A DNA stretch of 64,000 bases from positions 1-64,000 of the forward strand of contig CANCXX010000002.1 of NCBI GenBank assembly GCA_947381965.1. Direction: 5' to 3'. Made by a program: the position numbers and the translations under genes. The notes beneath the pieces are model-generated. The model was not told the DNA's origin, searched no databases, and was given only the letters and a program-made list of their open reading frames with translations. How positions within the stretch are numbered: position 1 is the first letter of the stretch; every line of letters begins with the position of its first letter. Shown piece after piece: positions 1 through 64,000 of this stretch. The DNA is from an uncultured bacterium. GTDB taxonomy: Bacteria > Bacillota > Clostridia > Lachnospirales > Lachnospiraceae.

Positions 1-147
1 GCAAAAGTTTGTTACGCAGCAGAGCTGCGGGGAATGTACCCTGAGTCATTCAATTACATCTTTTATCATTTTATTATATTGCCTTACCTCATTTCCATAA
101 GACCTGACCGTCATCTGGGGCGAAATACAAAAGCTAAGGTTTTCTAA
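1..147 (+). other. Open frame entering from the left edge (possible gene 3' end)
   Basis: An uninterrupted frame begins at base 1 and stops at TAA 145-147, giving 48 codons (ending HLGRNTKAKVF). It could be the C-terminus of a plus-strand gene that starts outside the window. It matches no family I recognise and the length is compatible with chance. Confidence 0.2.
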
Positions 148-298
148 GGCTTCCTATACAGAGCAGCATAAGTTGTATCAATTTCATATGTTTTTTGGCA
201 GATACAAATCTGTCTATCTGTGTTACCCGTGATGTGCAAAAAAGGCTGAAGAAACAATTTCTCCAACCTTTTTGAAATAATTTTGCTGCGGATCAATC

Positions 299-546
299 TT
301 AATTTAGTGACATTGCCATCAAGCTCTTTTCTCTTGCATTGTCGTAATAGATTATAATGCGGTTAAACTGCTCCCAAAAATTTTGATGGTCCTTAAGTTT
401 TCCTGCAATCGCTTTTAATATTTTCGCCGTTAAAGTAATTACGTCCGGACATTCATCTTTCCTTATTTGGGCACAAGCATAACGGAAATCCCAGAAATAT
501 AGGTTTAATCCACCAGCTCCAAAAGGGGGACGGGGAAGGCGGCGTA
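299..546 (-). pseudogene. Startless remnant, possibly of a DUF3800-type protein
   Basis: Minus-strand frame of about 80 codons ending at TAA 299-301, with no start codon before the upstream in-frame stop, which is the stop of the GH31 gene. The translation is protein-like: it includes FWDFRYACAQIRKDECPDV and later FNRIIIYYDNAREKSL. The 'IIYYDN' segment late in the protein recalls DUF3800 proteins, but this assignment is weak. It lies directly downstream of GH31 in the same frame and looks like the truncated 3' end of a lost gene. Bases 148-298 hold nothing I can identify. Confidence 0.3.
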
Positions 547-2544
547 TTATATCTTATGCACCAGCCATTCCTGTCTTCCTTCTCTTAAAAACACAGGAAG
601 TGTATCAATTGGAGCTTCTATCTCATATGTATTTCCCCCCTGGTAAACTTTACCTGTACCTGCATGTGTCCAGCTAACTCCCAGCGGCAGATAAACCATA
701 CGGCTCATTGCTCCCTTATGGCAAATAGGCGCAACAAGAAGATCCGGACCAAACATGTAAGCATCCTTTACTTCCCAGCATTTTTTATCTTCCGGGAACT
801 CATAAAACATAGCGCGGATAACTGGCGTCCCCTTTTCGTGGGCTTCTCTCATAAGGCTTCTTGTATAGTCTCTCATCATTTCCCTTATCCTTATAAATTT
901 TACAAGAATAGGATAAGCCTCTGTTCCAAAGCTCCACACCTCATTATCAGCTCCTGTCCCTTCCCGCACTTCCCCTTTTTTATCCACGATCCTTTGCTTA
1001 GGCTGCCTGTCACCATGAATCCTCATTACCGGACAAAAAGTGCCAAACTGGAACCATCTGATTAAAAGCTCCCGGAACTCTTCTTTTTCCACATTTCCAC
1101 CGTGAAAGCCTCCAATGTCAGTTGTCCACCATGGTATTCCACAGATTCCCATATGAATTCCCGCACAAATCTGCTTTCTGAAATCCTCATAAGTTGACAT
1201 AATATCCCCTGACCAAACCAGTGCGCCATATCTCTGACTTCCTACCCAGGCACAGCGAATCAGATTCACAATATCCGTCTGGCCCTGCTCTCTTTGTCCT
1301 TCATAAAAAAGTCTGGCATACTCACGGGGATAAATATTCCCCACTTCCGTCACAGGACCTGCAAAATAACGGTAGCAGTCAAAATCATAGGTGGTAAATT
1401 CCGGCTCCGCCTCGTCCAGCCAAAACGTTTTTATTCCCAAATCTCCATAATTTTTCTTACACTTCTCCCATACGTATCTGCGCGTGCGGGGGTTCGTGGC
1501 GTCCATAAATACATTGTTTCCAAGATAGGTCATCTGCACATCAACGCCCCCGTTGCTTTTAACCAAAAGTCCTTTCTGTTTCATTTCTTCATAATTTTCA
1601 CTTCTCCAGTCCACCTGGGGCCATACAGATACCATGGTTTCTATGCCCATTCCATGAAGCTCCTCCACCATAGCCGCAGGATTTGGAAAATACTCTTCAT
1701 CAAAGCGCCAGTCCCCGCAGCGGGGCCAGTGATAATAATCAATCACCAAAACATCCACAGGTATCTGCCGCTTTTTGTACTCCCTGGCAATTTTAAGCAC
1801 CTGCTCCTGATTATAATAGCGCAGCTTACACTGCCAGAAACCCAGACCATATTCCGGCATCATAGGCGCCTTTCCTGTAACTGATGTAAAATTTTCTTCT
1901 ATCCGGGCAGGCGTATCTCCTGCTGTAATCCAGTAGTCAAGCTGTCTGGCAGCGCAGGCTGTCCATTCTGTGGTATTAAGTCCAAAGTGCGCTTCCCCAA
2001 TGGCTGCATTGTTCCACAAAAAACCATATCCTAAATTTGACAGATAAAAAGGAATGCTTGCCTGAGAATTCCTGTGCGCTAGTTCCAGATTACAGCCCTT
2101 TAAATTCATCCTCTCCTGCTGGTACTGCCCCATACCATAAATCTTTTCCTCCGGATCTGATACAAAGCTTGCCTTTAAACGATAACTCCCGCCTGAAAGA
2201 GGCTGAAACTGCCTTGCCCTGATCTGCAGGGCGCCGCCGTTTGGAATCTCCTGCAAAAGCAGCTGTCCCTTCTGGTTGTAAAAACTGATCTGCAGGGCCT
2301 TTCCCCAAAGATTTACAGAAAGCTTTGCACATATCTTTCCATTTGTAATAGATGCCTGGCTGCCGTCAATAGAAATCTCACTGACAGAAGCAGCCGCTGG
2401 AAGAAGCGCACTGCTTCCCTCACCAACCTCTCCCATCATTACAGCACGTACCCGGAAACTATCTTCTCCCCAGGGAGAAATCATCACCGTTTCCCCATTT
2501 TCACGAAATATAAGACTCCCATTACCTTCCTCAAAAAAATTCAT
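547..2544 (-). CDS. Glycoside hydrolase family 31 (alpha-glucosidase/alpha-xylosidase-like)
   Basis: A 665-aa GH31 enzyme, expected to release alpha-linked glucose or xylose from oligosaccharides in the cytoplasm (no signal peptide). An N-terminal beta-sandwich (about 1-225) precedes the catalytic barrel. The nucleophile region FWLDEAEPEF puts the catalytic Asp near 377, and VWSGDIMSTYEDF puts the acid/base Asp near 447. The WLDEAEPE form is typical of XylS/YicI-related members, so alpha-xylosidase activity is possible, but specificity cannot be read from sequence. The start has a strong AGGAGG site. This site is fused to the end of a tandem 104-bp repeat (2556-2727), so the mRNA leader contains that structured element. 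The gene follows the GLUG/LysM gene on the same strand. Confidence 0.9.
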   Translation of the reverse strand: MNFFEEGNGSLIFRENGETVMISPWGEDSFRVRAVMMGEVGEGSSALLPAAASVSEISIDGSQASITNGKICAKLSVNLWGKALQISFYNQKGQLLLQEIPNGGALQIRARQFQPLSGGSYRLKASFVSDPEEKIYGMGQYQQERMNLKGCNLELAHRNSQASIPFYLSNLGYGFLWNNAAIGEAHFGLNTTEWTACAARQLDYWITAGDTPARIEENFTSVTGKAPMMPEYGLGFWQCKLRYYNQEQVLKIAREYKKRQIPVDVLVIDYYHWPRCGDWRFDEEYFPNPAAMVEELHGMGIETMVSVWPQVDWRSENYEEMKQKGLLVKSNGGVDVQMTYLGNNVFMDATNPRTRRYVWEKCKKNYGDLGIKTFWLDEAEPEFTTYDFDCYRYFAGPVTEVGNIYPREYARLFYEGQREQGQTDIVNLIRCAWVGSQRYGALVWSGDIMSTYEDFRKQICAGIHMGICGIPWWTTDIGGFHGGNVEKEEFRELLIRWFQFGTFCPVMRIHGDRQPKQRIVDKKGEVREGTGADNEVWSFGTEAYPILVKFIRIREMMRDYTRSLMREAHEKGTPVIRAMFYEFPEDKKCWEVKDAYMFGPDLLVAPICHKGAMSRMVYLPLGVSWTHAGTGKVYQGGNTYEIEAPIDTLPVFLREGRQEWLVHKI

Positions 2545-2555
2545 ATTTCCTCCTA

Positions 2556-2735
2556 TTCCAGTTCCGCTTCGCCCCTACAAGGGCCTGTGCTCTTCAGAGC
2601 AAATCCTGCCTGCTCTGCATCCAGTCTTTCCTCTGGGCCCTTGAATGGCCTTCGCTGTCTTCCAGTTCCGCTTCGCCCCTACAAGGGCCTATATTCTTCA
2701 GAGCAAATCCTGCCTGCTCTGCATCCAACAATAAT
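2556..2735 (-). repeat. Tandem structured 5'-UTR repeat, locus A (two copies, about 104-bp period)
   Basis: Two copies begin 104 bases apart (2556 and 2660 on the plus strand), nearly identical except for a 5-base difference near 2587/2691. On the mRNA strand each unit reads an outer arm, an inner arm CAGAGGAAAG, a loop with GCAGGCAGGATTT, the inner return arm GCTCTG, the outer return arm and a terminal AACTGGAAT. The last copy runs straight into AGGAGG and the GH31 start codon. The same architecture recurs at 14571-14817 and 50212-50421. Confidence 0.85.
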
Positions 2736-2736
2736 T

Positions 2737-4302
2737 TTATTCTTCTACAATCACTTTAATATCAAGCTCTATTCCTGCATAAATTATGTTTGGATTATCC
2801 CCAATTTTTAGACGATTGTCCCTGTAAATTTCAGTCCAGCGGCTGCCATCCCCCAATAGCCCCGCCGCTATCTGTGAAAGAGACTCTCCCTCTCTTACCA
2901 TCAATGTAACCGTATGGCTAAAGGGGTTTTCTTCCTCCCACTTAAGCCTTGGATAGGTATTATCTGCCGTATCCGCCCACACTTCTTCCCAGGAGGTGTC
3001 CGGCATTCCAAGCATTTCCTCCCAACGCTGCTGGTCAAATTCTTCCCACAAAACCGGCTTGCACATATAAGAATAAAAAGAACTGTCAAATCCCTCTGCT
3101 TCCAGTCCCGCCCGGTAGGGCCACCTGACCTCCATATCCCTGTCAATCCCTGCTCCGGGAAAACCGTAAATATATCCATTATAAAAACGGTTTTCCGGGT
3201 AAATTTTCCATTCCTTATTCTCTGGCACCCTCGTAATTTTTTCTCCTCCCATAAAACATTGCAATATAGTCGCTCCCGAAGAGGCTCCCTTTGGCACTCG
3301 TACCGCCATTGACTGGATATCCCCAATCAGTCCCCCTGTACGGCTATAACCGGAAACATCTGCCCGTGTGTAACATCCGGTAATACAGGACCCCCAGCCG
3401 GTAATACCGCCTACTCCACAGTACCCCTCCACAGTGCCTATACAATAACTGTTGCGAACGCAAACAGCAGTTCCCCCTATTCCACCTGCTTGATTATTTC
3501 CCTTAACCTGGCCCCTGACGTAACATCTGTCAACATAATATACTTCACCTGCAATTCCTCCCACTGAACCGTTTGATACAATTGCCCCCTGAAAACTGCT
3601 GTTTTTCACGCTGGACGCGCTTCCCACAATTCCTCCGCTGCTGCCTCCCGCTGATATTGTCCCTGTCACATGGCAATTTTCAATGTTTATGGTTCCAAAG
3701 TCCTCCTGAAAAAAATTCCACAGACCTCCCATTACAGCTCCTGTATTGACGCCGCCTGATATCTGACAGTCTTTTATAAAAAGATTTCTGATTTCTGTAA
3801 CCTGCTTTTCTTTAAATTCCGGACTGTCCCTATCTTCCATCCGATATGGATCCCCTGACCTTAAATCTTCCCGGCAGCCAAATAATCCCTGTCCCTGTTC
3901 CTCTGGCCGGTTAATATACAATCCATAAACCACATGGTTTCCACCGTCAAAGGAGCCATTAAAATAACCGGAATCCCCGCTAAAGGTGCTCCTTCCAATG
4001 GGTTCCCAGCCTTCCCCCTTACAATATCCGCTAATGTCAATATCCGTTGTCAAAAGATAAGAGGCAGTCTGAGCCGGAACTCCCGGCTCAGCTTCTTGTC
4101 CTTTGTTCACAAGCTGGGCAAGAAGCCGCAAGTCCTCCGCCGACTGAATCAGGTAAATATCCCCCTGTTTTTCAAACTGCGCCCTTCCCTTCTCATTAGC
4201 TTCCTTTCCCCAAACCTTCCCTTCATACAAACTCACAAGGCAAAGCAGCATGGTTGTACAAAATAAAACAGGCCCCAGTCTGGTTAAATACTTTTCCCTC
4301 AT
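2737..4302 (-). CDS. GLUG-motif beta-helix surface protein with C-terminal LysM domain
   Basis: About 521 aa. The ATG at 4302 is preferred over a TTG five codons upstream because it has GGGGGAG at good spacing. A hydrophobic segment near the N-terminus (FCTTMLLCLVSL) acts as a signal peptide or anchor. The middle consists of repeated GLUG-type units such as GGIVGSAS, GGIAGEV, GGIGGTA, GGITGWG and GGLIGD, typical of solenoid adhesin-like exported proteins. The last 55 residues (VREGESLSQIAAGLLGDG, then IIYAGIELDI) form a LysM-like peptidoglycan-binding domain. It is probably a secreted, wall-associated protein of unknown ligand. It is transcribed ahead of GH31 with the repeat element between them. 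Confidence 0.75.
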   Translation of the reverse strand: MREKYLTRLGPVLFCTTMLLCLVSLYEGKVWGKEANEKGRAQFEKQGDIYLIQSAEDLRLLAQLVNKGQEAEPGVPAQTASYLLTTDIDISGYCKGEGWEPIGRSTFSGDSGYFNGSFDGGNHVVYGLYINRPEEQGQGLFGCREDLRSGDPYRMEDRDSPEFKEKQVTEIRNLFIKDCQISGGVNTGAVMGGLWNFFQEDFGTINIENCHVTGTISAGGSSGGIVGSASSVKNSSFQGAIVSNGSVGGIAGEVYYVDRCYVRGQVKGNNQAGGIGGTAVCVRNSYCIGTVEGYCGVGGITGWGSCITGCYTRADVSGYSRTGGLIGDIQSMAVRVPKGASSGATILQCFMGGEKITRVPENKEWKIYPENRFYNGYIYGFPGAGIDRDMEVRWPYRAGLEAEGFDSSFYSYMCKPVLWEEFDQQRWEEMLGMPDTSWEEVWADTADNTYPRLKWEEENPFSHTVTLMVREGESLSQIAAGLLGDGSRWTEIYRDNRLKIGDNPNIIYAGIELDIKVIVEE

Positions 4303-4418
4303 ACCCTTCTCCCCCAATCGCTCCTGGAACTTCTTCTTTTATTTTATATTCACCATGCTGCCCTTGTAAAGTCCAATGCCACATAAAAAGAGGTATTTTC
4401 TTTTTTCGCTCTGCTATG

Positions 4419-4718
4419 CTACAGTAAATAATTATTATCTTTGTCGGCTACCTGCAAAGCGGCAAGCGCATATGTTGCATAGCCTTCAGCAACAAGCGGC
4501 TCCTGCTTACACAATGCTTCTGCCTCTTCATAGTTTTGTGTTCTAAAAATAACCATACCTGCAACGCCAGGATAGCCTTTAAACGGACCGCAAAGCTCTA
4601 TTTTCCCATCAGCATCCAGATTTTTTAAATTCTCCACGTGTTTTATAATCACATCTTTTGTAACTTTGTTATATGACTTTCCTTTTTTTATTGTCATTAC
4701 ATACAACCATTTTTCCAT
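4419..4718 (-). CDS. YCII-related small protein
   Basis: A 99-aa protein of the YCII/dimeric alpha-beta barrel type, recognised by the N-terminal strand MEKWLYVMTIKKGK, a GPFKGYPGVAGMVIFRT core and the EEAEALCKQEPLVAEG segment. Family members are small, often dimeric, and poorly characterised; some have chlorohydrolase-like or decarboxylase-like folds. The ATG at 4718 is chosen because GGAGGTGA lies 6-8 bases upstream, while the ATG six codons earlier has no site. It stands alone between the GLUG protein and the ferritin-like gene. Confidence 0.7.
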   Translation of the reverse strand: MEKWLYVMTIKKGKSYNKVTKDVIIKHVENLKNLDADGKIELCGPFKGYPGVAGMVIFRTQNYEEAEALCKQEPLVAEGYATYALAALQVADKDNNYLL

Positions 4719-5018
4719 GTCTTCACCTCCAATCAAATGATACCATACCTGCTTGTCCCCAACATACCAAACGCTCCAGTTTAATTATTACCTCTTTTAA
4801 TGTTTCATACAACTATAGCAAAACATATGTGACAGATAGCTGTCTTATTTAAAAAAAGAAAGGGGCAGCTGCAAACCTTGATAAGCTTACATCTGCCTGT
4901 TTCTTGTTTGTTCTTAAGCATCCTTTTTACCGCGTCATAACACATTCTGGCACAATGAAGCAGATGAAAAATCAGAAATCAGACAAATCAATGTGTCAGT
5001 TAATTAATTTTCGTTGTA
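4719..5018. other. Intergenic stretch without a gene
   Basis: An AT-rich spacer between the YCII gene and the ferritin-like gene. I see a short palindrome (GACAG-ATAG-CTGTC, 4831-4844) and no convincing coding frame. Confidence 0.4.
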
Positions 5019-5045
5019 CTGGAGCATGTTTTAAACACGCTCTAG
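5019..5045. repeat. CTAG-ended palindrome on the stop codon of the ferritin-like gene
   Basis: A 27-bp imperfect palindrome (CTGGAGCATGTTT / AAACACGCTCTAG). Its right-hand CTAG supplies the TAG stop codon of the gene ending at 5042. The right arm shares AAACACGCTCTAG with the longer palindrome at 10012-10103, which also sits on a stop codon. It could act as a terminator-like hairpin. Confidence 0.7.
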
Positions 5046-5584
5046 CATTCCTGCATCAATGTCTTAAGCAGCATAATATGATACTCTTCATCTAAAATAA
5101 TCCTTGCCAGCACTGCATTTATACAGCTGTCTTTTATCATGTTCATGTGCATTTCATACTGCCTGATCGCATCAGACTCCGCCTCTATATCGGCCGTAAG
5201 CATCTTTCTGGTATCTTCGGGAATGTTAAGATATTCCGGTGTCCACATCCTTGGCCTTCCATTGCATGGTTTTGCAACAAAATCCACCTTTCCGCCCAGA
5301 AGATATATCAACTCTCCCAACTTTTGCAAGTGCATCATTTCTGCCATGGCAATGCCAAGAAGGGTTTTGGCCATGGGACAATTTTCACAGGACAGTCTGT
5401 TTTCATTATTTATATATTGGGTAATGGCAGACAGCTCTGACACGAAGCCACAGTAATCCACACTGAGCATATCCGCATATTCCCGGTTTTTACCCATTAC
5501 CTTAACAGGCGGATAAGGTAAATCCACCATAATCGGCTTTACCCCGGCAAAACTGCAGTTATTGGACAAGTATCTTTCTTCCAT
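5042..5584 (-). CDS. Ferritin-like diiron-type protein
   Basis: A 180-aa protein with the spacing of metal ligands of a four-helix ferritin-like fold: Glu in CGFVSELSAITQY, an AEMMHLQKLGE helix, a Glu in ADIEAESDAIRQYEMH, and the DEEYH motif near the C-terminus. A cluster CENCPMAKTLLG is an additional cysteine pair. It resembles the ferritin-like domain proteins common in anaerobic Firmicutes (rubrerythrin, Mn-catalase or coat-protein relatives), but no rubredoxin domain is present. The substrate is unknown; metal storage or peroxide handling is possible. AGGAG lies 9 bases upstream of the ATG. The TAG stop is formed by the CTAG of a palindrome (5019-5045). Confidence 0.7.
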   Translation of the reverse strand: MEERYLSNNCSFAGVKPIMVDLPYPPVKVMGKNREYADMLSVDYCGFVSELSAITQYINNENRLSCENCPMAKTLLGIAMAEMMHLQKLGELIYLLGGKVDFVAKPCNGRPRMWTPEYLNIPEDTRKMLTADIEAESDAIRQYEMHMNMIKDSCINAVLARIILDEEYHIMLLKTLMQEC

Positions 5585-5676
5585 ACATGTTTTCTCCTAA
5601 ATATATTCTTATTATAACAATATATTGGAGTTTTTGGATGTGGTGCCTATCCATGCCGCTATCAGGGAATCCTTCT

Positions 5677-6363
5677 TTATAATCCCATTTTGCCCATAAT
5701 CCCGTCCGTATCCACTCCCGGATGGGTCAGATACAGCCTGCAGATTTGTTCGGCAAGCTTCCTGTCTATGCCGCACCTTTGCGCAATTTCATCCACCGCC
5801 ATTCCTCTGTCCGTATTCCGCATAACTTCCCGGATAATTTTCCCCATGTCCAAAGACATATTATCTCCGCCGCCGCAAATCCGTTTTGGCAAAGCTCCCT
5901 TTGAGCTGGGGGAATTTATCTCAATTTTCTTTACCTGAAAAGAACCATCCTCTTTTATTTCCAGCGCTGCCATTGTAATTGGAAGGGTAAATCTTGCCGG
6001 GCCACAGCTTCCCGGATTCAGCCTGAGCGTTCCCTCTGCATATTTTTCTTCATATCTGTGGGAATGTCCATAAATGACAATATCCGCTCCGGCTGTATTT
6101 CCTGAAATCATTTTCTTATTATGAACCAGAAAAAAGCGGACTTTAAACAGCTCTATGGCCAGAACCTCCGGCAGTCTCCCGGCCCACTCCCCGTCCGTAT
6201 TTCCCCGAACGGCATAAACAGGAGCCAGCTGGTTTAATGCCTCCAGTATTTCCGGCTTTCCCACATCTCCACCATGAAGAATTGCCTCACAGCCCTGCAG
6301 ATTTTCCACTACTTCCGGCCGCAGCCATCCATGGGTGTCTGAAATAATTCCTATTTTGTGCAT
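5677..6363 (-). CDS. YfcE/MJ0936-type metallophosphoesterase with C-terminal helical domain
   Basis: About 228 aa. The first 155 residues carry the calcineurin-like motifs of the YfcE family: GIISDTHG, HGGDVGKPE, VRGNTDGE and a late GHSHR. These are expected to bind a binuclear metal centre and hydrolyse phosphodiesters. The last 60 residues (DEIAQRCGIDRKLAEQICR) look like a small helix-turn-helix extension not found in the minimal enzyme. The ATG at 6363 is used, just after the DUF362 stop at 6369, so the two genes are probably translationally coupled. The substrate is unknown. Confidence 0.8.
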   Translation of the reverse strand: MHKIGIISDTHGWLRPEVVENLQGCEAILHGGDVGKPEILEALNQLAPVYAVRGNTDGEWAGRLPEVLAIELFKVRFFLVHNKKMISGNTAGADIVIYGHSHRYEEKYAEGTLRLNPGSCGPARFTLPITMAALEIKEDGSFQVKKIEINSPSSKGALPKRICGGGDNMSLDMGKIIREVMRNTDRGMAVDEIAQRCGIDRKLAEQICRLYLTHPGVDTDGIMGKMGL

Positions 6364-6368
6364 AACCT

Positions 6369-7253
6369 TTAATCCACACAAATCAGTTCATATTCCTTGG
6401 TCCCATATCCCAGTATGGCGGCCATATCAATTGTATGTGTGCCGTGGAGGGACTCTACTCTTTGCAGAAAATGCTCTCTGCCAGGGTCCTTTGACTGGTA
6501 TATCAAATCCATACATGCCTGATCTAAAGCAACCGGGTCAAGAGAAGAAAGAATGCCAATATCCTCCATGCAGGGATCTTCTGCCACTGCACAACAGTCA
6601 CAGTCCACAGACAAATTACACATCATGTTTACAAAAGCGGTATTCCCCTTAAAATAATCCATTACGCTGCCTGCGGCATCTGCCATGGCTTCACAGAAAA
6701 CATCCTGTTCCGCCATATGATCCCATACAATTGTCTGATCACCGGTAAAGCCGCCGGAATGAATCAGGGACTTGCCCACACTGGAAGCACAGCCAATGGA
6801 AAGTTGCTTAATTGCACCGCCATATCCGCCTGCAGGGTGTCCTTTAAAATGTGAAAGCACCAGCAGGGAATCATAGGCAGCTATATTTTTCCCCACATAA
6901 TTTTCTTTTAAGACTTTCCCTCCCCTGACAGGCAGCACCATATCCGGCCCTTCGGCGTCCATAATGTCAACCTGAAAATATTTGGTCCACCCATGGTCCT
7001 GCATCAGTTTCCGGTGTTTTCCGGTAGAGTTTCTGGCCCCCTCATATGCAGTATTGCATTCCACAACCGTTCCTTTTACCAGCTCCACCATAGGACGCAT
7101 AAACTCCGGACGAAGAAAATTCTGGTTCCCCTCTTCCCCGGAATGCACCTTCACTGCCACCTTTCCTGGCAGATTCTTCTCCAGCCTTTTGTACATTTCC
7201 ACTACCATTTCCGGTGTGATCTTTTTTGTAAAAAATACTTTCGCTTTTTCCAT
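6369..7253 (-). CDS. DUF362 family protein
   Basis: A 294-aa protein of the DUF362 family, recognised by PGKVAVKVHSGEEGN at the start, VLSHFKGHPAGGYGGAIKQ in the middle and the later SLDPVALDQACMDL. The Cys-rich run CNLSVDCDCCAVAEDPC may bind a metal or iron-sulfur centre. Some family members carry ferredoxin domains; this one has only the core. The function is not established. AAAGGAG precedes the ATG. The YfcE-type gene follows within 6 bases and is probably cotranscribed. Confidence 0.75.
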   Translation of the reverse strand: MEKAKVFFTKKITPEMVVEMYKRLEKNLPGKVAVKVHSGEEGNQNFLRPEFMRPMVELVKGTVVECNTAYEGARNSTGKHRKLMQDHGWTKYFQVDIMDAEGPDMVLPVRGGKVLKENYVGKNIAAYDSLLVLSHFKGHPAGGYGGAIKQLSIGCASSVGKSLIHSGGFTGDQTIVWDHMAEQDVFCEAMADAAGSVMDYFKGNTAFVNMMCNLSVDCDCCAVAEDPCMEDIGILSSLDPVALDQACMDLIYQSKDPGREHFLQRVESLHGTHTIDMAAILGYGTKEYELICVD

Positions 7254-7433
7254 ATCTGCTCCTTTCTGCCCTTTCCAGTGTCAGTACTGCAAAATGAATC
7301 CATTGCTGTAAGAAACGCCATAAGCACATCCTGCTTTACATTTTGCAGATACTTATTTTCTATAATCCATTTATCTATTTTAACTCATAAAGCGGCAGAA
7401 AGCTATTCATCTTATGTTTATTTTTACAGATTT

Positions 7434-8759
7434 TTAAATCTGCTTTTCTCCCGTCTTCGGAATGTTCATAATCAGCCGGAAAACAAATACGCCATTATCA
7501 TTTCTAAAATCTGTCTCTCCCTCATAGCTTTCAGCCGTCTTTATGATGCTGGAGATGCCAACCCCTCCTGTAAATTCCGGCTTTGGCTGGCCTTTCTTAA
7601 AGTCCATATCCATTCTGCAGGTGTTGCTGCAGCAGATAACCACTTTGCCCTTCTTTTTTTTCACCAAAAGATTAATAAGGCACTCCCTTTCCCTGGACTG
7701 CTTCCGTGCTTCCAGGCAGCCATAAATAGCGTTCTCATAGGCATTTGACAATATCGTAACCATATCAATATCCGCTATGCCTGACTCCTTCTCCATTTCC
7801 ACATCCATAGTCACCTTTATCTGCTCTCTTTCCGCTTTTCTTGTATATGCCGCAAGAATATTGTTAACTGCGGTATTTTCACAGATTACCGCCATGACGC
7901 CTTTGTCCAGCTCCTGTTCATATTCCTTTAAATATTTCAGCAATTCCTCGCTCTGCCCCCGCCGCACATATTCCGCTATCACCAGATTATGATGTCTGGT
8001 GTCATGACGGATACGTCTGCCTGATTCCACCGACTCCTCCAAAAGTTCAATCTGGCGCTCAAGGAGTCTGTGGTTCATCTGCATAAGCTGGTTTTCCTTT
8101 AAGTATTCCCCTTCTTTTCCAATGTGCAGATACAGCCTAAATACCATAAGCTGCAAAGCCCCTGTCAGGAAAAAATTCACCATAATCTGAAAAAGATTCT
8201 TAATGTTGAAGGCTTCGCCCGGCGAGCGGAAAACCACACCGATTCCAAAAAGAATGCTGATAATCAAAACAGTAATGCTAAACTGGTCCAGCTCACTTTC
8301 CACATAAATGCCAAAGCTTTTAATTGAATCCTTTAAATTTTTTGAAATAAAATATGCCATTGCCAATATCAGAAGCGCACGGGCAATTATATCCGCCCAA
8401 ATATTCCCATTAAAAAAAATATAAGAAATCTCTATTCCCCCGACTACAAACACCGCCATCAGATAAAAGGTAAGGGCTAGTTTATATAAAGTCAGATAGA
8501 TACGGCTGCTGCTTAAAAAAATGGAAAAAACAGAAAAAAGTATAAATATGGTAAAGGCCACTACACGGATACAGCTTGTATAATCCAGATAATACCAGAT
8601 GCAGGAAGGAATCGTCACTGCCACACAAAAACACCCATAATAAAGTATCATTTTTTTTCTTTCAAACCGTGGCTCATCCAGAAGTGCAAATAAAATGGTC
8701 GTTCCAATTATACTTAACACAAACCGGATGGCTGCTATAGTCACAGAACCGCCTAACAT
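7434..8759 (-). CDS. GHKL-domain sensor histidine kinase (AgrC/VirS type)
   Basis: About 441 aa. The N-terminal half has six or so hydrophobic segments, such as IRFVLSIIGTTILFALL and YLMAVFVVGGIEISYIFF. A cytoplasmic kinase follows with the phospho-acceptor region RRIRHDTRHHNLV and a GHKL ATPase domain (NILAAYTRK, ILSNAYENAIYGC, GGVGISSI). This is the architecture of peptide-sensing kinases that pair with LytTR regulators, such as the one at 10100-10831. The ATG at 8759 is preferred because GGTGAGG sits just upstream; it overlaps the small gene's end by a few bases. The signal it senses is unknown; no agrD or agrB was found in the window. Confidence 0.85.
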   Translation of the reverse strand: MLGGSVTIAAIRFVLSIIGTTILFALLDEPRFERKKMILYYGCFCVAVTIPSCIWYYLDYTSCIRVVAFTIFILFSVFSIFLSSSRIYLTLYKLALTFYLMAVFVVGGIEISYIFFNGNIWADIIARALLILAMAYFISKNLKDSIKSFGIYVESELDQFSITVLIISILFGIGVVFRSPGEAFNIKNLFQIMVNFFLTGALQLMVFRLYLHIGKEGEYLKENQLMQMNHRLLERQIELLEESVESGRRIRHDTRHHNLVIAEYVRRGQSEELLKYLKEYEQELDKGVMAVICENTAVNNILAAYTRKAEREQIKVTMDVEMEKESGIADIDMVTILSNAYENAIYGCLEARKQSRERECLINLLVKKKKGKVVICCSNTCRMDMDFKKGQPKPEFTGGVGISSIIKTAESYEGETDFRNDNGVFVFRLIMNIPKTGEKQI

Positions 8760-8763
8760 ATCC

Positions 8764-8952
8764 TCACCTTTCTCTCTTCCAAATCTCCTTACCACTCCCT
8801 ATTAATTCTACCATTTGCAGAATAAAAGGCAAGACCATCCATTCACCACCATATGCCATATAGCCTCTTATTTCATACGCATATTGCACTGCTTTGGCAG
8901 TAAGAAGAACTCCAATAATAATCCAAAAGCAGTTTTTTCTTAAGTATCCCAT
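8764..8952 (-). CDS. 62-aa membrane protein
   Basis: A small protein with one clear N-terminal membrane segment (FWIIIGVLLTAKAVQYA) and a second hydrophobic stretch (WMVLPFILQMVELIG). It has no recognised family. Its ATG overlaps the stop of the SleB-type gene (TAATG) and its stop lies 4 bases before the kinase start, so it is embedded in a tight three-gene unit. It may be an accessory or regulatory peptide for the kinase. It is not AgrD-like: there is no conserved cysteine thiolactone region. Confidence 0.6.
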   Translation of the reverse strand: MGYLRKNCFWIIIGVLLTAKAVQYAYEIRGYMAYGGEWMVLPFILQMVELIGSGKEIWKRER

Positions 8953-9629
8953 TACTCCATTTCCTCCCGGCAGCTAAAATAGATATTATCCACCTGTCTG
9001 TACGGCTCTGTTCCAGACAGATATCCACATGAGGTAAAATACAAAACCTTTTCCGGAAGTCTGTTTCCATGTTCAGCCATATATCGCACCGCCCTATGGC
9101 TTCGTCTGGTTGCACTGCACTTTCCGTATCTCCCGTCCCACATGGCGCTGAACTGCTTTGATGGCTCGCTTTGCCAGATTACCCCTGTTAAAGTATCAGG
9201 GAAATATTCTGACCGGACTCTGTTTTCCACCACACAGGCGATCATATATTGCGCCTCAAAGCTCTGGTCCTCCGCCTCCGCCGCCACCAGACGGGATAAC
9301 AGCTCGTACTCTCCATCTGTCATCGGACAATTCCGGTACTGCTTTTTCTGCCTGCCCTTCAGACTTATCTCCCGTTTTAAGGACCCCATCCTTATTCTCC
9401 CTGTATCATTATCCTTATCCCCCTGTATATCACAGATTCCATCTGCAATACTTTCCTCATAAACATTTAAAAAGGCATTGAAAAAAACATTTCCTGTTAC
9501 AGACATTTCCCCGCAAATCTCATGCTTTGACTGTACATTTGCCACTGTCCGGACAAGATAACCAACTGCAAGTACCAACGCCACTGCTTTAACCACATCC
9601 AGTAAAGTTATACTGCTCTTTTGCATCAT
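8952..9629 (-). CDS. SleB-type cell wall hydrolase (Hydrolase_2 family)
   Basis: A 225-aa exported protein. A hydrophobic N-terminus (VVKAVALVLAVGYLV) is followed by a linker. The SleB/CwlJ-like domain starts near 105 with ELLSRLVAAEAEDQSFEAQ, including the conserved catalytic-region Glu, followed by MIACVVENRVRSEYFPDTL and QFSAMWDGR. Family members cut peptidoglycan or spore cortex. Unlike SleB it lacks an N-terminal peptidoglycan-binding repeat. It overlaps the downstream 62-aa gene, and the kinase follows, which suggests envelope- or sporulation-linked control. The tandem ATGs leave the exact start uncertain by one codon. Confidence 0.75.
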   Translation of the reverse strand: MMQKSSITLLDVVKAVALVLAVGYLVRTVANVQSKHEICGEMSVTGNVFFNAFLNVYEESIADGICDIQGDKDNDTGRIRMGSLKREISLKGRQKKQYRNCPMTDGEYELLSRLVAAEAEDQSFEAQYMIACVVENRVRSEYFPDTLTGVIWQSEPSKQFSAMWDGRYGKCSATRRSHRAVRYMAEHGNRLPEKVLYFTSCGYLSGTEPYRQVDNIYFSCREEME

Positions 9630-10011
9630 CTGGTGACCAACGCTCCTGCTTTTATTTTGTCACATTTACACAAATATGACACGTTGCAATTTATTATTTT
9701 ATACTTTTTATCATAATATATCAGAAAATAGTCTTTTTAGAGATATCTATGGAACAGATTACATTTTTTCCGGTATACTTTGTCGGACTAAAGTATTAAC
9801 TTACACATTTCCTTTGGGCGCCCGTGCACATAAAAACCGGATAGTACACCATATATACTATCCGGTAAGCCTATTCATTATTTCAAACTTCCCAACATGC
9901 CGCTTGCAGCCCTGTCTGACCGCAAGTTGTCAGCCCCCTGCGGCAGCCGTCAAATGTCTCCAGGCAGCCACCTGGCCCGCGTTGTTTGCAGGAATAAAAA
10001 TTCCAATGACA
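9630..10011. other. Intergenic stretch without a gene
   Basis: A spacer between the LytTR gene's end and the SleB-type gene. It contains a minus-strand terminator (9831-9866) and the region upstream of the SleB-type gene, which is AT-rich (9660-9800) and probably carries its promoter. A Cys-rich open frame near 9890-10010 lacks a start and was rejected. Confidence 0.4.
9831..9866 (-). terminator. Rho-independent terminator after the LytTR regulator
   Basis: A perfect 11-bp stem (ACCGGATAGTA / TACTATCCGGT, 9836-9866) followed on the minus strand by TTTTTA. It is correctly placed to end transcripts from the response regulator gene. Confidence 0.8.
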
Positions 10012-10103
10012 CTAGAGCGTGTTTGAAAAATGCTTCCCAGCAAATGTGGGGACGCGGTTTTCCGCGTGCAGATGTTGGAAATGATTTTTCAAACACGCTC
10101 TAG
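10012..10103. repeat. 92-bp MITE-like palindrome ending in CTAG, overlapping a stop codon
   Basis: A perfect 20-bp terminal inverted repeat (CTAGAGCGTGTTTGAAAAAT at 10012-10031 and its complement at 10084-10103) encloses an inner stem ACGCGG/CCGCGT. No coding capacity. The right CTAG supplies the TAG stop of the LytTR regulator. A shorter relative is at 5019-5045. Confidence 0.85.
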
Positions 10104-10831
10104 GATGATTCCTCACAATAATACTGAAAATACTGTTCCCTTAAAGGCTGATAGGAACCTCTGGGCAGAAAAATCGTTTTTCCATTATCCATTCTCATCT
10201 CCTGGGCGTTAAGGCTCTCCACATGGCCCAGATTCACAATATAGGAAATTCCTGCCTTCACAAATTCCTTATACCCGGAAAGCATCTTGAAAATTTCTGA
10301 CATGGTCATGCGCAGTAAAGATGTTGTTCCGTCTGAAAGGTGCAGGCACTGGCATTTCCCTTGTGCTTCGCAATATACAATATTCTTAAGGGCCACCCGG
10401 CAAATCCGCCCGTCAATACGGAGCAGCAGATATTTTTTTCTTTCCTCGTCCAGATGGCTCATAATCCTGTCCAGCGCCGGAAACAGCTCTTTTTCTGAAA
10501 CTGGTTTCACCAAATACTGTGCGGCGTTTACCCGGAAGGCTTCCAGTGCATGTTCCATGGATGAAGTAAGAAAAATAATCCGTACATCATTTCCCATCCT
10601 GCGAAGTTCTTTGGCCACTGTAGTCCCTAACTTTTCCGGCATATAAATATCCAGTATCAGCAAGTCAGGCACATAAGTTTTTTCCCTTGCCATGGAAAGC
10701 ATGTCTTCCGCACTTTCAAAACGTTCAACGGTAAACTCATATGCCGGCCGCCTTCTGCGGTAAGCTGCCAGCAAACCCTCTGTTTTATTTAGTTCCGTCT
10801 TCTCGTCATCGCAAAGCGCAATTAAAAACAT
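10100..10831 (-). CDS. LytTR-family response regulator (AgrA/VirR type)
   Basis: A 243-aa regulator. The receiver domain (1-120) has the acidic pair in ALCDDEKTE, the phospho-acceptor Asp in LLILDIYMPEK, the switch Thr/Ser in IIFLTSS and the Lys in QYLVKPVS. The C-terminal LytTR DNA-binding domain (about 135-240) has the usual ISYIVNLGHVESL segment. It probably pairs with the GHKL kinase at 7434-8759, although a terminator and 320 bases separate it from that gene group. GGAGG precedes the ATG. The stop codon lies inside a CTAG-ended palindrome. Confidence 0.9.
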   Translation of the reverse strand: MFLIALCDDEKTELNKTEGLLAAYRRRRPAYEFTVERFESAEDMLSMAREKTYVPDLLILDIYMPEKLGTTVAKELRRMGNDVRIIFLTSSMEHALEAFRVNAAQYLVKPVSEKELFPALDRIMSHLDEERKKYLLLRIDGRICRVALKNIVYCEAQGKCQCLHLSDGTTSLLRMTMSEIFKMLSGYKEFVKAGISYIVNLGHVESLNAQEMRMDNGKTIFLPRGSYQPLREQYFQYYCEESS

Positions 10832-10943
10832 GATTATAACCTCCGCATCCCTTCATTCTGCCCTCCTATTGTACACACTATATGTCCAATAGTCAACAAC
10901 GCCAAACCCTCTGTCCGGTTACAGCCTGCATGAATTTGCCTGT

Positions 10944-13900
10944 TTAAAACTTTCCTCTCTCTTCCTTCCAGTTCCCGTTTTTTTCCTGACTGGATGCAGT
11001 GGCTTTGGTCAGCTGCCACACAATTTCACTAAAATACCGTTCCGGTACTTCCCGCAGGAAGTATGCTTTTTCCTTCCCCGCCTCATCATAAACATAGCTT
11101 CCTCTTTCAATCGTGCCTGCTTTATAGAACCGCGCGTCATACACAGTGACATCATCGTTTTCGCCTCCCACAAAGCTTCCTGAAAAATGAAGCTCCACTC
11201 CAAGGGAAAGTTCCGTATCTTCCCTGTAATAGGTGTAAAATCCTCCTCCGTCCTGTACAGAACCCCGGTACCAGCCAAGCCCTGTCAGCTTTCCGCCCAG
11301 AGACAGATCGTTAATCACGCATCCTCCAAAACGTTCCAGGCTCTGCCCGGCCGCTTCTTCCTCTGTCATTTTATAAACAGTGCGTTCCAGCTGCTCCAGA
11401 GGCTGACTGATTTCATAGTCTTCCAGCTGCTGCTTCCAGGCTTCCAAAGACTCCTCTGACAGCTCTATGGGATGCACAAGCCCAATCTGTCCTGTTTCAG
11501 GAAGCTCATACTCCTCTTCCTCCTCCGTATTAAAAGATCCATCCTCCATATAGCGGAAACTCCGGACCAGCTTCCTGTTTTCATATGTTCCCCAAATAAG
11601 GCCAATGGCAAACTGGTGCATGACCGGATTTTTTACAAAAAGCTCCTTCCATGCCGCCACGCTCCACTCCCTTTCCGTAGACAGCGCCATCTCCAGCCTC
11701 ATTTTCTGACTGCTGATAGTCATCTTCATCTGTTTTTTCATCTGCTTAAATTCTTCATAAGCCGCCGCTGCCTTTTGTTCATCATCCCGCTTGCCGGGAG
11801 CAGGCATATTTTTCAGCTTCTTTCCGTTCTCGTCATAAACCTCAATTTCAAGAGCCGGGGTAATGGTCACTTTAAAGCTTCTCTCCCCATAATCAAATTT
11901 TCTCTCCATATTTTCATCAAAGCCAAGATCCGGCACAATCCGGTCCGCTAACTCTTCCCTGCTGATACCCAGCTGGGAAGCTGCAAATTCCAGAGCCTTT
12001 CCTGCGGCCGCTTTTACCTGCTTAAATTTAAACTTTCTGGATATGCCATCTACAATAAGAAGCGCCTGGGGAAGGGGATTTAAGCTAAGCGCCTGGACAG
12101 CTTCCGAGGCAATGGCGCCTCTGGCATTCTGAGGCCATTCCTGAATCTGGTGCTGGAGTTTTTTGATAATTTCAAAACCGCCGTGAATAGACGCCGCATA
12201 AAGCACCCAGCGTTTCTTTGCCTCCGCCCCCGCTTCCATCCACTTGTCAAATAATTCGTTCACATAAACGGCCAATTCCTCCTTTGCCAGATCCTGCGCT
12301 AAAATGGCTGCATTTTTGCTTACTCCGCATCCGTCTGCATAAGAATAGCACAGCAGAATGGCCTGCAGATATTCCTCCGGCGCCTCCTCCCCATTTTTTT
12401 TATGTACAGGTGAAAAAGGCGTATCATAAGCCCATGCAAGGGTGCGCTTTTTGCCGCCCTTATGAAGCTCTTTTACCAAATCTTCGCAGGTCAGCGCTCT
12501 GGAACCGGAAGCCCCCTCTTTTTCCACCTTCATGGCATTTTCCAAAAGCCCTCTTACCTTGGCATTCTTCTCCCGTTCCAGCGCCTGCAGGAACAGTTCA
12601 TTATAATCCCGCTCTCCCTCCTGCCAGCGCAGCAATACCCTTATGGCTAATTCCCGCTCCGCCGCCTTTTTGGAATGAAGGAAATCCTTCATTTCTTCTT
12701 CCCAATCCTTTTGCCCATAAAGGATATTTAACAATTCTTCTTTTACCATCTTGGCATTGTCCTGTGAAAAACCAAGAATTTCTTTTTTATTCTCCTCTGC
12801 CGCCCTTCCCATGACCCGCAGTCCGAAGAAACGCCCCACTGCCTCGGCCCCTAAAAAGGCATTTATGGTTTCCTCTCTTTTATCAGTCATATAAACAGCA
12901 AAGCCTTCCTCCGCCCCTTTCAGGAAATCACTTTTCCAGTCCCCCAGATACAGGGCATCATAAATCATAATCACACCGGAAAGCTGAAAGGACACTGCCA
13001 GCCCTTCCACGGCAAATCCTTCAAAAAGCGCCTTCACCTTCTTTGGTTTTACTTTATTGCCTTCTTTTATATCTTCATGGAAAAAATAACTGGATCGTTT
13101 CAGCAGCATATATATCTGGCATCTGCGGAAAAATGCCTCATCATGATAGTTTTTCATATAATCTCTTAAAAGATTCCGTTCTCTCCCGCCGCCGTAATAA
13201 TACTGCTGACTAATCTGGTCAGCGATAGGGTAAAGGGTGTCTACCGGTGCCGCTCCCCTTAAGTATTCTTTGATAGTATTTGCATCCTTGTAATCTTTCC
13301 CTACAAAAACGCCAATCAGCTTTTCCATGTCCTTATTGTGTCCCTGCTGCTTTCTCTGCAGCAGAAGATTTTCATAAAGAGCCGGGTCCTGTTCCTTTAC
13401 CGCCTCAAACATTCTGTTTACAGATTCCAGTTCCGCTTTGTCCATCACCTTCAGATAAGCATCTCTGTTATTATTAAGCTGGGCTTTCAAAATTGGTTTG
13501 CATCCCCGCCCTGCTGCCCAGCTTATATACCTTTCCGCCTCTATGCCAAAAACCTTATCATAATTTCCGCCCTTTACCAGAATATTCATGGGAAGGGATT
13601 CACTCATTAAAACCATAGCATCCAGCATGGGATTTTTCCCGGAAGGCACTACCCAGTTTCCATGAGCTGACAGACATACTCTGACTATGTTTTTAAGCTT
13701 TGACGACAGCGGATAATTTAAATAAGCCGTTCCCCCGAACAAGCGCAGCAAAAATGGGGATACCCCGTTCGTTCCTGCAATCTGCAGGATTTTATCCGTC
13801 ACCTTGTCATTATAAACCGCCTCCACAATTTCCTTAACAGAAGGAGCGCTCATTTTGTTTTCAAACAAAGCCCCAAAACGGGATAAAATAATATCCTCAT

Positions 13901-14555
13901 ATTTTTTCATAAGCGGCTCGTCTTCCGGCGCTATCAGAATTTCCGGCCCATCGTCATTATTTTTAAGGCCCAGAAACTTTCCAACCCCTTCTAAAAAATT
14001 CCCCTTCTTCTTTTCTCTCTTTTCCTCCGTCCAGGGATATTGGGTCATAAAATAGGCGGTAAGCAGAACCAGACTGCCATTTTCAATTGAGTTTTTCTGA
14101 TAAGACAAGGCCCTTTTCAATACCTCCCCACTTCCCTGGGCCATATCAATCAGATTTTTTATGGTGTTTCCCCGCAGGGCATAAGCGTTTAATCCGATAA
14201 ATGTTCCGTAAATAGACGCCTTCATATCCGGCTCACAGGCAAAGGCTTCACGGTTTATATTCATCATATCCATAGGCACAAGCTGGTAACAGGTGGACTG
14301 CCCTATGGCAAACAGAATCCGGAAGAGCCTCTCCATCTCTTCCTTCCTGCCCCTTTTCATCAAATCACGGAATACTCTTACCGACTTGTCAGAAGGAACC
14401 CCGGAAAGGTCACGGAAAGTAAACTGGCCAAAGGCCTCTTCCCCCTTCTCCCCCAAAAAACAGGCTTCCGCAAGGGTAAGTTCATCCTCCGGGAGCGACA
14501 ACAGCTCCAATACCTCCATGACCTTCTGGTTTCTCAAATTCTCTGGACTCATCAT
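10944..14555 (-). CDS. DUF4132 protein (YehI/MolR-like)
   Basis: A 1203-aa protein, mostly alpha-helical repeats, with the DUF4132 region in the last 330 residues (FDYGERSFKV, VMHQFAIGLIWG, then LSLGGKLTGLGWYRG). It is the large partner in the yeh-type cluster encoded just upstream (MoxR, DUF5682, VWA, SWIM). In enterobacteria the same set surrounds yehI, whose biochemical role is unproven; an older link to molybdate (molR) is doubtful. The Lys/Glu-rich charge and lack of signal peptide suggest a cytoplasmic scaffold. Its AGGAGG site abuts two 110-bp structured repeats, so its translation may be controlled separately from the rest of the cluster. Confidence 0.8.
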   Translation of the reverse strand: MMSPENLRNQKVMEVLELLSLPEDELTLAEACFLGEKGEEAFGQFTFRDLSGVPSDKSVRVFRDLMKRGRKEEMERLFRILFAIGQSTCYQLVPMDMMNINREAFACEPDMKASIYGTFIGLNAYALRGNTIKNLIDMAQGSGEVLKRALSYQKNSIENGSLVLLTAYFMTQYPWTEEKREKKKGNFLEGVGKFLGLKNNDDGPEILIAPEDEPLMKKYEDIILSRFGALFENKMSAPSVKEIVEAVYNDKVTDKILQIAGTNGVSPFLLRLFGGTAYLNYPLSSKLKNIVRVCLSAHGNWVVPSGKNPMLDAMVLMSESLPMNILVKGGNYDKVFGIEAERYISWAAGRGCKPILKAQLNNNRDAYLKVMDKAELESVNRMFEAVKEQDPALYENLLLQRKQQGHNKDMEKLIGVFVGKDYKDANTIKEYLRGAAPVDTLYPIADQISQQYYYGGGRERNLLRDYMKNYHDEAFFRRCQIYMLLKRSSYFFHEDIKEGNKVKPKKVKALFEGFAVEGLAVSFQLSGVIMIYDALYLGDWKSDFLKGAEEGFAVYMTDKREETINAFLGAEAVGRFFGLRVMGRAAEENKKEILGFSQDNAKMVKEELLNILYGQKDWEEEMKDFLHSKKAAERELAIRVLLRWQEGERDYNELFLQALEREKNAKVRGLLENAMKVEKEGASGSRALTCEDLVKELHKGGKKRTLAWAYDTPFSPVHKKNGEEAPEEYLQAILLCYSYADGCGVSKNAAILAQDLAKEELAVYVNELFDKWMEAGAEAKKRWVLYAASIHGGFEIIKKLQHQIQEWPQNARGAIASEAVQALSLNPLPQALLIVDGISRKFKFKQVKAAAGKALEFAASQLGISREELADRIVPDLGFDENMERKFDYGERSFKVTITPALEIEVYDENGKKLKNMPAPGKRDDEQKAAAAYEEFKQMKKQMKMTISSQKMRLEMALSTEREWSVAAWKELFVKNPVMHQFAIGLIWGTYENRKLVRSFRYMEDGSFNTEEEEEYELPETGQIGLVHPIELSEESLEAWKQQLEDYEISQPLEQLERTVYKMTEEEAAGQSLERFGGCVINDLSLGGKLTGLGWYRGSVQDGGGFYTYYREDTELSLGVELHFSGSFVGGENDDVTVYDARFYKAGTIERGSYVYDEAGKEKAYFLREVPERYFSEIVWQLTKATASSQEKNGNWKEERGKF

Positions 14556-14570
14556 AATCTTTTACCTCCT

Positions 14571-14817
14571 ATTCCAGTACCGCATCCGCCCTTCCAGCAC
14601 CTTTAATCTGCAGAGGAAATCCTGTCTGCTTCACAGCCCGTCTTTCCTCTGGGCACTGGCCGGGGCGGATGCTGTTTTTTATTCCAGTACCGCATCCGCC
14701 CTTCCAGCGCCTTTAATCTGCAGAGGAAATCCTGTCTGCTTCACAGCCCGTCTTTCCTCTGGGCACTGGCCGGGGCGGATGCTGTTTTTTATTCCAGTAC
14801 CCCATCTACCCTTCCGG
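14571..14817 (-). repeat. Tandem structured 5'-UTR repeat, locus B (two full 110-bp copies plus a partial third)
   Basis: Full copies span 14571-14680 and 14681-14790 and differ at one position; a partial third starts at 14791. On the mRNA strand each copy has an outer stem (CAGCATCCGCCCC / GGGCGGATGCGG), a perfect inner stem (AGAGGAAA / TTTCCTCT) and a terminal GTACTGGAAT. The last copy joins AGGAGG of the DUF4132 gene. The partial third copy overlaps the end and stop codon of the small gene at 14806. Confidence 0.9.
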
Positions 14818-15141
14818 TGCGTAATAATTTTTTCCTCTGTCGCAGGCTGTTTTTTCTTTGCACAAATATATGTATTCGTTTAGCTTTACATAAAGTCCTG
14901 CCATTCCGTCCTCTCTTTTCTCCAGCTGATGTCTGCGCATGGCAAGGCCCTTTGTTAAGGCTCCAAGAAGCTCCGATAAATATGCCATTCCATACTGCTC
15001 TGTCAGATTCGTCATATTTTCCATTGCTTCCAGCGTACTGTCGTGGACCGTGTCAAAACCACTTTGAAACAGCTCCTCCAACAGATTTTCCACATCCGCA
15101 AGCAGCATTTCCAACTTTTCCTCCTTACTCAAATTCTCCAT
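14806..15141 (-). CDS. Small helical protein of the yeh-type cluster
   Basis: A 111-aa acidic, helix-rich protein (NLSKEEKLEMLLADVENLL and later YLSELLGALTKGLAMRRHQL). I recognise no family. The ATG at 15141 overlaps the SWIM gene by 17 bases and has GGGAGAG upstream, indicating translational coupling. Its last codons (APEG, stop) lie inside the first bases of a structured repeat. Being placed between SWIM and DUF4132 suggests it is a subunit or adaptor of this system. Confidence 0.6.
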   Translation of the reverse strand: MENLSKEEKLEMLLADVENLLEELFQSGFDTVHDSTLEAMENMTNLTEQYGMAYLSELLGALTKGLAMRRHQLEKREDGMAGLYVKLNEYIYLCKEKTACDRGKNYYAPEG

Positions 15142-16867
15142 CTTCCCACAGCTCTCCCTTTTCAAACACTGCTACCGGATACATTCGTATCCGCCCATCT
15201 TTAAAATAGATTTTACCTAAAAAACAGGGTAACTTTTTGCTAGTTATCCGTTCCAGGTACCGTATCCCCCAGGACTCCCTTTTAGAATAGGCAACCTCCA
15301 CCACAATCTCTCTGCCTGCCTTATCGAAAAGACGCATAAACAATTTCTGCTCCGTTTCCGAAAAAACTGCCTCCTCACAGGAGTCAGGGCGGATAAAAAC
15401 CAGTGATACCTCCTCCCCGTCTTCCTCCTGTTCTTTTAGCCATGGGCGCCTTTTTTTATCAATCTGTTCCTCAAAAAGCTTATCAAAATCCCGGTAATAC
15501 CAGCCTCCTAAATCCCCTCTTTGAAGCCTCCTGTCTTTTTTCCGTTCTGTCAGTTCGCCCTTCGTTTCCTGACTGGAAGAAAGCCGCCTTCGCCTGTCTG
15601 CTTTTGCATTTGTTAAATGTATCCGGGATATTGCCATATCTTCAAGGGAAAAGGGCAGTCCCCAGGGGGCTTTTGCCTTTTCCCCTCTGCCCCGCCTTCC
15701 TGATTTTTCATAAAAAACAGGCTTTGCCCATGTGAAGGTGTACCACTGCCTGGTATTTTCCTCCAAAAAGTAGATCGTTTCTCCCTCATATCCCGCCTGA
15801 CTTTCAAAATGCTCCATGGCTATTCCTGTCAAATCCAAATCCCCTGCCGGAAGATACTCCGCCTTAAACTCTCCGGCAAGCTCATAAATCTGGCTGTCAT
15901 TTTCCGCCCTTTGCAAAAGAACCGTCCTCTGGTAAAGTCTTGCAAGCTGCACCATCAAGGTCTGCACCCGGAAAGATGCTTTTCTTTTAAAATAGCTTTC
16001 ATAGGAATCGCGCAAAGCCCGCCAGTATCCTTCAAAGCGGACAAGCCGGGCATTGTGGCTGATAATGGCAAGCCGTTCCATATAATCCAGACCGTCAGGA
16101 GAAGTCCTTGCCAGCCCCGTATTTAAAAGTTCATCCAGATACAGCTGCATCTGCATGGCCGTCTCCCTTACCTGCTGCCCGTCGTAAGATGGCTTTGTAA
16201 GAACCTCCTCTTCCAGTTCCCCGGCGGATAAAAGGCCCGCTTCCAGTTTACACCACACCAGCGCTGCCGCCTTATGGACGCAAAGCTCTTTTTTATGGCA
16301 GGTACAGGTGGAATATTCCAGAGGGAAGAGCAGTTTAACCTTCTGCCCCATCTCCTGCAGTTCCACAGTGATAATACTTGCATACTCAATTTTAGGTTTA
16401 TATCCGGCCCTCATTTGTCCGGCAATTGCCAATAGCTGCTTTCCTCCCAATATTTTTTTTAAAGTACCAAAGGAACAGGCTGCAATTTCTTCCATAAGCT
16501 TTTCCTTTAAATCACTTTTTTCCACTTCCGCCTGTTCTGTTTCTTGCGGCTTTTCAGTATATGCCGCCGCTTCCTTTAAAGGCTGCTGCCGCCCCTCCTT
16601 TGCCGTCTGTTCCTTCAGAGCCATAATTCCAAGTATCACATGACGGCAAATACTTCTTGAGGGACAAGAGCACTTGCTCTCCCCCAAAGGAACACAGACT
16701 GTAACCGTCTCACTGCCCACACAAACCTTTGCTTCCTCCTCCATAGAAAGCACCTGATAGTTTCCTTCTTCCTTGTCCTTATACGCCCGTTTTACAATTC
16801 CTTTATTGGACATACCGATTAAATAATCGTCATCCACATTTTCCAGCAATGTCTTCCAATTATTCAC
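15125..16867 (-). CDS. SWIM zinc-finger protein (YehQ-like)
   Basis: A 580-aa protein with two SWIM-type CxC...CxH motifs: Cys66, Cys68, Cys74, His76 (CSCPSRSICRH) and Cys189, Cys191, Cys197, His199 (CTCHKKELCVH). These bind zinc and usually mediate DNA or protein contacts. The remainder is helical and charged. A GTG start at 16867 is used, since GGGGGAT lies just upstream and no ATG is available. It follows the VWA gene by about 105 bases. It equals yehQ in the enterobacterial cluster; the molecular role is not established. Confidence 0.8.
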   Translation of the reverse strand: MNNWKTLLENVDDDYLIGMSNKGIVKRAYKDKEEGNYQVLSMEEEAKVCVGSETVTVCVPLGESKCSCPSRSICRHVILGIMALKEQTAKEGRQQPLKEAAAYTEKPQETEQAEVEKSDLKEKLMEEIAACSFGTLKKILGGKQLLAIAGQMRAGYKPKIEYASIITVELQEMGQKVKLLFPLEYSTCTCHKKELCVHKAAALVWCKLEAGLLSAGELEEEVLTKPSYDGQQVRETAMQMQLYLDELLNTGLARTSPDGLDYMERLAIISHNARLVRFEGYWRALRDSYESYFKRKASFRVQTLMVQLARLYQRTVLLQRAENDSQIYELAGEFKAEYLPAGDLDLTGIAMEHFESQAGYEGETIYFLEENTRQWYTFTWAKPVFYEKSGRRGRGEKAKAPWGLPFSLEDMAISRIHLTNAKADRRRRLSSSQETKGELTERKKDRRLQRGDLGGWYYRDFDKLFEEQIDKKRRPWLKEQEEDGEEVSLVFIRPDSCEEAVFSETEQKLFMRLFDKAGREIVVEVAYSKRESWGIRYLERITSKKLPCFLGKIYFKDGRIRMYPVAVFEKGELWEDGEFE

Positions 16868-16972
16868 ATCTATCCCCCACTTTTTGTCCCTTATACCTAT
16901 AAGCCTGCTGCCAAAGAGAAGCTTTCCTCTTTGTAATTTCCAACTATCCCTTCCTTCACATATAAATAACAG

Positions 16973-18094
16973 TTATATGATTTTTCCAATAAATCCGGCC
17001 AGTTCTTCCGGCGTCATGGCCCCCACATATGCCCCCATGCCTGCTAAAGCTGCCGCCGCGTTCCTGTCATAACAAGGGCTTGCCTCCATATCAAGCGCAG
17101 TCAGCGCTATCAGCTTTGCACCGCTTTCAATGATTCCTCTGCTGACACTGTATAGATTCTGATAGCCGCCGCCTTCATATAAATCTGACACCAAAACCAC
17201 CATGGTCCGGTAAGGAAAATCAATCAGCTTTTCACAGTAAGAAAGGGCCCCTGCAATATTGGTGCCTCCCCCCAGCTGGATGCTCATCAGCGTTTCCACC
17301 GGATCCGATACATAGCCGCTTAAATCCACCACATTGGTATCAAAAATTACAAGCCGGGTATCCAGCATAGGCAGCTTTGCAAAAATCCCCGCCATCACTG
17401 CACTGTGAATTACCGAGTCCAGCATGGAACCGCTCTCGTCCACACATATAATCACACGCCATGTATTGTATTTTTTCATACGGGAATTAAAATATATCTG
17501 CTTTAATACCAACTGCTCCTTTTCTGTGTCATAATTCTTTAAATTCATACGGATGGTTTTCTTTACATCCAAATTCCGGACCGAACGCACAGGGCTGCTG
17601 GAATTGCGGTTCAGTTTTCCAAAAAATGACTGCCTTAGCTCCTGCTCCAGTTTTTGCATCAGCTCCTGCGCCACTTTTCGCACAATTTCCCTTGCAAGGG
17701 CTAACACTTCACCCTTCATCATGTGTTTTAGGCTTAAGATCGTTTTAAGAAGCTCTTTATTTGGTTCCAGCTTTCTTAATACCTCCGGGTCTGTCAAAAG
17801 CTCTGTCATCTTATATTTTTCCAGCGCATGACGTTCCATTATTTCCACTGTCTGTTTTGGGAAAAGTTTTTTTACTTTTGCAAGCCAGTAGGGAACCGTC
17901 AGCTGGGATTCCCCGCTTCCTCCTGTCTTATCCTTACGTATCTCCTGTTCTTCGCCGTATTCCCTTCCATATAAATAATCAAGGGCCTGCTCCATATCCA
18001 TAAAATTTAGATTTCCCTCTGAAAAGGAAATCTGCCCTGCCGCATATTTGCCTAATACCAGACGCCAGCGGTTTAAAATTTCCTGTTGGTCCAT
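16973..18094 (-). CDS. VWA-domain protein (YehP-like)
   Basis: A 373-aa protein. An N-terminal helical region precedes a von Willebrand A domain with an intact metal-ion-dependent adhesion site: DESGS at 219-223, the conserved Thr in GGGTN (275-279) and a late Asp in VVLVSDLYEGG. Such VWA proteins act with MoxR ATPases, presumably as substrate adaptors in metal- and ATP-dependent remodelling. It is cytoplasmic (no signal or membrane anchor). GAGGG precedes the ATG. It lies between DUF5682 and SWIM, matching yehP. Confidence 0.85.
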   Translation of the reverse strand: MDQQEILNRWRLVLGKYAAGQISFSEGNLNFMDMEQALDYLYGREYGEEQEIRKDKTGGSGESQLTVPYWLAKVKKLFPKQTVEIMERHALEKYKMTELLTDPEVLRKLEPNKELLKTILSLKHMMKGEVLALAREIVRKVAQELMQKLEQELRQSFFGKLNRNSSSPVRSVRNLDVKKTIRMNLKNYDTEKEQLVLKQIYFNSRMKKYNTWRVIICVDESGSMLDSVIHSAVMAGIFAKLPMLDTRLVIFDTNVVDLSGYVSDPVETLMSIQLGGGTNIAGALSYCEKLIDFPYRTMVVLVSDLYEGGGYQNLYSVSRGIIESGAKLIALTALDMEASPCYDRNAAAALAGMGAYVGAMTPEELAGFIGKII

Positions 18095-18180
18095 TGTAAT
18101 CCCTCATTCCCTTGCAACCTGCAAATCGGAGCGCAGGTTTTCACAGTAATCCCTCTTGCATTACAGGCAAAACCTGTAAT
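18095..18180 (-). other. Spacer with two hairpins between DUF5682 and VWA genes
   Basis: On the mRNA strand there is a hairpin ATTACAGG-TTTTG-CCTGTAAT, a second stem AACCTGC/GCAGGTT and the decamer GAGGGATTAC present twice, the second time as the VWA ribosome binding site. It may tune translation or processing within the operon. Confidence 0.5.
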
Positions 18181-20586
18181 TTACATATCTCCCACCATAT
18201 ATTTCTTTGCATAGCCATCCAGCTCCCTTCCATAAGCATACCACTCCGGCAATATCTCCCCTCTCTCTGTAATATCCTCCCTGCACTTTCCATGCAGGGC
18301 TGCCGCCATACTTGCAATCCGGTCTGTTTCCGCAGGAGTAAAATAAGTAAACGCCATACGCAGCTGTGGAAGAAGCTCCATAAATTCCCCCTCTTCCACC
18401 TGACCAAAAAATGTATCCAGCATTTCCAGAATCCGCCCGCCAATAAATATCAAATCCCTTGCCGTATAAAACAGGCCGCGGAAAAACACCGCAGTCTTAA
18501 GAAGCTGCTGCCTTGTACCTGTTAAATATCCCAGGCAAACCGCCTCCACATCCCCGGATGTTTCCCTGCCGCTTCCATACAAAATTCCATGAATACAGCC
18601 GCAAAGCCCCGGATGTATCTGCGTATCCTCCTGCATATGGGAAAGAGCATTAAAGTAAGTCTCCTTTTCCTGCCAAAGGTCTGCGCCTGTTCTTCCTGTT
18701 ACCTGATACAGCAGTTTTATGGCATCCATACAGTCGCCAAGACTTTCATCTTTAATTGTCACCATGGAAGGAAGCAGCGTAATCAGCTTCTGCACGGCCC
18801 CATAAAGGAGCTTTGAAATTTCCAGACTGGAGTCGTAAAGACTGCCCAGCTCTTCCATCATCATAAAAGATTTCAGGGCATCCGCCACCGAATAAAAATC
18901 CGTATCTCTAACCAGCCTGTCATAGGCCCTCTCATAAACCCTTTCAAGCGCCCCGGACAGGTTCATTTCAAATGCCTCCGTAAGAAGCCGGGCCGCCTGC
19001 CCTGCCCCCATATCTTTTTTAAGCCGCTCCCCCACCAAACTAACCGCCGCCTCCTCAATGGTGGCACCGTGGACTGACACGTCAATCAAAGCTGCCGGAA
19101 CCTGAGCGTTCCATTTATATTTCCAGATTTCCCGAATCAGATTCCGATCCCTTTTCATTTGCAGGTTCGGCCCTTTTGTCCTTCTTGCAAATGCCGTTTC
19201 CAAAAATACCATCCGGTGAAAAAAGCAGCTCATTTTTCTGTGTTTTTTTTCAGAAAAAACAGAGAGCACAACTTCTGTTTCTAATGTAGAATGCACTTTT
19301 AAGCCAAAGCTTTTACACTGGCTTTCAAAGTCATGCAGAATGGGCGGCATATCCGCCTTCTCACACAGCTTTCCCGTCCCCCGTCCGGTCATCAGCTTTC
19401 TTAATGTGCGCACCGGCATATCGGAAGCTATATTATATTCACCCTTCACATAGGACGCCTGCACAGCGTCCAGCAATTCATAAGCCCCCGGCTGGGGCTT
19501 GCCCCGCAGCTCACTAAGCCCCTGGGCCATCTGCCAGGCACAGATTTCATCATAGGTGGACAAATATCCTTCCTTTTTTCTGACTTCCCCTCCGGCAGAT
19601 ACCAGCATATCAAGCACTGCTTTTTTATATGTTTCTTCTGTTTCCCCTATGCCTTCCCATATTTTCTGGTAAAATCCTGCAAAAGGCATACCGCTGGCAT
19701 AGCCGTTTAAGGCATCCGCCGCCTCCATGGAATAAGGCATCAGATAAACACTCTGATTCTTTGCCGGAACCCTGCCTGACAGCTTTGCCCCCAGGCGTTT
19801 GGTTTCTTCCCAATTGGCAGGAGAAAGCCTTTCTGATAACCCCGGCGTATGGAAACCGCCTGTTACCACAAGAATCCGAAACCAGCCCTCTGCCGCCATC
19901 CCGCTTTTTTGTACTGCCCACTGCACAATTTCTGCTGCCATATGAGCCTCCCTCTCAAGACAGCCTTCCTCCTTAAGCGCTGCTTTTGTCGTATTTTCCC
20001 TGGCCAGCGCGCAATAGACCTTTAAATGGGAAAACCAGGTGTCACTATCCTCATAAAGTCCGTTTATTTCAAAATATTTTTCCCAAAACTCGTCAAAACT
20101 GCGAAGCCCTGCCTTTTCACACAAACGTCCAATGTACTCGTTTCTTGAAAGCAGATAATCATCATTATAATTGTTTTTTTCCTCTGCCTTCAACAGGCCC
20201 TTCCCTTCTTCGGAGGCCGCTAAAATATCCCCATAGGGCAAGTCAATAAACGCAGCGGGAATCCCCAGCTGCAAGGCTTCCCGCAGAGCCGTCAGCTCCG
20301 GTGAATATTCAAGAAACGGATAATAGCACTTATAATGCTCCTTTTCCTTTGTAATCTTTCCCTCTTTATCATGGCAGGAATAATAAATGGCAAAGGGCGC
20401 TTTTGTTTCCTCATCCACCATAACAGGAATCAGCATATTTGCATTGTCCGGCCCTTCTATCAGTATCACAGAAGGCTTCCATTCCCTAATTACCTTCTGT
20501 ATCTGGAAGGAACAGGCCGGACTGTGATGGCGGACAGGCAGCAGCATTATTTCAGCCATTTCCTGGCTTCGTAGTATTGTTTCCAT
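18181..20586 (-). CDS. DUF5682 protein (YehM-like)
   Basis: An 801-aa protein of the DUF5682 family. The N-terminus has the typical LLPVRHHSPACSFQ and SVILIEGPDNAN segments; later VTGGFHTPGL and a long helical C-terminal half follow. It is found with MoxR, VWA, SWIM and DUF4132 proteins; no activity is proven. The HHSPA and EGP motifs near the N-terminus could form an active site (inference). Its start overlaps the MoxR gene's end by 40 bases, showing tight coupling. An alternative start ten codons downstream is possible. Confidence 0.8.
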   Translation of the reverse strand: METILRSQEMAEIMLLPVRHHSPACSFQIQKVIREWKPSVILIEGPDNANMLIPVMVDEETKAPFAIYYSCHDKEGKITKEKEHYKCYYPFLEYSPELTALREALQLGIPAAFIDLPYGDILAASEEGKGLLKAEEKNNYNDDYLLSRNEYIGRLCEKAGLRSFDEFWEKYFEINGLYEDSDTWFSHLKVYCALARENTTKAALKEEGCLEREAHMAAEIVQWAVQKSGMAAEGWFRILVVTGGFHTPGLSERLSPANWEETKRLGAKLSGRVPAKNQSVYLMPYSMEAADALNGYASGMPFAGFYQKIWEGIGETEETYKKAVLDMLVSAGGEVRKKEGYLSTYDEICAWQMAQGLSELRGKPQPGAYELLDAVQASYVKGEYNIASDMPVRTLRKLMTGRGTGKLCEKADMPPILHDFESQCKSFGLKVHSTLETEVVLSVFSEKKHRKMSCFFHRMVFLETAFARRTKGPNLQMKRDRNLIREIWKYKWNAQVPAALIDVSVHGATIEEAAVSLVGERLKKDMGAGQAARLLTEAFEMNLSGALERVYERAYDRLVRDTDFYSVADALKSFMMMEELGSLYDSSLEISKLLYGAVQKLITLLPSMVTIKDESLGDCMDAIKLLYQVTGRTGADLWQEKETYFNALSHMQEDTQIHPGLCGCIHGILYGSGRETSGDVEAVCLGYLTGTRQQLLKTAVFFRGLFYTARDLIFIGGRILEMLDTFFGQVEEGEFMELLPQLRMAFTYFTPAETDRIASMAAALHGKCREDITERGEILPEWYAYGRELDGYAKKYMVGDM

Positions 20587-21656
20587 AATCCACCCTCTCT
20601 GCCGCTTTTATCCTTAATGACGGTATTAAAATACCCCTTCACTTTTTCCAAATCTTCTTTATTTTCCTTGGAAATGGCCCCCACAAGATTTTGTACCAGA
20701 CAGCCAACACTCATGCTTCCATCTCCATAATAATATCCGGTAAGCATGGTCTGATAATACACAGACACCGCTTCCGCCGTACTCATCACTGCCGAGGGCT
20801 TATCAATCCGGTGTCCATAAGCAGAAATCCCTTCCCGCAGTTCATGATAAGTGGATGCTAAAAGCTCCGCCACATCCTCCTCCGGCTCCATGGCAACGCC
20901 GCTCTCTGCGGCAAGCCTTCCCACCTCGTTTAAGATAATCTGCTTCTCCATGGACACTTCCCGGACCGGCATAACTGTCTCAAAATTAAAACGGCGCTTT
21001 AAGGCGCTGCTCATTTCATTGACCCCCTTATCCCTTGTGTTGGCGGTTCCAATCACATTAAAACCAGGGCGGGCAAAGAGAAATCCCTCATCCCCCAATT
21101 CCGGCACATTCAGCACCTTGTCACTTAAGACGCTGATTAAACTGTCCTGAATCTCCGCCGGTGTTCTGGTAATTTCCTCAAATCTTGTCAGAATCCCCTT
21201 TTCCATTCCCACATACAAAGGAGACGGAACCAACGCCTGTCTGTCAGGTCCTTTGGCAAGCAAAAGAGCATAGTTCCAGGAATACTTGATCATATCCTCT
21301 GTAGTCCCTGCTGTGCCCTGAATGGTATTGGTGCTTACACCGCTTATGGCCGCAGACAAAAGCTCCGAAAGCATGGTTTTCGCAGTTCCCGGCTCCCCCA
21401 CCAGCATAAGGCCCCGGTTGCCCGCCAGTGTTACGATGCACCGCTCCACCAGCGCATCATTGCCAAAATATTTTTTTTCAATTACAATTTCCCCGCCCTT
21501 GTAAGGAACGGCCTTGGGGCTCCCCAATATAAACGTTCTGACAGCCCTTGGCGACATCTGCCAGTTTTGGGGCCTGTTTCCCGTATCCATATTCTTCAAT
21601 GCTTCCAATTCTTCCCTGTATCTTACCTCTACAGGCGGCTTTATACTTTCCTGCAT
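20547..21656 (-). CDS. MoxR-family AAA+ ATPase (YehL-like)
   Basis: A 369-aa ATPase, first gene of the cluster. Walker A GEPGTAKT is at 87-94. The Walker B position reads TRFEEI (159-162 FEEI), a variant of the usual hydrophobic-DE form. Sensor 1 is in GTANTRDKG (203-211). MoxR ATPases work as hexameric remodellers with VWA partners, and the VWA gene is two genes downstream. AAGGAAGGG precedes the ATG. The promoter probably lies in the 21657-21800 region. Confidence 0.85.
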   Translation of the reverse strand: MQESIKPPVEVRYREELEALKNMDTGNRPQNWQMSPRAVRTFILGSPKAVPYKGGEIVIEKKYFGNDALVERCIVTLAGNRGLMLVGEPGTAKTMLSELLSAAISGVSTNTIQGTAGTTEDMIKYSWNYALLLAKGPDRQALVPSPLYVGMEKGILTRFEEITRTPAEIQDSLISVLSDKVLNVPELGDEGFLFARPGFNVIGTANTRDKGVNEMSSALKRRFNFETVMPVREVSMEKQIILNEVGRLAAESGVAMEPEEDVAELLASTYHELREGISAYGHRIDKPSAVMSTAEAVSVYYQTMLTGYYYGDGSMSVGCLVQNLVGAISKENKEDLEKVKGYFNTVIKDKSGREGGLWKQYYEARKWLK

Positions 21657-22165
21657 TTTATGTATCCCTTCCTTTTATACATCTCCCCAAAGGGCTATAA
21701 TGAATGGCTGATTACTTACCATTTAATATAGGTATTGTATCATTATAAACAAACAAAATCTATAAAAAACAGCTAAAGGTGATAGGAATCCTGACGGAAT
21801 GGGAAGCCTGTTCGGGAGAAATGGATCTGAATCCCTTTTGACAATACCATTGGGAAAGGGACAGACCTCTATAATTTATACAACACAAATATCCATGAGA
21901 AAATCCAGATGCAGAAATGAGACAATGCGGACACTTTTGCAGATTTTAAACTGTTCCAACCCTTAATTTATAAGCATTGTAGCAGTTTGAGCCCAAGTTT
22001 TAGTATATAGTAATTTTTTCAATTCTGTAAATTTTTACGAAACCTTGATATTATGCGGAATTATAAGATAAAGCGTTTATGTCGGTATCAAAGACCCGTT
22101 TCATGGTGCATAGCATCTAATTAAACAAGATTTTTTTGGAAGATTGCATTTTTAATTTCAATTAA
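21657..22165. other. Divergent intergenic region
   Basis: About 630 bases separate the MoxR and NUDIX starts. It must hold the cluster's minus-strand promoter and the NUDIX promoter (22166-22194). The rest is AT-rich with no supported gene. Confidence 0.5.
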
Positions 22166-22194
22166 TTCACAATTACCATATATTATGTTATAAT
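22166..22194 (+). promoter_or_regulatory. SigA-type promoter of the NUDIX gene
   Basis: TTCACA at 22166-22171, a 17-base spacer, then a perfect TATAAT at 22189-22194, about 100 bases upstream of the NUDIX start. Confidence 0.75.
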
Positions 22195-22293
22195 GTTTTA
22201 CAATCTTATGAACGATATAGCACAAAGGAATTTTAAGAGAACGTTTTTCCTTTAAAATCATCAAATCATAATCGGAGTTATGGAGGAACATCC

Positions 22294-22707
22294 ATGAAGA
22301 GATATAATGTAATCGCAGTTTATGACGCCGCCGAAAAAAGAATTCTCATGTGTCAGCGAACAAAAGAACCCTTTAAAGGAAAACTGAATTTCGTTGGGGG
22401 AAAAATAGAACCCGGCGAAACAGATGAGGAAGCCGCCTACCGGGAACTTTTTGAAGAAACGGGCATTTCAAAAGATGCTATTATTCTCACACATGTGATG
22501 GATTTTCGGTATTTCCTGTCTGACAAAGAGCTGGAGGTTTATTCCGGTAAGCTCAAAAAGAATGTACTGCTGACAGAAGAAATAAATCCACTGCTTTGGG
22601 TAGACCGGACTGAAAACTTCTGCGATATGTCCCGTTTTGCAGGTGAATGCAATATAGAACATATTCTGCAGCAGGTGGATTATTACAAGTGTAAAACGCT
22701 GAAATGA
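22294..22707 (+). CDS. NUDIX hydrolase
   Basis: A 137-aa protein with an intact NUDIX box (GGKIEPGETDEEAAYREL followed by FEETGI, matching Gx5Ex7REUxEExGU). It should hydrolyse a nucleoside diphosphate derivative such as an oxidised nucleotide, using Mg2+ bound by the box glutamates. The N-terminal RYNVIAVYDAAEKRILMCQR and the NFVGGK context suggest a MutT-like small enzyme; the substrate is unknown. GGAGG lies 7 bases upstream of the ATG. It is a lone plus-strand gene with its own promoter. Confidence 0.9.
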   Translation: MKRYNVIAVYDAAEKRILMCQRTKEPFKGKLNFVGGKIEPGETDEEAAYRELFEETGISKDAIILTHVMDFRYFLSDKELEVYSGKLKKNVLLTEEINPLLWVDRTENFCDMSRFAGECNIEHILQQVDYYKCKTLK

Positions 22708-22757
22708 TATCGATCCAATTTCACGCAAAGCAGTGCGTACAGATGGCAGGAAAGATT

Positions 22758-22870
22758 TTTATATAAGCAAATGTTTATTTAATTTTATATCTGTATGTAT
22801 CTCATACATGCCTGGAATGCTGCACCAATGTACAATGTATAGGCTTCCGGCTTTCAGCCCAAGATACCCT
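22758..22870. repeat. Toxin-gene 3' flank, about 80% identical to 40521-40635
   Basis: About 97 bases following and including the end of the toxin gene match the sequence after the KaiC-like gene at roughly 80%, mostly with transitions. The other copy also contains a short C-terminal remnant (EAYMGILR, stop) equivalent to the toxin's QDYEGILG end. The two sites are therefore related copies of a toxin-antitoxin 3' region. Confidence 0.7.
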
Positions 22871-23168
22871 CATAATCCTGCAATTCATGATAAATTCCCT
22901 CAACATTAGCCCTGTCCCCATCCACTGTATAAACCATCAGATATCTATGCCTGCGAAAGTGGATTGTACGGTAGCCCTTAGCCTGTAATACTCTGTCATC
23001 ACATAGTTTCAACGATCCCGCCATATGTGAAAGGCGGGCCACCGTATCATCAAAATCGTCTGCGACACTTATGGCCGCCTGTCGGTTTTCAAGCTCATAA
23101 AGAAGGTAATCTATTATTTTCCGAAAATGCGTTTTTGCCTGGGATGACAGAATGACTTCATAGACCAT
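22854..23168 (-). CDS. ParE/RelE-superfamily toxin
   Basis: About 104 aa. The start at 23168 (MVYEVILSSQAKTHF) overlaps the antitoxin's end by 11 bases; an earlier in-frame start inside the antitoxin gene is unlikely. The features are those of the ParE/RelE fold: an N-terminal strand-helix, the KGYRTIHFRRHRYLMVYTV beta-hairpin and the terminal YHELQDYEGIL. ParE members poison gyrase and RelE members cut mRNA. The lack of a clear RelE catalytic set and the HELQDYE ending favour a ParE-like type; this is not certain. It is the second gene of a two-gene addiction module. Confidence 0.8.
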   Translation of the reverse strand: MVYEVILSSQAKTHFRKIIDYLLYELENRQAAISVADDFDDTVARLSHMAGSLKLCDDRVLQAKGYRTIHFRRHRYLMVYTVDGDRANVEGIYHELQDYEGILG

Positions 23169-23397
23169 ATTCTTTTCTGACCTCCGCGCTGAACTCTCCT
23201 GCCTCCTGGTATTCACCATTTCTGATCTGCTGCCTGGAAATTTCCAGCTCTTTATAGATATCCTCCCTGCCCATTAACGGGAATGGACAATCTGCATCAC
23301 GCCGTTGGAGAAGTTTTCTGGCGAAATTTTGTATCTCCTCCAGGTCAGCTTCCGGCAAGACTTTTATCATAGAAATGGTGCTTTCCAACATAGTCAT
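23158..23397 (-). CDS. Antitoxin of the ParE/RelE-type pair
   Basis: A 79-aa acidic protein (LPEADLEEIQNFARKLLQ, then EISRQQIRNGEYQEAGEF) directly upstream of and overlapping the toxin, the usual antitoxin-first order. The N-terminal half should dimerise and the C-terminal half should wrap the toxin. AAAGGAG lies 7 bases before the ATG. The upstream 23400-23470 region has TATAAT-like boxes and inverted TTATGGA/TCCATA motifs, consistent with autoregulation. Confidence 0.75.
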   Translation of the reverse strand: MTMLESTISMIKVLPEADLEEIQNFARKLLQRRDADCPFPLMGREDIYKELEISRQQIRNGEYQEAGEFSAEVRKEYGL

Positions 23398-23511
23398 TGC
23401 ATTTCTCCTTTCTGACTGATTATAACATTATGGATATTTGCCTTTATCTATGTCCATATTATAGCATTTTATCTGACTGATAGAAACCCTTTGCACATTG
23501 TTTATCAATTT

Positions 23512-23732
23512 TTATATAGTATGACATCCTGATATTTGTAAATCTTCCGCACAGTTTTCCCTGCTCCGGCCAATATTGCGTCGGGTTACCCTTGCCGGAG
23601 TTCCACATGCAATACAGTTTTCAGGTAAAACCTCTCCGCTCCCACAATACTTCCATCTCCAATTTCACTGCCATACAGAATTGCTGCACACATTCCAATC
23701 CATACATGATAGATTTCACCTTTGTACTCTAC
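23512..23732 (-). pseudogene. Frameshifted remnant of a hexapeptide-repeat acyltransferase
   Basis: Two frames together give the C-terminal part of a left-handed beta-helix acyltransferase: first YHVWIGMCAAILYGSEIGDG then SIVGAE, then after a frameshift LPENCIACGTPARVTRRNI. No start is left (stop immediately upstream). It lies downstream of the CBS-methyltransferase gene, at the end of the surface-polymer operon, so it probably belonged to that pathway and has decayed. The remaining sequence from 23398 is the toxin-antitoxin promoter region. Confidence 0.8.
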
Positions 23733-23747
23733 TTAGCATTAATTTCC

Positions 23748-24854
23748 TTATAAATGATTGGCCTGCAGGGGAAGTTCATGGAACATGACCGGCGCCTCAT
23801 GTCTAAGTGTTCCTATCCCCACATATACTTCAGAGTTTTCATTATATTTTTCATGGGAAAATCTATGACATATTTTTGTTTTCTTTCTGTGGTTCTGATA
23901 ACTTTCTCTTTCCGGGGATATTTTCAAATCCGTATTGGATTGGTTAAACTCCCGAATTGCCAGGTTTTCACCCTGAAATTCATATTCCGGACTGATATCA
24001 TCCCAATATGTATAAATTCTTGGGATAAAATACTTATTATCATTTTTTAAAAATTCCAATATAGGAAGCGTGGAGGAGTAATAATCAACGTCAATAAGCA
24101 TACAGCCAACTGGTGCAGGATGATATTCTTCAAAAAAGTTTTTTGTCGTATCCCTGAAATCCCCCAGGATCAGCTTTGCACATTCCAAATGTTTTTTTAA
24201 CATATCAGCATCCATTTTATAATCACCGCCCCGGAATAAATGAATCATATCCTTATATCCCATGTTTCCCGCCGGCAGTCCAACTCCTGAGTCAAAACCA
24301 TAAATTTCAATCTCCACTCCCAAAAGTCTGGTAATGGCCTTTGCATGAAATTCACAGTTTATTAACCCGTTTCCTCCTGCCACACCAAATTCCATAACGC
24401 TGATTTTGGGATATCCAAGTGTCTTTGCTTCCAGAGCGGCCATATACATACAAAAAGCATAATGCATTCTCGGCAGTTTTCCCTGATCAAAATATTGCTT
24501 CCAGAAAGCCTGCTCTCTGGAAACCACATCTATCAAATTACGTTCCCTGTCAATTACCGGAATATGCTTAACGGCCGCAAAATCAGCAAAAATATCTCTT
24601 GCTTTTGTTATGACATCCACATCTTCTGCCCCTGACATAATGTACTTGCATTTTGCGTTAAAAATGTCTCCCACCTTTAGTAAACTTTCATTTGTAAATG
24701 TTTTATTAAATTCACTGATGGTTACTATTCCCTCAAATAAATCCTGGTCATCAACTACCACCAACAGGGATTTATTCCTGTATAGTTTCCAATGTGCATA
24801 GTAAACGCTGTCTTCCTTATGCACAATATAATCATTCATCCATTCATATTTCAT
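23748..24854 (-). CDS. CBS-domain / TylF-like methyltransferase fusion
   Basis: About 368 aa. The ATG at 24854 has GGGAGG at good spacing; longer upstream frames overlap the E1alpha gene. The N-terminal 125 residues (LFEGIVTISEFNKTF, IPVIDRERNLIDVVSR) form a CBS pair like those fused to sugar-nucleotide enzymes. The rest has a Rossmann motif VMEFGVAGGNGL, a YGFDSGVGLP segment and an LIDVDYYSS acidic strand, resembling TylF/MycF-type SAM-dependent methyltransferases. Substrate is unknown; from context it may methylate the polymer decoration. It is the last intact gene of the 38.6-23.7 kb operon. A perfect palindrome (24871-24893) precedes it. Confidence 0.65.
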   Translation of the reverse strand: MKYEWMNDYIVHKEDSVYYAHWKLYRNKSLLVVVDDQDLFEGIVTISEFNKTFTNESLLKVGDIFNAKCKYIMSGAEDVDVITKARDIFADFAAVKHIPVIDRERNLIDVVSREQAFWKQYFDQGKLPRMHYAFCMYMAALEAKTLGYPKISVMEFGVAGGNGLINCEFHAKAITRLLGVEIEIYGFDSGVGLPAGNMGYKDMIHLFRGGDYKMDADMLKKHLECAKLILGDFRDTTKNFFEEYHPAPVGCMLIDVDYYSSTLPILEFLKNDNKYFIPRIYTYWDDISPEYEFQGENLAIREFNQSNTDLKISPERESYQNHRKKTKICHRFSHEKYNENSEVYVGIGTLRHEAPVMFHELPLQANHL

Positions 24855-24870
24855 CCCTATACCTCCCATA

Positions 24871-24893
24871 TATCGCAGGCAGTGCCTGCGATA
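24871..24893 (-). promoter_or_regulatory. Palindrome upstream of the CBS-methyltransferase ribosome binding site
   Basis: A 23-bp near-perfect inverted repeat (TATCGCAGGC / GCCTGCGATA) between the E1alpha stop and the methyltransferase ribosome binding site. It lacks a T tract, so an attenuating or processing hairpin is more likely than a terminator. Confidence 0.5.
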
Positions 24894-24919
24894 CTGCACT
24901 TTACATCCTTTCCTGTCTT

Positions 24920-25852
24920 TTACACACTGTCTTTTCTGTCTCCTGTCCTTTTCCTGTATTCCTCCATTCCCCACTCCGCATTTTCATTCGCCTGTGCAAA
25001 CGCCTCATCCACCACTGCTTCCAATCTCTGTTCTATTTCCGCTGCAGACTCCTCACCTATATGGCAGCGCAGGCCCTTAAGGGGATCGCTTAAAAGATTT
25101 TCCTCCTTTTCTTCCTCACTCATATACGCCCTGTCATCTGATTTGGAATGACCGCACAGTCGAAAAGTATTGATTTCTAAAAAAGCCGGTTTTCGGTTAT
25201 TTTTTACAAACAGGTACCCCTCTTCAATGGTATCAGAAAGCTTCTCCAATTCTCTTGTATCTGCATAATAGTATTTTATATCCATAGCCTCCACCCGGCG
25301 TTTCACAGTTCCTGCCGTATAAGACGCAGAAGGAGTGGACATTGCATAGTGATTATTTTCGAGAATGTATAATACCGGCACATCATACACCCCCGCCATG
25401 TTCATCGTTTCCCCCACATATCCTTCCTGAAAGCCGCCGTCTCCCAGAAAAGAAATTACCACACCCTCCTTTTTCCGCTTCTTCAGGGAAAGCGCCATAC
25501 CAACGCCAACAGCCGCCATTCCGCCTGTAACTCCATTGGTAATGTATTTTCCTGTCTTTATATGCTGACTTCCTCCCATACCGCAGTTATACCCATCCGC
25601 CTTCCCCATCATCTCGCAAAACAGTCTGTATGGATCTTTTGTATAGGCAAGAACCTGCCCATGACATCTGTGTGTTCCGGTAACATAATCCTTTTCTTTG
25701 TCTATCACGTTCATAACAAGTACGGGGATAATCTCCTGACCGATACATCCATGGGTGGTCCCACGCATTCTGCCCTGTTCAAACTCCTTCTCAACTTTTT
25801 TTTCAAATGCCCTGATTAAAAAACTCTCTTCATATATACTGCCAAAATCCAT
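24920..25852 (-). CDS. Thiamine-diphosphate 2-oxoacid dehydrogenase E1 alpha subunit
   Basis: A 310-aa subunit of a 2-oxoacid or acetoin dehydrogenase complex. The TPP-binding motif begins GDGGFQEGYVGETMNMAG and ends at ILENNHYAM. The GTHRCHGQVLAY and MGGSQHIKTGKY segments match E1alpha active-site regions. It should decarboxylate a 2-oxoacid with E1beta and pass the acyl group to the lipoyl domain encoded at 28325-29443. GAGAGG precedes the ATG; E1beta ends 9 bases upstream. Substrate (pyruvate, branched-chain oxoacid, acetoin) cannot be read from the sequence. Confidence 0.85.
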   Translation of the reverse strand: MDFGSIYEESFLIRAFEKKVEKEFEQGRMRGTTHGCIGQEIIPVLVMNVIDKEKDYVTGTHRCHGQVLAYTKDPYRLFCEMMGKADGYNCGMGGSQHIKTGKYITNGVTGGMAAVGVGMALSLKKRKKEGVVISFLGDGGFQEGYVGETMNMAGVYDVPVLYILENNHYAMSTPSASYTAGTVKRRVEAMDIKYYYADTRELEKLSDTIEEGYLFVKNNRKPAFLEINTFRLCGHSKSDDRAYMSEEEKEENLLSDPLKGLRCHIGEESAAEIEQRLEAVVDEAFAQANENAEWGMEEYRKRTGDRKDSV

Positions 25853-25861
25853 ATGTACCTC

Positions 25862-26836
25862 TCATTCTGCCATGCAGAAGGCTTTTACCTTCCTGTAAAT
25901 ATCATCTTCCGAAACCAAAACTTCCTCTTCCGCTTTCCGGCCGGAAGGAATTATACTTTCTTTAGACGTAAGAACTGCAGCCCGCCTGCCTGCCTGTGCA
26001 AATTCAAAGGCGGCCTGTGCCGCAAATCCATACCCTCCAGTGCCTTCCTCTGCCACAACTACATTTTTGGTCCGTACAGCCTGAATCAGAGGCGAATCCT
26101 TCCCTTTAAAGAACGCATCCGACAGGTCCGCCGCCACTACCACATCTGCCGAAATCTCTTCATTATAAATTAAATCTCTGGCCACCTTAACCGCTTTACT
26201 GCTAAGGCCCCCATAGGTCAAAATCGTTATATCCGGTGTCTCTCCCTTAATGGAAAGCCTTACCACATAATCCTTTTCCTCATATTGAAAAATGTCATTA
26301 TCTTCCAATATAAGCTCCTTCGGATAATCCAGTTTATTTTCAATAAACAAGGTGGGTTTTCCACTTTCAATCACATACTTTAAATATTCTCCCACATGTA
26401 TAAATCTATTGGGAGCCGCCACCTTTAGTCCTGGTATTCCCAAAAACATTTTTTCCAGAGACTGGGAATGGGTTGCGCCATATCCCCGGTATCCGCCTGA
26501 AGGCGTCCTGACAACAAGGTGCAGTTTCTGTCCATACAAATCATAAAATTTTGCTCCATGGTTAATCAGCTGATCAGCTGTCAAAGTAATAAAATCGCCA
26601 AACATAATCTCTTCCAGAACATATTCTCCCATAAGCGCCATGCCTATGCTGACCGCTGTAAATCCCTGCTCGCACATTGGCGTTCCAATTATGTTTTCAG
26701 GATATTTTTCGGATAACCCTTTGGTTACTTTAAAAGCCCCTCCATATGGCTCTCTGATATCCTCTCCCAAAACATAAGCATTTTTTTCTTCAATCAGTTC
26801 CTCTATCGCCTCTCTGATGGCATAAAGATATTTCAT
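25862..26836 (-). CDS. Thiamine-diphosphate 2-oxoacid dehydrogenase E1 beta subunit
   Basis: About 324 aa. The ATG at 26836 has GGGAGG upstream; a longer frame into the E3 gene is not the real start. Characteristic segments are YVLGEDIREPYGGAFKVT, GTPMCEQGFTAVSIGMAL and VRTPSGGYRGYGATHSQSLE. It forms the heterotetramer with E1alpha, contributing part of the TPP site. It lies between E3 (38 bases upstream) and E1alpha (9 bases downstream). Confidence 0.85.
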   Translation of the reverse strand: MKYLYAIREAIEELIEEKNAYVLGEDIREPYGGAFKVTKGLSEKYPENIIGTPMCEQGFTAVSIGMALMGEYVLEEIMFGDFITLTADQLINHGAKFYDLYGQKLHLVVRTPSGGYRGYGATHSQSLEKMFLGIPGLKVAAPNRFIHVGEYLKYVIESGKPTLFIENKLDYPKELILEDNDIFQYEEKDYVVRLSIKGETPDITILTYGGLSSKAVKVARDLIYNEEISADVVVAADLSDAFFKGKDSPLIQAVRTKNVVVAEEGTGGYGFAAQAAFEFAQAGRRAAVLTSKESIIPSGRKAEEEVLVSEDDIYRKVKAFCMAE

Positions 26837-26874
26837 ACCAGTCCTCCCTGCCGGATTGTTATTTATACAAAATA

Positions 26875-28263
26875 TTAAAGCATATAAATACACCTTCCAT
26901 TTATCCGCTCCGCTGCTTCCCCAAGCGCCTCCGAATAAGTCGGATGGGGAAATATGGTTTCTGTAAAGTCATCCAATGTCATTTTATTTCTGACTGCCAG
27001 CGTAATCTGGCTGATCAATTCCGAAGCCCCATGACACACACATACCCCGCCCATAATCATCTGGGAGTCGCTGTCTGCCGTCAGTCTGATAAATCCACCA
27101 TTTCCATCAGCAGTACTTCTTCCGTTTGCAGTCATTAAAAACTTCTCCGTTTTAATATGTTTTTCCCCCTGCATCCCGGCTGTATAACCTGTAAATGCAA
27201 TCTCCGGATCTGTAAATATACATGTGGGAATCAGGCTCTCATTTTTTACCCTGCGTCCTCCTTTTATGTGTGAAACCACATTTTCTGCCTGTGCTGCCGC
27301 CGCATATGCGAGGGAGCATTTTCCGTTTACATCTCCCACTGCATAAATATTTTTTACATTGGTCTGGCAGAAACTGTCTGTCTCTATGCCGCGGGAGCCG
27401 GCAATAATACCTGCCCTTTCAATCCTCAGACCTTCATAGGAAGGATTTCGTCCCACAGCCATAAGTACAGCTTCCGCTTTCCCCATCTGCCTTCCATCTG
27501 CATCATAAACCACGGCCTCACTGCCAGCCTCTTCTACCCAGCCGGTTTCACACCCGCCTCTAAAGTCAATCCTGCATTCCTTCATCCTCCTGAACAGTGC
27601 CGTATCTATATCAGGGTCAATATTCCCAAAGAGGGAATTTCTCTCTTCTATAATTGTTACCATGGATCCAAACCCGGAAAACATAAAGGCAAATTCCAAG
27701 CCCACAGCGCCGCCTCCCAGAATGATCATTGATTTGGGAATTACTTGAAGATTTGAAAAGATATTATCTGTTGTGAAAATATGTCTGCACTTATTAAGGT
27801 CCTGGATTTTTTCTTCTTTTCCATAAACCGGAAGCGTCCGAGGGACCGAACCTGTTGCAATAATAAAGCTGTCTGCCTTCAGTTGCTTGTTGCCGCTGTA
27901 AAGCATAACTGAATTTTCATTCAAAAATTCCGCCCTGTCATGGTATACTGTAACACCATTGGCACAAAGCAGTCCATTTATGCCCGATGAAAGTTTTTCC
28001 GTCTTTAGCAGCATATCCGTCCTTAGCTTTTCATAATTAACAGACAGATTGCCCTCAAAGGCTTTCTCTTCCATCCCCTGCCTAAGCCCTCTGTACTGAT
28101 GCGCTTTTGCAAGCATGTACTTGGTGGGGATACACCCCCTGTTAAGACAGGTGCCGCCAATATCTCCGGATTCAACTACCGCTGTCCTAAGACCATCCTT
28201 TGCTCCCCGGATTGCCGCCGTATAACCGGCTATGCCTGCGCCTATTACCAGTAAATCATACAT
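26875..28263 (-). CDS. Dihydrolipoamide dehydrogenase (E3)
   Basis: About 462 aa. It has the FAD-binding GAGIAGYTAAIRGAKDG, the redox-active disulfide in GGTCLNRGCIPTKY, the NAD-binding GGGAVGLEFAFMFSGFG and a late FPHPTYSEALGE with the catalytic His. It reoxidises dihydrolipoamide on the lipoyl protein, producing NADH. The second ATG (28263) is favoured because GGAGGG is too close to the first. No lipoyl domain is fused, so it depends on the neighbouring lipoyl protein. Confidence 0.9.
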   Translation of the reverse strand: MYDLLVIGAGIAGYTAAIRGAKDGLRTAVVESGDIGGTCLNRGCIPTKYMLAKAHQYRGLRQGMEEKAFEGNLSVNYEKLRTDMLLKTEKLSSGINGLLCANGVTVYHDRAEFLNENSVMLYSGNKQLKADSFIIATGSVPRTLPVYGKEEKIQDLNKCRHIFTTDNIFSNLQVIPKSMIILGGGAVGLEFAFMFSGFGSMVTIIEERNSLFGNIDPDIDTALFRRMKECRIDFRGGCETGWVEEAGSEAVVYDADGRQMGKAEAVLMAVGRNPSYEGLRIERAGIIAGSRGIETDSFCQTNVKNIYAVGDVNGKCSLAYAAAAQAENVVSHIKGGRRVKNESLIPTCIFTDPEIAFTGYTAGMQGEKHIKTEKFLMTANGRSTADGNGGFIRLTADSDSQMIMGGVCVCHGASELISQITLAVRNKMTLDDFTETIFPHPTYSEALGEAAERINGRCIYML

Positions 28264-28324
28264 ATTCATCCCTCCATTTTACAGACAAGTCGGTAGTAAT
28301 CCCCCTGTACGCCATCTGGATACT

Positions 28325-29443
28325 CTAATTTAACAGATTTTGCCCGTCGGGAATATCCTGCATCACATTGTATCCCACGGGCAGGATTACATTATCCCCT
28401 ATGGTCACATAATTCACCATTTTTACACCAGTCATAATAATACAGCCGTTTCCAACTTTTATGCTGCCAGGCGTCGTAAAACCCGGCGCAAATAAATTAT
28501 GGCTGCCTATCACGCAATGATGCCCAATACAGGTTCCATAACTGATAATATTATTGCTTCCTATCTGTGAACCGGTTCCAATAAAGCAGTTGTGCATAAT
28601 GATATTATTTTCGCCAATCCCAACTGCCCGCCGGATATTTACATTATCACCAACTGCATTTGTAAAGGAGATGCCCTTCTCTTTATAAAGCTCATAAAGC
28701 TCTCTTCTGAAAACCATACTCTTCTTATCACCTCCAAGGGCAATGATAACAGTATCATACAGTTTTCTGTCAATCACATCCGGGAAGTCATGCACTGTGC
28801 AACCCATCAGCGGGAAACTATAACTTGGATATTCTTTCTTATAGCTGTCAACCAGCCCCACAATTGTTTTATCTTTATCATCCAGCAGAATATCAATGAC
28901 CTGTTCTGATAACCTGCCCGCTCCGATAATTATCACCCGCTCTCTGTCATAAACATTAATTGCTCCCGGAACCAAAATATTACTGCCTGATTTTGGCGTG
29001 CAATCTTTTTTTTCCGCATAAGCCTTTATATCTGCCGTCTTTATAATCTGTTTTCCTTTTTCTCTTACAATCTCCTGTATATCAATCCCCAGTTCTTCTG
29101 CCATTTTGCGTGCCTTCAAAGTGATATTAGTCTCCTGTGCCTCCTCAGAACCTGGTTCCTTTAAGGAAGCATTGTTACTGCACTTAATGTCACATGAAAG
29201 GTATGACTCCTGGCTTTCAAAAAGCTCCGCAATCTTTTCTCCCACCTGTTTTTTGTCAAACCGCTCACAGCATATATGTATATATCCATCCTCCGGGGCC
29301 TGAATATCTTTTGTCATCTTTGTGCTCTCCGCCTTAAATATTACATCCCCTTTTTTTACATAACCCTCTTCCTCCACACATATATCTGTAATTGTCACTT
29401 CATCATCATTTACATCAAATCTCGGTATAAATACTTCTGTCAT
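28325..29443 (-). CDS. Lipoyl domain / subunit-binding domain / NeuD-like acyltransferase fusion
   Basis: A 372-aa protein with an unusual architecture. Residues 1-77 form a lipoyl domain with the likely lipoylated Lys42 in AESTKMTKD. Residues about 106-145 (LKARKMAEELGIDIQEIVRE, then IKTADIKAYAEK) look like a peripheral subunit-binding domain. Residues 169-260 form a PglD/NeuD-type Rossmann unit (VIIIGAGRLSEQVIDILL), and 262-372 are a left-handed beta-helix with IGHHCVIGSHNLFAPG, where His308 aligns with the catalytic His of PglD. No chloramphenicol-acetyltransferase-like E2 domain (no HxxxDG) is present. It sits between lipoate ligase and E3 and probably replaces E2. The transfer of acyl groups from lipoyl to an amino or hydroxyl acceptor is inferred. 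Confidence 0.8.
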   Translation of the reverse strand: MTEVFIPRFDVNDDEVTITDICVEEEGYVKKGDVIFKAESTKMTKDIQAPEDGYIHICCERFDKKQVGEKIAELFESQESYLSCDIKCSNNASLKEPGSEEAQETNITLKARKMAEELGIDIQEIVREKGKQIIKTADIKAYAEKKDCTPKSGSNILVPGAINVYDRERVIIIGAGRLSEQVIDILLDDKDKTIVGLVDSYKKEYPSYSFPLMGCTVHDFPDVIDRKLYDTVIIALGGDKKSMVFRRELYELYKEKGISFTNAVGDNVNIRRAVGIGENNIIMHNCFIGTGSQIGSNNIISYGTCIGHHCVIGSHNLFAPGFTTPGSIKVGNGCIIMTGVKMVNYVTIGDNVILPVGYNVMQDIPDGQNLLN

Positions 29444-29459
29444 ATTACATTCCTCACTT

Positions 29460-29701
29460 TATGGTATTTCTGATAGGTAATTGCGAAACTCGTAAACTTA
29501 CTGAATATTCTGACAATATATTCTGTGAAAAGCCTTATGCACCATGGAATCAAGACCATAGAAGACAGGAAGGACGCTCCCCGACTGTCTTCTGTCCTGC
29601 TGGGCTTGATGGAATGCACGGTGCAACAGGATTTGAGTGGAATATATTGTCAGAATATTTCCACAACTTCATGTTTCGCAATTACCTATGGTATTTCTGA
29701 T
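29460..29701. mobile_element. Palindromic MITE-like element with 15-bp flanking direct repeats
   Basis: A 15-bp direct repeat (TATGGTATTTCTGAT) occurs at 29460-29474 and 29687-29701. Inside it lie terminal inverted repeats (AGGTAATTGCGAAAC / GTTTCGCAATTACCT) and an inner perfect 20-bp inverted repeat (29504-29523 against 29639-29658), with an imperfect stem to the centre. There is no coding capacity. One flank is the 3' end of the lipoate ligase gene including its TAG stop, and the other is an extra copy of that sequence, as expected of a target duplication. Confidence 0.75.
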
Positions 29702-30717
29702 GTAACAATCAATTCTATAATATCATTTAAAATCTCGTTTTCTCTTTCAGACAACATTTTCTTCTTCATATTTCCCAGGCATTCTGTCATGCTTTGCCTG
29801 CTGAAGCCGCTTCCGGTAAGCTCTTCTTTTATTTTTAAAATAACTTCTGATTCCAGCGCGTCACTTTCCAACTCTATATTTTTTACTTTTGCTCCTTCCA
29901 CTTCCAGACAAAGTACAGCATCCCCCCATGAAAACCTGCGTCCCATTTTATAATCTGCACAAATATCCCTTCCCCAAATCCATTCCCTTGATGCGTATTT
30001 ATTTACCAGTTCCTCGTATAGAAAGATATTCCCAAAAAAATTAGTCTTCAATACGGCCTGTGTCATAACCGGCTCTGCATGGGGAAATCTATTTATAAAG
30101 CTTTCTATTAAAGATTTTTTTACATCCTCAAGGTTAATCTGCGGACAGCTGTCCTTTAGATTGGATACCCTGCTTCTTACAGAATCAATTCCCCGCTCCT
30201 TCCATTTTTCCGCATCCACACGCAAAAGTCTTCCCATTCTGTCCAAATCAGAGTTGATTAACAGAGTTCCATGATGGTAATATCTGTCACCCAAATTGTA
30301 ATACGCATTCCCGGACACTTTTTTATTTTTTACCAGAATATCATTTCTTCCGCTTACCTGCGCCATAACGCCGCAGGATGCAAGCGCACTGACAATAATA
30401 TTTGTATTTAATGTCCGCGAAAAATAGGGTGCCCTGGAGAAAAATGTATAATTTAAATTCCCCAAATCATGAAAAACCGTTCCTCCACCTGAAAGCCTCC
30501 TGGCAATCCTTACCTCTTCCTCTCCGGCAAGCCTCACATTACACTGAGCAAAAATATTCTGGTTCCGTCCCGCCACAATCGTATTCTCATTCTGCCACAG
30601 GTATAAAATATAACAATCCTGCGGTATACTGTGCAAAATAGCTTCTTCCAGGGCAAGGTTTTCATAAGGGTTCTTTTCCTTTCTGTCAAGAATAAATATT
30701 TTCTCTATCTGGCCCAT
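29686..30717 (-). CDS. Lipoate-protein ligase (LplA type)
   Basis: About 343 aa. It has the core motif RRLSGGGTVFHDLGNLNYTF and the lipoate-binding segment GRNDILVKNKKVSGNAYY followed by HHGTLL. It attaches lipoate to the Lys of lipoyl domains via lipoyl-AMP. Placed just upstream of the lipoyl-acyltransferase fusion, it most likely modifies Lys42 of that protein. The ATG at 30717 follows GGGAGG. The C-terminal accessory domain is present (EWIWGRD, DAVLCLEVEGAKV). The stop codon lies in the flank of a palindromic insertion. Confidence 0.9.
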   Translation of the reverse strand: MGQIEKIFILDRKEKNPYENLALEEAILHSIPQDCYILYLWQNENTIVAGRNQNIFAQCNVRLAGEEEVRIARRLSGGGTVFHDLGNLNYTFFSRAPYFSRTLNTNIIVSALASCGVMAQVSGRNDILVKNKKVSGNAYYNLGDRYYHHGTLLINSDLDRMGRLLRVDAEKWKERGIDSVRSRVSNLKDSCPQINLEDVKKSLIESFINRFPHAEPVMTQAVLKTNFFGNIFLYEELVNKYASREWIWGRDICADYKMGRRFSWGDAVLCLEVEGAKVKNIELESDALESEVILKIKEELTGSGFSRQSMTECLGNMKKKMLSERENEILNDIIELIVTSEIP

Positions 30718-30751
30718 TTTTCCTCCCTGTAATAGCATAAAAACTTTTTAT

Positions 30752-32467
30752 CTATAGCAGTTCTTTTAGCTCCTTTAAGCTCATTTCAAGCAACGGCATA
30801 TAGCAGGTGCAGTCCAAAGACTGTTTAAAATATAGAATAGCTTTGTCTGTATTTCCTTTTATCTTCTCTATCATCCCTAAATAATAAGTCGCCAAAAAGT
30901 ATTCTTCATCCTCCTGTAAAATACTCTGAAACCGCTTTTCTGCCTCCATATAGTCACCATACTCATAACATAAAAAAGCTGTCAGCAGTACAGTTAGGTA
31001 GCATTCTGATTCTGTAAACTGTTCCAGATAACCATTTATCTGCTGATAATCCTTTTCGAATATTGCATAATAAGCATTCATATGTATTTGCAGTCTCTCT
31101 TCCAACTGAGCATATGTTACATTATTTCCCATACGTTCATTTTTCTTCATTGTATTAAGGAGGCGCTTTGCCGTTGTTAAATAAGATGCCCTGATAAAAA
31201 CTTCTGCAAAAGCCTGCAGCTCATCACCAGATAACTCCATATGATTGTTTATATGTAACTTAACCAGACTTTTAGAATAAATAATAAGTGTCTTTACCGG
31301 AATACTATCCTTTTGCTTCTGATATTGCATTAATATTTCACGAATTTGAATCTCCTCACATACCTCCCTTGCAATAGTCTCATTTTCAACTAAAACTTTT
31401 CTATACTTCTCTGCTCTTTCACGGTACTTTCTTTCTTTTATTGCACTTTTGTCATTTCTCTTTTTATTAAATCGTTTAAAATAATAGCTGTCATATATGT
31501 TGCAGTTGTTCCGGCTGTCAAACACTATTTCCATGTGTGTATTTCTTTTCCTACTGCCGGACAGATACATAATATCATCCCATTTATAGTAATTTTTCTT
31601 TAATATTGCCTGATATTCATCCTCATAACCTGCCTCAAGCAATGTCCCCTTCCATAAACTTTTTTTATAATAAGAATGGTTTAACAACGTTATTGCATCT
31701 TTAGGAACAGGCAGTTTTGTATCTTCAAAAGGCACATACCACTTCTCTTCAAAATGATATTTATCAAAAATAGAAAAATCCAATCTGCCTGACTGTAAAT
31801 TCTGTGCAATATATTTTGAAGACTTTTCAGGTTTTGCCGACCCCAATATTTCTTCAAGTAATTTTATTGTTCTTTTTCGTCCAATAAAAAAATGGATAAT
31901 ATTCAGGCCAATATCCCAATATGCAGGTAAATATTCTACTCCCTGTGAAAATCCGGGAGACACTATCCGATGCAATGCCTGAAGACATCTCATTTGAATC
32001 CTGGAATAAAGGGGGTGGTCCGAAAGGTAATCCATAACCATTATATCCACATAAAACCCCGCATTTTCCCCATGTTTTGATACTTCAAAACGATTGATAT
32101 AAGCAGTATCAACTTTACGTATTCTGTGAAATATGAGTCCTACATTCTTATTATCCTGATAACTTATAAGTGCATACTTATTGGATAACTCTTTTTCACA
32201 TGCAGTCTTAAACTTTGCAAAACTCTTTCGTGTCATTATCACGTCCGCATCATCATCCCACGGAATAAAACCATGATGACGCACTGCTCCAATAAGCGTC
32301 CCAAACATTAAAAAATAGGAAATATCATTTTTTTTACATATCCTGTCAATCTCCTTTAGAATTTCCAATACATAAAGCTGATACTCTCTGACTGTAATGC
32401 CCCCACATGCCTCACACCCCATTATCTGTTTCTCAATATTTATCAAGTCCTGATTGTTATATCTCAT
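30752..32467 (-). CDS. LicD-family phosphotransferase with C-terminal TPR-like region
   Basis: About 571 aa. The N-terminal LicD domain has YFLMFGTLIGAVRHHGFIPW followed by DDDADVIMTR, the nucleotidyltransferase-fold active site. LicD proteins transfer phosphocholine or related amino-alcohol phosphates from CDP donors to surface glycans. The C-terminal 200 residues show tetratricopeptide-like helices (YGDYMEAEKRFQSIL, YYLGMIEKIKGNTDKAILYF). The ATG at 32467 is preferred because of GGAAGGA spacing. It is AT-rich compared with its operon neighbours. Context points to transfer of the product made by the 34030-35850 protein. Confidence 0.85.
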   Translation of the reverse strand: MRYNNQDLINIEKQIMGCEACGGITVREYQLYVLEILKEIDRICKKNDISYFLMFGTLIGAVRHHGFIPWDDDADVIMTRKSFAKFKTACEKELSNKYALISYQDNKNVGLIFHRIRKVDTAYINRFEVSKHGENAGFYVDIMVMDYLSDHPLYSRIQMRCLQALHRIVSPGFSQGVEYLPAYWDIGLNIIHFFIGRKRTIKLLEEILGSAKPEKSSKYIAQNLQSGRLDFSIFDKYHFEEKWYVPFEDTKLPVPKDAITLLNHSYYKKSLWKGTLLEAGYEDEYQAILKKNYYKWDDIMYLSGSRKRNTHMEIVFDSRNNCNIYDSYYFKRFNKKRNDKSAIKERKYRERAEKYRKVLVENETIAREVCEEIQIREILMQYQKQKDSIPVKTLIIYSKSLVKLHINNHMELSGDELQAFAEVFIRASYLTTAKRLLNTMKKNERMGNNVTYAQLEERLQIHMNAYYAIFEKDYQQINGYLEQFTESECYLTVLLTAFLCYEYGDYMEAEKRFQSILQEDEEYFLATYYLGMIEKIKGNTDKAILYFKQSLDCTCYMPLLEMSLKELKELL

Positions 32468-32483
32468 AATCATATTCCTTCCA

Positions 32484-34007
32484 TCACTTAATGCTCTTAC
32501 TATCCAGGTTTTTCTTTAAAACAATTCTGTCTATTTTTCCATTTGCATTATAGGGAAGCTCCTGATAATGAAAGTACTCCTCCGGAATCATATAGCCGGG
32601 AATACGTCTTTTCAAATACTCTGATATGTTGTTCTTTTCTATTTCTTTCCCAGTATAACAGGCCACAATCCTTGACCTTTCATCATCATATATACAGGCA
32701 CAAGTTTCGATTCCTTCCAGTCCGGCCAGGGCCGTTTCAATTTCTCCAAGTTCAATCCGGTATCCCATGTGTTTTATCTGGAAATCTTTTCTGGAAAGGT
32801 AAATCAGCTCCTTTTTTTCATTATATTTTACAAGATCTCCTGTACGGTAAATTCTCTCTTTATATCCCTTATTTAAGGGATTCCCTACAAAAGCCATTTC
32901 AGTCTTCTCCGGATTATTGTAATAGCCCAGCGAAAGCCCTGTTCCTGCTACGCAAAGCTCCCCCGCCTCTCCCGGCTCTGTCAGCTCATTTTGTTCATTC
33001 AGGACAAGCACACGCGTATTTTTGCAGGGGACGCCAATGGGGAGCGGTTCATCATCATCAAATTCCCTGTCTACAATAAAATAGGTGCAAACGTCAGTGA
33101 TTTCCGTTGGTCCGTACAAGTTTGCATATAGGGCGTCCGGAACCGCCTTTCTCCAGATGTTTAAATGTTTATTGGGCATTACTTCGCCGCAGAATAAAAT
33201 TTTTTTAAGCCCCTGCGGTTTATGTATATCCAGCGCTTTTGCATTTGCCACAGAACAAAGCATAGATGGAACCCAGAAAATAAAATTGATTTCTTTTTCT
33301 TTGATATATTTAAGCAGGTCAACAGGAAATGCAAACTTTACTTTGGGTATAATATAAACGCTGCTTCCGTTTTTCAGGGCGCAGTAAATATCCAGAATAG
33401 AATTGTCAAAATAAAATGGCGCCTGATTGCCGAAAGTATCCTCCTGGGTCACATCAAAGGTTTCCGTCACCCAGTCAATATAATCAATTACAGAACGGTG
33501 GCATATCAGCACCCCTTTTGGAACGCCTGTGGAGCCGCTGGTAAACAGCACATATAAAGGGTCTGTGTCTATCTGCTCCCATCTGACCGCCCAAAGCTCC
33601 TCTGTCAGTATTTCACTCTCTTTTGCCTCTTCATACAGTATATAAGGACCGGAATAAGCAAAGGAATCCGTTTTCTTTAATAGCTTTTTATTTGTTATAA
33701 CTGCCACCGGATTCAGCACATTTAAAATAACATTTATCCTTTCAACAGGCATGGACGCGTCAATAGGACAATAAAAATTTCCGCTGCTTACAATCCCCAT
33801 AAACGCACTGATGCAGTCGCAGCCTTTGGGCAGGTAAACCGCAACCGGCTGCCTGTGTTTTTTCAGTTTCAGCAGGCTGCTTCCAATTGCATCCGCCTCC
33901 TGTTTCAATTCCCTGAATGTAATCCTTTTCTTATCATCATCAAAAGCCATCTTATCCGGATACAGCCGGGCTGTCCGGTCCAGATATTCCAATACATTTT
34001 TCTGCAT
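32484..34007 (-). CDS. AMP-forming adenylation enzyme (NRPS A-domain/DltA-like)
   Basis: A 507-aa stand-alone adenylation domain. Core motifs are present: LFTSGSTGVPKGV (A3), NLYGPTEITD (A5), GELCVAGTGLSLGYYN, YRTGDLVKY (A7), QIKHMGYRIELGEIE (A8) and NANGKIDR with the catalytic Lys (A10). It activates an amino or hydroxy acid as the AMP ester and loads a carrier protein, very likely the 75-aa carrier at 35868-36095. DltA works this way with D-alanine, but the substrate here is not determined. It is cotranscribed with LicD and the cytidylyltransferase fusion. Confidence 0.85.
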   Translation of the reverse strand: MQKNVLEYLDRTARLYPDKMAFDDDKKRITFRELKQEADAIGSSLLKLKKHRQPVAVYLPKGCDCISAFMGIVSSGNFYCPIDASMPVERINVILNVLNPVAVITNKKLLKKTDSFAYSGPYILYEEAKESEILTEELWAVRWEQIDTDPLYVLFTSGSTGVPKGVLICHRSVIDYIDWVTETFDVTQEDTFGNQAPFYFDNSILDIYCALKNGSSVYIIPKVKFAFPVDLLKYIKEKEINFIFWVPSMLCSVANAKALDIHKPQGLKKILFCGEVMPNKHLNIWRKAVPDALYANLYGPTEITDVCTYFIVDREFDDDEPLPIGVPCKNTRVLVLNEQNELTEPGEAGELCVAGTGLSLGYYNNPEKTEMAFVGNPLNKGYKERIYRTGDLVKYNEKKELIYLSRKDFQIKHMGYRIELGEIETALAGLEGIETCACIYDDERSRIVACYTGKEIEKNNISEYLKRRIPGYMIPEEYFHYQELPYNANGKIDRIVLKKNLDSKSIK

Positions 34008-34029
34008 ATATTACTTCCATCCTTATTTT

Positions 34030-35850
34030 TTATTTTCCCCCAAGCACTTCCCTTAGCGCCTCTATAAGCCTGCAGTTGTCCTCTTCATTCCGCACGGCAA
34101 AACGCAAGAATGGCTTTCCTCCAAATCCTTTTTTGCCAGAAAGATTCTTGATTAAAAGGTTGTATTTTTTTACCAGCATAAGGGACAGCTGTGCGGAATT
34201 TACAGGTGACTCTTCCGTCAGCCTGCACATGATGTAGTTTGCCTGGGAGGGATAAACCTCTATTCCTTTAATGCCGGCAATACTCTGCATCATCTTTTTT
34301 CTCTGCGCCGCAATCTTATCGCAGGCCAGTATGTAGCTTTTTTTATAAAGTCTTTGAATCTGCAGATAATACTCTGCAAAGGAATTGATGTTCCAAATGG
34401 CCATATTGACTTTCATCTGTTTATGTATCATCTGATTGGCAGTTGCCATAACTCCCAGACGCAGGCCCGGAACTCCATATGACTTGCTGATGCTTTTTAT
34501 TACCACCAGCTCTTGATATTTCTCCAGCAGTTCATTGTTAACCAGCGTATATCTGAGATTTTTTTCCGCAAAGTCAATAAACGATTCATCCACAATAAGC
34601 AGCACCTTTTTCTGATGGCACTTTTCAATCACTTTCATCATTTCGCCATATGGAAGAAATGCCCCGCTTGGATTATCCGGGTTTATAATCAGCAGATTAT
34701 CCGTATGCTCCACTTCCTCCAGCAGCTCTTCCACACAATACTGGTAGCCATTTTTTGAACTGTCTATGGTATGCAATTCGCAATTCAGAAAGCAGCGGAT
34801 GTATTCATTAAATGCCGGAATGCAGACAGACAGCCTTCCCTGCACAATCTTTCCCAGAACGTTAATAAGCTCCGCCGCCCCGTTGCCTACCAGCAGATAC
34901 TCTTCATCTATCCCAAACATACTGGATGCGTTTAACTTCTGAATATTCATTCCTGATGGATACTGCGTCAGCAGTTCCTCAAAAAAATATTTCAGCTGGG
35001 ACACCATTTTGGCAGGCGGATAGTAGGGATTGACCAGGTAGCAGAAGTCCTTTAATTTAGGGAATCGCCAGTATCCCCCGTAATGCAGTTCATATTTTTT
35101 CAGGATGTCTTCATCCTGGGCAAATATGGTGTTTGCTATATCCAGGTCCTGGGCATCGTCAATCTCATACCAGTTCTCGTTTTCAATTACATATGCGCTT
35201 AATTCTGAATTCCTGATGTGGGAAAATATTTTCAGAACCTGTTCATAATACTGATTCATTCCATATGCCTTCAGATAGGCTTCCAGAAAAGGAATATACT
35301 GATTGTCTGAAAACTCTTTGCTGAACTTATATATATTTACTGTTTTATAATAGGTGCTGACGTCTTCATACCGGAACCTTGTTTTATCAATAAAATCCAT
35401 AATCTCTTTTTTGGCGTTCAGAACAACCATGGTTCCGTCCATCCATTGTTCATATTTCGCCACAACTGCAAGGTTAGGCTGCGGCGCCTGTACCACATTT
35501 TTAATAATTCCTGTGTCAAAAATCAGATCCGACTCAATCAGTATGGTGTCATCCTTCCTCATATAATCTCTTGCAAGAAACAGTGAATAAATGTTATTGG
35601 TGGAAGCATAATCGTAATTGTATACATATTTTATTTCCATGCCGAATTTCTTCTCTTCAATGTAACTGCGCAGACTTTCCGCCTCATACCCAATGACCAT
35701 AATCAGTCTGCCGATTCCTGCCAGTTTCAACGCTTCTATTGTTCTTTCCAGCAGCGTTCTCTTTCCCACAGTCATCATACATTTCGTATGGTTTTCCGTG
35801 TATTTCCCCATTCTTCTCCCCATGCCTGCTGCTAATATTATGGCCTGCAT
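34030..35850 (-). CDS. LicC-like nucleotidyltransferase fused to CobD-like PLP enzyme
   Basis: A 606-aa bifunctional protein. Residues 1-245 form a sugar-phosphate/LicC-type nucleotidyltransferase (IILAAGMGRRMGKYTENHTK, DYASTNNIYSLFLARDY, LIESDLIFD) expected to make a CDP-activated amino alcohol. Residues about 255-606 are a fold-type I PLP enzyme: NPDNPSG at 390-396, Asp421 in LIVDES and the Schiff-base Lys456 in SISKSYGVPGLRLG, closest in style to CobD/HisC. CobD relatives include amino-acid O-phosphate decarboxylases, so making ethanolamine or aminopropanol phosphate and then activating it is a reasonable inference. AAGGAG precedes the ATG. Confidence 0.8.
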   Translation of the reverse strand: MQAIILAAGMGRRMGKYTENHTKCMMTVGKRTLLERTIEALKLAGIGRLIMVIGYEAESLRSYIEEKKFGMEIKYVYNYDYASTNNIYSLFLARDYMRKDDTILIESDLIFDTGIIKNVVQAPQPNLAVVAKYEQWMDGTMVVLNAKKEIMDFIDKTRFRYEDVSTYYKTVNIYKFSKEFSDNQYIPFLEAYLKAYGMNQYYEQVLKIFSHIRNSELSAYVIENENWYEIDDAQDLDIANTIFAQDEDILKKYELHYGGYWRFPKLKDFCYLVNPYYPPAKMVSQLKYFFEELLTQYPSGMNIQKLNASSMFGIDEEYLLVGNGAAELINVLGKIVQGRLSVCIPAFNEYIRCFLNCELHTIDSSKNGYQYCVEELLEEVEHTDNLLIINPDNPSGAFLPYGEMMKVIEKCHQKKVLLIVDESFIDFAEKNLRYTLVNNELLEKYQELVVIKSISKSYGVPGLRLGVMATANQMIHKQMKVNMAIWNINSFAEYYLQIQRLYKKSYILACDKIAAQRKKMMQSIAGIKGIEVYPSQANYIMCRLTEESPVNSAQLSLMLVKKYNLLIKNLSGKKGFGGKPFLRFAVRNEEDNCRLIEALREVLGGK

Positions 35851-35867
35851 TTCTCTCTCCTTTGTGT

Positions 35868-36095
35868 TTATACTAAATATCTCTCTAACATTTGTTCAAT
35901 ACATAAAACATTTTGGAAATTCCCGGCAACTATATCCTCTGGTGAAATGGTAATTGAAAATGCCTGTTCCATCATGGTAATGGCTGCCATTATCCCCATG
36001 GAATCGAGCAGTTCATCCTCAAAAAAGTCATCGCTTTCCTCAAAATCTCCCTCAGGCTGTATTTGCTCTAAAATGCTTAATATTTTCTCTCTCAT
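35868..36095 (-). CDS. Acyl/peptidyl carrier protein
   Basis: A 75-aa carrier protein. The phosphopantetheine attachment Ser32 lies in DELLDSMGIMAAITMMEQ, and the acidic four-helix pattern fits the ACP/DltC fold. The ATG at 36095 is chosen because GGAGG has correct spacing; the upstream ATGs are too near it or lack a site. It is the likely partner of the adenylation enzyme two genes downstream. No phosphopantetheinyl transferase was found in the window. Confidence 0.85.
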   Translation of the reverse strand: MREKILSILEQIQPEGDFEESDDFFEDELLDSMGIMAAITMMEQAFSITISPEDIVAGNFQNVLCIEQMLERYLV

Positions 36096-36152
36096 GTTTG
36101 TCATCCTCCGCATGTGGCAGCCATAACCTGCCTGTTATGTCTAAGGTACATA

Positions 36153-36941
36153 CTATTCTTTTTTTGTCAGTTTTCCATAGCATCCGCATACGTTAAGTCC
36201 AAGCGCCTTTGCATACCGCTGCATATTGTCCACTATGCGGAATCCGTACAGCGTTTTTCCCTCACTTAGCAGTTTCTTTTTTATAAACTCATGAATAATC
36301 ATCCCATACAGCTTCTTCTTATAGTCTTCATGCACAATCAGCCCGCTTTCCACCGCAACCGGCCCGCACTCTGCATAAATAGCCGTATGGGCGACTATTT
36401 TCCCATCTTCCTTTATAACGTAGCTTCTTCCCATTTTGTCATTCATCCTGTCCCTCAGCTGCTGGGTCAGCTCTTCCGGTGAGTAGTTCATTTTGAAGTC
36501 TTCGTCTGTAAGCATCAGCTCCGCAATTTCCCCTGCCTCCTTTGCTTCCGCTTCCCTAACAAGCTCAAACTGTTTAAACTCTCTGTAAGAATCCTCCTTC
36601 ACAATAATCCCGTACTGTGCGCTGTACCCTTCCATATGCTTTTCCAGTTTTCTTATCATGCTTTCTTTTCCACATATGGTCTGGACATGATATGTCCCCA
36701 TAAACTCTGCGCTTTCCTTTGCATCCCACTGCTCGTCTGCCGAAAAAATCTGGAAGCTGTCATAGTATTTCATCAGAACCGTGTCTGGCCTGCCTTCTTT
36801 TTCCGTATACCAGAATTCGGCTTCCGGGCACTGATATCCGTACTTTTCCAAATCAATTGTCAGATAAATGCACTCTTCCAGATGCCTTTTCAAATATTCC
36901 AGAATCTGGTCCCTGGTTTCCGTATTTTCAATTTTATTCAT
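36153..36941 (-). CDS. GNAT-family N-acetyltransferase
   Basis: A 262-aa protein with a C-terminal GNAT domain (from about 127: LVREAEAKEAGEIAELML, KIVAHTAIYAECGPVAVESG then LIVHEDYKKKLYGMIIHEF). The N-terminal half is a second, degenerate GNAT-like or accessory domain. It should transfer an acyl group from acyl-CoA, or from the carrier protein, to an amine. Its position between the carrier protein and glycerophosphotransferase genes suggests the acceptor is a polymer precursor. GAGGGGG lies upstream of the ATG. Confidence 0.75.
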   Translation of the reverse strand: MNKIENTETRDQILEYLKRHLEECIYLTIDLEKYGYQCPEAEFWYTEKEGRPDTVLMKYYDSFQIFSADEQWDAKESAEFMGTYHVQTICGKESMIRKLEKHMEGYSAQYGIIVKEDSYREFKQFELVREAEAKEAGEIAELMLTDEDFKMNYSPEELTQQLRDRMNDKMGRSYVIKEDGKIVAHTAIYAECGPVAVESGLIVHEDYKKKLYGMIIHEFIKKKLLSEGKTLYGFRIVDNMQRYAKALGLNVCGCYGKLTKKE

Positions 36942-36952
36942 GCGTCCCCCTC

Positions 36953-38563
36953 TTAAAATATCTGTCGCAGATGGTCATATATCTGGGCACCTGCTGTCCC
37001 CTCCAGATTTTTAAATGATTTATTTTTTACCGTTTCCATGCGTTCCGTGTACCGAGGATCTTCCCCTGCAGCCACCATATCCAGAAACTTTTCAAAAACC
37101 ATGTTTCCCTGTTTGGAAAACCTGAAATAACACTTACGGTAATCTATAGGGGAGCGCTCCCCTCCCTCATCCGTTGGCTCTGTCTGGAATATCATAACCG
37201 GTTTCCCTGTTATCAGATATTCATTTATCAGGGAGCTGTACGTCGTGATTAGCGCGTCGCTGCAGGCAAAGGCCTTTAAGTAATCCCCCTCTTCATCTAT
37301 TACCCCGTACGCCGACTCCTGTATATGCGCCCTCAATTCACGCACATACTCCATGGCGTCCGGCATCCGTCTCTCCATTGCCTTATACATAAGCGGATGG
37401 GGCCTCCAGATCAGCCCCACTTCCCCTTTCCTTCCTTCCACCGCCTCTATCAGCTCCCTGTGGTAGCGCACGGCAAAGTCTTTCTTTCCCCCTCCCTGCT
37501 TCTCCCAGGCTTTTCCCCTGATAAAATACGACCAGTGGGTGTTCAGCAGGATGATTTTCTTTTTCCCCTCCAGCTTCCCCCTCCACTTTTCAGGCATCTC
37601 ACGGTTCTGCATTCCCTTTACCACCGCGTCCGCCTTGGGGGAGCCGTATGCCATCAGCTTTTCACTCCCATACCCGTAGGATTCGTATATCCCTTTCACA
37701 AATTCCGACTGCACCAGTATCCTGTCCGCATTCATCCCCCCTTTGGTTACGATAAATCCGTCCGTCTTCCCCCTTGTATACCCTCCCATTATAAAGTAAG
37801 GACTATACACCAACAGAAAGGCGTGCTTTTTTATGTTTTCAGAATAATACTCCGGGTGCACGCTGGTTAACGTATTTGTATCATCATATGGGTTATGTAT
37901 AAACGCAATGTCCGGCATCTCCTCCCTAAGGCTGTACCTGTCAAAGGGGATTACCGGCACATAGGGCGGGTATTTGTCTATTTCATAGTTCCACTTTACA
38001 TCTCCCGCACCCTCTCCAAAGTCGCAGTAGGGAATCGGCACCACCTTCGCCTCACATTCCTTATCCGCAGCCGCCTCCTGCCATATGCTTTCAAAGGCAG
38101 TCCACATGCTGGCTTTGTACGGGAAAAATACCACCTTCAGTTTATCTTCCGGTATGTCTTTCAGACGGGCGGAATAATCAGACAGCAGCCTTTCCGCCTG
38201 ACGCACATAAGAAAGGGCCGTCTTTCCCTCCATATCCTTCGCTATTGCATAAAGGACTTCACAGATGGTTTCCAGCGTCCTTACGGCTTCCCTGCCGCTT
38301 TTTCCCATCCCTGCTGCGTCCTCTCTTCTCTCGTTTTCCCCCGCGTTTCCGCTTTGGGCGTCTGCCCCTGTGCCGGCATCCTGACAGATGTTTTCTTCCC
38401 TCTCTATGACGCCTCCCGCCTCTATCAGCGCCTGCTGCAGCTCTGTAAGAATCCTGTAAGCGTCCCCGTACCGCCTCCGCTGCAGCGAAGTGCGCACAGC
38501 CCCAAGGGCTCCAAGCAGCGTGCCCTGTAATCCGCATAATTGTTTTTTGATGTATCTTCTCAT
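36953..38563 (-). CDS. CDP-glycerol glycerophosphotransferase-like enzyme
   Basis: A 536-aa protein, first gene of the surface-polymer operon. The N-terminal 130 residues are a charged helical region. The C-terminal part has the TagF/TagB-like signature: LLVYSPYFIMGGY, GSPKADAV, ILLNTHWSYFI, LIWRPHPL and a late ITTYSSLINEYLITGKPVMI followed by FQTE. Such enzymes polymerise or transfer polyol phosphates in teichoic-acid-like polymers at the inner membrane face. It is clearly GC-rich compared with LicD downstream. The ATG has a plausible CAGGGAG site. The GNAT follows by 12 bases. Confidence 0.8.
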   Translation of the reverse strand: MRRYIKKQLCGLQGTLLGALGAVRTSLQRRRYGDAYRILTELQQALIEAGGVIEREENICQDAGTGADAQSGNAGENERREDAAGMGKSGREAVRTLETICEVLYAIAKDMEGKTALSYVRQAERLLSDYSARLKDIPEDKLKVVFFPYKASMWTAFESIWQEAAADKECEAKVVPIPYCDFGEGAGDVKWNYEIDKYPPYVPVIPFDRYSLREEMPDIAFIHNPYDDTNTLTSVHPEYYSENIKKHAFLLVYSPYFIMGGYTRGKTDGFIVTKGGMNADRILVQSEFVKGIYESYGYGSEKLMAYGSPKADAVVKGMQNREMPEKWRGKLEGKKKIILLNTHWSYFIRGKAWEKQGGGKKDFAVRYHRELIEAVEGRKGEVGLIWRPHPLMYKAMERRMPDAMEYVRELRAHIQESAYGVIDEEGDYLKAFACSDALITTYSSLINEYLITGKPVMIFQTEPTDEGGERSPIDYRKCYFRFSKQGNMVFEKFLDMVAAGEDPRYTERMETVKNKSFKNLEGTAGAQIYDHLRQIF

Positions 38564-38652
38564 TCCAGACTCCCTGTCTGTTCTGTTGTCATTTTCCTTT
38601 TTATTTTTCCTGTTTTCTTTTCCCTCTGTTCCAGGTCGTTTTCCCTTTTCAG
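38564..38652. other. Leader region of the surface-polymer operon
   Basis: A purine-rich (mRNA strand) leader upstream of the CDP-glycerol-type gene. The operon promoter must lie here or in the AT-rich palindrome at 38653-38682, but no clear -35/-10 pair is visible. Confidence 0.4.
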
Positions 38653-38682
38653 TTAAATATAAATTTCTCTTTTTATATTTAA
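38653..38682. repeat. AT-rich palindrome
   Basis: A perfect 11-bp inverted repeat (TTAAATATAAA / TTTATATTTAA) with an 8-base loop. It is located just past the putative guide-RNA region of the TnpB-like gene and upstream of the surface-polymer operon. Confidence 0.6.
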
Positions 38683-38689
38683 ATAAGGC

Positions 38690-38962
38690 ACATTGGTCAT
38701 CAGGGCTTCCCCTGGTGATGCGGGCTCTCCCGCTTCGCTCCCCGCTACCTCACGGAGCTTTTCATCTCCCGTGCAGAAATACTGCGCCTTTTCCGGCTCC
38801 CTTTCCTGCACCCCTTCCGTGTTCACAGGGTCCTGGCATACCCAATACGCAGGTTCCTTTCCATTCCCCTGCCTTCTAATGCCGTGGCTTCTTTTTTTTA
38901 TATCATGGACGCCTCCGTGATCCTTCCGGTGAAATGCCTGCGCATTTATTCACTCCGGCCTC
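38690..38962 (-). ncRNA. Possible omegaRNA-like region downstream of the TnpB-like gene
   Basis: A GC-rich stretch follows the TnpB-like stop codon, where TnpB guide RNAs are encoded. It folds into strong hairpins, for example 38698-38720 (CATCACCAGG / CCCTGATG arms on the minus strand) next to another GCGGG/CCCGC stem. A frame with no start (38653-38949) is also open through it, so a decayed C-terminal coding extension is an alternative. Confidence 0.35.
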
Positions 38963-38963
38963 C

Positions 38964-40298
38964 TTATGAACTCTCTTCCGGCTCCCCGCCTTCCCCATGC
39001 CTTCCCCTTCTTCCCCGCTTCTTTGCGTTCTGGGCGGCATTGGTTTTCTCTTCCTCTTCCCTTCCGCAGGCCGGACAGTAAAACATCCCGCCCTCCTTTT
39101 TCCCTATGGCTCCGCACCTGCTGCACTCTGCGCTGATGTCCTTTCCAAACACCTCCACCAGCTCCACCGAATGCTCCCGGCACTTTATCTCCAGCCTCTT
39201 CCTTATATATCCTTTCTGCCACATGGACGCGTAATAGTTGTATTTCTTTACCTTTCCCGCCTTGCCCTTGCCCTGCAGCTTTGGCAGGTACACCCTCTCC
39301 GGCTTTTCCTCCCGCAGGAACCGGTTCAGCTCTTCATTGATGTAGGCGTGGAGCCTTTCCTCCCTCCGCCTTTTCTGCTCCCGGTATTTCTTCCTTCCCG
39401 GATTGTCCTTCCGGTTTTTCCGGTAGCTCTTTGTCTGTTCCCTTATCCACTCCGCATTCCGGAATGACACCTCCCCAAGCCTCTCTCCGTAAGCCCTTCC
39501 CCCGTCCGTTGTCAGCATCACCTGCATCCCCATGGACAGCCCTGTCTCATTCCGGTAGTCTTCATGGCTTTTGATTCTCACCTGGGCCGGCACAAGGATT
39601 TCCACCCTTCCCTCCGGCTCCGGCACCCTCACGTACAGCTGCCTTTTATAGCTGTTCCCATCCGTCAGGGGGATAAACACCCTCTTTCTCTTTTCCTTGG
39701 TGGCAATGTATATCCCATGGTCCCCGTACCGGTACGCCCTCTCTGTCATGGAAAAACCTTCCGCACGGTCCGTGTTCAGCTTTTTCTGCCTCTTCCTTGC
39801 CTGACGCCTTATATAGCCGTCCAGCTTAACTGCATCCACACTTCCGGCAAGCTCCCGGTATTTTTCTCCTATCCCTTCCGGAAGCTCCGGCTCCGTATGG
39901 TTTAAGATGGCGGCAAAGCAGTTGTTCACCTTCAGCACAAACCGCAGGTAATGGAGGTCTTCCGCCGAAAAGCCGGGGTTTTTTGCCGCCGCCTCCTGTA
40001 TCCCTGTCTTTACCCGGCTCCACCAGGCCCGGATGTCCCCCAGAGCGTCAAAAACGGCGCAGTAAAAGTACACCGAGGGCAGGCCCATCTTCTCCCGCAG
40101 GCCGCTTCCGGTCATCTGGTTCTGCACGGTGTAGCCCGGATACAGTATGGGCAGGCTTCCCACCCCTCCGTAACGCTGGTACACGTAATTTTTTACCCGG
40201 CAGTAGTCCTCTGCGATTTCTTCCAGCTTTTTCCTGTCAGCCTCCGGTATGGCCCCGCTGCTGTACTGGCGGAGTGTCTTGCACACGGTTTCTGCCAC
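38964..40298 (-). CDS. TnpB-family protein with substituted RuvC catalytic residues (nuclease-dead, TldR-like?)
   Basis: A 444-aa IS605 OrfB/TnpB-type protein. The C-terminal zinc ribbon is intact (Cys392, Cys395, Cys408, Cys411). The RuvC catalytic positions are not: the GIDxG motif reads GLSMG (Ser255 instead of Asp), the Glu of the xxxEDL motif is Pro339 (VYLPKL), and the DxNAA motif reads KTNAA (Lys418). It is therefore predicted not to cut DNA. Such nuclease-dead TnpB homologues can act as RNA-guided repressors (TldR), and the preserved scaffold fits. A GTG start with GGAAAGG upstream is used. No tnpA or transposon ends were found. It is GC-rich compared with flanking DNA. Confidence 0.75.
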   Translation of the reverse strand: MAETVCKTLRQYSSGAIPEADRKKLEEIAEDYCRVKNYVYQRYGGVGSLPILYPGYTVQNQMTGSGLREKMGLPSVYFYCAVFDALGDIRAWWSRVKTGIQEAAAKNPGFSAEDLHYLRFVLKVNNCFAAILNHTEPELPEGIGEKYRELAGSVDAVKLDGYIRRQARKRQKKLNTDRAEGFSMTERAYRYGDHGIYIATKEKRKRVFIPLTDGNSYKRQLYVRVPEPEGRVEILVPAQVRIKSHEDYRNETGLSMGMQVMLTTDGGRAYGERLGEVSFRNAEWIREQTKSYRKNRKDNPGRKKYREQKRRREERLHAYINEELNRFLREEKPERVYLPKLQGKGKAGKVKKYNYYASMWQKGYIRKRLEIKCREHSVELVEVFGKDISAECSRCGAIGKKEGGMFYCPACGREEEEKTNAAQNAKKRGRRGRHGEGGEPEESS

Positions 40299-40317
40299 TT
40301 TGACTTTTCCTTTCCAT

Positions 40318-40463
40318 AAAGTGTACTTTTTGGTAATTAATTTTTACGGTTAAATTTACCAAAAAAAGCGGACAGATACCCTTGATTTTTTGATAATAAT
40401 GTATTAAAATATCTTACAGCCCAAAGGGATAGATAGACTACCAAAAAGTACACTTTTTGGTAA
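40318..40463. promoter_or_regulatory. Repeated palindromic sites upstream of the TnpB-like gene
   Basis: The motif CTTTTTGGTAA or its complement occurs four times (40326-40336, 40356-40368, 40439-40448, 40453-40463). The outermost pair forms a perfect 18-bp inverted repeat (40318-40335 and 40439-40456), and the last two sites form one 25-bp palindrome. This suggests operators or element ends; the TnpB-like promoter lies between. Confidence 0.6.
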
Positions 40464-40492
40464 CTAAAAATAAAAGAATTATAAAGGACATA

Positions 40493-40525
40493 CAAAAAAC
40501 CATCGCGAAAACGGATGGTTTTTAT
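40493..40525. terminator. Bidirectional terminator downstream of the HD/KaiC operon
   Basis: A stem AAAAACCATC / GATGGTTTTT with T tracts on both strands. It ends minus-strand transcripts from the KaiC-like gene. Confidence 0.75.
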
Positions 40526-40668
40526 TATTAAAGAATTGTTTATTGAATTTTATATCTGTGTATATCCCATACATGTCCGGGACGCTGTACCAGTATACAA
40601 TGTGCAGACTTCTGGCATTCAGCGCAAGATGCCCATATATGCCTCCAAAAATGAATCGTCCGGCAATT
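40526..40668 (-). pseudogene. Toxin-antitoxin 3' remnant
   Basis: The stretch matches the 3' flank of the ParE-type toxin (22758-22870) at about 80% and ends a short frame with DDSFLEAYMGILR, stop, aligned to the toxin's end. Only this fragment remains, immediately after the KaiC-like gene. Confidence 0.6.
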
Positions 40669-42891
40669 TCAATCACTTTTATTGTCTACAGGTTTTAAAT
40701 CTATATGGAATGGACAAAGTTTTACCACACTATGAATCTCATTATTTTTGTGATCCGAATCATCACAGAATAGTAATTCATATTCATTGTCATAATCAAT
40801 CCTGAGTTCTGCACTGTTTCTTTCCTTGTTAGTAATCAACCCTTCTCCAGTAACATATACGGATTCATACCGCCCATTCCCTATTTTAGCTGTACAAGTT
40901 AATATAGCATCTGCCAGTATACCGGCTTTGCTAAGCTCAACATCAGAAACTGCCAGACCGCTTTCTGAAGAAGACATAATAACATGTGTTCCATAATTCC
41001 TCATAATATGCACAAACGCAGACAGGAACAAATCGCCGGAAGTATCGCTGTTAACCAGAAACGGATAGCTGGAACCTATGTATTTTAAATCAACAAATAC
41101 AACTCTGCGTATTTTATATATATTAATTATTTTACAAATTTCATCCACAAATTCTTCTGGCAGCAAGGCTCCGTTTTTAAAGGTAACTTCCAAAAGCTGT
41201 GGCTGTGCTTCTGCCTTTTTTATCGTCCAGCCTTTCAATGTGTACTTGTTTGGTTCATCATTGTGAACAACATCATTGCTCTTTTCATAAAAATAGATTC
41301 TGGCAGGCTCCGGCTTTTCCTGCTGTTCATCCTGTTTAATATACGCTTTCGTTCTTTCTAGCAGTTCCCTTTCAAAACGTACGCCGCGTACCGTAAAAGC
41401 ATCTCTGTCTCCAAGACGCACAATCAGTCCGTTTTCTTCCCTGTCAATAATACCAGAAACAAGTGCATTAAGCGCTATATCGGATTTAAAAAGTCCACTG
41501 CTGCCTGAAACAGTAATAATCTGTGGGAAGTCCATATTTCTGTCTTTGAAATGGTTCGGCATAATGTCCACAATTTCTGAAATACCAAATATTGTTTTTT
41601 TCCATTTTTTCTCTTCATCCCTGTTTCTAATTTCCTGGTGAACAGGAAATACTGAATTTTCAGAGGCGCTGATGCGGTAATGCAGCGATGGCAGGACAAC
41701 AATTTTTTTAATCAGATCCGCATTCTGAAATAAAAATTCATCGCTGTTACATGGAGCAGTTCTCATATTTTCAGGAACCTTCTTATAATTTTCAACTTTA
41801 TATGGATGATGGCCGAGAACATGCCGGATATATCTGGATTTTACAATCTCAAAATAACTACATGTATAATTATTGTAGAATTCCCTTTTCAGTTCAATAA
41901 CCACATCCGCCTGATATGTTACTGCAGCCTTATAGACCGCCTCAGAGGTGAGGGATTCATAGCCTACATTTCCCATTGTAAAAACACCGATAATTCCGTA
42001 TTGTTTAAACAGCATAAAAAGACGGTTGATCTCTTCTCTTGTCAAGGTCCGCTCCCCAAATACATCCAGACTATCTATTGCTACAAGTTTTACAAGCGGT
42101 TCCCGGTCAGCATAAGCCTTTTCGCGCTGACTTGTATTATAGGCGTGAATAGCACGAAGCAGCTTTTGCAATTCGTCTATCCTCTGTAAAAAAATAGTAT
42201 CCTCCTTCATGCTTGTGTCAGGGGATATCCCCCTTGGACTTAACTTAGGCAGGAGAAGCTGAGGAATAATTCTTCCATTTCCGTCTTTGTAAAGCACTTT
42301 GCGGAACATCAATTCCAGTTCTTCATTTGAATTGGAGTCATACGGAAACATATCTTCCTTTTGCGCCTGAGCGTAATCACATAAAAAATTAATTTTAAGC
42401 TGGCCATCTGAGTACTGCATACTTTTTACAATCTGCTTTTCCTCCACATCAAGTGAAAAATAAACGGCAATCCCTTCATTTAATCTGGAGGCACATGCGG
42501 CTGCAAACTGGAATGCCAGAGTTGATTTTCCCACTCCCGGCTTGCCGGAAATCACTATATTACCAGAACCTTCATCCATCTTTTCCGTACCTTTATAATG
42601 TGGCGTACGGATTCCTCCACTATAAATAAATATCGGATGACCAGCCTGCTCATGTTTTATCTTTTTGTTACTGTCAGCATACAAAATATGTTCATATTGT
42701 ACCAGTTTTGATATGGCGCCCTGAATCGGCTTTTTATGGGAGCATTCAATGTAAACACCATTTTCTGGTTTCTCACCATAAGCTTCTTCCAGATCCATCG
42801 TCCGATTCAGCAGCAAATCAAGATAATCGCCAAGTATAATGCTGTTTTCTGTGTCAAACATAACAATGGTACTGTTATCCTCTTTACGCAT
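40669..42891 (-). CDS. KaiC/RecA-like ATPase with two NTPase-like modules
   Basis: A 740-aa protein. The first module has Walker A GKPGVGKST at 116-124 and Walker B LVAIDS at 269-274, in a KaiC/RadA-like RecA fold. A second module near 462 has only a partial P-loop (SGSSGLFKS), with a further strand VVFVDLKYIG, so it may bind but not hydrolyse nucleotide. No HTH, membrane or nuclease domain is visible. The gene overlaps the HD gene by 8 bases, so the two proteins probably act together. I do not recognise the pair; a signalling or defence role is possible. Confidence 0.6.
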   Translation of the reverse strand: MRKEDNSTIVMFDTENSIILGDYLDLLLNRTMDLEEAYGEKPENGVYIECSHKKPIQGAISKLVQYEHILYADSNKKIKHEQAGHPIFIYSGGIRTPHYKGTEKMDEGSGNIVISGKPGVGKSTLAFQFAAACASRLNEGIAVYFSLDVEEKQIVKSMQYSDGQLKINFLCDYAQAQKEDMFPYDSNSNEELELMFRKVLYKDGNGRIIPQLLLPKLSPRGISPDTSMKEDTIFLQRIDELQKLLRAIHAYNTSQREKAYADREPLVKLVAIDSLDVFGERTLTREEINRLFMLFKQYGIIGVFTMGNVGYESLTSEAVYKAAVTYQADVVIELKREFYNNYTCSYFEIVKSRYIRHVLGHHPYKVENYKKVPENMRTAPCNSDEFLFQNADLIKKIVVLPSLHYRISASENSVFPVHQEIRNRDEEKKWKKTIFGISEIVDIMPNHFKDRNMDFPQIITVSGSSGLFKSDIALNALVSGIIDREENGLIVRLGDRDAFTVRGVRFERELLERTKAYIKQDEQQEKPEPARIYFYEKSNDVVHNDEPNKYTLKGWTIKKAEAQPQLLEVTFKNGALLPEEFVDEICKIINIYKIRRVVFVDLKYIGSSYPFLVNSDTSGDLFLSAFVHIMRNYGTHVIMSSSESGLAVSDVELSKAGILADAILTCTAKIGNGRYESVYVTGEGLITNKERNSAELRIDYDNEYELLFCDDSDHKNNEIHSVVKLCPFHIDLKPVDNKSD

Positions 42892-44194
42892 GATGTTTGT
42901 CCAGCCTTTCTTTAATTATTTTTTTGACTTCTTCATATACAGCATCCTTTTGATCCTGGCTGTTCACAGGCTTCTCATTTTTCTGGCAGTAAAAACTCCA
43001 GTTATTCTCATCATAGTAAATCACATAATCGAAAACATTTCCTGCCTTTAATAAAAGAGAAAGGCGGCGTACAGCGCATTTCACCTTGTATGTTTTTCTT
43101 TCTTCCTCGCGTATGAAATTAACAAGTTCGCTGTATTGAAAAAACTGCCGTGCAAATATTCCGCCGGAAAGGGAACAGATTCCTTTTAATACTTCCAGAC
43201 AATAGTCCAGATTTATGATTGGCTCTAAAGCGTAGACAGAATTGATAACAGGCTTCTCAGACGTGTATCTGTCCTTTTCCTCATAAACGCTGAAAAGATG
43301 TTCATCGCATTCAATCAGCCACTTTTTGACAGGTATCCCCATAATATTAAGTTCATCCCGAACTAAGGCAATCTTCCTTTCATTTGTCATAACATCATTG
43401 GCTACGGTATATAATACTGATTCCGTGGCTGGCTTACCATTATCGTCTTTAATGCGTTTTGACAAATATGCCGGCAAGTCTCCCCGCAATATAATATTTC
43501 CCTGCAAGTCTTTTTGGTAAAGACTGGACTTATCCACTATTTCTTTTATTAGTTTATACTGCCGATCCAGCCTAACATCGGCAATTTTTCTCCGAAACCT
43601 CCCAACTTCCTTAAGTGGGGCACCTTCCTTAAAGAAATCCGGTACAATTCTGGTAAACGTATTATCCATATGATCCCCCAAAAACAGCAATGCCCCAAGA
43701 AGCCTTCCACGTATTGGTTCTCTCCGTTTAAATTGATCAATATAATACTCCGTATAAAGCTCTTCCATTTTCAGCAGATCAGAACTATCATGAAACCTGC
43801 ATATTTTTGCAATGATATTGGCAATCTTTTCCGTGGGAATTCCTAATGTGCCCCAATTTTTATTAATAATATCAAATGAAGCATCAGCATGGTTATAAAG
43901 TAAGCCTCTATTTTCAGGTTTATCCTTAACCCCCTTTCCAATATCGTGCAGAAGAACGGAGGTTAATAGAATATATAACTCAGAACCATTTAAAGAAAAA
44001 TAGCACTCGTCATGGTCATATAGAAGCCGATCAATTTGCCTCATAACACCTTTGATGTGCGGATAAGAATTATAAGAATCATTTTTAGGTTCTATACTGG
44101 GCAGCCACTCAAATTCTGCAATCTCTAAACTGCGTAGGTATATTGTATATAACTCATTGTCGAGCCTTTGTAACTCTGTTTCCATTGTTTTCAT
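42884..44194 (-). CDS. HD-domain phosphohydrolase-like protein
   Basis: A 436-aa protein with an HD-superfamily core in the first 180 residues: His83-Asp84 in LLHDIGKG, His102 in NHADAS, His135-Asp136 in CRFHDSS and LGDHMDN near 166, which together resemble a dinuclear-metal HD site. Such domains hydrolyse nucleotides or cyclic dinucleotides. The C-terminal 250 residues match nothing I know. GGAGGA precedes the ATG. Its stop overlaps the KaiC-like start (ATGCGTAA), making a two-gene operon ended by a terminator at 40493-40525. Confidence 0.7.
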   Translation of the reverse strand: MKTMETELQRLDNELYTIYLRSLEIAEFEWLPSIEPKNDSYNSYPHIKGVMRQIDRLLYDHDECYFSLNGSELYILLTSVLLHDIGKGVKDKPENRGLLYNHADASFDIINKNWGTLGIPTEKIANIIAKICRFHDSSDLLKMEELYTEYYIDQFKRREPIRGRLLGALLFLGDHMDNTFTRIVPDFFKEGAPLKEVGRFRRKIADVRLDRQYKLIKEIVDKSSLYQKDLQGNIILRGDLPAYLSKRIKDDNGKPATESVLYTVANDVMTNERKIALVRDELNIMGIPVKKWLIECDEHLFSVYEEKDRYTSEKPVINSVYALEPIINLDYCLEVLKGICSLSGGIFARQFFQYSELVNFIREEERKTYKVKCAVRRLSLLLKAGNVFDYVIYYDENNWSFYCQKNEKPVNSQDQKDAVYEEVKKIIKERLDKHHA

Positions 44195-44367
44195 ATCGTT
44201 CCTCCGATAACCTGCCCTTATAATAAAAATACATAATCCTTATATATAATCTTCCTGCAGGATAATATAAAAATTTTATCACAATATGAAAACTATTGGC
44301 AGGTTCTATAGTTCCTGTGCAAAGAGCTATCGGTATATGCCATATTGGGTTTGTTATAACACAATCG

Positions 44368-45984
44368 TCATAGTCTCTGCAAATTCTTCCTCTTCTCTTC
44401 TTCTATTTTCTGTCTGCAGGCATTAGGTGACAGACCTACATATTTCTTAAAACAATAGCTGAAATAATGCTGATCATTATATCCGCATTTTTCAGAAATT
44501 TCCTTTATTTTCATGTTGGTACAAAGAAGCAGCTCCTTTGCCGTCTCTATACGTTTCTTCGTCAGAAGATCAATAAATGTCCTTCCCGTTGACCGTTTAA
44601 TTAAAGCGCTTAAATAATTAGGGCTGACCGAAATCTCATTGCTGACAGATACCAGGGAAAGCTCCTGATCCATATAGTTGTTTTCAATAATGCTAATGGC
44701 TTTGTCACACAAAACAGTGCTGCTTTTTTTACGCTGTTCTGCTATCAGCTCTCTCGCTGCCATGCAGAAAAATATACATTTACTGCACACCACATCATGA
44801 TTTTCAAAAGATTCCACATTCTGCAGCGGTGATTTTCTTTGTAATTCCGCCGCTGCCTCTTCTTCCACCACCGCATATACAATACGGAATACCGCTGATA
44901 CAAGTCTGACCAGCAGAAAATTAATTTCCATAGTAGAAATACGTTCCTGTTCTAATACATCAAACATTTGCTTTAAGTATTGCTCAAGCTCCTGTCCGCT
45001 GCCACTGCGGATTAGCTGTTCCACCTCTTCAATATACGCCTGCATTTTTTCCAGATTAAAATCATCTGTACGTTCAATATCCGAAATAAAATACACATCT
45101 TCATTGCTTTTACGAAGATACCGTATTGCATTCATGGCCTCAATATACGCCTCATGAACCTGACCAAGCCTTCCAACACTGCGGCTGACTCCTATCAGAC
45201 AGGACATTTTCATAATCCGGCGGATGCTTTGGGAAATTTCTTCTACTATAATATGCAGATACTTTTCCATTTCCAAATCAGACGCAATCAGCAGGGAAAT
45301 CACCCTTCCTCCTGAATAAAAACTTACATGTCTGATATATTTTTCAATAACCATGTCAATTCCGTGGACATTTGCCTGGGTGGTTCTGTTCTTTTCATTA
45401 TTATCTATCATGCTGGTGACAATTACCGTGTACTTAACATTTTCCTCCTCCTCTTTTAACAGTCCGCAGGAAGATGCGGCCTGTGTCAGCTCCTTGTTGT
45501 CCATTTCGTCTGTGTCACGCTGAAAGCTGTCCAGCAAAAGAGGTATCACCAGTTCCATGGTTTCAAGTTTTTCCTGTTTTCTTCCTGCCGAAGCAAAGTT
45601 TTCGTATTTCTCATCAATTTTCTTTTTCATTTTCAGCAGTTCTTCCGTTAATTCTGCCGAAGAGATTGGTTTTAGAAGATAGCTGATAATATTATATTGT
45701 ATCCCCTGCTGGGCATAGGAAAAATCATCATAACCGCTAAGAAAAGCAATCTGGGTGGCAGGCCGTATCTCCTGTACCTGTTTTGCCAGTTCAATCCCGG
45801 TAACAAAAGGCATCCTTATGTCTGTGAGCAAAAGGTCCGGCTCCAGCTTTTCCACCAGTTCCAAGGCCTCCGCTCCATTTTCCGCTTCCCCTACCACCGA
45901 AAACCCCACGCTTTCCCAATCCACCCGCCGTATCAGCGCTTTGCGCAGTTCTTCTTCATCATCCGCTACAATAACTGTATACAT
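44368..45984 (-). CDS. YesN-type response regulator (receiver plus AraC HTH)
   Basis: About 538 aa. The receiver has the acidic pair in VADDEEELR, phospho-acceptor Asp in LLLTDIRMPFVTG and Lys in YLLKPISS. The C-terminal 100 residues form an AraC-type double HTH (LVSVSNEISVSPNYLSALIK, then KIKEISEKCGYNDQHYFSYC). Members pair with YesM-type sensor kinases and control sugar-uptake or surface genes; no such kinase is present here. The ATG at 45984 follows GGAGGA. It stands alone, between the HD operon and the epimerase, with a terminator upstream of it. Confidence 0.9.
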   Translation of the reverse strand: MYTVIVADDEEELRKALIRRVDWESVGFSVVGEAENGAEALELVEKLEPDLLLTDIRMPFVTGIELAKQVQEIRPATQIAFLSGYDDFSYAQQGIQYNIISYLLKPISSAELTEELLKMKKKIDEKYENFASAGRKQEKLETMELVIPLLLDSFQRDTDEMDNKELTQAASSCGLLKEEEENVKYTVIVTSMIDNNEKNRTTQANVHGIDMVIEKYIRHVSFYSGGRVISLLIASDLEMEKYLHIIVEEISQSIRRIMKMSCLIGVSRSVGRLGQVHEAYIEAMNAIRYLRKSNEDVYFISDIERTDDFNLEKMQAYIEEVEQLIRSGSGQELEQYLKQMFDVLEQERISTMEINFLLVRLVSAVFRIVYAVVEEEAAAELQRKSPLQNVESFENHDVVCSKCIFFCMAARELIAEQRKKSSTVLCDKAISIIENNYMDQELSLVSVSNEISVSPNYLSALIKRSTGRTFIDLLTKKRIETAKELLLCTNMKIKEISEKCGYNDQHYFSYCFKKYVGLSPNACRQKIEEEKRKNLQRL

Positions 45985-46082
45985 AAGAAACTTTCCTCCA
46001 TACAATCAGCCTTCTCAGACATATCATAACCAAATAAAATATAAAAATGTGCGGGCCTGTGCATCAAACACTACCGCAAGAA

Positions 46083-46116
46083 TAAAAAACCGGAATGCCT
46101 GATTTCACATTCCGGT
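46083..46116 (-). terminator. Terminator of the epimerase gene
   Basis: The stem ACCGGAATG / CATTCCGGT is followed on the minus strand by TTTTTT. It lies 20 bases past the stop of the aldose epimerase gene. Confidence 0.85.
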
Positions 46117-46134
46117 CTGCGTACATAGACAATT

Positions 46135-47010
46135 TTACACAATAATCTGGTATCCGCCCTTCCAAATTTCTCCCGGCGAAATTAGATTTCCCCATACCCG
46201 TTCCTTTAAATCGCCTGCAAAATCTTCATGGTCACACCTGCCATACCAGGGTTCAATACATATAAACGGCGCATTTTTTTTCGGAGGGGACCAAACGCCA
46301 AACAAGGGCTCTTCCATTCTGACTGTAAGGTATGCTTCCTTGTCCGGCCTGCAAAGAGCTACTTCCTTTACCTGATGATTTTCTATCACAAGCGCGTCAT
46401 GGTCAAACAGATGTTCCGTCACAGGCAGATATCCCTGTTCCAGTTCATAAATATCTTTTTCATCTGTTGCAAGACCCTTTTCACTGATTCTTGTGCTTAT
46501 TACCTTTTCCTTTGTGTCAAAACGGATAAAATAATCTGTCTGCTTCTCTCCGTCCTTTATTGGACAATTAAATGCAGGATGTCCGCCAATGGAAAATGGT
46601 AATTCTTCCTTGCCAGGATTTTCCACCTGCCAGCATACCTCTACCCCGTCAGTCATAAGCCTGTACCCCAGCTTTAATGTAAATTCATAAGGATACTTCT
46701 TTCTTGTCTCTTCATTGTCCTTTACCATAAACCAAATTTCATCATCGGTCCGGGAAAGCAGGTCAAATTCCATGTCCCGTGCAAATCCATGTTGTGTCAT
46801 GGAATAGGTTTGTCCCTTGGTTCTGTATTCCTTATTTTTTACTCCCCCTACAAAGGGAAACAGCACCGGAGAGGTTCTGTTCCAATATGCCGGATCCGCC
46901 CGCCATAAATACTCTGTTCCATTGTCACGCCTTACCAGTGATTTAAGTTCCGCCCCTTTAGAGTGGACCTTAATCACCAGCGTATCATTTGTTAATTCAT
47001 ATACCGCCAT
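46135..47010 (-). CDS. Aldose 1-epimerase family protein (LacX-like)
   Basis: A 291-aa galactose-mutarotase superfamily protein. Conserved segments are KGAELKSLVRR, TSPVLFPFVGG, QHGFARDMEF (His/Arg of the active site), FSIGGHPAFNCP with the second His, and CIEPWYGRCD with the catalytic-region Glu. It interconverts anomers of a hexose or a related sugar in the cytoplasm; substrate not determined. GGAGGG precedes the ATG. It is a monocistronic unit. Confidence 0.85.
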   Translation of the reverse strand: MAVYELTNDTLVIKVHSKGAELKSLVRRDNGTEYLWRADPAYWNRTSPVLFPFVGGVKNKEYRTKGQTYSMTQHGFARDMEFDLLSRTDDEIWFMVKDNEETRKKYPYEFTLKLGYRLMTDGVEVCWQVENPGKEELPFSIGGHPAFNCPIKDGEKQTDYFIRFDTKEKVISTRISEKGLATDEKDIYELEQGYLPVTEHLFDHDALVIENHQVKEVALCRPDKEAYLTVRMEEPLFGVWSPPKKNAPFICIEPWYGRCDHEDFAGDLKERVWGNLISPGEIWKGGYQIIV

Positions 47011-47087
47011 AGTTACCCTCCATACATTTTGTAATCTATTTAGTTAATTGCAATTACCAGCTTCCTTTTCCATAATTCCACGTAATA

Positions 47088-47121
47088 AAAGCTGCCTAAA
47101 GTCTTTCGTTTAAGCAGCTTT
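47088..47121 (-). terminator. Terminator downstream of the flagellin-locus genes
   Basis: A long stem, AAAGCTGCCTAAA paired with TTTAAGCAGCTTT, followed on the minus strand by TTTATTA. Confidence 0.75.
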
Positions 47122-47131
47122 CACTCAAGTC

Positions 47132-47626
47132 TTATATAAACATATTCATCTGATACGCTTCTGCAGCCCGGCGCATTTGAAATAAATTCCTTTCATTCTG
47201 CATCTGGAACATTTCGTCCATCCGATTTATCGGTTTAAAGTCATCCACGGCCTCCGCCTGTCCTTCCTCCGGCTCCTGCCATGCCGCATCCACTCCTGTC
47301 TGCCCCCTGGAGAAATCCTTTAATTCGTATTCTTCCACCTGCAGTTCTCCGGTTTCCTCAAAATCCGCCGCCTCTTCCCCGGACTTCATAATTCTGGAAG
47401 CGTTCATTCTTCCAGTAAACATCTGTCTGTCCAGAATATCAGCAAAATTAAAAGACTGGCCTTTCCGTAAAGGATTTTCATTCAGGCGTTCATCCGCAAG
47501 AGAGGAAAAATCCGTTTTTGCCGAAAGCAGATCATTGCCTATGGAAGCAACCTTCGAAAGACTTTTGCCGCTTATGGCATTGGTATTATAAATATATGGC
47601 GCAAAACTCACTGCTCCAATCCGCAT
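47132..47626 (-). CDS. Hypothetical protein of the flagellin locus
   Basis: A 164-aa acidic protein. The N-terminus (MRIGAVSFAPYIYNTNAISG) resembles small flagellum-associated proteins of clostridia, and the C-terminus (FQMQNERNLFQMRRAAEAYQ) is a predicted helix. There is no signal peptide or known domain. AAAGGA precedes the ATG. It follows the zinc-ribbon gene and the flagellin on the same strand, so it may be a chaperone or export-related partner, but this is inference from position only. Confidence 0.5.
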   Translation of the reverse strand: MRIGAVSFAPYIYNTNAISGKSLSKVASIGNDLLSAKTDFSSLADERLNENPLRKGQSFNFADILDRQMFTGRMNASRIMKSGEEAADFEETGELQVEEYELKDFSRGQTGVDAAWQEPEEGQAEAVDDFKPINRMDEMFQMQNERNLFQMRRAAEAYQMNMFI

Positions 47627-47695
47627 AACTTATTCCTTTCTAAACCTAGAAATCATGCAGGAACCCGCCAGTTCCCGCCCTGTGTTTCACACAAG

Positions 47696-48073
47696 CTAAT
47701 CCCACATTCCTGTTTCTTCAGCTGTAAGCGCCTCTTTATGGCACACCGGACATGGGGTCTGCTCTATATCTTCTATCAATTCTGCCCTTTGTCCACATGT
47801 GGGACAACTGCCTGTATATTCCTTTTGACAGTCAGGCAGTTTCAGCACTGGAACACTTTCTATCGTGCCGCAATGTTTACAATAAGCTAACTGGTATCCG
47901 AAATCAAACAGCGGAAATTCACTTTTTCCAATATGAATCATAATATCCTTCTGCATATTTTCCGAAAATAACTTGATTACCCGTTCCAGTTCTCCGTGCA
48001 TGATTCCACACCCTGTCATACACTCCCACCTGGCGCCGCATGAGGTACAGGTTACCTTTTCTATCATTCCCAT
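47696..48073 (-). CDS. Zinc-ribbon protein
   Basis: A 125-aa protein with three cysteine pairs: CTSCGARWEC near the N-terminus, YCKHCG in the middle and CPTCGQRAE followed by CPVCHKE at the C-terminus. It is a small multi-zinc-ribbon protein without a recognised function. The central stretch (LERVIKLFSENMQKDIMIHI) is helical. AAAGGAG lies 9 bases upstream of the ATG. It follows the flagellinolysin gene by 31 bases. Confidence 0.6.
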   Translation of the reverse strand: MGMIEKVTCTSCGARWECMTGCGIMHGELERVIKLFSENMQKDIMIHIGKSEFPLFDFGYQLAYCKHCGTIESVPVLKLPDCQKEYTGSCPTCGQRAELIEDIEQTPCPVCHKEALTAEETGMWD

Positions 48074-48103
48074 AGCGTCATGCTCCTTTCCTGACTGCCC
48101 TTA

Positions 48104-49969
48104 TTATCCTAAAAGGCTGAGTACCGTTTCTGGCTGACGGTTTGCCTGTGCAAGCATAGACTGGCCAGCCTGTAACAGTATCTGGCTGTTGGCATAACGT
48201 ACCATTTCCGTAGCCATGTCCGTATCCCTGATTCTTGATTCTGACGCTGTAGTATTTTCAATTACATTGTCCAGATTGGCAATTGTATGCTCAAGACGAT
48301 TCTGTACGGCGCCATAATGACTTCTCACATTGCTGACAGAAATAATTGCACTTTTGACAAAGTTAATGGCATCGCTGGCATCATCCACTGTCTTTACATT
48401 CATATCTTCCAGCCCAAGAGCCTTTGTATCCATTTGATACAATTCGAACTCAATGTGCTGTCCGGCATCTGCTCCAACCTGAATGCCTACCTTCGCGCCT
48501 CCCCCTGAAAAGTCAAAGGATATCTGACCAGGATCCACCTTAAAGGGCTGGTCATACTGTGCTGTATCACCCAGAATCGCCGCTCCGCCTGCTCCAAGAG
48601 AAGTGGATATAACAGATCCAGCCCCATCTTTGGAAGCAAAAGCCAGTTTTCTTGTAAACTCCACTAAGCCTGCATCACCGTTTTTAAACAGCGCGTTTAA
48701 TTCAGCTTCCGTTTTTCCTGTGTGTTTTTTAAGGACATCGGCAAATTTATCCCCCTTGGCAAGATCCGCAAATATTTTATCCATTCCGGCTGCAATATTG
48801 GCTGCGTCCACATCTCCCGTACCGCCGTTTGCAAGATATCCTGCATAAGCCGCTCCTATATAACCGTGGCCGTAAGGTCTGCCGTTCATAGTATATGCCT
48901 GTAAATATTTCTTAATGTTTGCATCCTGGCTGGTGTCATTTTCATCCTGAAGCTGGTTTGCATAATGAATCAGATGGTTGTTCCATCCGGTGGTAAAACC
49001 GCCTCCTGAAAGCTGTGCTGTTCCTTCTACAAACCATGTAGGATATTTATCACCTTTCCTGCCGCTCATGCCGTCAGTCATGGTATACTGCATAACCGTG
49101 TGCATCAGCTCATGGGCAAGCGTGGATTCAAGTACCTCTGTTTTACTGCCTGTTCCCTTTACATCTGCATCTGTGAAATCTGCAGAGTCAACTTTAATCA
49201 TCATTGTTTTGGGCTTGCCGCCATTGACTGCATATGTATATCCGGCATAGGCTAAAGTATTGCCTGGTCCGTCTATAAAAGATACCTCCAATGACATGTT
49301 AATTTTGTCACTGCCCACTGCGTTCTCCAATGAAGGAAACGTCTGGAAAATCTGACTGATTGCATTAGGCACATATTCATTGGCAATCTTGTCTGCCAGC
49401 GCACTTCCGCTGTTGACATTAACACCCGCCCGGCCTGCAGCCGCCGCATTGTTTGCCTGACCGTCCACCGTAACCGACCCGTCTTTCAGATCGAAAACCA
49501 CATTATATTCATAGGTTTTCATCACAGACGCGGACTTAGGTGAAAGTCCGTCATCAGGAAACAGCCTGCGTTCATTAAAAACCGTATGTTTTGCCGTGGT
49601 GTCAATTTCTTTCTTTATTTGCTGGATTTCAGCGTCCACCAGCTCACGGTCCTCATCGGACAAAGTGCCCGTTGCTGCCTTTACCGCCAGTTCATTGGCT
49701 CTTTGCAGCATTTCATGTACTTCATTTAATGCGCCTTCAGCGGACTGTACCATCGAAATACCGTCCTGCGCATTTGAAGATGCCTGTGTCAGGCCCCGAA
49801 TCTGCCTACGCATCTTTTCGGAGATTGAAAGTCCCGCCGCATCGTCCGCCGCCCGGTTTATCCGGTACCCAGAAGATAGCTTCTCCGTCATTTTGGAATT
49901 ACTTTTCTCATTAATTTTCAACTGTCTGCCCGCGTTCCATGCAAGCATATTACTTTTAATTGAAAGCAT
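48104..49969 (-). CDS. Flagellinolysin: flagellin with inserted zinc metallopeptidase domain
   Basis: About 621 aa. The D0/D1 flagellin domains are at both ends: the start LSIKSNMLAWNAGRQLK and SKMTEKLSSGYRINRAADDA, and the end SRIRDTDMATEMVRYANSQ then QAGQSMLAQANR. The hypervariable region is replaced by a metallopeptidase with HELMH at 286-290 and a downstream Glu314 in WFVEGTAQL, a collagenase-like gluzincin pattern. Such flagellins build a proteolytic filament. The ATG at 49969 follows GGGGGG. A sigma-D-like promoter is upstream (50086-50112). No other flagellar gene is in the window. Confidence 0.9.
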   Translation of the reverse strand: MLSIKSNMLAWNAGRQLKINEKSNSKMTEKLSSGYRINRAADDAAGLSISEKMRRQIRGLTQASSNAQDGISMVQSAEGALNEVHEMLQRANELAVKAATGTLSDEDRELVDAEIQQIKKEIDTTAKHTVFNERRLFPDDGLSPKSASVMKTYEYNVVFDLKDGSVTVDGQANNAAAAGRAGVNVNSGSALADKIANEYVPNAISQIFQTFPSLENAVGSDKINMSLEVSFIDGPGNTLAYAGYTYAVNGGKPKTMMIKVDSADFTDADVKGTGSKTEVLESTLAHELMHTVMQYTMTDGMSGRKGDKYPTWFVEGTAQLSGGGFTTGWNNHLIHYANQLQDENDTSQDANIKKYLQAYTMNGRPYGHGYIGAAYAGYLANGGTGDVDAANIAAGMDKIFADLAKGDKFADVLKKHTGKTEAELNALFKNGDAGLVEFTRKLAFASKDGAGSVISTSLGAGGAAILGDTAQYDQPFKVDPGQISFDFSGGGAKVGIQVGADAGQHIEFELYQMDTKALGLEDMNVKTVDDASDAINFVKSAIISVSNVRSHYGAVQNRLEHTIANLDNVIENTTASESRIRDTDMATEMVRYANSQILLQAGQSMLAQANRQPETVLSLLG

Positions 49970-50085
49970 CCGTGCCCCCCCGCGCAAATTTAGGCTAAAT
50001 CCAGTCTTTTAACTAAATTTACACCTTACATGCGAGAAATGTTGTCAGTTTGAAATTATTCCTTGAAAATATACTATCAGAATAT

Positions 50086-50112
50086 ATATCGGCTGCCTTT
50101 AAAATAATATTA
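50086..50112 (-). promoter_or_regulatory. Sigma-D (sigma-28) type promoter of the flagellin
   Basis: On the minus strand TAAT at 50109-50112 is followed by a 15-base spacer and GCCGATAT at 50086-50093, close to the flagellar consensus (TAAA-N15-GCCGATAA). It lies about 115 bases upstream of the flagellinolysin start. Confidence 0.7.
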
Positions 50113-50211
50113 GAGCAGGACAAAAGAAATCTTTTTTTTATTTCAATTTTTCTGCCAAAAGTATTGACCTTCCCCTTAGGGACTGCCTTACAATAAATAA
50201 AAGCATGAGAA

Positions 50212-50421
50212 CAGTAAGCGCCCTCTCAAGTGCCCAAAGCAAATTCAGGCTGCACCGCAGACAGAATTGGCTTTGACTGTCACTGGTACTTGCGAGGAGG
50301 CTTACGGTACTGGAATCAGTAAGCATCCTCTCAAGTGCCCAAAGCAAATTCAGGCTGCACCGCAGACAGAATTGGCTTTGACTGTCACTGGTACTTGCGA
50401 GGAGGCTTACGGTACTGGAAT
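50212..50421 (+). repeat. Tandem structured 5'-UTR repeat, locus C (two 106-bp copies)
   Basis: Copies at 50212-50317 and 50318-50421 are almost identical. The outer arms (GTAAGCATCCTCTCAAG and the return arm GTACTTGCGAGGAGGCTTAC) and inner arms AAAGCAAA / TTGGCTTT pair, although the sequences differ from loci A and B. Each copy ends GGTACTGGAAT, and the second joins AGGAG upstream of the MerR-type gene. Confidence 0.9.
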
Positions 50422-50436
50422 AGGAGAACAAATAAT

Positions 50437-51300
50437 ATGATGATAACAGAAGCAGGCAAACAAACCGGCCTGACCAGAAAGGCAATTGAATATTATATTG
50501 AACAGAATCTAATCTCCCCCCATATTCTTGAAAATGGATATCGGGATTTTGACAGCAGCGACCTTGCCCGTTTGAAAAAAATTTCCGTGCTGCGCAGGCT
50601 TGGTCTAAATGTGGAAAGCATCCGGCTTACGCTTGCAGATGAATCCGGCGCTTTCCTTCAAAAGCTGTCTGCACAAAAACAGCTGCAGGCACAGACAGCC
50701 TCAAAAAAACTTCTTCTTCTTGAAAAGCTGGGCGCAGGCGCAGATTATGCAGATATTGGAAGAGCTCTGGAATCTCTGGATCAAAATTCCACTATTGGGG
50801 AAAAGCTGCTGGACGCTTTTCCCGGATATTTTGGGAAATATATCTGTCTGCATTTTTCCAGTTTTCTTAATGAGCCTGCCGCCACCTCTAAGCAGAAGGA
50901 TGCTTACCTGAGAGTCCTGTCCTTTCTTGACAGCCTTCCTCCACTCTCCTTTCCGGCCGATGTGCAGAAATTTCTGGACGAATATACCAGTCAGATAACT
51001 ATAACACAAATTAACACCCTAATAAAAAATTACCATTCTTCAATTGAAAACCCGGAAAAGTTTTTATCTGAACATAAAGAAACATTAGATTATTATTATC
51101 AGTTTAAGCATTCAGACGAATATAAGAATACCGTAGCATACAAGCTGGGCGTTTGCTTAAATGAATTTAACAGTTCCACCGGGTATTATGATATATTTAT
51201 TCCCGCCATGAAAGAGCTTAGCCCTTCTTATGCTGAATTTTGCCAAAAAATAGACCTTGCAAACCAGAAATTTTTAAAGGAGTACCCGGAATCCTTGTGA
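50437..51300 (+). CDS. MerR-family transcriptional regulator
   Basis: About 287 aa. The start at 50437 (MMITEAGKQTGLTRKAIEYY) gives a MerR winged-helix domain (EQNLISPHILENGYRDFDSS, LRRLGLNVESIRLTL). A long helical and poorly characterised C-terminal region follows (ESLDQNSTIGEKLLDAFPGY) and may bind an effector. A longer frame reads back through the repeat and is not used. AGGAG lies 10 bases upstream. It is a lone plus-strand gene whose mRNA leader contains two structured repeats. Confidence 0.8.
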   Translation: MMITEAGKQTGLTRKAIEYYIEQNLISPHILENGYRDFDSSDLARLKKISVLRRLGLNVESIRLTLADESGAFLQKLSAQKQLQAQTASKKLLLLEKLGAGADYADIGRALESLDQNSTIGEKLLDAFPGYFGKYICLHFSSFLNEPAATSKQKDAYLRVLSFLDSLPPLSFPADVQKFLDEYTSQITITQINTLIKNYHSSIENPEKFLSEHKETLDYYYQFKHSDEYKNTVAYKLGVCLNEFNSSTGYYDIFIPAMKELSPSYAEFCQKIDLANQKFLKEYPESL

Positions 51301-51309
51301 TGAACATAA

Positions 51310-51340
51310 GCAGAGGCAGGTATTTTCTCCTGCCTCCTGC
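51310..51340. terminator. Hairpin between the MerR gene and the DUF308 gene
   Basis: A stem GCAGAGGCAGG / CCTGCCTCCTGC separates convergent genes. The T tract is weak on the plus strand, but the position suits a shared terminator. Confidence 0.5.
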
Positions 51341-51346
51341 TCCAGT

Positions 51347-51937
51347 TTAATCCGCGTCCTTAATGTCCACAAAGTCAGCGTCAATAATCTTCTCCTTATC
51401 CTTCTTCACTTTAAATATCCTTGACAGTATCCACATATCTGATACTCCGTCATAAATAAGGAAAATTCCAATCATTCTCACCACCATTTCAACAGCGCCA
51501 AAAGGATTTCGTACCAGCACACCGCCAAAAATCACTGTAAGAATCCCAAAAGCCAGGGCAATCCACCAGTTTCCATAATTATCCCTGTGCAGCTCCAGTG
51601 CCTGGACAATATTATGTACACCGTGAATAATAATCAATATTCCCACAATCACAGGTACTGCCATTATTATCATTTCCGGGCTGAAAAGAATCCACAGGCC
51701 AATCACAGTAAGTATAATGCCAAGAAGCAGCATTCCCTGGGAAATGATAGTTCTTTCCTTATTCAGAAAGTAAATCACAATCTGTATCAATCCATAAATA
51801 AGAAGTACGCTTCCAAGCAGCATACACACAATCTGGGTGGTGGTTCCCGGCCAGATTAAAAGCACCAGTCCCGCCACCACACACATTAACGCCGACGCGG
51901 TGTAATTTACCTTCAATCCCTTAATAAAATCTGCCAT
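51347..51937 (-). CDS. DUF308/HdeD-family membrane protein
   Basis: A 196-aa protein with six hydrophobic segments, such as LMCVVAGLVLLIWPG, MLLGSVLLIYGLIQIVIYFL and MLLLGIILTVIGLWILF, matching HdeD-like proteins. A charged tail follows (KKDKEKIIDADFVDIKDAD). In enterobacteria HdeD is linked to acid resistance; here its role is unknown. AAGGAG precedes the ATG. It is the last gene of a minus-strand run after the VanZ-like gene. Confidence 0.8.
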   Translation of the reverse strand: MADFIKGLKVNYTASALMCVVAGLVLLIWPGTTTQIVCMLLGSVLLIYGLIQIVIYFLNKERTIISQGMLLLGIILTVIGLWILFSPEMIIMAVPVIVGILIIIHGVHNIVQALELHRDNYGNWWIALAFGILTVIFGGVLVRNPFGAVEMVVRMIGIFLIYDGVSDMWILSRIFKVKKDKEKIIDADFVDIKDAD

Positions 51938-51938
51938 A

Positions 51939-52433
51939 TCAATCTCTCCTTTTCTTTTTATATTGCCATTTTTTCATAGTTTCAAATCCCAAATAAGCTA
52001 TATAGCCCAGCACTGCGCCAAAGCAGTTTAATAGTATGTCATCCACGTCAAAAGCGCCAAATGCACTGAAAAGCTGGAAAATCTCTATTCCTGTCACAAA
52101 CAGAAAAGCGTTAAGCAGCATCACAAAAAAGTTTCTGCCCCAGGAAATCACAAAAGGAAGCAAAAAGCCAAAGGGAATAAATACTACTACGTTTCCAACA
52201 AGATTTTCAAAGCTGTTCAATTTATATGAGTAGTCTATATACATGCGTATGGTTTTAAACAATGTAAAATTGGCCGTATCCAGGCCCTCGAAAATTACCT
52301 CCTTCTCCCATGTGGCAGCAATCTCCCTCAGCTGTTCCCATGGATACTTAAAAATAATCACCTTTATTACTACCAGCAGGTAAAGAAAAAAAATGAGTCT
52401 GACATATTTCTTATGAAACAGTCTCTTTTTCAC
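51939..52433 (-). CDS. VanZ-like membrane protein
   Basis: A 164-aa integral membrane protein of the VanZ family, with LIFFLYLLVVIKVIIF, the NLVGNVVVFIPFGFLLPFVI core and the FQLFSAFGAFDVDDILLNCF signature. VanZ-type proteins are linked to low-level glycopeptide resistance, but most are of unknown role, and no vanX or vanA is here. The GTG start at 52433 shares a base with the truA stop, so the two are translationally coupled. Confidence 0.8.
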   Translation of the reverse strand: MKKRLFHKKYVRLIFFLYLLVVIKVIIFKYPWEQLREIAATWEKEVIFEGLDTANFTLFKTIRMYIDYSYKLNSFENLVGNVVVFIPFGFLLPFVISWGRNFFVMLLNAFLFVTGIEIFQLFSAFGAFDVDDILLNCFGAVLGYIAYLGFETMKKWQYKKKRRD

Positions 52434-53200
52434 TAATAAAGAACCTCCATCAGAGTAAGTCCTTTTGCAGGCGCCAGTTCCCCGGCATTTTCCCTAAGCC
52501 CGGAGGCTAAAATTTCTGCAATGTCTTCAGGTTTTCTCTTATGTGTCCCAACTTCCAGCAGGGTTCCTGTCATAATTCTGGCCATATGATATAAAAATCC
52601 GTTTCCTTTATACCAGATACAGATTTCATCCTGTGTGCCTGTCATCAACATGGACGTGCTCACCGCCTTTTCAATCCGTATCTCGTCTATCTGGCGGACA
52701 GTGGATTTTTTGCTTCTCTTGTTTGAAGTAAATGCTTTAAAATCATGGGCGCCTGTCAGATACTCTGCTCCCTTCCTCATAGCTTCAATGTCAGGCTCCT
52801 GCCCTATCTGATGTGTAAACTTTCTGTCAAACACATGAGGCACAGACCCTTGCACCAGCCGGTAGCAGTAGGTTTTCCCTTTCGCATTCAGCCTGCTGTG
52901 AAACCTCTCATTGACTTCCATAAGAGAAATAACCGCAATATCCTCCGGCAGATAAAAATTCATATAATCCCTGATTTCTTCCACGCTCATTTGGGTATCG
53001 CTGTGAAAATTGGCAGTCTGCCCCAGAGCATGGACCCCTGCGTCTGTGCGTCCGGCCCCCTGTACTTCTGTCTTTTTTCCTGTCATTTTAAAAAGCAGCG
53101 TTTCCAGCTTTCCCTGAATGGTATTGTCTGTATTTACCTGTTTCTGCCACCCCTGATATCTGGTGCCCTCATACTGTAATATCATTTTAAAATTCCGCAC
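52433..53200 (-). CDS. truA: tRNA pseudouridine(38-40) synthase
   Basis: A 255-aa TruA. The catalytic Asp lies in GRTDAGVHALGQ, and MILQYEGTRYQGWQKQ and FKAFTSNKRSKKSTVRQI match the family. It makes pseudouridine at tRNA positions 38-40. The GTG start at 53200 is favoured by an AGGAGGA site and by the usual M-R-N beginning of TruA; it overlaps the dehydrogenase stop. The VanZ-like gene is coupled downstream. Confidence 0.95.
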   Translation of the reverse strand: MRNFKMILQYEGTRYQGWQKQVNTDNTIQGKLETLLFKMTGKKTEVQGAGRTDAGVHALGQTANFHSDTQMSVEEIRDYMNFYLPEDIAVISLMEVNERFHSRLNAKGKTYCYRLVQGSVPHVFDRKFTHQIGQEPDIEAMRKGAEYLTGAHDFKAFTSNKRSKKSTVRQIDEIRIEKAVSTSMLMTGTQDEICIWYKGNGFLYHMARIMTGTLLEVGTHKRKPEDIAEILASGLRENAGELAPAKGLTLMEVLY

Positions 53201-54249
53201 GATTCTTCCTCCTGCCTGTCACAGGCTTTATCTGAAATGCCGCCGCCATCCTTACTTTGATTTTCTTTTATCTCCCAGGGGTTTTCCATCCCTTCCATAA
53301 AATATTTGCATCCCATCAGAGAATCCCTTACCACTGTCTCCACACAGTCATCTGTATAAAACGCCATATGATGACTGATGGTCACATTGGGAAATCCCCG
53401 CAGCAGGGCCAGCTCCCTGTTATTTAGTATATCTGATTTATGGTCATAATAATACAATCCAAACTCATTTTCCACAACGTCAAGACCCACACCGCCTATT
53501 TTCCCACATTCAATGCCCGATATCAGCGCGCCGGTATCTATCAGTCCCCCTCTTGCCGTGTTGACTATCATAACCCCGTCTTTCATTCGTGAAATTGCTT
53601 TCTCATCAATCATATGATAATTTCCATCTGTAAGAGGCACATGAAGGGTAATCACATCCGCCTTTTGCCAGATTTCATCCAGAGAAACATAGGGTACGCC
53701 AGATTGTTTTACCTCCTGGCTTTCATATAAATCATAAGCAAGCAGCGGGCAGCCAAAACCGGACAGGTCTTTTATCACTGTCCTCCCAATTCTCCCCGTA
53801 CCGATAACACCTACCGTCAAATCCTTCAGCTCTCTTCCCTGAATGCCTGAAAGAGAATAGTCCTGTATGTTAGTGCGCTCAATAATCCGCTTCATTTTGC
53901 GGATCGTCATAAGGATCAGCATCACCGTATAATCCGCCACGCCGCAAGGTCCATAGGGCGCATTGGCGATGGTTATGCCAAGGGCGCTTGCCGCCTTTTG
54001 GTCAATATGATCATAGCCAATCGTTCTGGTGGTAATATACCTTACCCCATAGTCTGCAAAAACCGAAAGCAGCTCCTTTGGCATCCGGGAGGTGAGAATA
54101 TCAATACATTCGCTTCCCTTTGCCAGTGCCGCGTTTTCTTTATCCGGTGCGTCAGGACAAAGCACAAGCTCTATCCCAAGCTCCTTTCCATATTTTTCAA
54201 ACAGTTCTTTTTCATCAAAAGCCCTGCAGTTATATACTGTAACTCTCAT
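53182..54249 (-). CDS. D-2-hydroxyacid dehydrogenase (D-lactate dehydrogenase-like)
   Basis: About 355 aa. The NAD-binding motif is GVIGTGRIGRTVIKDLSGFG; active-site residues are Arg in VNTARGGLID, Glu in VVENEFG and the catalytic His in ISHHMAFYTDD. It reduces a 2-oxoacid such as pyruvate to the D-hydroxyacid. The ATG at 54249 is used because the longer TTG start overlaps the preceding stop. A VanH role was considered, but the vanA/vanX partners are missing. Confidence 0.85.
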   Translation of the reverse strand: MRVTVYNCRAFDEKELFEKYGKELGIELVLCPDAPDKENAALAKGSECIDILTSRMPKELLSVFADYGVRYITTRTIGYDHIDQKAASALGITIANAPYGPCGVADYTVMLILMTIRKMKRIIERTNIQDYSLSGIQGRELKDLTVGVIGTGRIGRTVIKDLSGFGCPLLAYDLYESQEVKQSGVPYVSLDEIWQKADVITLHVPLTDGNYHMIDEKAISRMKDGVMIVNTARGGLIDTGALISGIECGKIGGVGLDVVENEFGLYYYDHKSDILNNRELALLRGFPNVTISHHMAFYTDDCVETVVRDSLMGCKYFMEGMENPWEIKENQSKDGGGISDKACDRQEEESCGILK

Positions 54250-54251
54250 TT

Positions 54252-55472
54252 TCAATTTTCTACCTCCTGCCCGGAAGAAGCATCCTTTGGCAGTCTCCTT
54301 GACTTTTCATTTTTCCGGTATATATGTACCGCTTCCATGTCATCCTCATTTAAATGCCTGAAATTACTGATACTTGCATACAAAATTTTCAGGCTGTTCA
54401 AGGTGGTGTCAAAAACCCCTTCTTCATACATAGTAAGCACAATAATTCCAATAGGAACGGCAATAATCATCCCCACAACGCTTCCCGCTTTATAACCGAT
54501 AAACAATAAAAATAAGGTAGGAATCGGAGAAAGTCCCACAGATTCCCCCACAATTTTGGGCTGAATCAGCTGTCTTGCCAGCTGTCCCACTCCCCAGATA
54601 ATAAGAAGTCCAATCACCATGGTATAGTCACCGCTTAAAAACTTAACTGCTGCCCAGGGAAGCAGTATCGTTCCTGTTCCAAAAAAGGGCAGCATATCTA
54701 AGAAAGCCACACCTATGGCGATAATAAAAGCATACTTTACCCTTAAAATCCAAAACCCGATTGCCAGAAGCAGATACATCCACAGTTCAATTTTAACCTG
54801 TGCCTTAAAATATCCTCCCACTGCATGACGCAGTCCCCTTTTTACCATATCCACATGCTCCAGAATGGCATCCGGCAGCGCTTTGGAAAGCTTGTCTGCC
54901 ACATAGTCCTTATCCGCAACAAAAAAATAGGAGGATAAAAGGCACATAATTATGCTGATCAAAATAGAAGGAAGGTTTTTGGCAAACCGGCTTAGGGCCT
55001 CAATGGTAGGGGTGCTAAGACCCCCTAAAAGCCCTCCCATATACTCATCTATATTTGCTGTAATTTTACTGAACGTATTCCTTACGCCTTCCGGCAGATA
55101 CCGGATGGCACGTTCCATCTTACGGCCGATTTCTTCAAAATCTTTCTGGGTGCTTTCCCACATTTCCGGCACCTCGCCCACAAAGCTGACTACCCCTTCC
55201 GTGATCTTTGCACCCACAAAATATCCTGCAAGAATTACCAGCGCAATTACAGAAATAATTACAAATGCTGACCCTGCCTTCCTTTTTATTTTCAGTTTCT
55301 TTTCAAAAAACTTAACCAACGGCCCTGCAATCAGTGCAATAATCCATCCAACCACAAAAGGCATAAAATAAATAATAATTCTGGGAAGTATAAAAATACA
55401 AAAAAGCAGCAAAGCAAGCATAATTCCCAGATTAACAAATACTTTTATATACGTTCTTTTCTTTTCATTCAT
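54252..55472 (-). CDS. AI-2E family transporter (PerM/YtvI-like)
   Basis: About 406 aa. There are at least seven hydrophobic segments (e.g. LGIMLALLLFCIFILPRIII, IYFMPFVVGWIIALIAG) and the family's late conserved LIQPKIVGESVGLSPIPTLF. Members include AI-2 exporters and sporulation protein YtvI, so transport of a small molecule, or a role in sporulation, is possible. The ATG at 55472 follows GGGAGG. Its stop nearly abuts the dehydrogenase start. Confidence 0.85.
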   Translation of the reverse strand: MNEKKRTYIKVFVNLGIMLALLLFCIFILPRIIIYFMPFVVGWIIALIAGPLVKFFEKKLKIKRKAGSAFVIISVIALVILAGYFVGAKITEGVVSFVGEVPEMWESTQKDFEEIGRKMERAIRYLPEGVRNTFSKITANIDEYMGGLLGGLSTPTIEALSRFAKNLPSILISIIMCLLSSYFFVADKDYVADKLSKALPDAILEHVDMVKRGLRHAVGGYFKAQVKIELWMYLLLAIGFWILRVKYAFIIAIGVAFLDMLPFFGTGTILLPWAAVKFLSGDYTMVIGLLIIWGVGQLARQLIQPKIVGESVGLSPIPTLFLLFIGYKAGSVVGMIIAVPIGIIVLTMYEEGVFDTTLNSLKILYASISNFRHLNEDDMEAVHIYRKNEKSRRLPKDASSGQEVEN

Positions 55473-55484
55473 ACACACGCCTCC

Positions 55485-56096
55485 CTATTTCCGGGCGTCT
55501 TTTGCTTCCTCATCTTCCAGATAAGTATCAAGAATCTGGTATATTTCCTCACGTCCCTGCTTTGTCAGGGCGGAGTAAGGGATTACAATGGTATCTTTTA
55601 CAACCTGAAGCCCCTCCTTAACCATTTTCACATGTTTATTTATCTGGCTTCTGTTAATTTTGTCCAGCTTGGTCGCTATAATCACCGGAGTAAATCCCTG
55701 ATGGCAAATCCACTCATACATCATCTTATCGTTGCCAGAAGGTTCGTGACGGATATCCACAAGAAGAAACACCACTTTTAGCTGTTTTGACTTGTGAAGG
55801 TACTTTTCAACCATCTCTCCCCATTTAATCTTAACTTCCTCATTCGCTTTTGTATACCCATAGCCTGGCAAATCAACAAAATACATCTGATTATTAATAT
55901 TATAATAATTGATGGTCTGGGTTTTGCCAGGCTGAGAACTGGTTTTTGCATAGGATTTCCGGTTCATCAGCCCATTAATCAATGAAGACTTTCCCACATT
56001 GCTCTTACCTGCAAAAGCAAATTCCATATATGGATTGTCCGGCAGTTTACTGGTAATCCCACATACTGTTTCCAGATTTACACTTTTAATAATCAT
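55485..56096 (-). CDS. ysxC: Ribosome biogenesis GTPase YsxC/EngB
   Basis: A 203-aa GTPase: G1 motif GKSNVGKSS, switch region PGKTQTINYY, G3 DLPGYGYT, G4 TKLD and G5 YSALTKQG. It assembles the large ribosomal subunit. It follows lon by 20 bases, the standard Firmicutes order. GAGGTG precedes the ATG. Confidence 0.95.
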   Translation of the reverse strand: MIIKSVNLETVCGITSKLPDNPYMEFAFAGKSNVGKSSLINGLMNRKSYAKTSSQPGKTQTINYYNINNQMYFVDLPGYGYTKANEEVKIKWGEMVEKYLHKSKQLKVVFLLVDIRHEPSGNDKMMYEWICHQGFTPVIIATKLDKINRSQINKHVKMVKEGLQVVKDTIVIPYSALTKQGREEIYQILDTYLEDEEAKDARK

Positions 56097-56115
56097 TTAA
56101 CACCTCTGCACATCC

Positions 56116-58479
56116 TTACGCTGCGGCAATCAGCGCGTATTTAAAGACTTCTTCCATACTTTTTACATAGGTAATAATAAGTCCTTCCTTAATTTCATCT
56201 GAAATTTCCTCAATATCCTTCTTATTTCCCTCCGGCACCAAAACTTCTTTAAGACCTGCCATACGCGCCGCCAGTATCTTCTCCTTAAGGCCTCCAATCG
56301 GCAGCACCCTTCCCCTTAGAGTCACTTCCCCTGTCATGGCAATGTCGCTGCGCACCATTCTTTTGGTAATTGCCGAAAACAAGGCTGTGGCCATGGTAAT
56401 TCCTGCTGAAGGACCATCCTTTGGAACCGCTCCCTCCGGAATATGTATATGGAAATCATTTTCCTTAAATACCTCCGGATAAATCTTACTCTCCTCACCG
56501 ATGGAGCGCACATAGCTCATACCGATAATTGCAGATTCCTTCATCACATCGCCCATTTGTCCGGTAAGCTCTATTTCCCCTTTGCCAGGCATCATATTTA
56601 CTTCTATCTGAAGGGTATCCCCTCCCACACTTGTCCAGGCAAGCCCCCGCACAATGCCTACCTGCGGTTCTTTGTTCGCCCTGTCTAAGCTATACTTCCT
56701 TTTTCCAAGATATTTGTCCAGATTAGCCGCCGTCACCTTAATCTTTTCAGGCTCTTTTTCCTCTTCCTTTGCTTCAAGAATTTCCTTGGCGGACTTTCTG
56801 CAGATATCCCCAATCTTTCTTTCCAGTTCCCGGACGCCCGCTTCCTTCGTATAATAAGTAATGATATTTTTAAGGGCGCTATCCTGAATGGAAAGCATTT
56901 CCTTTGTAATGCCATTGGCTTTCATCTGTTTTTTCAACAAATGTTTCTTGGCAATATGAAATTTTTCATTTTCAGTGTAGCTGGTAATCTCAATCACTTC
57001 CATACGGTCCAGAAGAGGCCTTGGTATGGTTTGTGTGGTATTGGCAGTTGCAATAAAAAGGACCTCCGACAAATCCAGCGGAATCTCCACATAATGGTCG
57101 CGGAACCTGATATTCTGTTCCCCGTCAAGAACTTCCAAAAGTGCGGAAAAAGTATCTCCTTTATAATCGTTGCTTACCTTGTCAATTTCATCCAGCAGCA
57201 TAATCGGATTTTTAACCCCGGCCTGCTTTAAGCCTGTGGCAATGCGGCCTGGCATGGCGCCAACATAGGTTTTCCTGTGGCCTCTGATTTCTGCTTCATC
57301 CCGGATACCGCCCAGGGAAATTCTCACATACTTTTTGTCAAGGGCTTCCGCCACACTCTTTGCAATAGAGGTTTTTCCGGTTCCCGGAGGGCCAACAAGA
57401 CAAATAATGGGACTGTCACCTTTTTTAGTAAGACAGCGGACCGCAAGGAATTCCAATATCCGTTCTTTTACCTGTTCCAGTCCATAATGTTCTCTTTCCA
57501 GTATGGTCCGCGCCCTTTTCATGCTTTCGTTGTCCAAAGAGGCATAATCCCAGGGCAGTTCCAAAAGAGTCTCTATATAGGCCCGTTCCACCGCACTTTC
57601 CGAACTGTTTCCGGCAAGCCGCTTAAAGCGGGCAATTTCTTTGTTTATTTTCGCTTTTACCTCTTCCGATGCCTGGAGCTTTTCCAGTGCCTCCTCAAAC
57701 TGGTCCGAGTCGGAGTATGCGCCGTCCTCTTTTAGCTCCTCCCGGATATAATTCAGCTGTTCCCTGAGCAGGTATTCTCTCTGATTATTATCCACCCGGT
57801 CTTTAATATTGTGGGCAAGTTCCTCCCTTGCCTTGGCAATCCGGATTTCATTAAGCAAATATTCTCCTATCATACGATAACGTTCTTTTAAATTGACAGC
57901 TTCCAGTATCTGCTGCTTTTTTTCAAAATTAAAAGGAAGATTCATTGCAATTTGATCCATCAGACTGCCTGGCTCTTTAATTCTGGCGTATCTTTGCAGT
58001 GCATTTTTATCAAGCTTCGGATAATGGACCGCAAAGGCAGTAAAATACTCCGTTATCTGCCGAAGCATTGCCTCTCTTTCCACCTTCTCCTCTTCCGTAT
58101 CCGCCTCTTCCTCTTTCACCGGTTCCAGATAAGCCTCCAAAAAGCTCTGGTTTTCTTTATTTATCCCATGGAGAATCCCCCGTCCTTTACCTTCCACCAA
58201 AATTCTGACAATCTGGTTGGGAAGTTTGGTAATCTGCTTTACAACACTGATTGTTCCCACCGGGCAGAGATCTCCCTCCCCAGGATTATCCACATCCGGG
58301 TTTTTCTGGGTCACTAAAAAGAGCCTGCCGCCTTTTACCATAGCATTCTCAAGCGCCTGCACGGATTTCTCCCTGTTTAAATCAAAATGTATCACCGCAT
58401 CCGGCAAAATAGTCATTCCCCGCAAGGGAACAACGGGCATCGTAAGAAGCTGCCCCATATCTGCTTTTTTTTCACTCAT
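56116..58479 (-). CDS. lon: ATP-dependent protease Lon
   Basis: About 787 aa LonA. The N-terminal substrate-binding domain begins MPVVPLRGMTILPDAVIHFD. The AAA+ module has Walker A GPPGTGKTS and Walker B MLLDEIDK, and the protease domain has the catalytic Ser in PKDGPSAGI and a later Lys in GGLKEKILA. It degrades damaged and regulatory proteins. The ATG at 58479 has AGGGGATGAG; the longer frame begins inside the spacer. It lies between clpX and ysxC. Confidence 0.95.
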   Translation of the reverse strand: MSEKKADMGQLLTMPVVPLRGMTILPDAVIHFDLNREKSVQALENAMVKGGRLFLVTQKNPDVDNPGEGDLCPVGTISVVKQITKLPNQIVRILVEGKGRGILHGINKENQSFLEAYLEPVKEEEADTEEEKVEREAMLRQITEYFTAFAVHYPKLDKNALQRYARIKEPGSLMDQIAMNLPFNFEKKQQILEAVNLKERYRMIGEYLLNEIRIAKAREELAHNIKDRVDNNQREYLLREQLNYIREELKEDGAYSDSDQFEEALEKLQASEEVKAKINKEIARFKRLAGNSSESAVERAYIETLLELPWDYASLDNESMKRARTILEREHYGLEQVKERILEFLAVRCLTKKGDSPIICLVGPPGTGKTSIAKSVAEALDKKYVRISLGGIRDEAEIRGHRKTYVGAMPGRIATGLKQAGVKNPIMLLDEIDKVSNDYKGDTFSALLEVLDGEQNIRFRDHYVEIPLDLSEVLFIATANTTQTIPRPLLDRMEVIEITSYTENEKFHIAKKHLLKKQMKANGITKEMLSIQDSALKNIITYYTKEAGVRELERKIGDICRKSAKEILEAKEEEKEPEKIKVTAANLDKYLGKRKYSLDRANKEPQVGIVRGLAWTSVGGDTLQIEVNMMPGKGEIELTGQMGDVMKESAIIGMSYVRSIGEESKIYPEVFKENDFHIHIPEGAVPKDGPSAGITMATALFSAITKRMVRSDIAMTGEVTLRGRVLPIGGLKEKILAARMAGLKEVLVPEGNKKDIEEISDEIKEGLIITYVKSMEEVFKYALIAAA

Positions 58480-58531
58480 TGGCTCATCCCCTGTTGTCTG
58501 TTTACGCAAAATGCCGCCAAAAGGCGGCATC

Positions 58532-59785
58532 TTACCTTGCTCTGCGCATTACTTCATGATGTATCAATAAAGGTTCACTGGTACCTTCTACCGCGCCTTT
58601 CGTAATTACGCATTCTTCAATTGTCTCATCTGATGGAATCCGGAACATGATATCCATCATTACTTTTTCCATTATGGAGCGAAGCCCCCTGGCTCCGGTT
58701 TTACGCTCAAAAGCCTGCTTCGCAATGGCCTCCACAGCCTCCGGTTCAAAACTAAGGCGTACTTCATCAAATCCAAATAATTTCTGATACTGCTTAATCA
58801 GCGCGCTCTTAGGCTCCTTCAGGATTCTTATAAGAGCTTCCTCGTCCAGTCCCTCTAAGGATACATTGATGGGCACACGCCCGACAAATTCAGGAATCAG
58901 CCCAAATTTAACCAAATCCTGGGGAGTCACTTCCTTCAAAAGCGTACTGATTTCCCGATTGCTTTTGTTCGCAATTTCCGCTTCAAAACCAATGGAATTC
59001 CGGTTCAGCCGATTTTCCACAATTTTTTCCAGCCCGTCAAACGCGCCGCCGCAGATAAACAGAATATTGGATGTATCCACCTGTATCAGCTCCTGATGGG
59101 GATGCTTTCTTCCCCCCTGAGGCGGTACGCTGGCAACAGTACCCTCAATAATTTTAAGAAGGGCCTGTTGTACGCCTTCCCCTGAAACATCTCTGGTAAT
59201 AGACACATTCTCGCTTTTTTTGGTAATTTTGTCAATTTCGTCAATATAAATAATGCCAAGCTGCGCCCGTTCCACATCATACTCTGCCGCCTGTATCAGC
59301 TTCAGCAGAATATTCTCCACGTCCTCGCCTACATATCCGGCTTCAGTGAGGGTGGTAGCATCCGCTATTGCAAAGGGCACATTAATAATTTTGGCAAGGG
59401 TCCTGGCAAGATAGGTCTTGCCGGAACCAGTGGGACCAATCATAATAATATTACTTTTTTCAAGCTCCACATCATCCATGTCCCTTGGAGCCATTACTCT
59501 TTTATAATGATTGTACACGGAAACCGCCAGAACCTTCTTGGCTTCCTCCTGTCCAATCACATAGTCATCCAGAAACTCCTTGATCTCAACCGGTTTTAAA
59601 AGGTTAATCTCAAATTCCGTTTCTTCTGCCTCTTCCTCATATTCCTCTTCCACGATATCCGCGCAGATTTCCACGCATTCATCACAGATATACACACCAG
59701 CCGGACCGGCAATCATTTTCCTTACCTGATCCTGTGTCTTATTGCAAAAAGAACACCTGATGTTGTCAGAACCTTTTCCTGCCAT
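58532..59785 (-). CDS. clpX: ATP-dependent Clp protease ATPase subunit ClpX
   Basis: A 417-aa ClpX: the N-terminal zinc-binding domain (CSFCNKTQ ... CDECVE), Walker [11 protein letters not shown], Walker [10 protein letters not shown], and the IGF-type loop in the C-terminal half. It unfolds substrates for ClpP. AAAGGGG precedes the ATG. It is 46 bases after clpP. Confidence 0.97.
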
Positions 59786-59831
59786 CTTCTTACCCCTTTA
59801 TCATCCAGAATAAAGAACGATTCATCATTAA

Positions 59832-60422
59832 TTAATTTTCATTACGCCTGTAAATAACTCTGTCAATCAGGCCATATTCTTTTGCATCTTCCGCAGACAT
59901 CCAGTTATCTCTTTCTGTGTCCGCCGCAATTACTTCATAGTCCTTGCCTGTATTTTCCGCAAGTATCCTGTTTAGTTTTTCTTTGGTATACAGAATATGC
60001 TTTGCCGCAATTTCAATTTCCGTTGCCTGCCCCTGCGCACCGCCTAAAGGCTGGTGAATCATAATTTCCGCATTGGGAAGCGCAAGTCTCTTACCTTTTG
60101 TGCCTCCTGCTAGCAGAAAAGCCCCCATGCTTGCCGCCATACCCATACAGTTGGTGGACACATCACATTTGATATACTGCATGGTATCGTAGATTGCCAT
60201 ACCGGCTGTCACACTTCCGCCAGGGCTGTTGATGTAAAACTGGATATCTTTTTCCGGATCCTCCGCCTCTAAAAACAGCATCTGGGCCACTATCAGGCTT
60301 GCTGTTACTTCATTGACTTCTTCCCCCAGAAAAATAATTCTTTCTTTTAATAGCCTCGAATAAATATCGTAGGAACGTTCCCCCCTACTGGTCTGTTCAA
60401 TGACATAAGGCACCAAACTCAT
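59832..60422 (-). CDS. clpP: ATP-dependent Clp protease proteolytic subunit ClpP
   Basis: A 196-aa ClpP starting [19 protein letters not shown]. The catalytic Ser98 is in GMAASMGAF, His123 in IMIHQPLGG and probable Asp172 in ADTERDNW. The ATG at 60422 is chosen because AAGGAGG lies 8 bases upstream; ATGs further upstream are badly spaced. It forms the proteolytic tetradecamer with ClpX. Confidence 0.97.
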
Positions 60423-60476
60423 TTCCATATCCTCCTTAATCATCCTGCCATGTTTTCAGGATGCCTGTTGAAATCA

Positions 60477-60584
60477 AGCAGGGAAGACCTTCCCTGCTCG
60501 CTGCGCGGGGCATGTGCGGCAAAGCTGCTAATTTCCCTACGTGTCCCTGCGCATAAACAGTTCCTGCGGCTAAAAAACCGCAGG
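60477..60584. other. Spacer between tig and clpP with two hairpins
   Basis: Two inverted repeats: 60477-60498 (AGCAGGGAAG / CTTCCCTGCT arms) and 60563-60584 (CCTGCGG / CCGCAGG). Each could be a processing or attenuating structure in the tig-clpP transcript. The clpP promoter may lie between them. Confidence 0.55.
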
Positions 60585-60644
60585 ACTACTTTCCCCTGGG
60601 AGCCACCAGATTTTCAAAATCCTTCCCAAAGAATACATTTGGTA

Positions 60645-61931
60645 TTACTTTTCCTTTGCATTCTCCACTGCAAATTCCGCTGCTTTTCTTACTGCAATAT
60701 CTTCTTTCATCTGTTCAATGTTTCTCTCCGGCATCATTTCCCTAACCTTATCGACTTCCATCTGGTAAGCTTCTGCCATCACTTTCAATTCTTCCTCATA
60801 CTCTTCATCTGTAGCAGTAATGTTTTCCGCTTTGGCAATGGCCTCCAATACCAGTCTGGACTTAATCCTTCTTTCCGCCTGAGGTCTTACCTGCTCGCTC
60901 ATCTTGTCATAGCTTGCGCCTGTCATCTGGAAATACTGCTCAAGAGTTAATCCCTGATACTGGATTCTCTGGGCAAATTCGTCAATCATCTGCTTCTGAT
61001 GGGTTTTGATCATTGCCTCCGGGATTTCCATATCAGAGTCATTTACAATTGCTTCAATAACCGCCGCTTCCTTTTGGTCCTTTGCCGCCTTTTCCTTTTC
61101 TTCTGTCAGTTTAGCCCTGATATCTGCTTTATATTCTTCCAGGGTATCAAATTCCGAAACCTCCGCTGCAAATTCGTCGTCCGCATCTGGCAGTTCTTTT
61201 TCTTTGATTTCTTTAATTGCGCATTTAAATACTGCCGCTTTTCCTTTTAATTCCTCTGCCTGATAATCCTCCGGGAAGGTTACATTCACTTCCACTTCCT
61301 TATCAATTTCCGCACCGATTAATTGTTCCTCAAAACCGGGAATAAATGCGCCGGAGCCAATGGTCAGGGGATAATTTTCACCCTTACCGCCTTCAAAAGC
61401 GACGCCGTCCACAAATCCTTCAAAATCCAGAACTGTCATATCTCCGTCCTTTACCGGTCTGTCTGTGACTTCAATATTGCGGGCGTTATTTTCCCTTTCT
61501 TTATTTACTTTGGCTTCTACTTCCTCGTCTGTTACGGTAATATCCGCCTTCTTAACTTCCACGCCTTTGTACTTGCCCAGCTTCACTTCCGGCTTAAGGG
61601 CAACTTCCGCGGTAAAAATAAAGGGCATTCCTTTTTCAATCTGGGTAACTTCTATTTCCGGAGTGGAAACTATGTCCTCACCGCATTCTGTTACCGCATT
61701 TTCATAGGCATCAGGAATCAGCTTGTTGGCCGCATCCTCATAAAAAATTTCCGGCCCGTACATTTTTTCTATCATCTGACGGGGCACCTTACCTTTACGG
61801 AAACCCGGCACACTAATCCTGTTCTTGTTTTTTAAATAAGAGTCCTGCAATGCCTTTTCCAACTCTTCCGCCGAAACTTCAATGGTAAGTTTTGCCATGT
61901 TTTTTTCTAATTTTTCTACCTGTACGCTCAT
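60645..61931 (-). CDS. tig: Trigger factor
   Basis: A 428-aa trigger factor. The ribosome-binding N-terminal domain contains VPGFRKGKVPRQMIEKMYG, followed by the FKBP-type prolyl isomerase domain (GDMTVLDFEGFVDG) and the helical C-terminal chaperone arms. It binds nascent chains at the ribosome. AAGGAGG lies about 10 bases upstream of the ATG. It heads the tig-clpP-clpX-lon-ysxC series. Confidence 0.95.
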   Translation of the reverse strand: MSVQVEKLEKNMAKLTIEVSAEELEKALQDSYLKNKNRISVPGFRKGKVPRQMIEKMYGPEIFYEDAANKLIPDAYENAVTECGEDIVSTPEIEVTQIEKGMPFIFTAEVALKPEVKLGKYKGVEVKKADITVTDEEVEAKVNKERENNARNIEVTDRPVKDGDMTVLDFEGFVDGVAFEGGKGENYPLTIGSGAFIPGFEEQLIGAEIDKEVEVNVTFPEDYQAEELKGKAAVFKCAIKEIKEKELPDADDEFAAEVSEFDTLEEYKADIRAKLTEEKEKAAKDQKEAAVIEAIVNDSDMEIPEAMIKTHQKQMIDEFAQRIQYQGLTLEQYFQMTGASYDKMSEQVRPQAERRIKSRLVLEAIAKAENITATDEEYEEELKVMAEAYQMEVDKVREMMPERNIEQMKEDIAVRKAAEFAVENAKEK

Positions 61932-62151
61932 CCTAGTACATCCTCCTTAATAAGTCCTGTATCCTTTTATTTTTCATGTTATTAACAAACGCTGCCCTCT
62001 TCGCGTACTGCTATTGTCAAATCGGGAAATATCCACAGTCATTTTACGATTATAGCATACCTATAACTAAATTACCAGATTTTTTCTATGAAAACTTAGT
62101 TTAAAACTAAACACTTTTACTTTTGCCAGCCAGTCTAAGGCACTTTTTACC
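61932..62151. other. Divergent intergenic region
   Basis: It separates tig from the plus-strand membrane protein and should hold the minus-strand tig promoter. An AT-rich stretch (62050-62150) is visible without a supported gene. Confidence 0.45.
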
Positions 62152-62180
62152 TTGATTTTTCCTATCTCTTCTTTTATACT
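62152..62180 (+). promoter_or_regulatory. SigA-type promoter of the ECF-like membrane protein
   Basis: TTGATT at 62152-62157, a 17-base spacer and TATACT at 62175-62180. A leader of roughly 90 bases follows before the start codon. Confidence 0.7.
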
Positions 62181-62186
62181 ATTAAT

Positions 62187-62276
62187 TGCCCGCAAAAAGT
62201 AGGTTCCTGTCAAAAGAGCAGCCTTCAATTTATATCTGCGCCCAAATCCGCAGACAGGGCAGAAATGAGGGATATT
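62187..62276 (+). promoter_or_regulatory. Leader of the ECF-like gene (possible riboswitch, class unknown)
   Basis: The leader contains CTGCG/CGCAG and CTGTC/GACAG complementary elements before the ribosome binding site GAGGG. It does not match a riboswitch class that I can recognise. Confidence 0.3.
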
Positions 62277-62855
62277 ATGAAAAATAATGAAAAATTTTCA
62301 ACCAGTCATCTGGTGCAGACCGCACTGCTGCTTGCCATTTGTATTGGGAGCCAGTATTTTAAAAACCTTTCCGTATATATTACAGGGCCAGTGGTAAATG
62401 CCACCATTATTATTGCGGTTTTGGCCGTGGGGCTTTGGAGCGGGGTTCTTTTAAGCATTATCGCCCCGGTTACCGCCTTTTTCTTTACCGGCTCACCGAT
62501 TATGGCTGCTATTCCCCTGATGTTTCCTGTAGTAATGGCCGGAAACATTATTTTGGCGGCAAGTGTCTGGTATTTCCAAAATAAACAAAATTTTAAATGG
62601 AAGCTGCCTGCTGGTCTGGCCGCAGGTTCCATTTTAAAATCCGTTTTTATGGGAATTGTGGTTGTGCTGGTTATTCTTCCCATTTTCGGCGGAAATATAG
62701 CTTCCCGGCTTCCCAAACCGGAGGCGCTGCCCAAGGTTCTTTCCACTGCAAGAATAACCTTTTCGGTTACCCAGCTGGTGACAGCGCTGATAGGCAGTCT
62801 GCTTGCTTACTTAATCTGGATACCTTTACAAAAATACCTGAAAAACGGGGAGTAA
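62277..62855 (+). CDS. ECF transporter S-component-like membrane protein
   Basis: About 192 aa with five or six hydrophobic segments (LVQTALLLAICIGSQYF, IIIAVLAVGLWSGVLLSIIA, VVMAGNIILAASVWYF). The layout resembles substrate-binding S components of energy-coupling factor vitamin transporters, which bind a vitamin and dock with an ECF ATPase module encoded elsewhere. Substrate unknown. The ATG at 62277 is preferred because of GAGGG; an ATG four codons earlier is possible. Confidence 0.6.
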   Translation: MKNNEKFSTSHLVQTALLLAICIGSQYFKNLSVYITGPVVNATIIIAVLAVGLWSGVLLSIIAPVTAFFFTGSPIMAAIPLMFPVVMAGNIILAASVWYFQNKQNFKWKLPAGLAAGSILKSVFMGIVVVLVILPIFGGNIASRLPKPEALPKVLSTARITFSVTQLVTALIGSLLAYLIWIPLQKYLKNGE

Positions 62856-62897
62856 CTGTATTTTCAAATATGTGAAAAGCTGATATGTCCTTTATGT

Positions 62898-62938
62898 AAA
62901 AAACAGCCCGCCTGCCTCCCGCAGACGGGCCATTTTTT
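62898..62938. terminator. Bidirectional terminator
   Basis: A stem GCCCGCCTGC / GCAGACGGGC with A and T tracts on either side serves the convergent ECF-like and SASP genes. Confidence 0.85.
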
Positions 62939-62962
62939 AATTATAAATCGCAAAGCCTTTTG

Positions 62963-63163
62963 TTATTTCATCATTTCTTCTTGCTTTTTGATCATTCTAC
63001 GAACCATTTCACCGCCAATTGATCCGGCTTCCTTGGATGTTAAGTCACCATTGTAACCCTCTTTTAAGTTAACACCAAGCTCAGAAGCAACTTCTGTTTT
63101 GAAACGATCCATAGCTGCCTTAGCTTCTGGAACTTCTACTCTATTAGATTTGCTGCTAGCCAT
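62963..63163 (-). CDS. Alpha/beta-type small acid-soluble spore protein
   Basis: A 66-aa SASP starting MASSKSNRVEVPEAKAAMDR. The conserved segments SELGVNL, GDLTSKEAGSIGGEMVRRM match the family, including the GPR protease recognition site region and the DNA-binding helices. It coats spore DNA, which identifies the organism as a spore former. GGAGG lies 8 bases upstream of the ATG (63163). A 13-bp inverted repeat (63206-63245, CTTTGGGATAAGC arms) lies in the upstream region. Confidence 0.95.
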   Translation of the reverse strand: MASSKSNRVEVPEAKAAMDRFKTEVASELGVNLKEGYNGDLTSKEAGSIGGEMVRRMIKKQEEMMK

Positions 63164-63356
63164 CTTTTTCACCTCCGTTAATTATTTTTGACCGCTGTTG
63201 CAGTCCTTTGGGATAAGCTTTTAAAGATTTTTGCTTATCCCAAAGATTTCTCTCTGTTCAAAGCTTTTTCTTTATCACTTATCTTGTTCATAGTATTAAC
63301 GGTGTTTGGAAAATTATTATGGTAAGTTTTTCCGTAAAAAAATGTTTAGAAGCTAT

Positions 63357-63860
63357 TCAAAAGCTTCTTATTTTGTCGCTGCCATCGTCCTTAGTATTTT
63401 CAATTGACTTTACAATTAAATAATATCCGTAGTCAGCGTTAACCTGCACATACACCCGGTCGCCTGCTTTATGTCCCATAAGCGCTTTGCCAATGGGTGA
63501 TTCAATGCTCACAAGTCCTTCCAGAGAATTTCCGCGCATAGTCGTAACAATTTTATATTTTTCAATGGAACCGTCTTCCTCAAATTCTACTTCCACTGTA
63601 TTATTCATACCTATTTCATCTTCGCTGGAATCATCCGGTATTACCTGGGCAGTCTTAATCATTTTCTCCAGAAAACGGATACGGCTCTCATTTTTATTTT
63701 TTTCTCTTTTTGCAGCATAGTATTCAAAGTTTTCGCTTAAATCGCCCTGGGCCCTGGCTTCCTTTACTGACTCAAGCAGCCTTGGACGGATTACCAGCTT
63801 TCTTTCCTCTATTTCTGCCTCCATAGCGTCAATATCTTTCTGTGTTAACTGATTAAACAT
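63357..63860 (-). CDS. greA: Transcription elongation factor GreA
   Basis: A 167-aa GreA. The N-terminal coiled coil includes the EARAQGDLSENFEYYAAKR tip with the acidic residues that stimulate transcript cleavage. The C-terminal domain (GLVSIESPIGKALMGHKAGD) binds RNA polymerase. It rescues backtracked RNA polymerase. The downstream SASP gene is separated by 184 bases and a hairpin. Confidence 0.93.
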   Translation of the reverse strand: MFNQLTQKDIDAMEAEIEERKLVIRPRLLESVKEARAQGDLSENFEYYAAKREKNKNESRIRFLEKMIKTAQVIPDDSSEDEIGMNNTVEVEFEEDGSIEKYKIVTTMRGNSLEGLVSIESPIGKALMGHKAGDRVYVQVNADYGYYLIVKSIENTKDDGSDKIRSF

Positions 63861-63893
63861 TTCCTGCCAGTTCCTTTCTCTTTTATGTTTCTT

Positions 63894-64000
63894 TTACCGG
63901 AAACTGTTTCCAATCCCCATGCCGCCTGCTTCTAGCTGGACAGTAACAAGTTTTCTGCAAAGATACTGAATCAGATCCTTCCGGGTTATCAGCCCGATAA
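63894..64000 (-). CDS. C-terminus of a CBS-domain protein (partial)
   Basis: The frame enters from the right edge and stops at TAA 63894-63896. It encodes IGLITRKDLIQYLCRKL and a short tail; the GLITRKDLI segment is typical of the last strand and helix of a CBS domain. It may end a chloride channel or similar CBS-bearing protein; the remainder is outside the window. Confidence 0.6.
   Translation of the reverse strand, partial: IGLITRKDLIQYLCRKLVTVQLEAGGMGIGNSFR

Follow-up and report, generated by a model that had tools for sequence, protein, structure and literature searches.

The window, a stretch of 64,000 nucleotides from a Lachnospiraceae genome of 4.3 Mb, contains three loci, here called A, B and C, at which units of about 105 nt stand in tandem directly 5' to the ribosome-binding site of a gene. 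A sequence-only reading of the window had placed tandem units at 2556-2735, 14571-14817 and 50212-50421, and both the sequence and matches to a covariance model (R1, described below) bear out these positions. The features at the three loci are as follows.

547..2544, minus strand: gene 3' of locus A, glycosyl hydrolase family 31 (open reading frame; PF01055)
2549..2554, minus strand: ribosome-binding site AGGAGG of locus A, with one T between unit and site (sequence)
2556..2659, minus strand: full hairpin unit of locus A proximal to the Shine-Dalgarno (SD) sequence (R1 match of 91.4 bits, model positions 1-106 of 106)
2660..2730, minus strand: second unit of locus A, truncated at its 5' end (nhmmer, model positions 35-105)
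10944..14555, minus strand: gene 3' of locus B, 1203 aa (open reading frame list)
14565..14570, minus strand: ribosome-binding site AGGAGG of locus B (sequence)
14572..14676, minus strand: SD-proximal unit of locus B (R1 match of 105.7 bits; fold z -6.07)
14677-14681: linker TAAAA between the units of locus B
14682..14786, minus strand: distal unit of locus B (R1 match of 108.3 bits)
14787..14820, minus strand: partial unit of locus B, 34 nt of a 3' end (comparison with genome G032; open reading frame list)
14806-15165: reading frame upstream of locus B, ended by the TAG of the partial unit (open reading frame list)
50210..50314, plus strand: distal unit of locus C (R1 match of 71.2 bits, listed as 50210-50315)
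50315..50420, plus strand: SD-proximal unit of locus C (R1 match of 72.0 bits; fold z -4.79)
50422..50426, plus strand: ribosome-binding site AGGAG of locus C (sequence)
50437..51300, plus strand: gene 3' of locus C, MerR-family regulator (PF13411; end as in the open reading frame list, start chosen from the SD)

Read in the window sequence, all three arrays end in (T/A)ACTGGAA-T-AGGAG(G), after which the start codon comes, so that the earlier description of a unit end joined on the mRNA strand to AGGAG and a start codon is true of A, B and C alike. The same reading had described stems that differ in sequence among the loci and remain complementary, and this is also seen in the sequence. The product of the gene 3' of locus B gave no NCBIfam or Pfam match when its first 400 aa were scanned.

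Size of the family and structure of the unit

When locus B was compared by blastn with the window's own genome, matches turned up at 44 places, and an iterative profile search over 34 stretches around these places gave 43 arrays. The covariance model R1 was then used, which rests on 14 clean units and a structure written by hand. It gave 112 matches at E values up to 0.01; since 150 of 2676 candidates were scored, some copies may be missed, and conversely the count takes in partial copies. The repeat family proposed from the window is thus real, but it is not restricted to three loci, with about 100 copies present in the genome. Sorted by their number of full units, 45 arrays have one, 16 have two, 5 have three and 3 have none. 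Some matches are shortened to 38-68 nt and apparently lack the apex (L050:1918-1984, L068:2136-2173, L069:2278-2345, L260:1494-1531 and L248:1228-1291), and such units likely mark a path of decay. It should be noted that the assembly is listed with 7.31% contamination. The host is assigned to Lachnospiraceae on the family of the closest named relatives of its guaB. Contigs C14 and C44 (L001 and L002; G000) have three unit matches in common at a constant offset of 67 bases, which seems to be a stretch duplicated in the assembly. Neither the 64-kb window nor, at E 0.1, any of three loci that hold units matched an Rfam family. One unit was searched for carriage on phages and plasmids and found no match there; a single match of an 18-base end pattern in a viral contig lay antisense inside a long phage reading frame and was taken as chance.

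The unit is a single long, imperfect hairpin (about 105 nt) whose foot is conserved, with CAG at the 5' end and CGG(A/T)ACT at the 3' end. The outer stem is Watson-Crick paired in some units and has mismatches of the G-A type in others. Two more stems lie above it, the second and the third, with a bulge of 8-9 nt on one side only between them, and the hairpin closes in a small apical stem-loop. The third stem is CAGAG/CTCTG in most units of the own genome and has other sequences in other genomes. In five units tested, the fold energies had z values of -3.0 to -6.5 relative to dinucleotide shuffles.

Changes on both sides of a pair were found at 28 of 35 pairs among 53 distinct units of the own genome in a model-fitted alignment, at 33 of 35 among 49 units from Acetatifactor muris and seven genomes of other genera, and again at 33 of 35 in 112 distinct units from 12 genomes. 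In each of these three sets the covariation score was reached by none of 500 shuffles. Since the hand-written structure and the model-fitted alignments are biased towards structure, an alignment-free test of the arms was added, in which the arms of the outer stem were paired at a fixed distance from the conserved ends in the 50 of 69 arrays that had both anchors. When arms were exchanged between loci 5000 times, the mean number of Watson-Crick pairs was 171 (sd 7) and the maximum 201, whereas the real outer arms had them at 257 of 400 positions. RNAalifold returned no pairs on the first MAFFT alignment, we think because the arms were misaligned. Structure and covariation are direct observations, and the pairing, which may matter as RNA or as single-stranded DNA, is well supported. 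Covariation at chance level and placement random with respect to start codons had been named in advance as outcomes that would count against the sequence-only reading; both were tested and neither occurred. The covariance-model, Rfam and covariation checks that it proposed thus gave a large family, no Rfam match and significant covariation.

Placement at the Shine-Dalgarno sequence

The location of the arrays was examined in a non-redundant set of 69, each with at least 40 nt of downstream sequence. AGGAG or GGAGG lay within 12 nt of the 3' end of the array in 51 of these, as against 44 of 2000 random positions, and no array had an SD on the opposite (5') side when that side was read antisense. 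Position and strand are in this way observed directly, and the fixed orientation and location directly 5' of a ribosome-binding site, first suggested by three loci, hold for the family. A start codon opening a frame of at least 30 codons followed 64 of the 69 arrays. In the remaining five, two arrays ran into IS110 at contig ends, two contigs ended within a further unit and one array was cut by the end of the stretch examined. That a start codon lies within 60 nt says little, since 1203 of 2000 random positions also pass, and the placement argument therefore rests on the SD test. Where AGGAG or GGAGG was found within 14 nt (53 arrays), a start codon followed 5-9 nt on with a frame of at least 100 codons in 45 cases. 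In 46 of 49 arrays AGGAG was preceded by a T, as it was at only 5 of 44 ribosome-binding sites of the window, three of which are those of loci A, B and C. This T is therefore part of the unit or of its target.

Similar placement was seen in other genomes. Among 79 aligned units, 19 were followed by another unit, leaving 60 at array ends. A strong SD lay within 14 nt in 41 of these 60, and a start codon with a frame of at least 60 codons lay within 30 nt in 50. The 19 array-end units that had no strong SD were followed by weak SDs, by spacers before another unit, or by no SD. A unit of Acetatifactor muris outside the 79 (L187) has a start codon and no SD.

The genes that follow the arrays show no common function or pathway. 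All 64 listed downstream frames were scanned over at most their first 400 codons, and 52 matched an NCBIfam or Pfam family while 12 did not. Represented are fabZ, glutamate synthase small subunit, ABC transporters, aldolases, tyrS, pheS, argJ, glyA, homoserine dehydrogenase, IMP dehydrogenase (guaB), dapB, thymidylate synthase, ispD, scpB and D-Ala ligase, together with a MerR regulator and a glycosyl hydrolase; many of the 64 are housekeeping or metabolic genes. Predicted accessibility of the SD, in 55 arrays, was 0.630 with the real unit, 0.657 with a shuffled unit and 0.759 with none; the real unit gave the higher value of real and shuffled in 21 of 55. A unit-specific effect on accessibility was set aside on these values, as the real unit behaves like a shuffled one and both lie below the value with no unit.

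The family is patchily distributed. Within the genus, matches were found in 9 of 37 genomes, own genome included, and 28 had none. In wider samples, in which the best 9-10 candidates per genome were scored (a depth at which only 9-10 of the 112 matches are found in the own genome), 8 of 397 genomes of the family had matches, own included, and 1 of 392 across the order, the own genome itself. Acetatifactor muris carries the family; in the set of four genomes to which it belongs, the other three had no matches. Among 110 guaB leaders, of which 108 have 120 nt or more and 101 of the 108 are distinct, a profile scan detected full units only in those of the own genome and A. muris; the guaB leaders of genomes G028 and G006 have short end scars that are weak in the scan and visible by eye. 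A. muris (L186, L187, L197) has another repeat, TTTAGAGCCGTCGC(A/G)CAGCGACT, a short distance 5' of several units.

Variation between arrays and genomes

Units within one array have a median identity of 98%, and units of different arrays are 65% identical. The near-identity of copies within a locus, as described from the window, is thus usual, but two mosaic arrays depart from it, with identities of 62% and 63%. In the array before tyrS (L010), unit 1 is 96% identical to unit 2 of the array before an acetyltransferase gene (L035), and unit 2 is 94% identical to the unit before an aldolase gene (L004). The downstream flanks of L010 match those of L035 and L004 at 51% and 56%, which is the level of random comparisons (mean 50%, maximum 58%). 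Single units are thus seen to be shared between loci, and since the units are alike and the flanks are not, they travel without their flanks. The top pair in the comparison, L056 and L057 at 100% identity, is probably one array split across two contig ends and was left out of this argument. When the nearest neighbour of each copy was sought, it lay in the same genome for 71 of 117 copies, where 19 were expected; this speaks for amplification within genomes.

Empty sites were observed in relatives. In genome G032 the orthologue of locus B has no units, and the upstream frame extends beyond the start codon of the downstream gene, so that the two genes overlap. The window's locus B has in comparison a 34-nt partial and two full units directly before the SD, the empty site joins at the partial, and a TAG inside the partial terminates the upstream frame. 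The G032 protein is 43% identical to the locus B protein over the part compared, and the empty site is therefore a distant one. Closer genomes also differ. Along some 17 kb with a glycyl-radical-enzyme microcompartment operon (assigned by Pfam; L254 5543-12592 compared with L255), G028 and G006 have 96-99% of their sequence in common, and in this operon their unit content differs at all four arrays: two units as against one, one as against a 10-nt end, one as against a short scar, and two as against one with its apex deleted. These differences fit gain in G028 as well as loss in G006. No unit trace was found in a third genome, G030, at the three of the four operon sites that could be located, which favours gain in the common line of G028 and G006; because the G006 sites retain short scars of a 3' end, loss in G006 is possible there.

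A partial 3' end of 12-68 nt lies upstream of 35 of 56 arrays, and in 26 of these 35 it is closest to the array's own unit and in that sense locus-specific. Such partials may be scars of insertion, remains of older units since truncated, or the result of local duplication, and for the locus-specific ones local duplication is the better explanation than insertion. At the empty sites of relatives no target duplication was seen, the 5' boundaries being blurred and the unit one long inverted repeat. Like a MITE, the unit is short, present in many copies, and present or absent among relatives.

Two unit arrays continue into an element of the IS110 family (PF01548 and PF02371), copies of which were found in G032 (L259, L267, L290) and in the own genome (L260, L262-L266, L291-L293). 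All 6 own-genome copies have TAG or AAG at the end of the left flank, and in 3 of the 6 this flank consists of a unit end, or a scar of one, plus TAG. The right end adjoins AGGAGG and a start codon in 2 of 3 exact own copies and in G032; the third has AGGAAG. A fourth own-genome match to the right end, with three mismatches, has no SD next to it, and the count leaves out three mismatched matches in G006, G028 and G030. As the contigs stop at IS110, each own-genome copy shows one end only. So IS110 inserts inside Shine-Dalgarno sequences, at TA(A)G/GAGG, where the slash marks the boundary. In G028 and A. muris the unit junctions can be read with an AG boundary like that of IS110. The unit model found no match in the IS110 stretches (L259, L267, L290-L293), including the 5' non-coding region in L267 and L290-L293, and we regard the connection between IS110 and the units as a lead only.

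A Y1 transposase was considered as the mobiliser and rejected for the own genome: four Y1_Tnp matches at three places exist there, yet their fetched surroundings (L070-L073) contain no units. Neither around the Y1 matches nor in the comparison of IS110 with the model was a transposase tied to the hairpin family.

Origin of the arrays and comparison with known systems

We favour, with a probability of roughly 0.6, the reading that the family consists of non-autonomous structured mobile repeats inserted site- and strand-specifically at Shine-Dalgarno sequences. A unit would insert with its 3' end directly against the AGGAG(G) that serves a gene as ribosome-binding site. Tandem arrays would form as later units enter this junction too or are copied by local duplication. 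Recombination or deletion of the hairpin would remove units and leave short 3'-end scars, and the 5' UTR would from then on end in the array. The hairpin and an AG/GAGG target would be recognised by a trans-acting enzyme. Gain rather than loss presumably lies behind most of the differences, and selection on structure would come mainly from mobility. In a more specific and quite tentative form of this reading, the units would make up a class of SD-targeting mobile elements, mobilised in trans by an enzyme that seeks out the SD, perhaps an IS110-type recombinase that cuts at AG/GAGG, and would sit as tunable hairpins at the start of translation.

The sequence-only reading, which had offered a structured regulatory RNA or a self-amplifying 5'-UTR element, is partly supported. 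Proliferation as a 5'-UTR element agrees with what was found. A regulatory RNA domain acting before the ribosome-binding site, for instance by binding a global RNA-binding protein or by stabilising the 5' end, with copy number tuning expression, we consider a doubtful account of the family. Sense orientation and place are fixed, the structure covaries, the CGG(A/T)ACT end is conserved beside the SD and many of the genes downstream are housekeeping or metabolic; a strand-fixed position adjoining the SD is expected of a regulator too, and on sequence the units could class as leaders, with a conserved, covarying structure just 5' of the coding region. The predicted accessibility of the SD with a unit is also below that with none (0.630 and 0.759), but over the same 55 arrays the real unit is close to a shuffled one (0.630 and 0.657). 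Further evidence against a regulatory domain comes from the 64 downstream genes without a common function, from the patchy presence of units (absent from 108 of 110 guaB leaders and 28 of 37 genus genomes) and from empty sites in relatives, at one of which, locus B of G032, two genes overlap. Selfish mobility and regulation are not exclusive, and a regulatory role is possible.

Two further explanations concern how the units spread. That they are moved by a bridge-RNA-guided recombinase of the IS110 type, or are remnants of such a system, appears improbable. The TAG or AAG left flanks, the AGGAGG at the right end in two of three exact copies and in G032, the three own copies that start after a unit end or scar plus TAG, and the AG boundary readable at unit junctions in G028 and A. 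muris all fit it; nevertheless, the unit model has no match inside IS110, 5' non-coding region included, the units are unlike the IS110 ends by eye, and the likeness of targets may be coincidence or reflect units that are merely IS110 targets. Spread without transposition seems very improbable. Here leaders would spread by recombination or slippage at short SD homology, arrays would vary as tandem repeats do, and palindrome correction would keep the arms alike. Locus-specific partial copies, near-identical units within arrays and deletions at the hairpin apex are in keeping with such a process, whereas single units are common to loci that do not share their flanks, and full palindrome correction would erase the internal loops and one-sided bulge that persist.

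If insertion of mobile repeats at SD sequences is the correct reading, about 64 genes of one bacterium, tyrS, pheS, guaB, argJ, dapB and thymidylate synthase among them, would carry a mobile hairpin array at the edge of the ribosome-binding site, and the family would be a mobile element of an uncommon kind, directed at the site of translation start. Arrays that differ in near-identical genomes would then offer a natural test of how structure next to the SD affects translation. The family would also be a covariance family new to Rfam and a route to an enzyme for which ribosome-binding sites are the insertion target.

In integrons, a cassette carries a gene between hairpin sites (attC). The present units, about 105 nt long, stand only a few nt apart and are gene-free, unlike such cassettes. 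No description of the hairpin family was found among the open-access papers listed from PubMed Central. The REP and BIME sequences associated with RAYT, an IS200/IS605-like transposase, resemble it as many short palindromic repeats that lie outside genes and vary by genome (PMC2817692), but REP units are 20-40 nt long (PMC3733652) where the hairpin units have about 105 nt. In contrast to REPs, the hairpin units lie on the sense strand, adjoin the SD, and are arranged head to tail, and no Y1 transposase was found beside a unit. The GTAG or CGTC end tag described for REP/RAYT (PMC3733652) was not found, the unit ends being conserved as CAG and CGG(A/T)ACT, and in the own genome no unit was found around the Y1 matches. 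The pneumococcal BOX, RUP and SPRITE elements, which are MITEs, resemble it in other ways: RUP has about 107 bp, BOX and RUP exceed 100 copies each, and BOX is built of tandem modules (PMC3049150). BOX and RUP differ in having terminal inverted repeats and target duplications, and the portion of that account used here gives no rule of abutting an SD (PMC3049150).

The MRSC-65-2 motif, as described in the part of its report consulted here, is likewise a single long covarying stem with dozens of copies per genome and was judged selfish (PMC11109978). It has a conserved UYCCGG repeat and occurs in diverse phyla, and is set apart by this description from the present family, which has CGG(A/T)ACT and was found here in Lachnospiraceae only. 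The TAACTGA direct repeats of Beggiatoaceae are heptamers rather than 105-nt hairpins, and, by the portion of the account drawn on, occur where canonical ribosome-binding sites are rare. Among the systems compared, and as far as the cited passages describe them, none unites a covarying 105-nt hairpin, head-to-tail arrays and adjacency to the SD. With IS110 and its bridge RNA the family has target-specific insertion in common, and IS110 here likewise lies at AG/GAGG; it differs in that the hairpin unit encodes no recombinase and IS110 has no match to the unit model. The bridge RNA is encoded in the non-coding end of IS110, and no unit was found there in L267 or L290-L293. REPs are described as serving as targets for some IS110 elements (PMC11208160).
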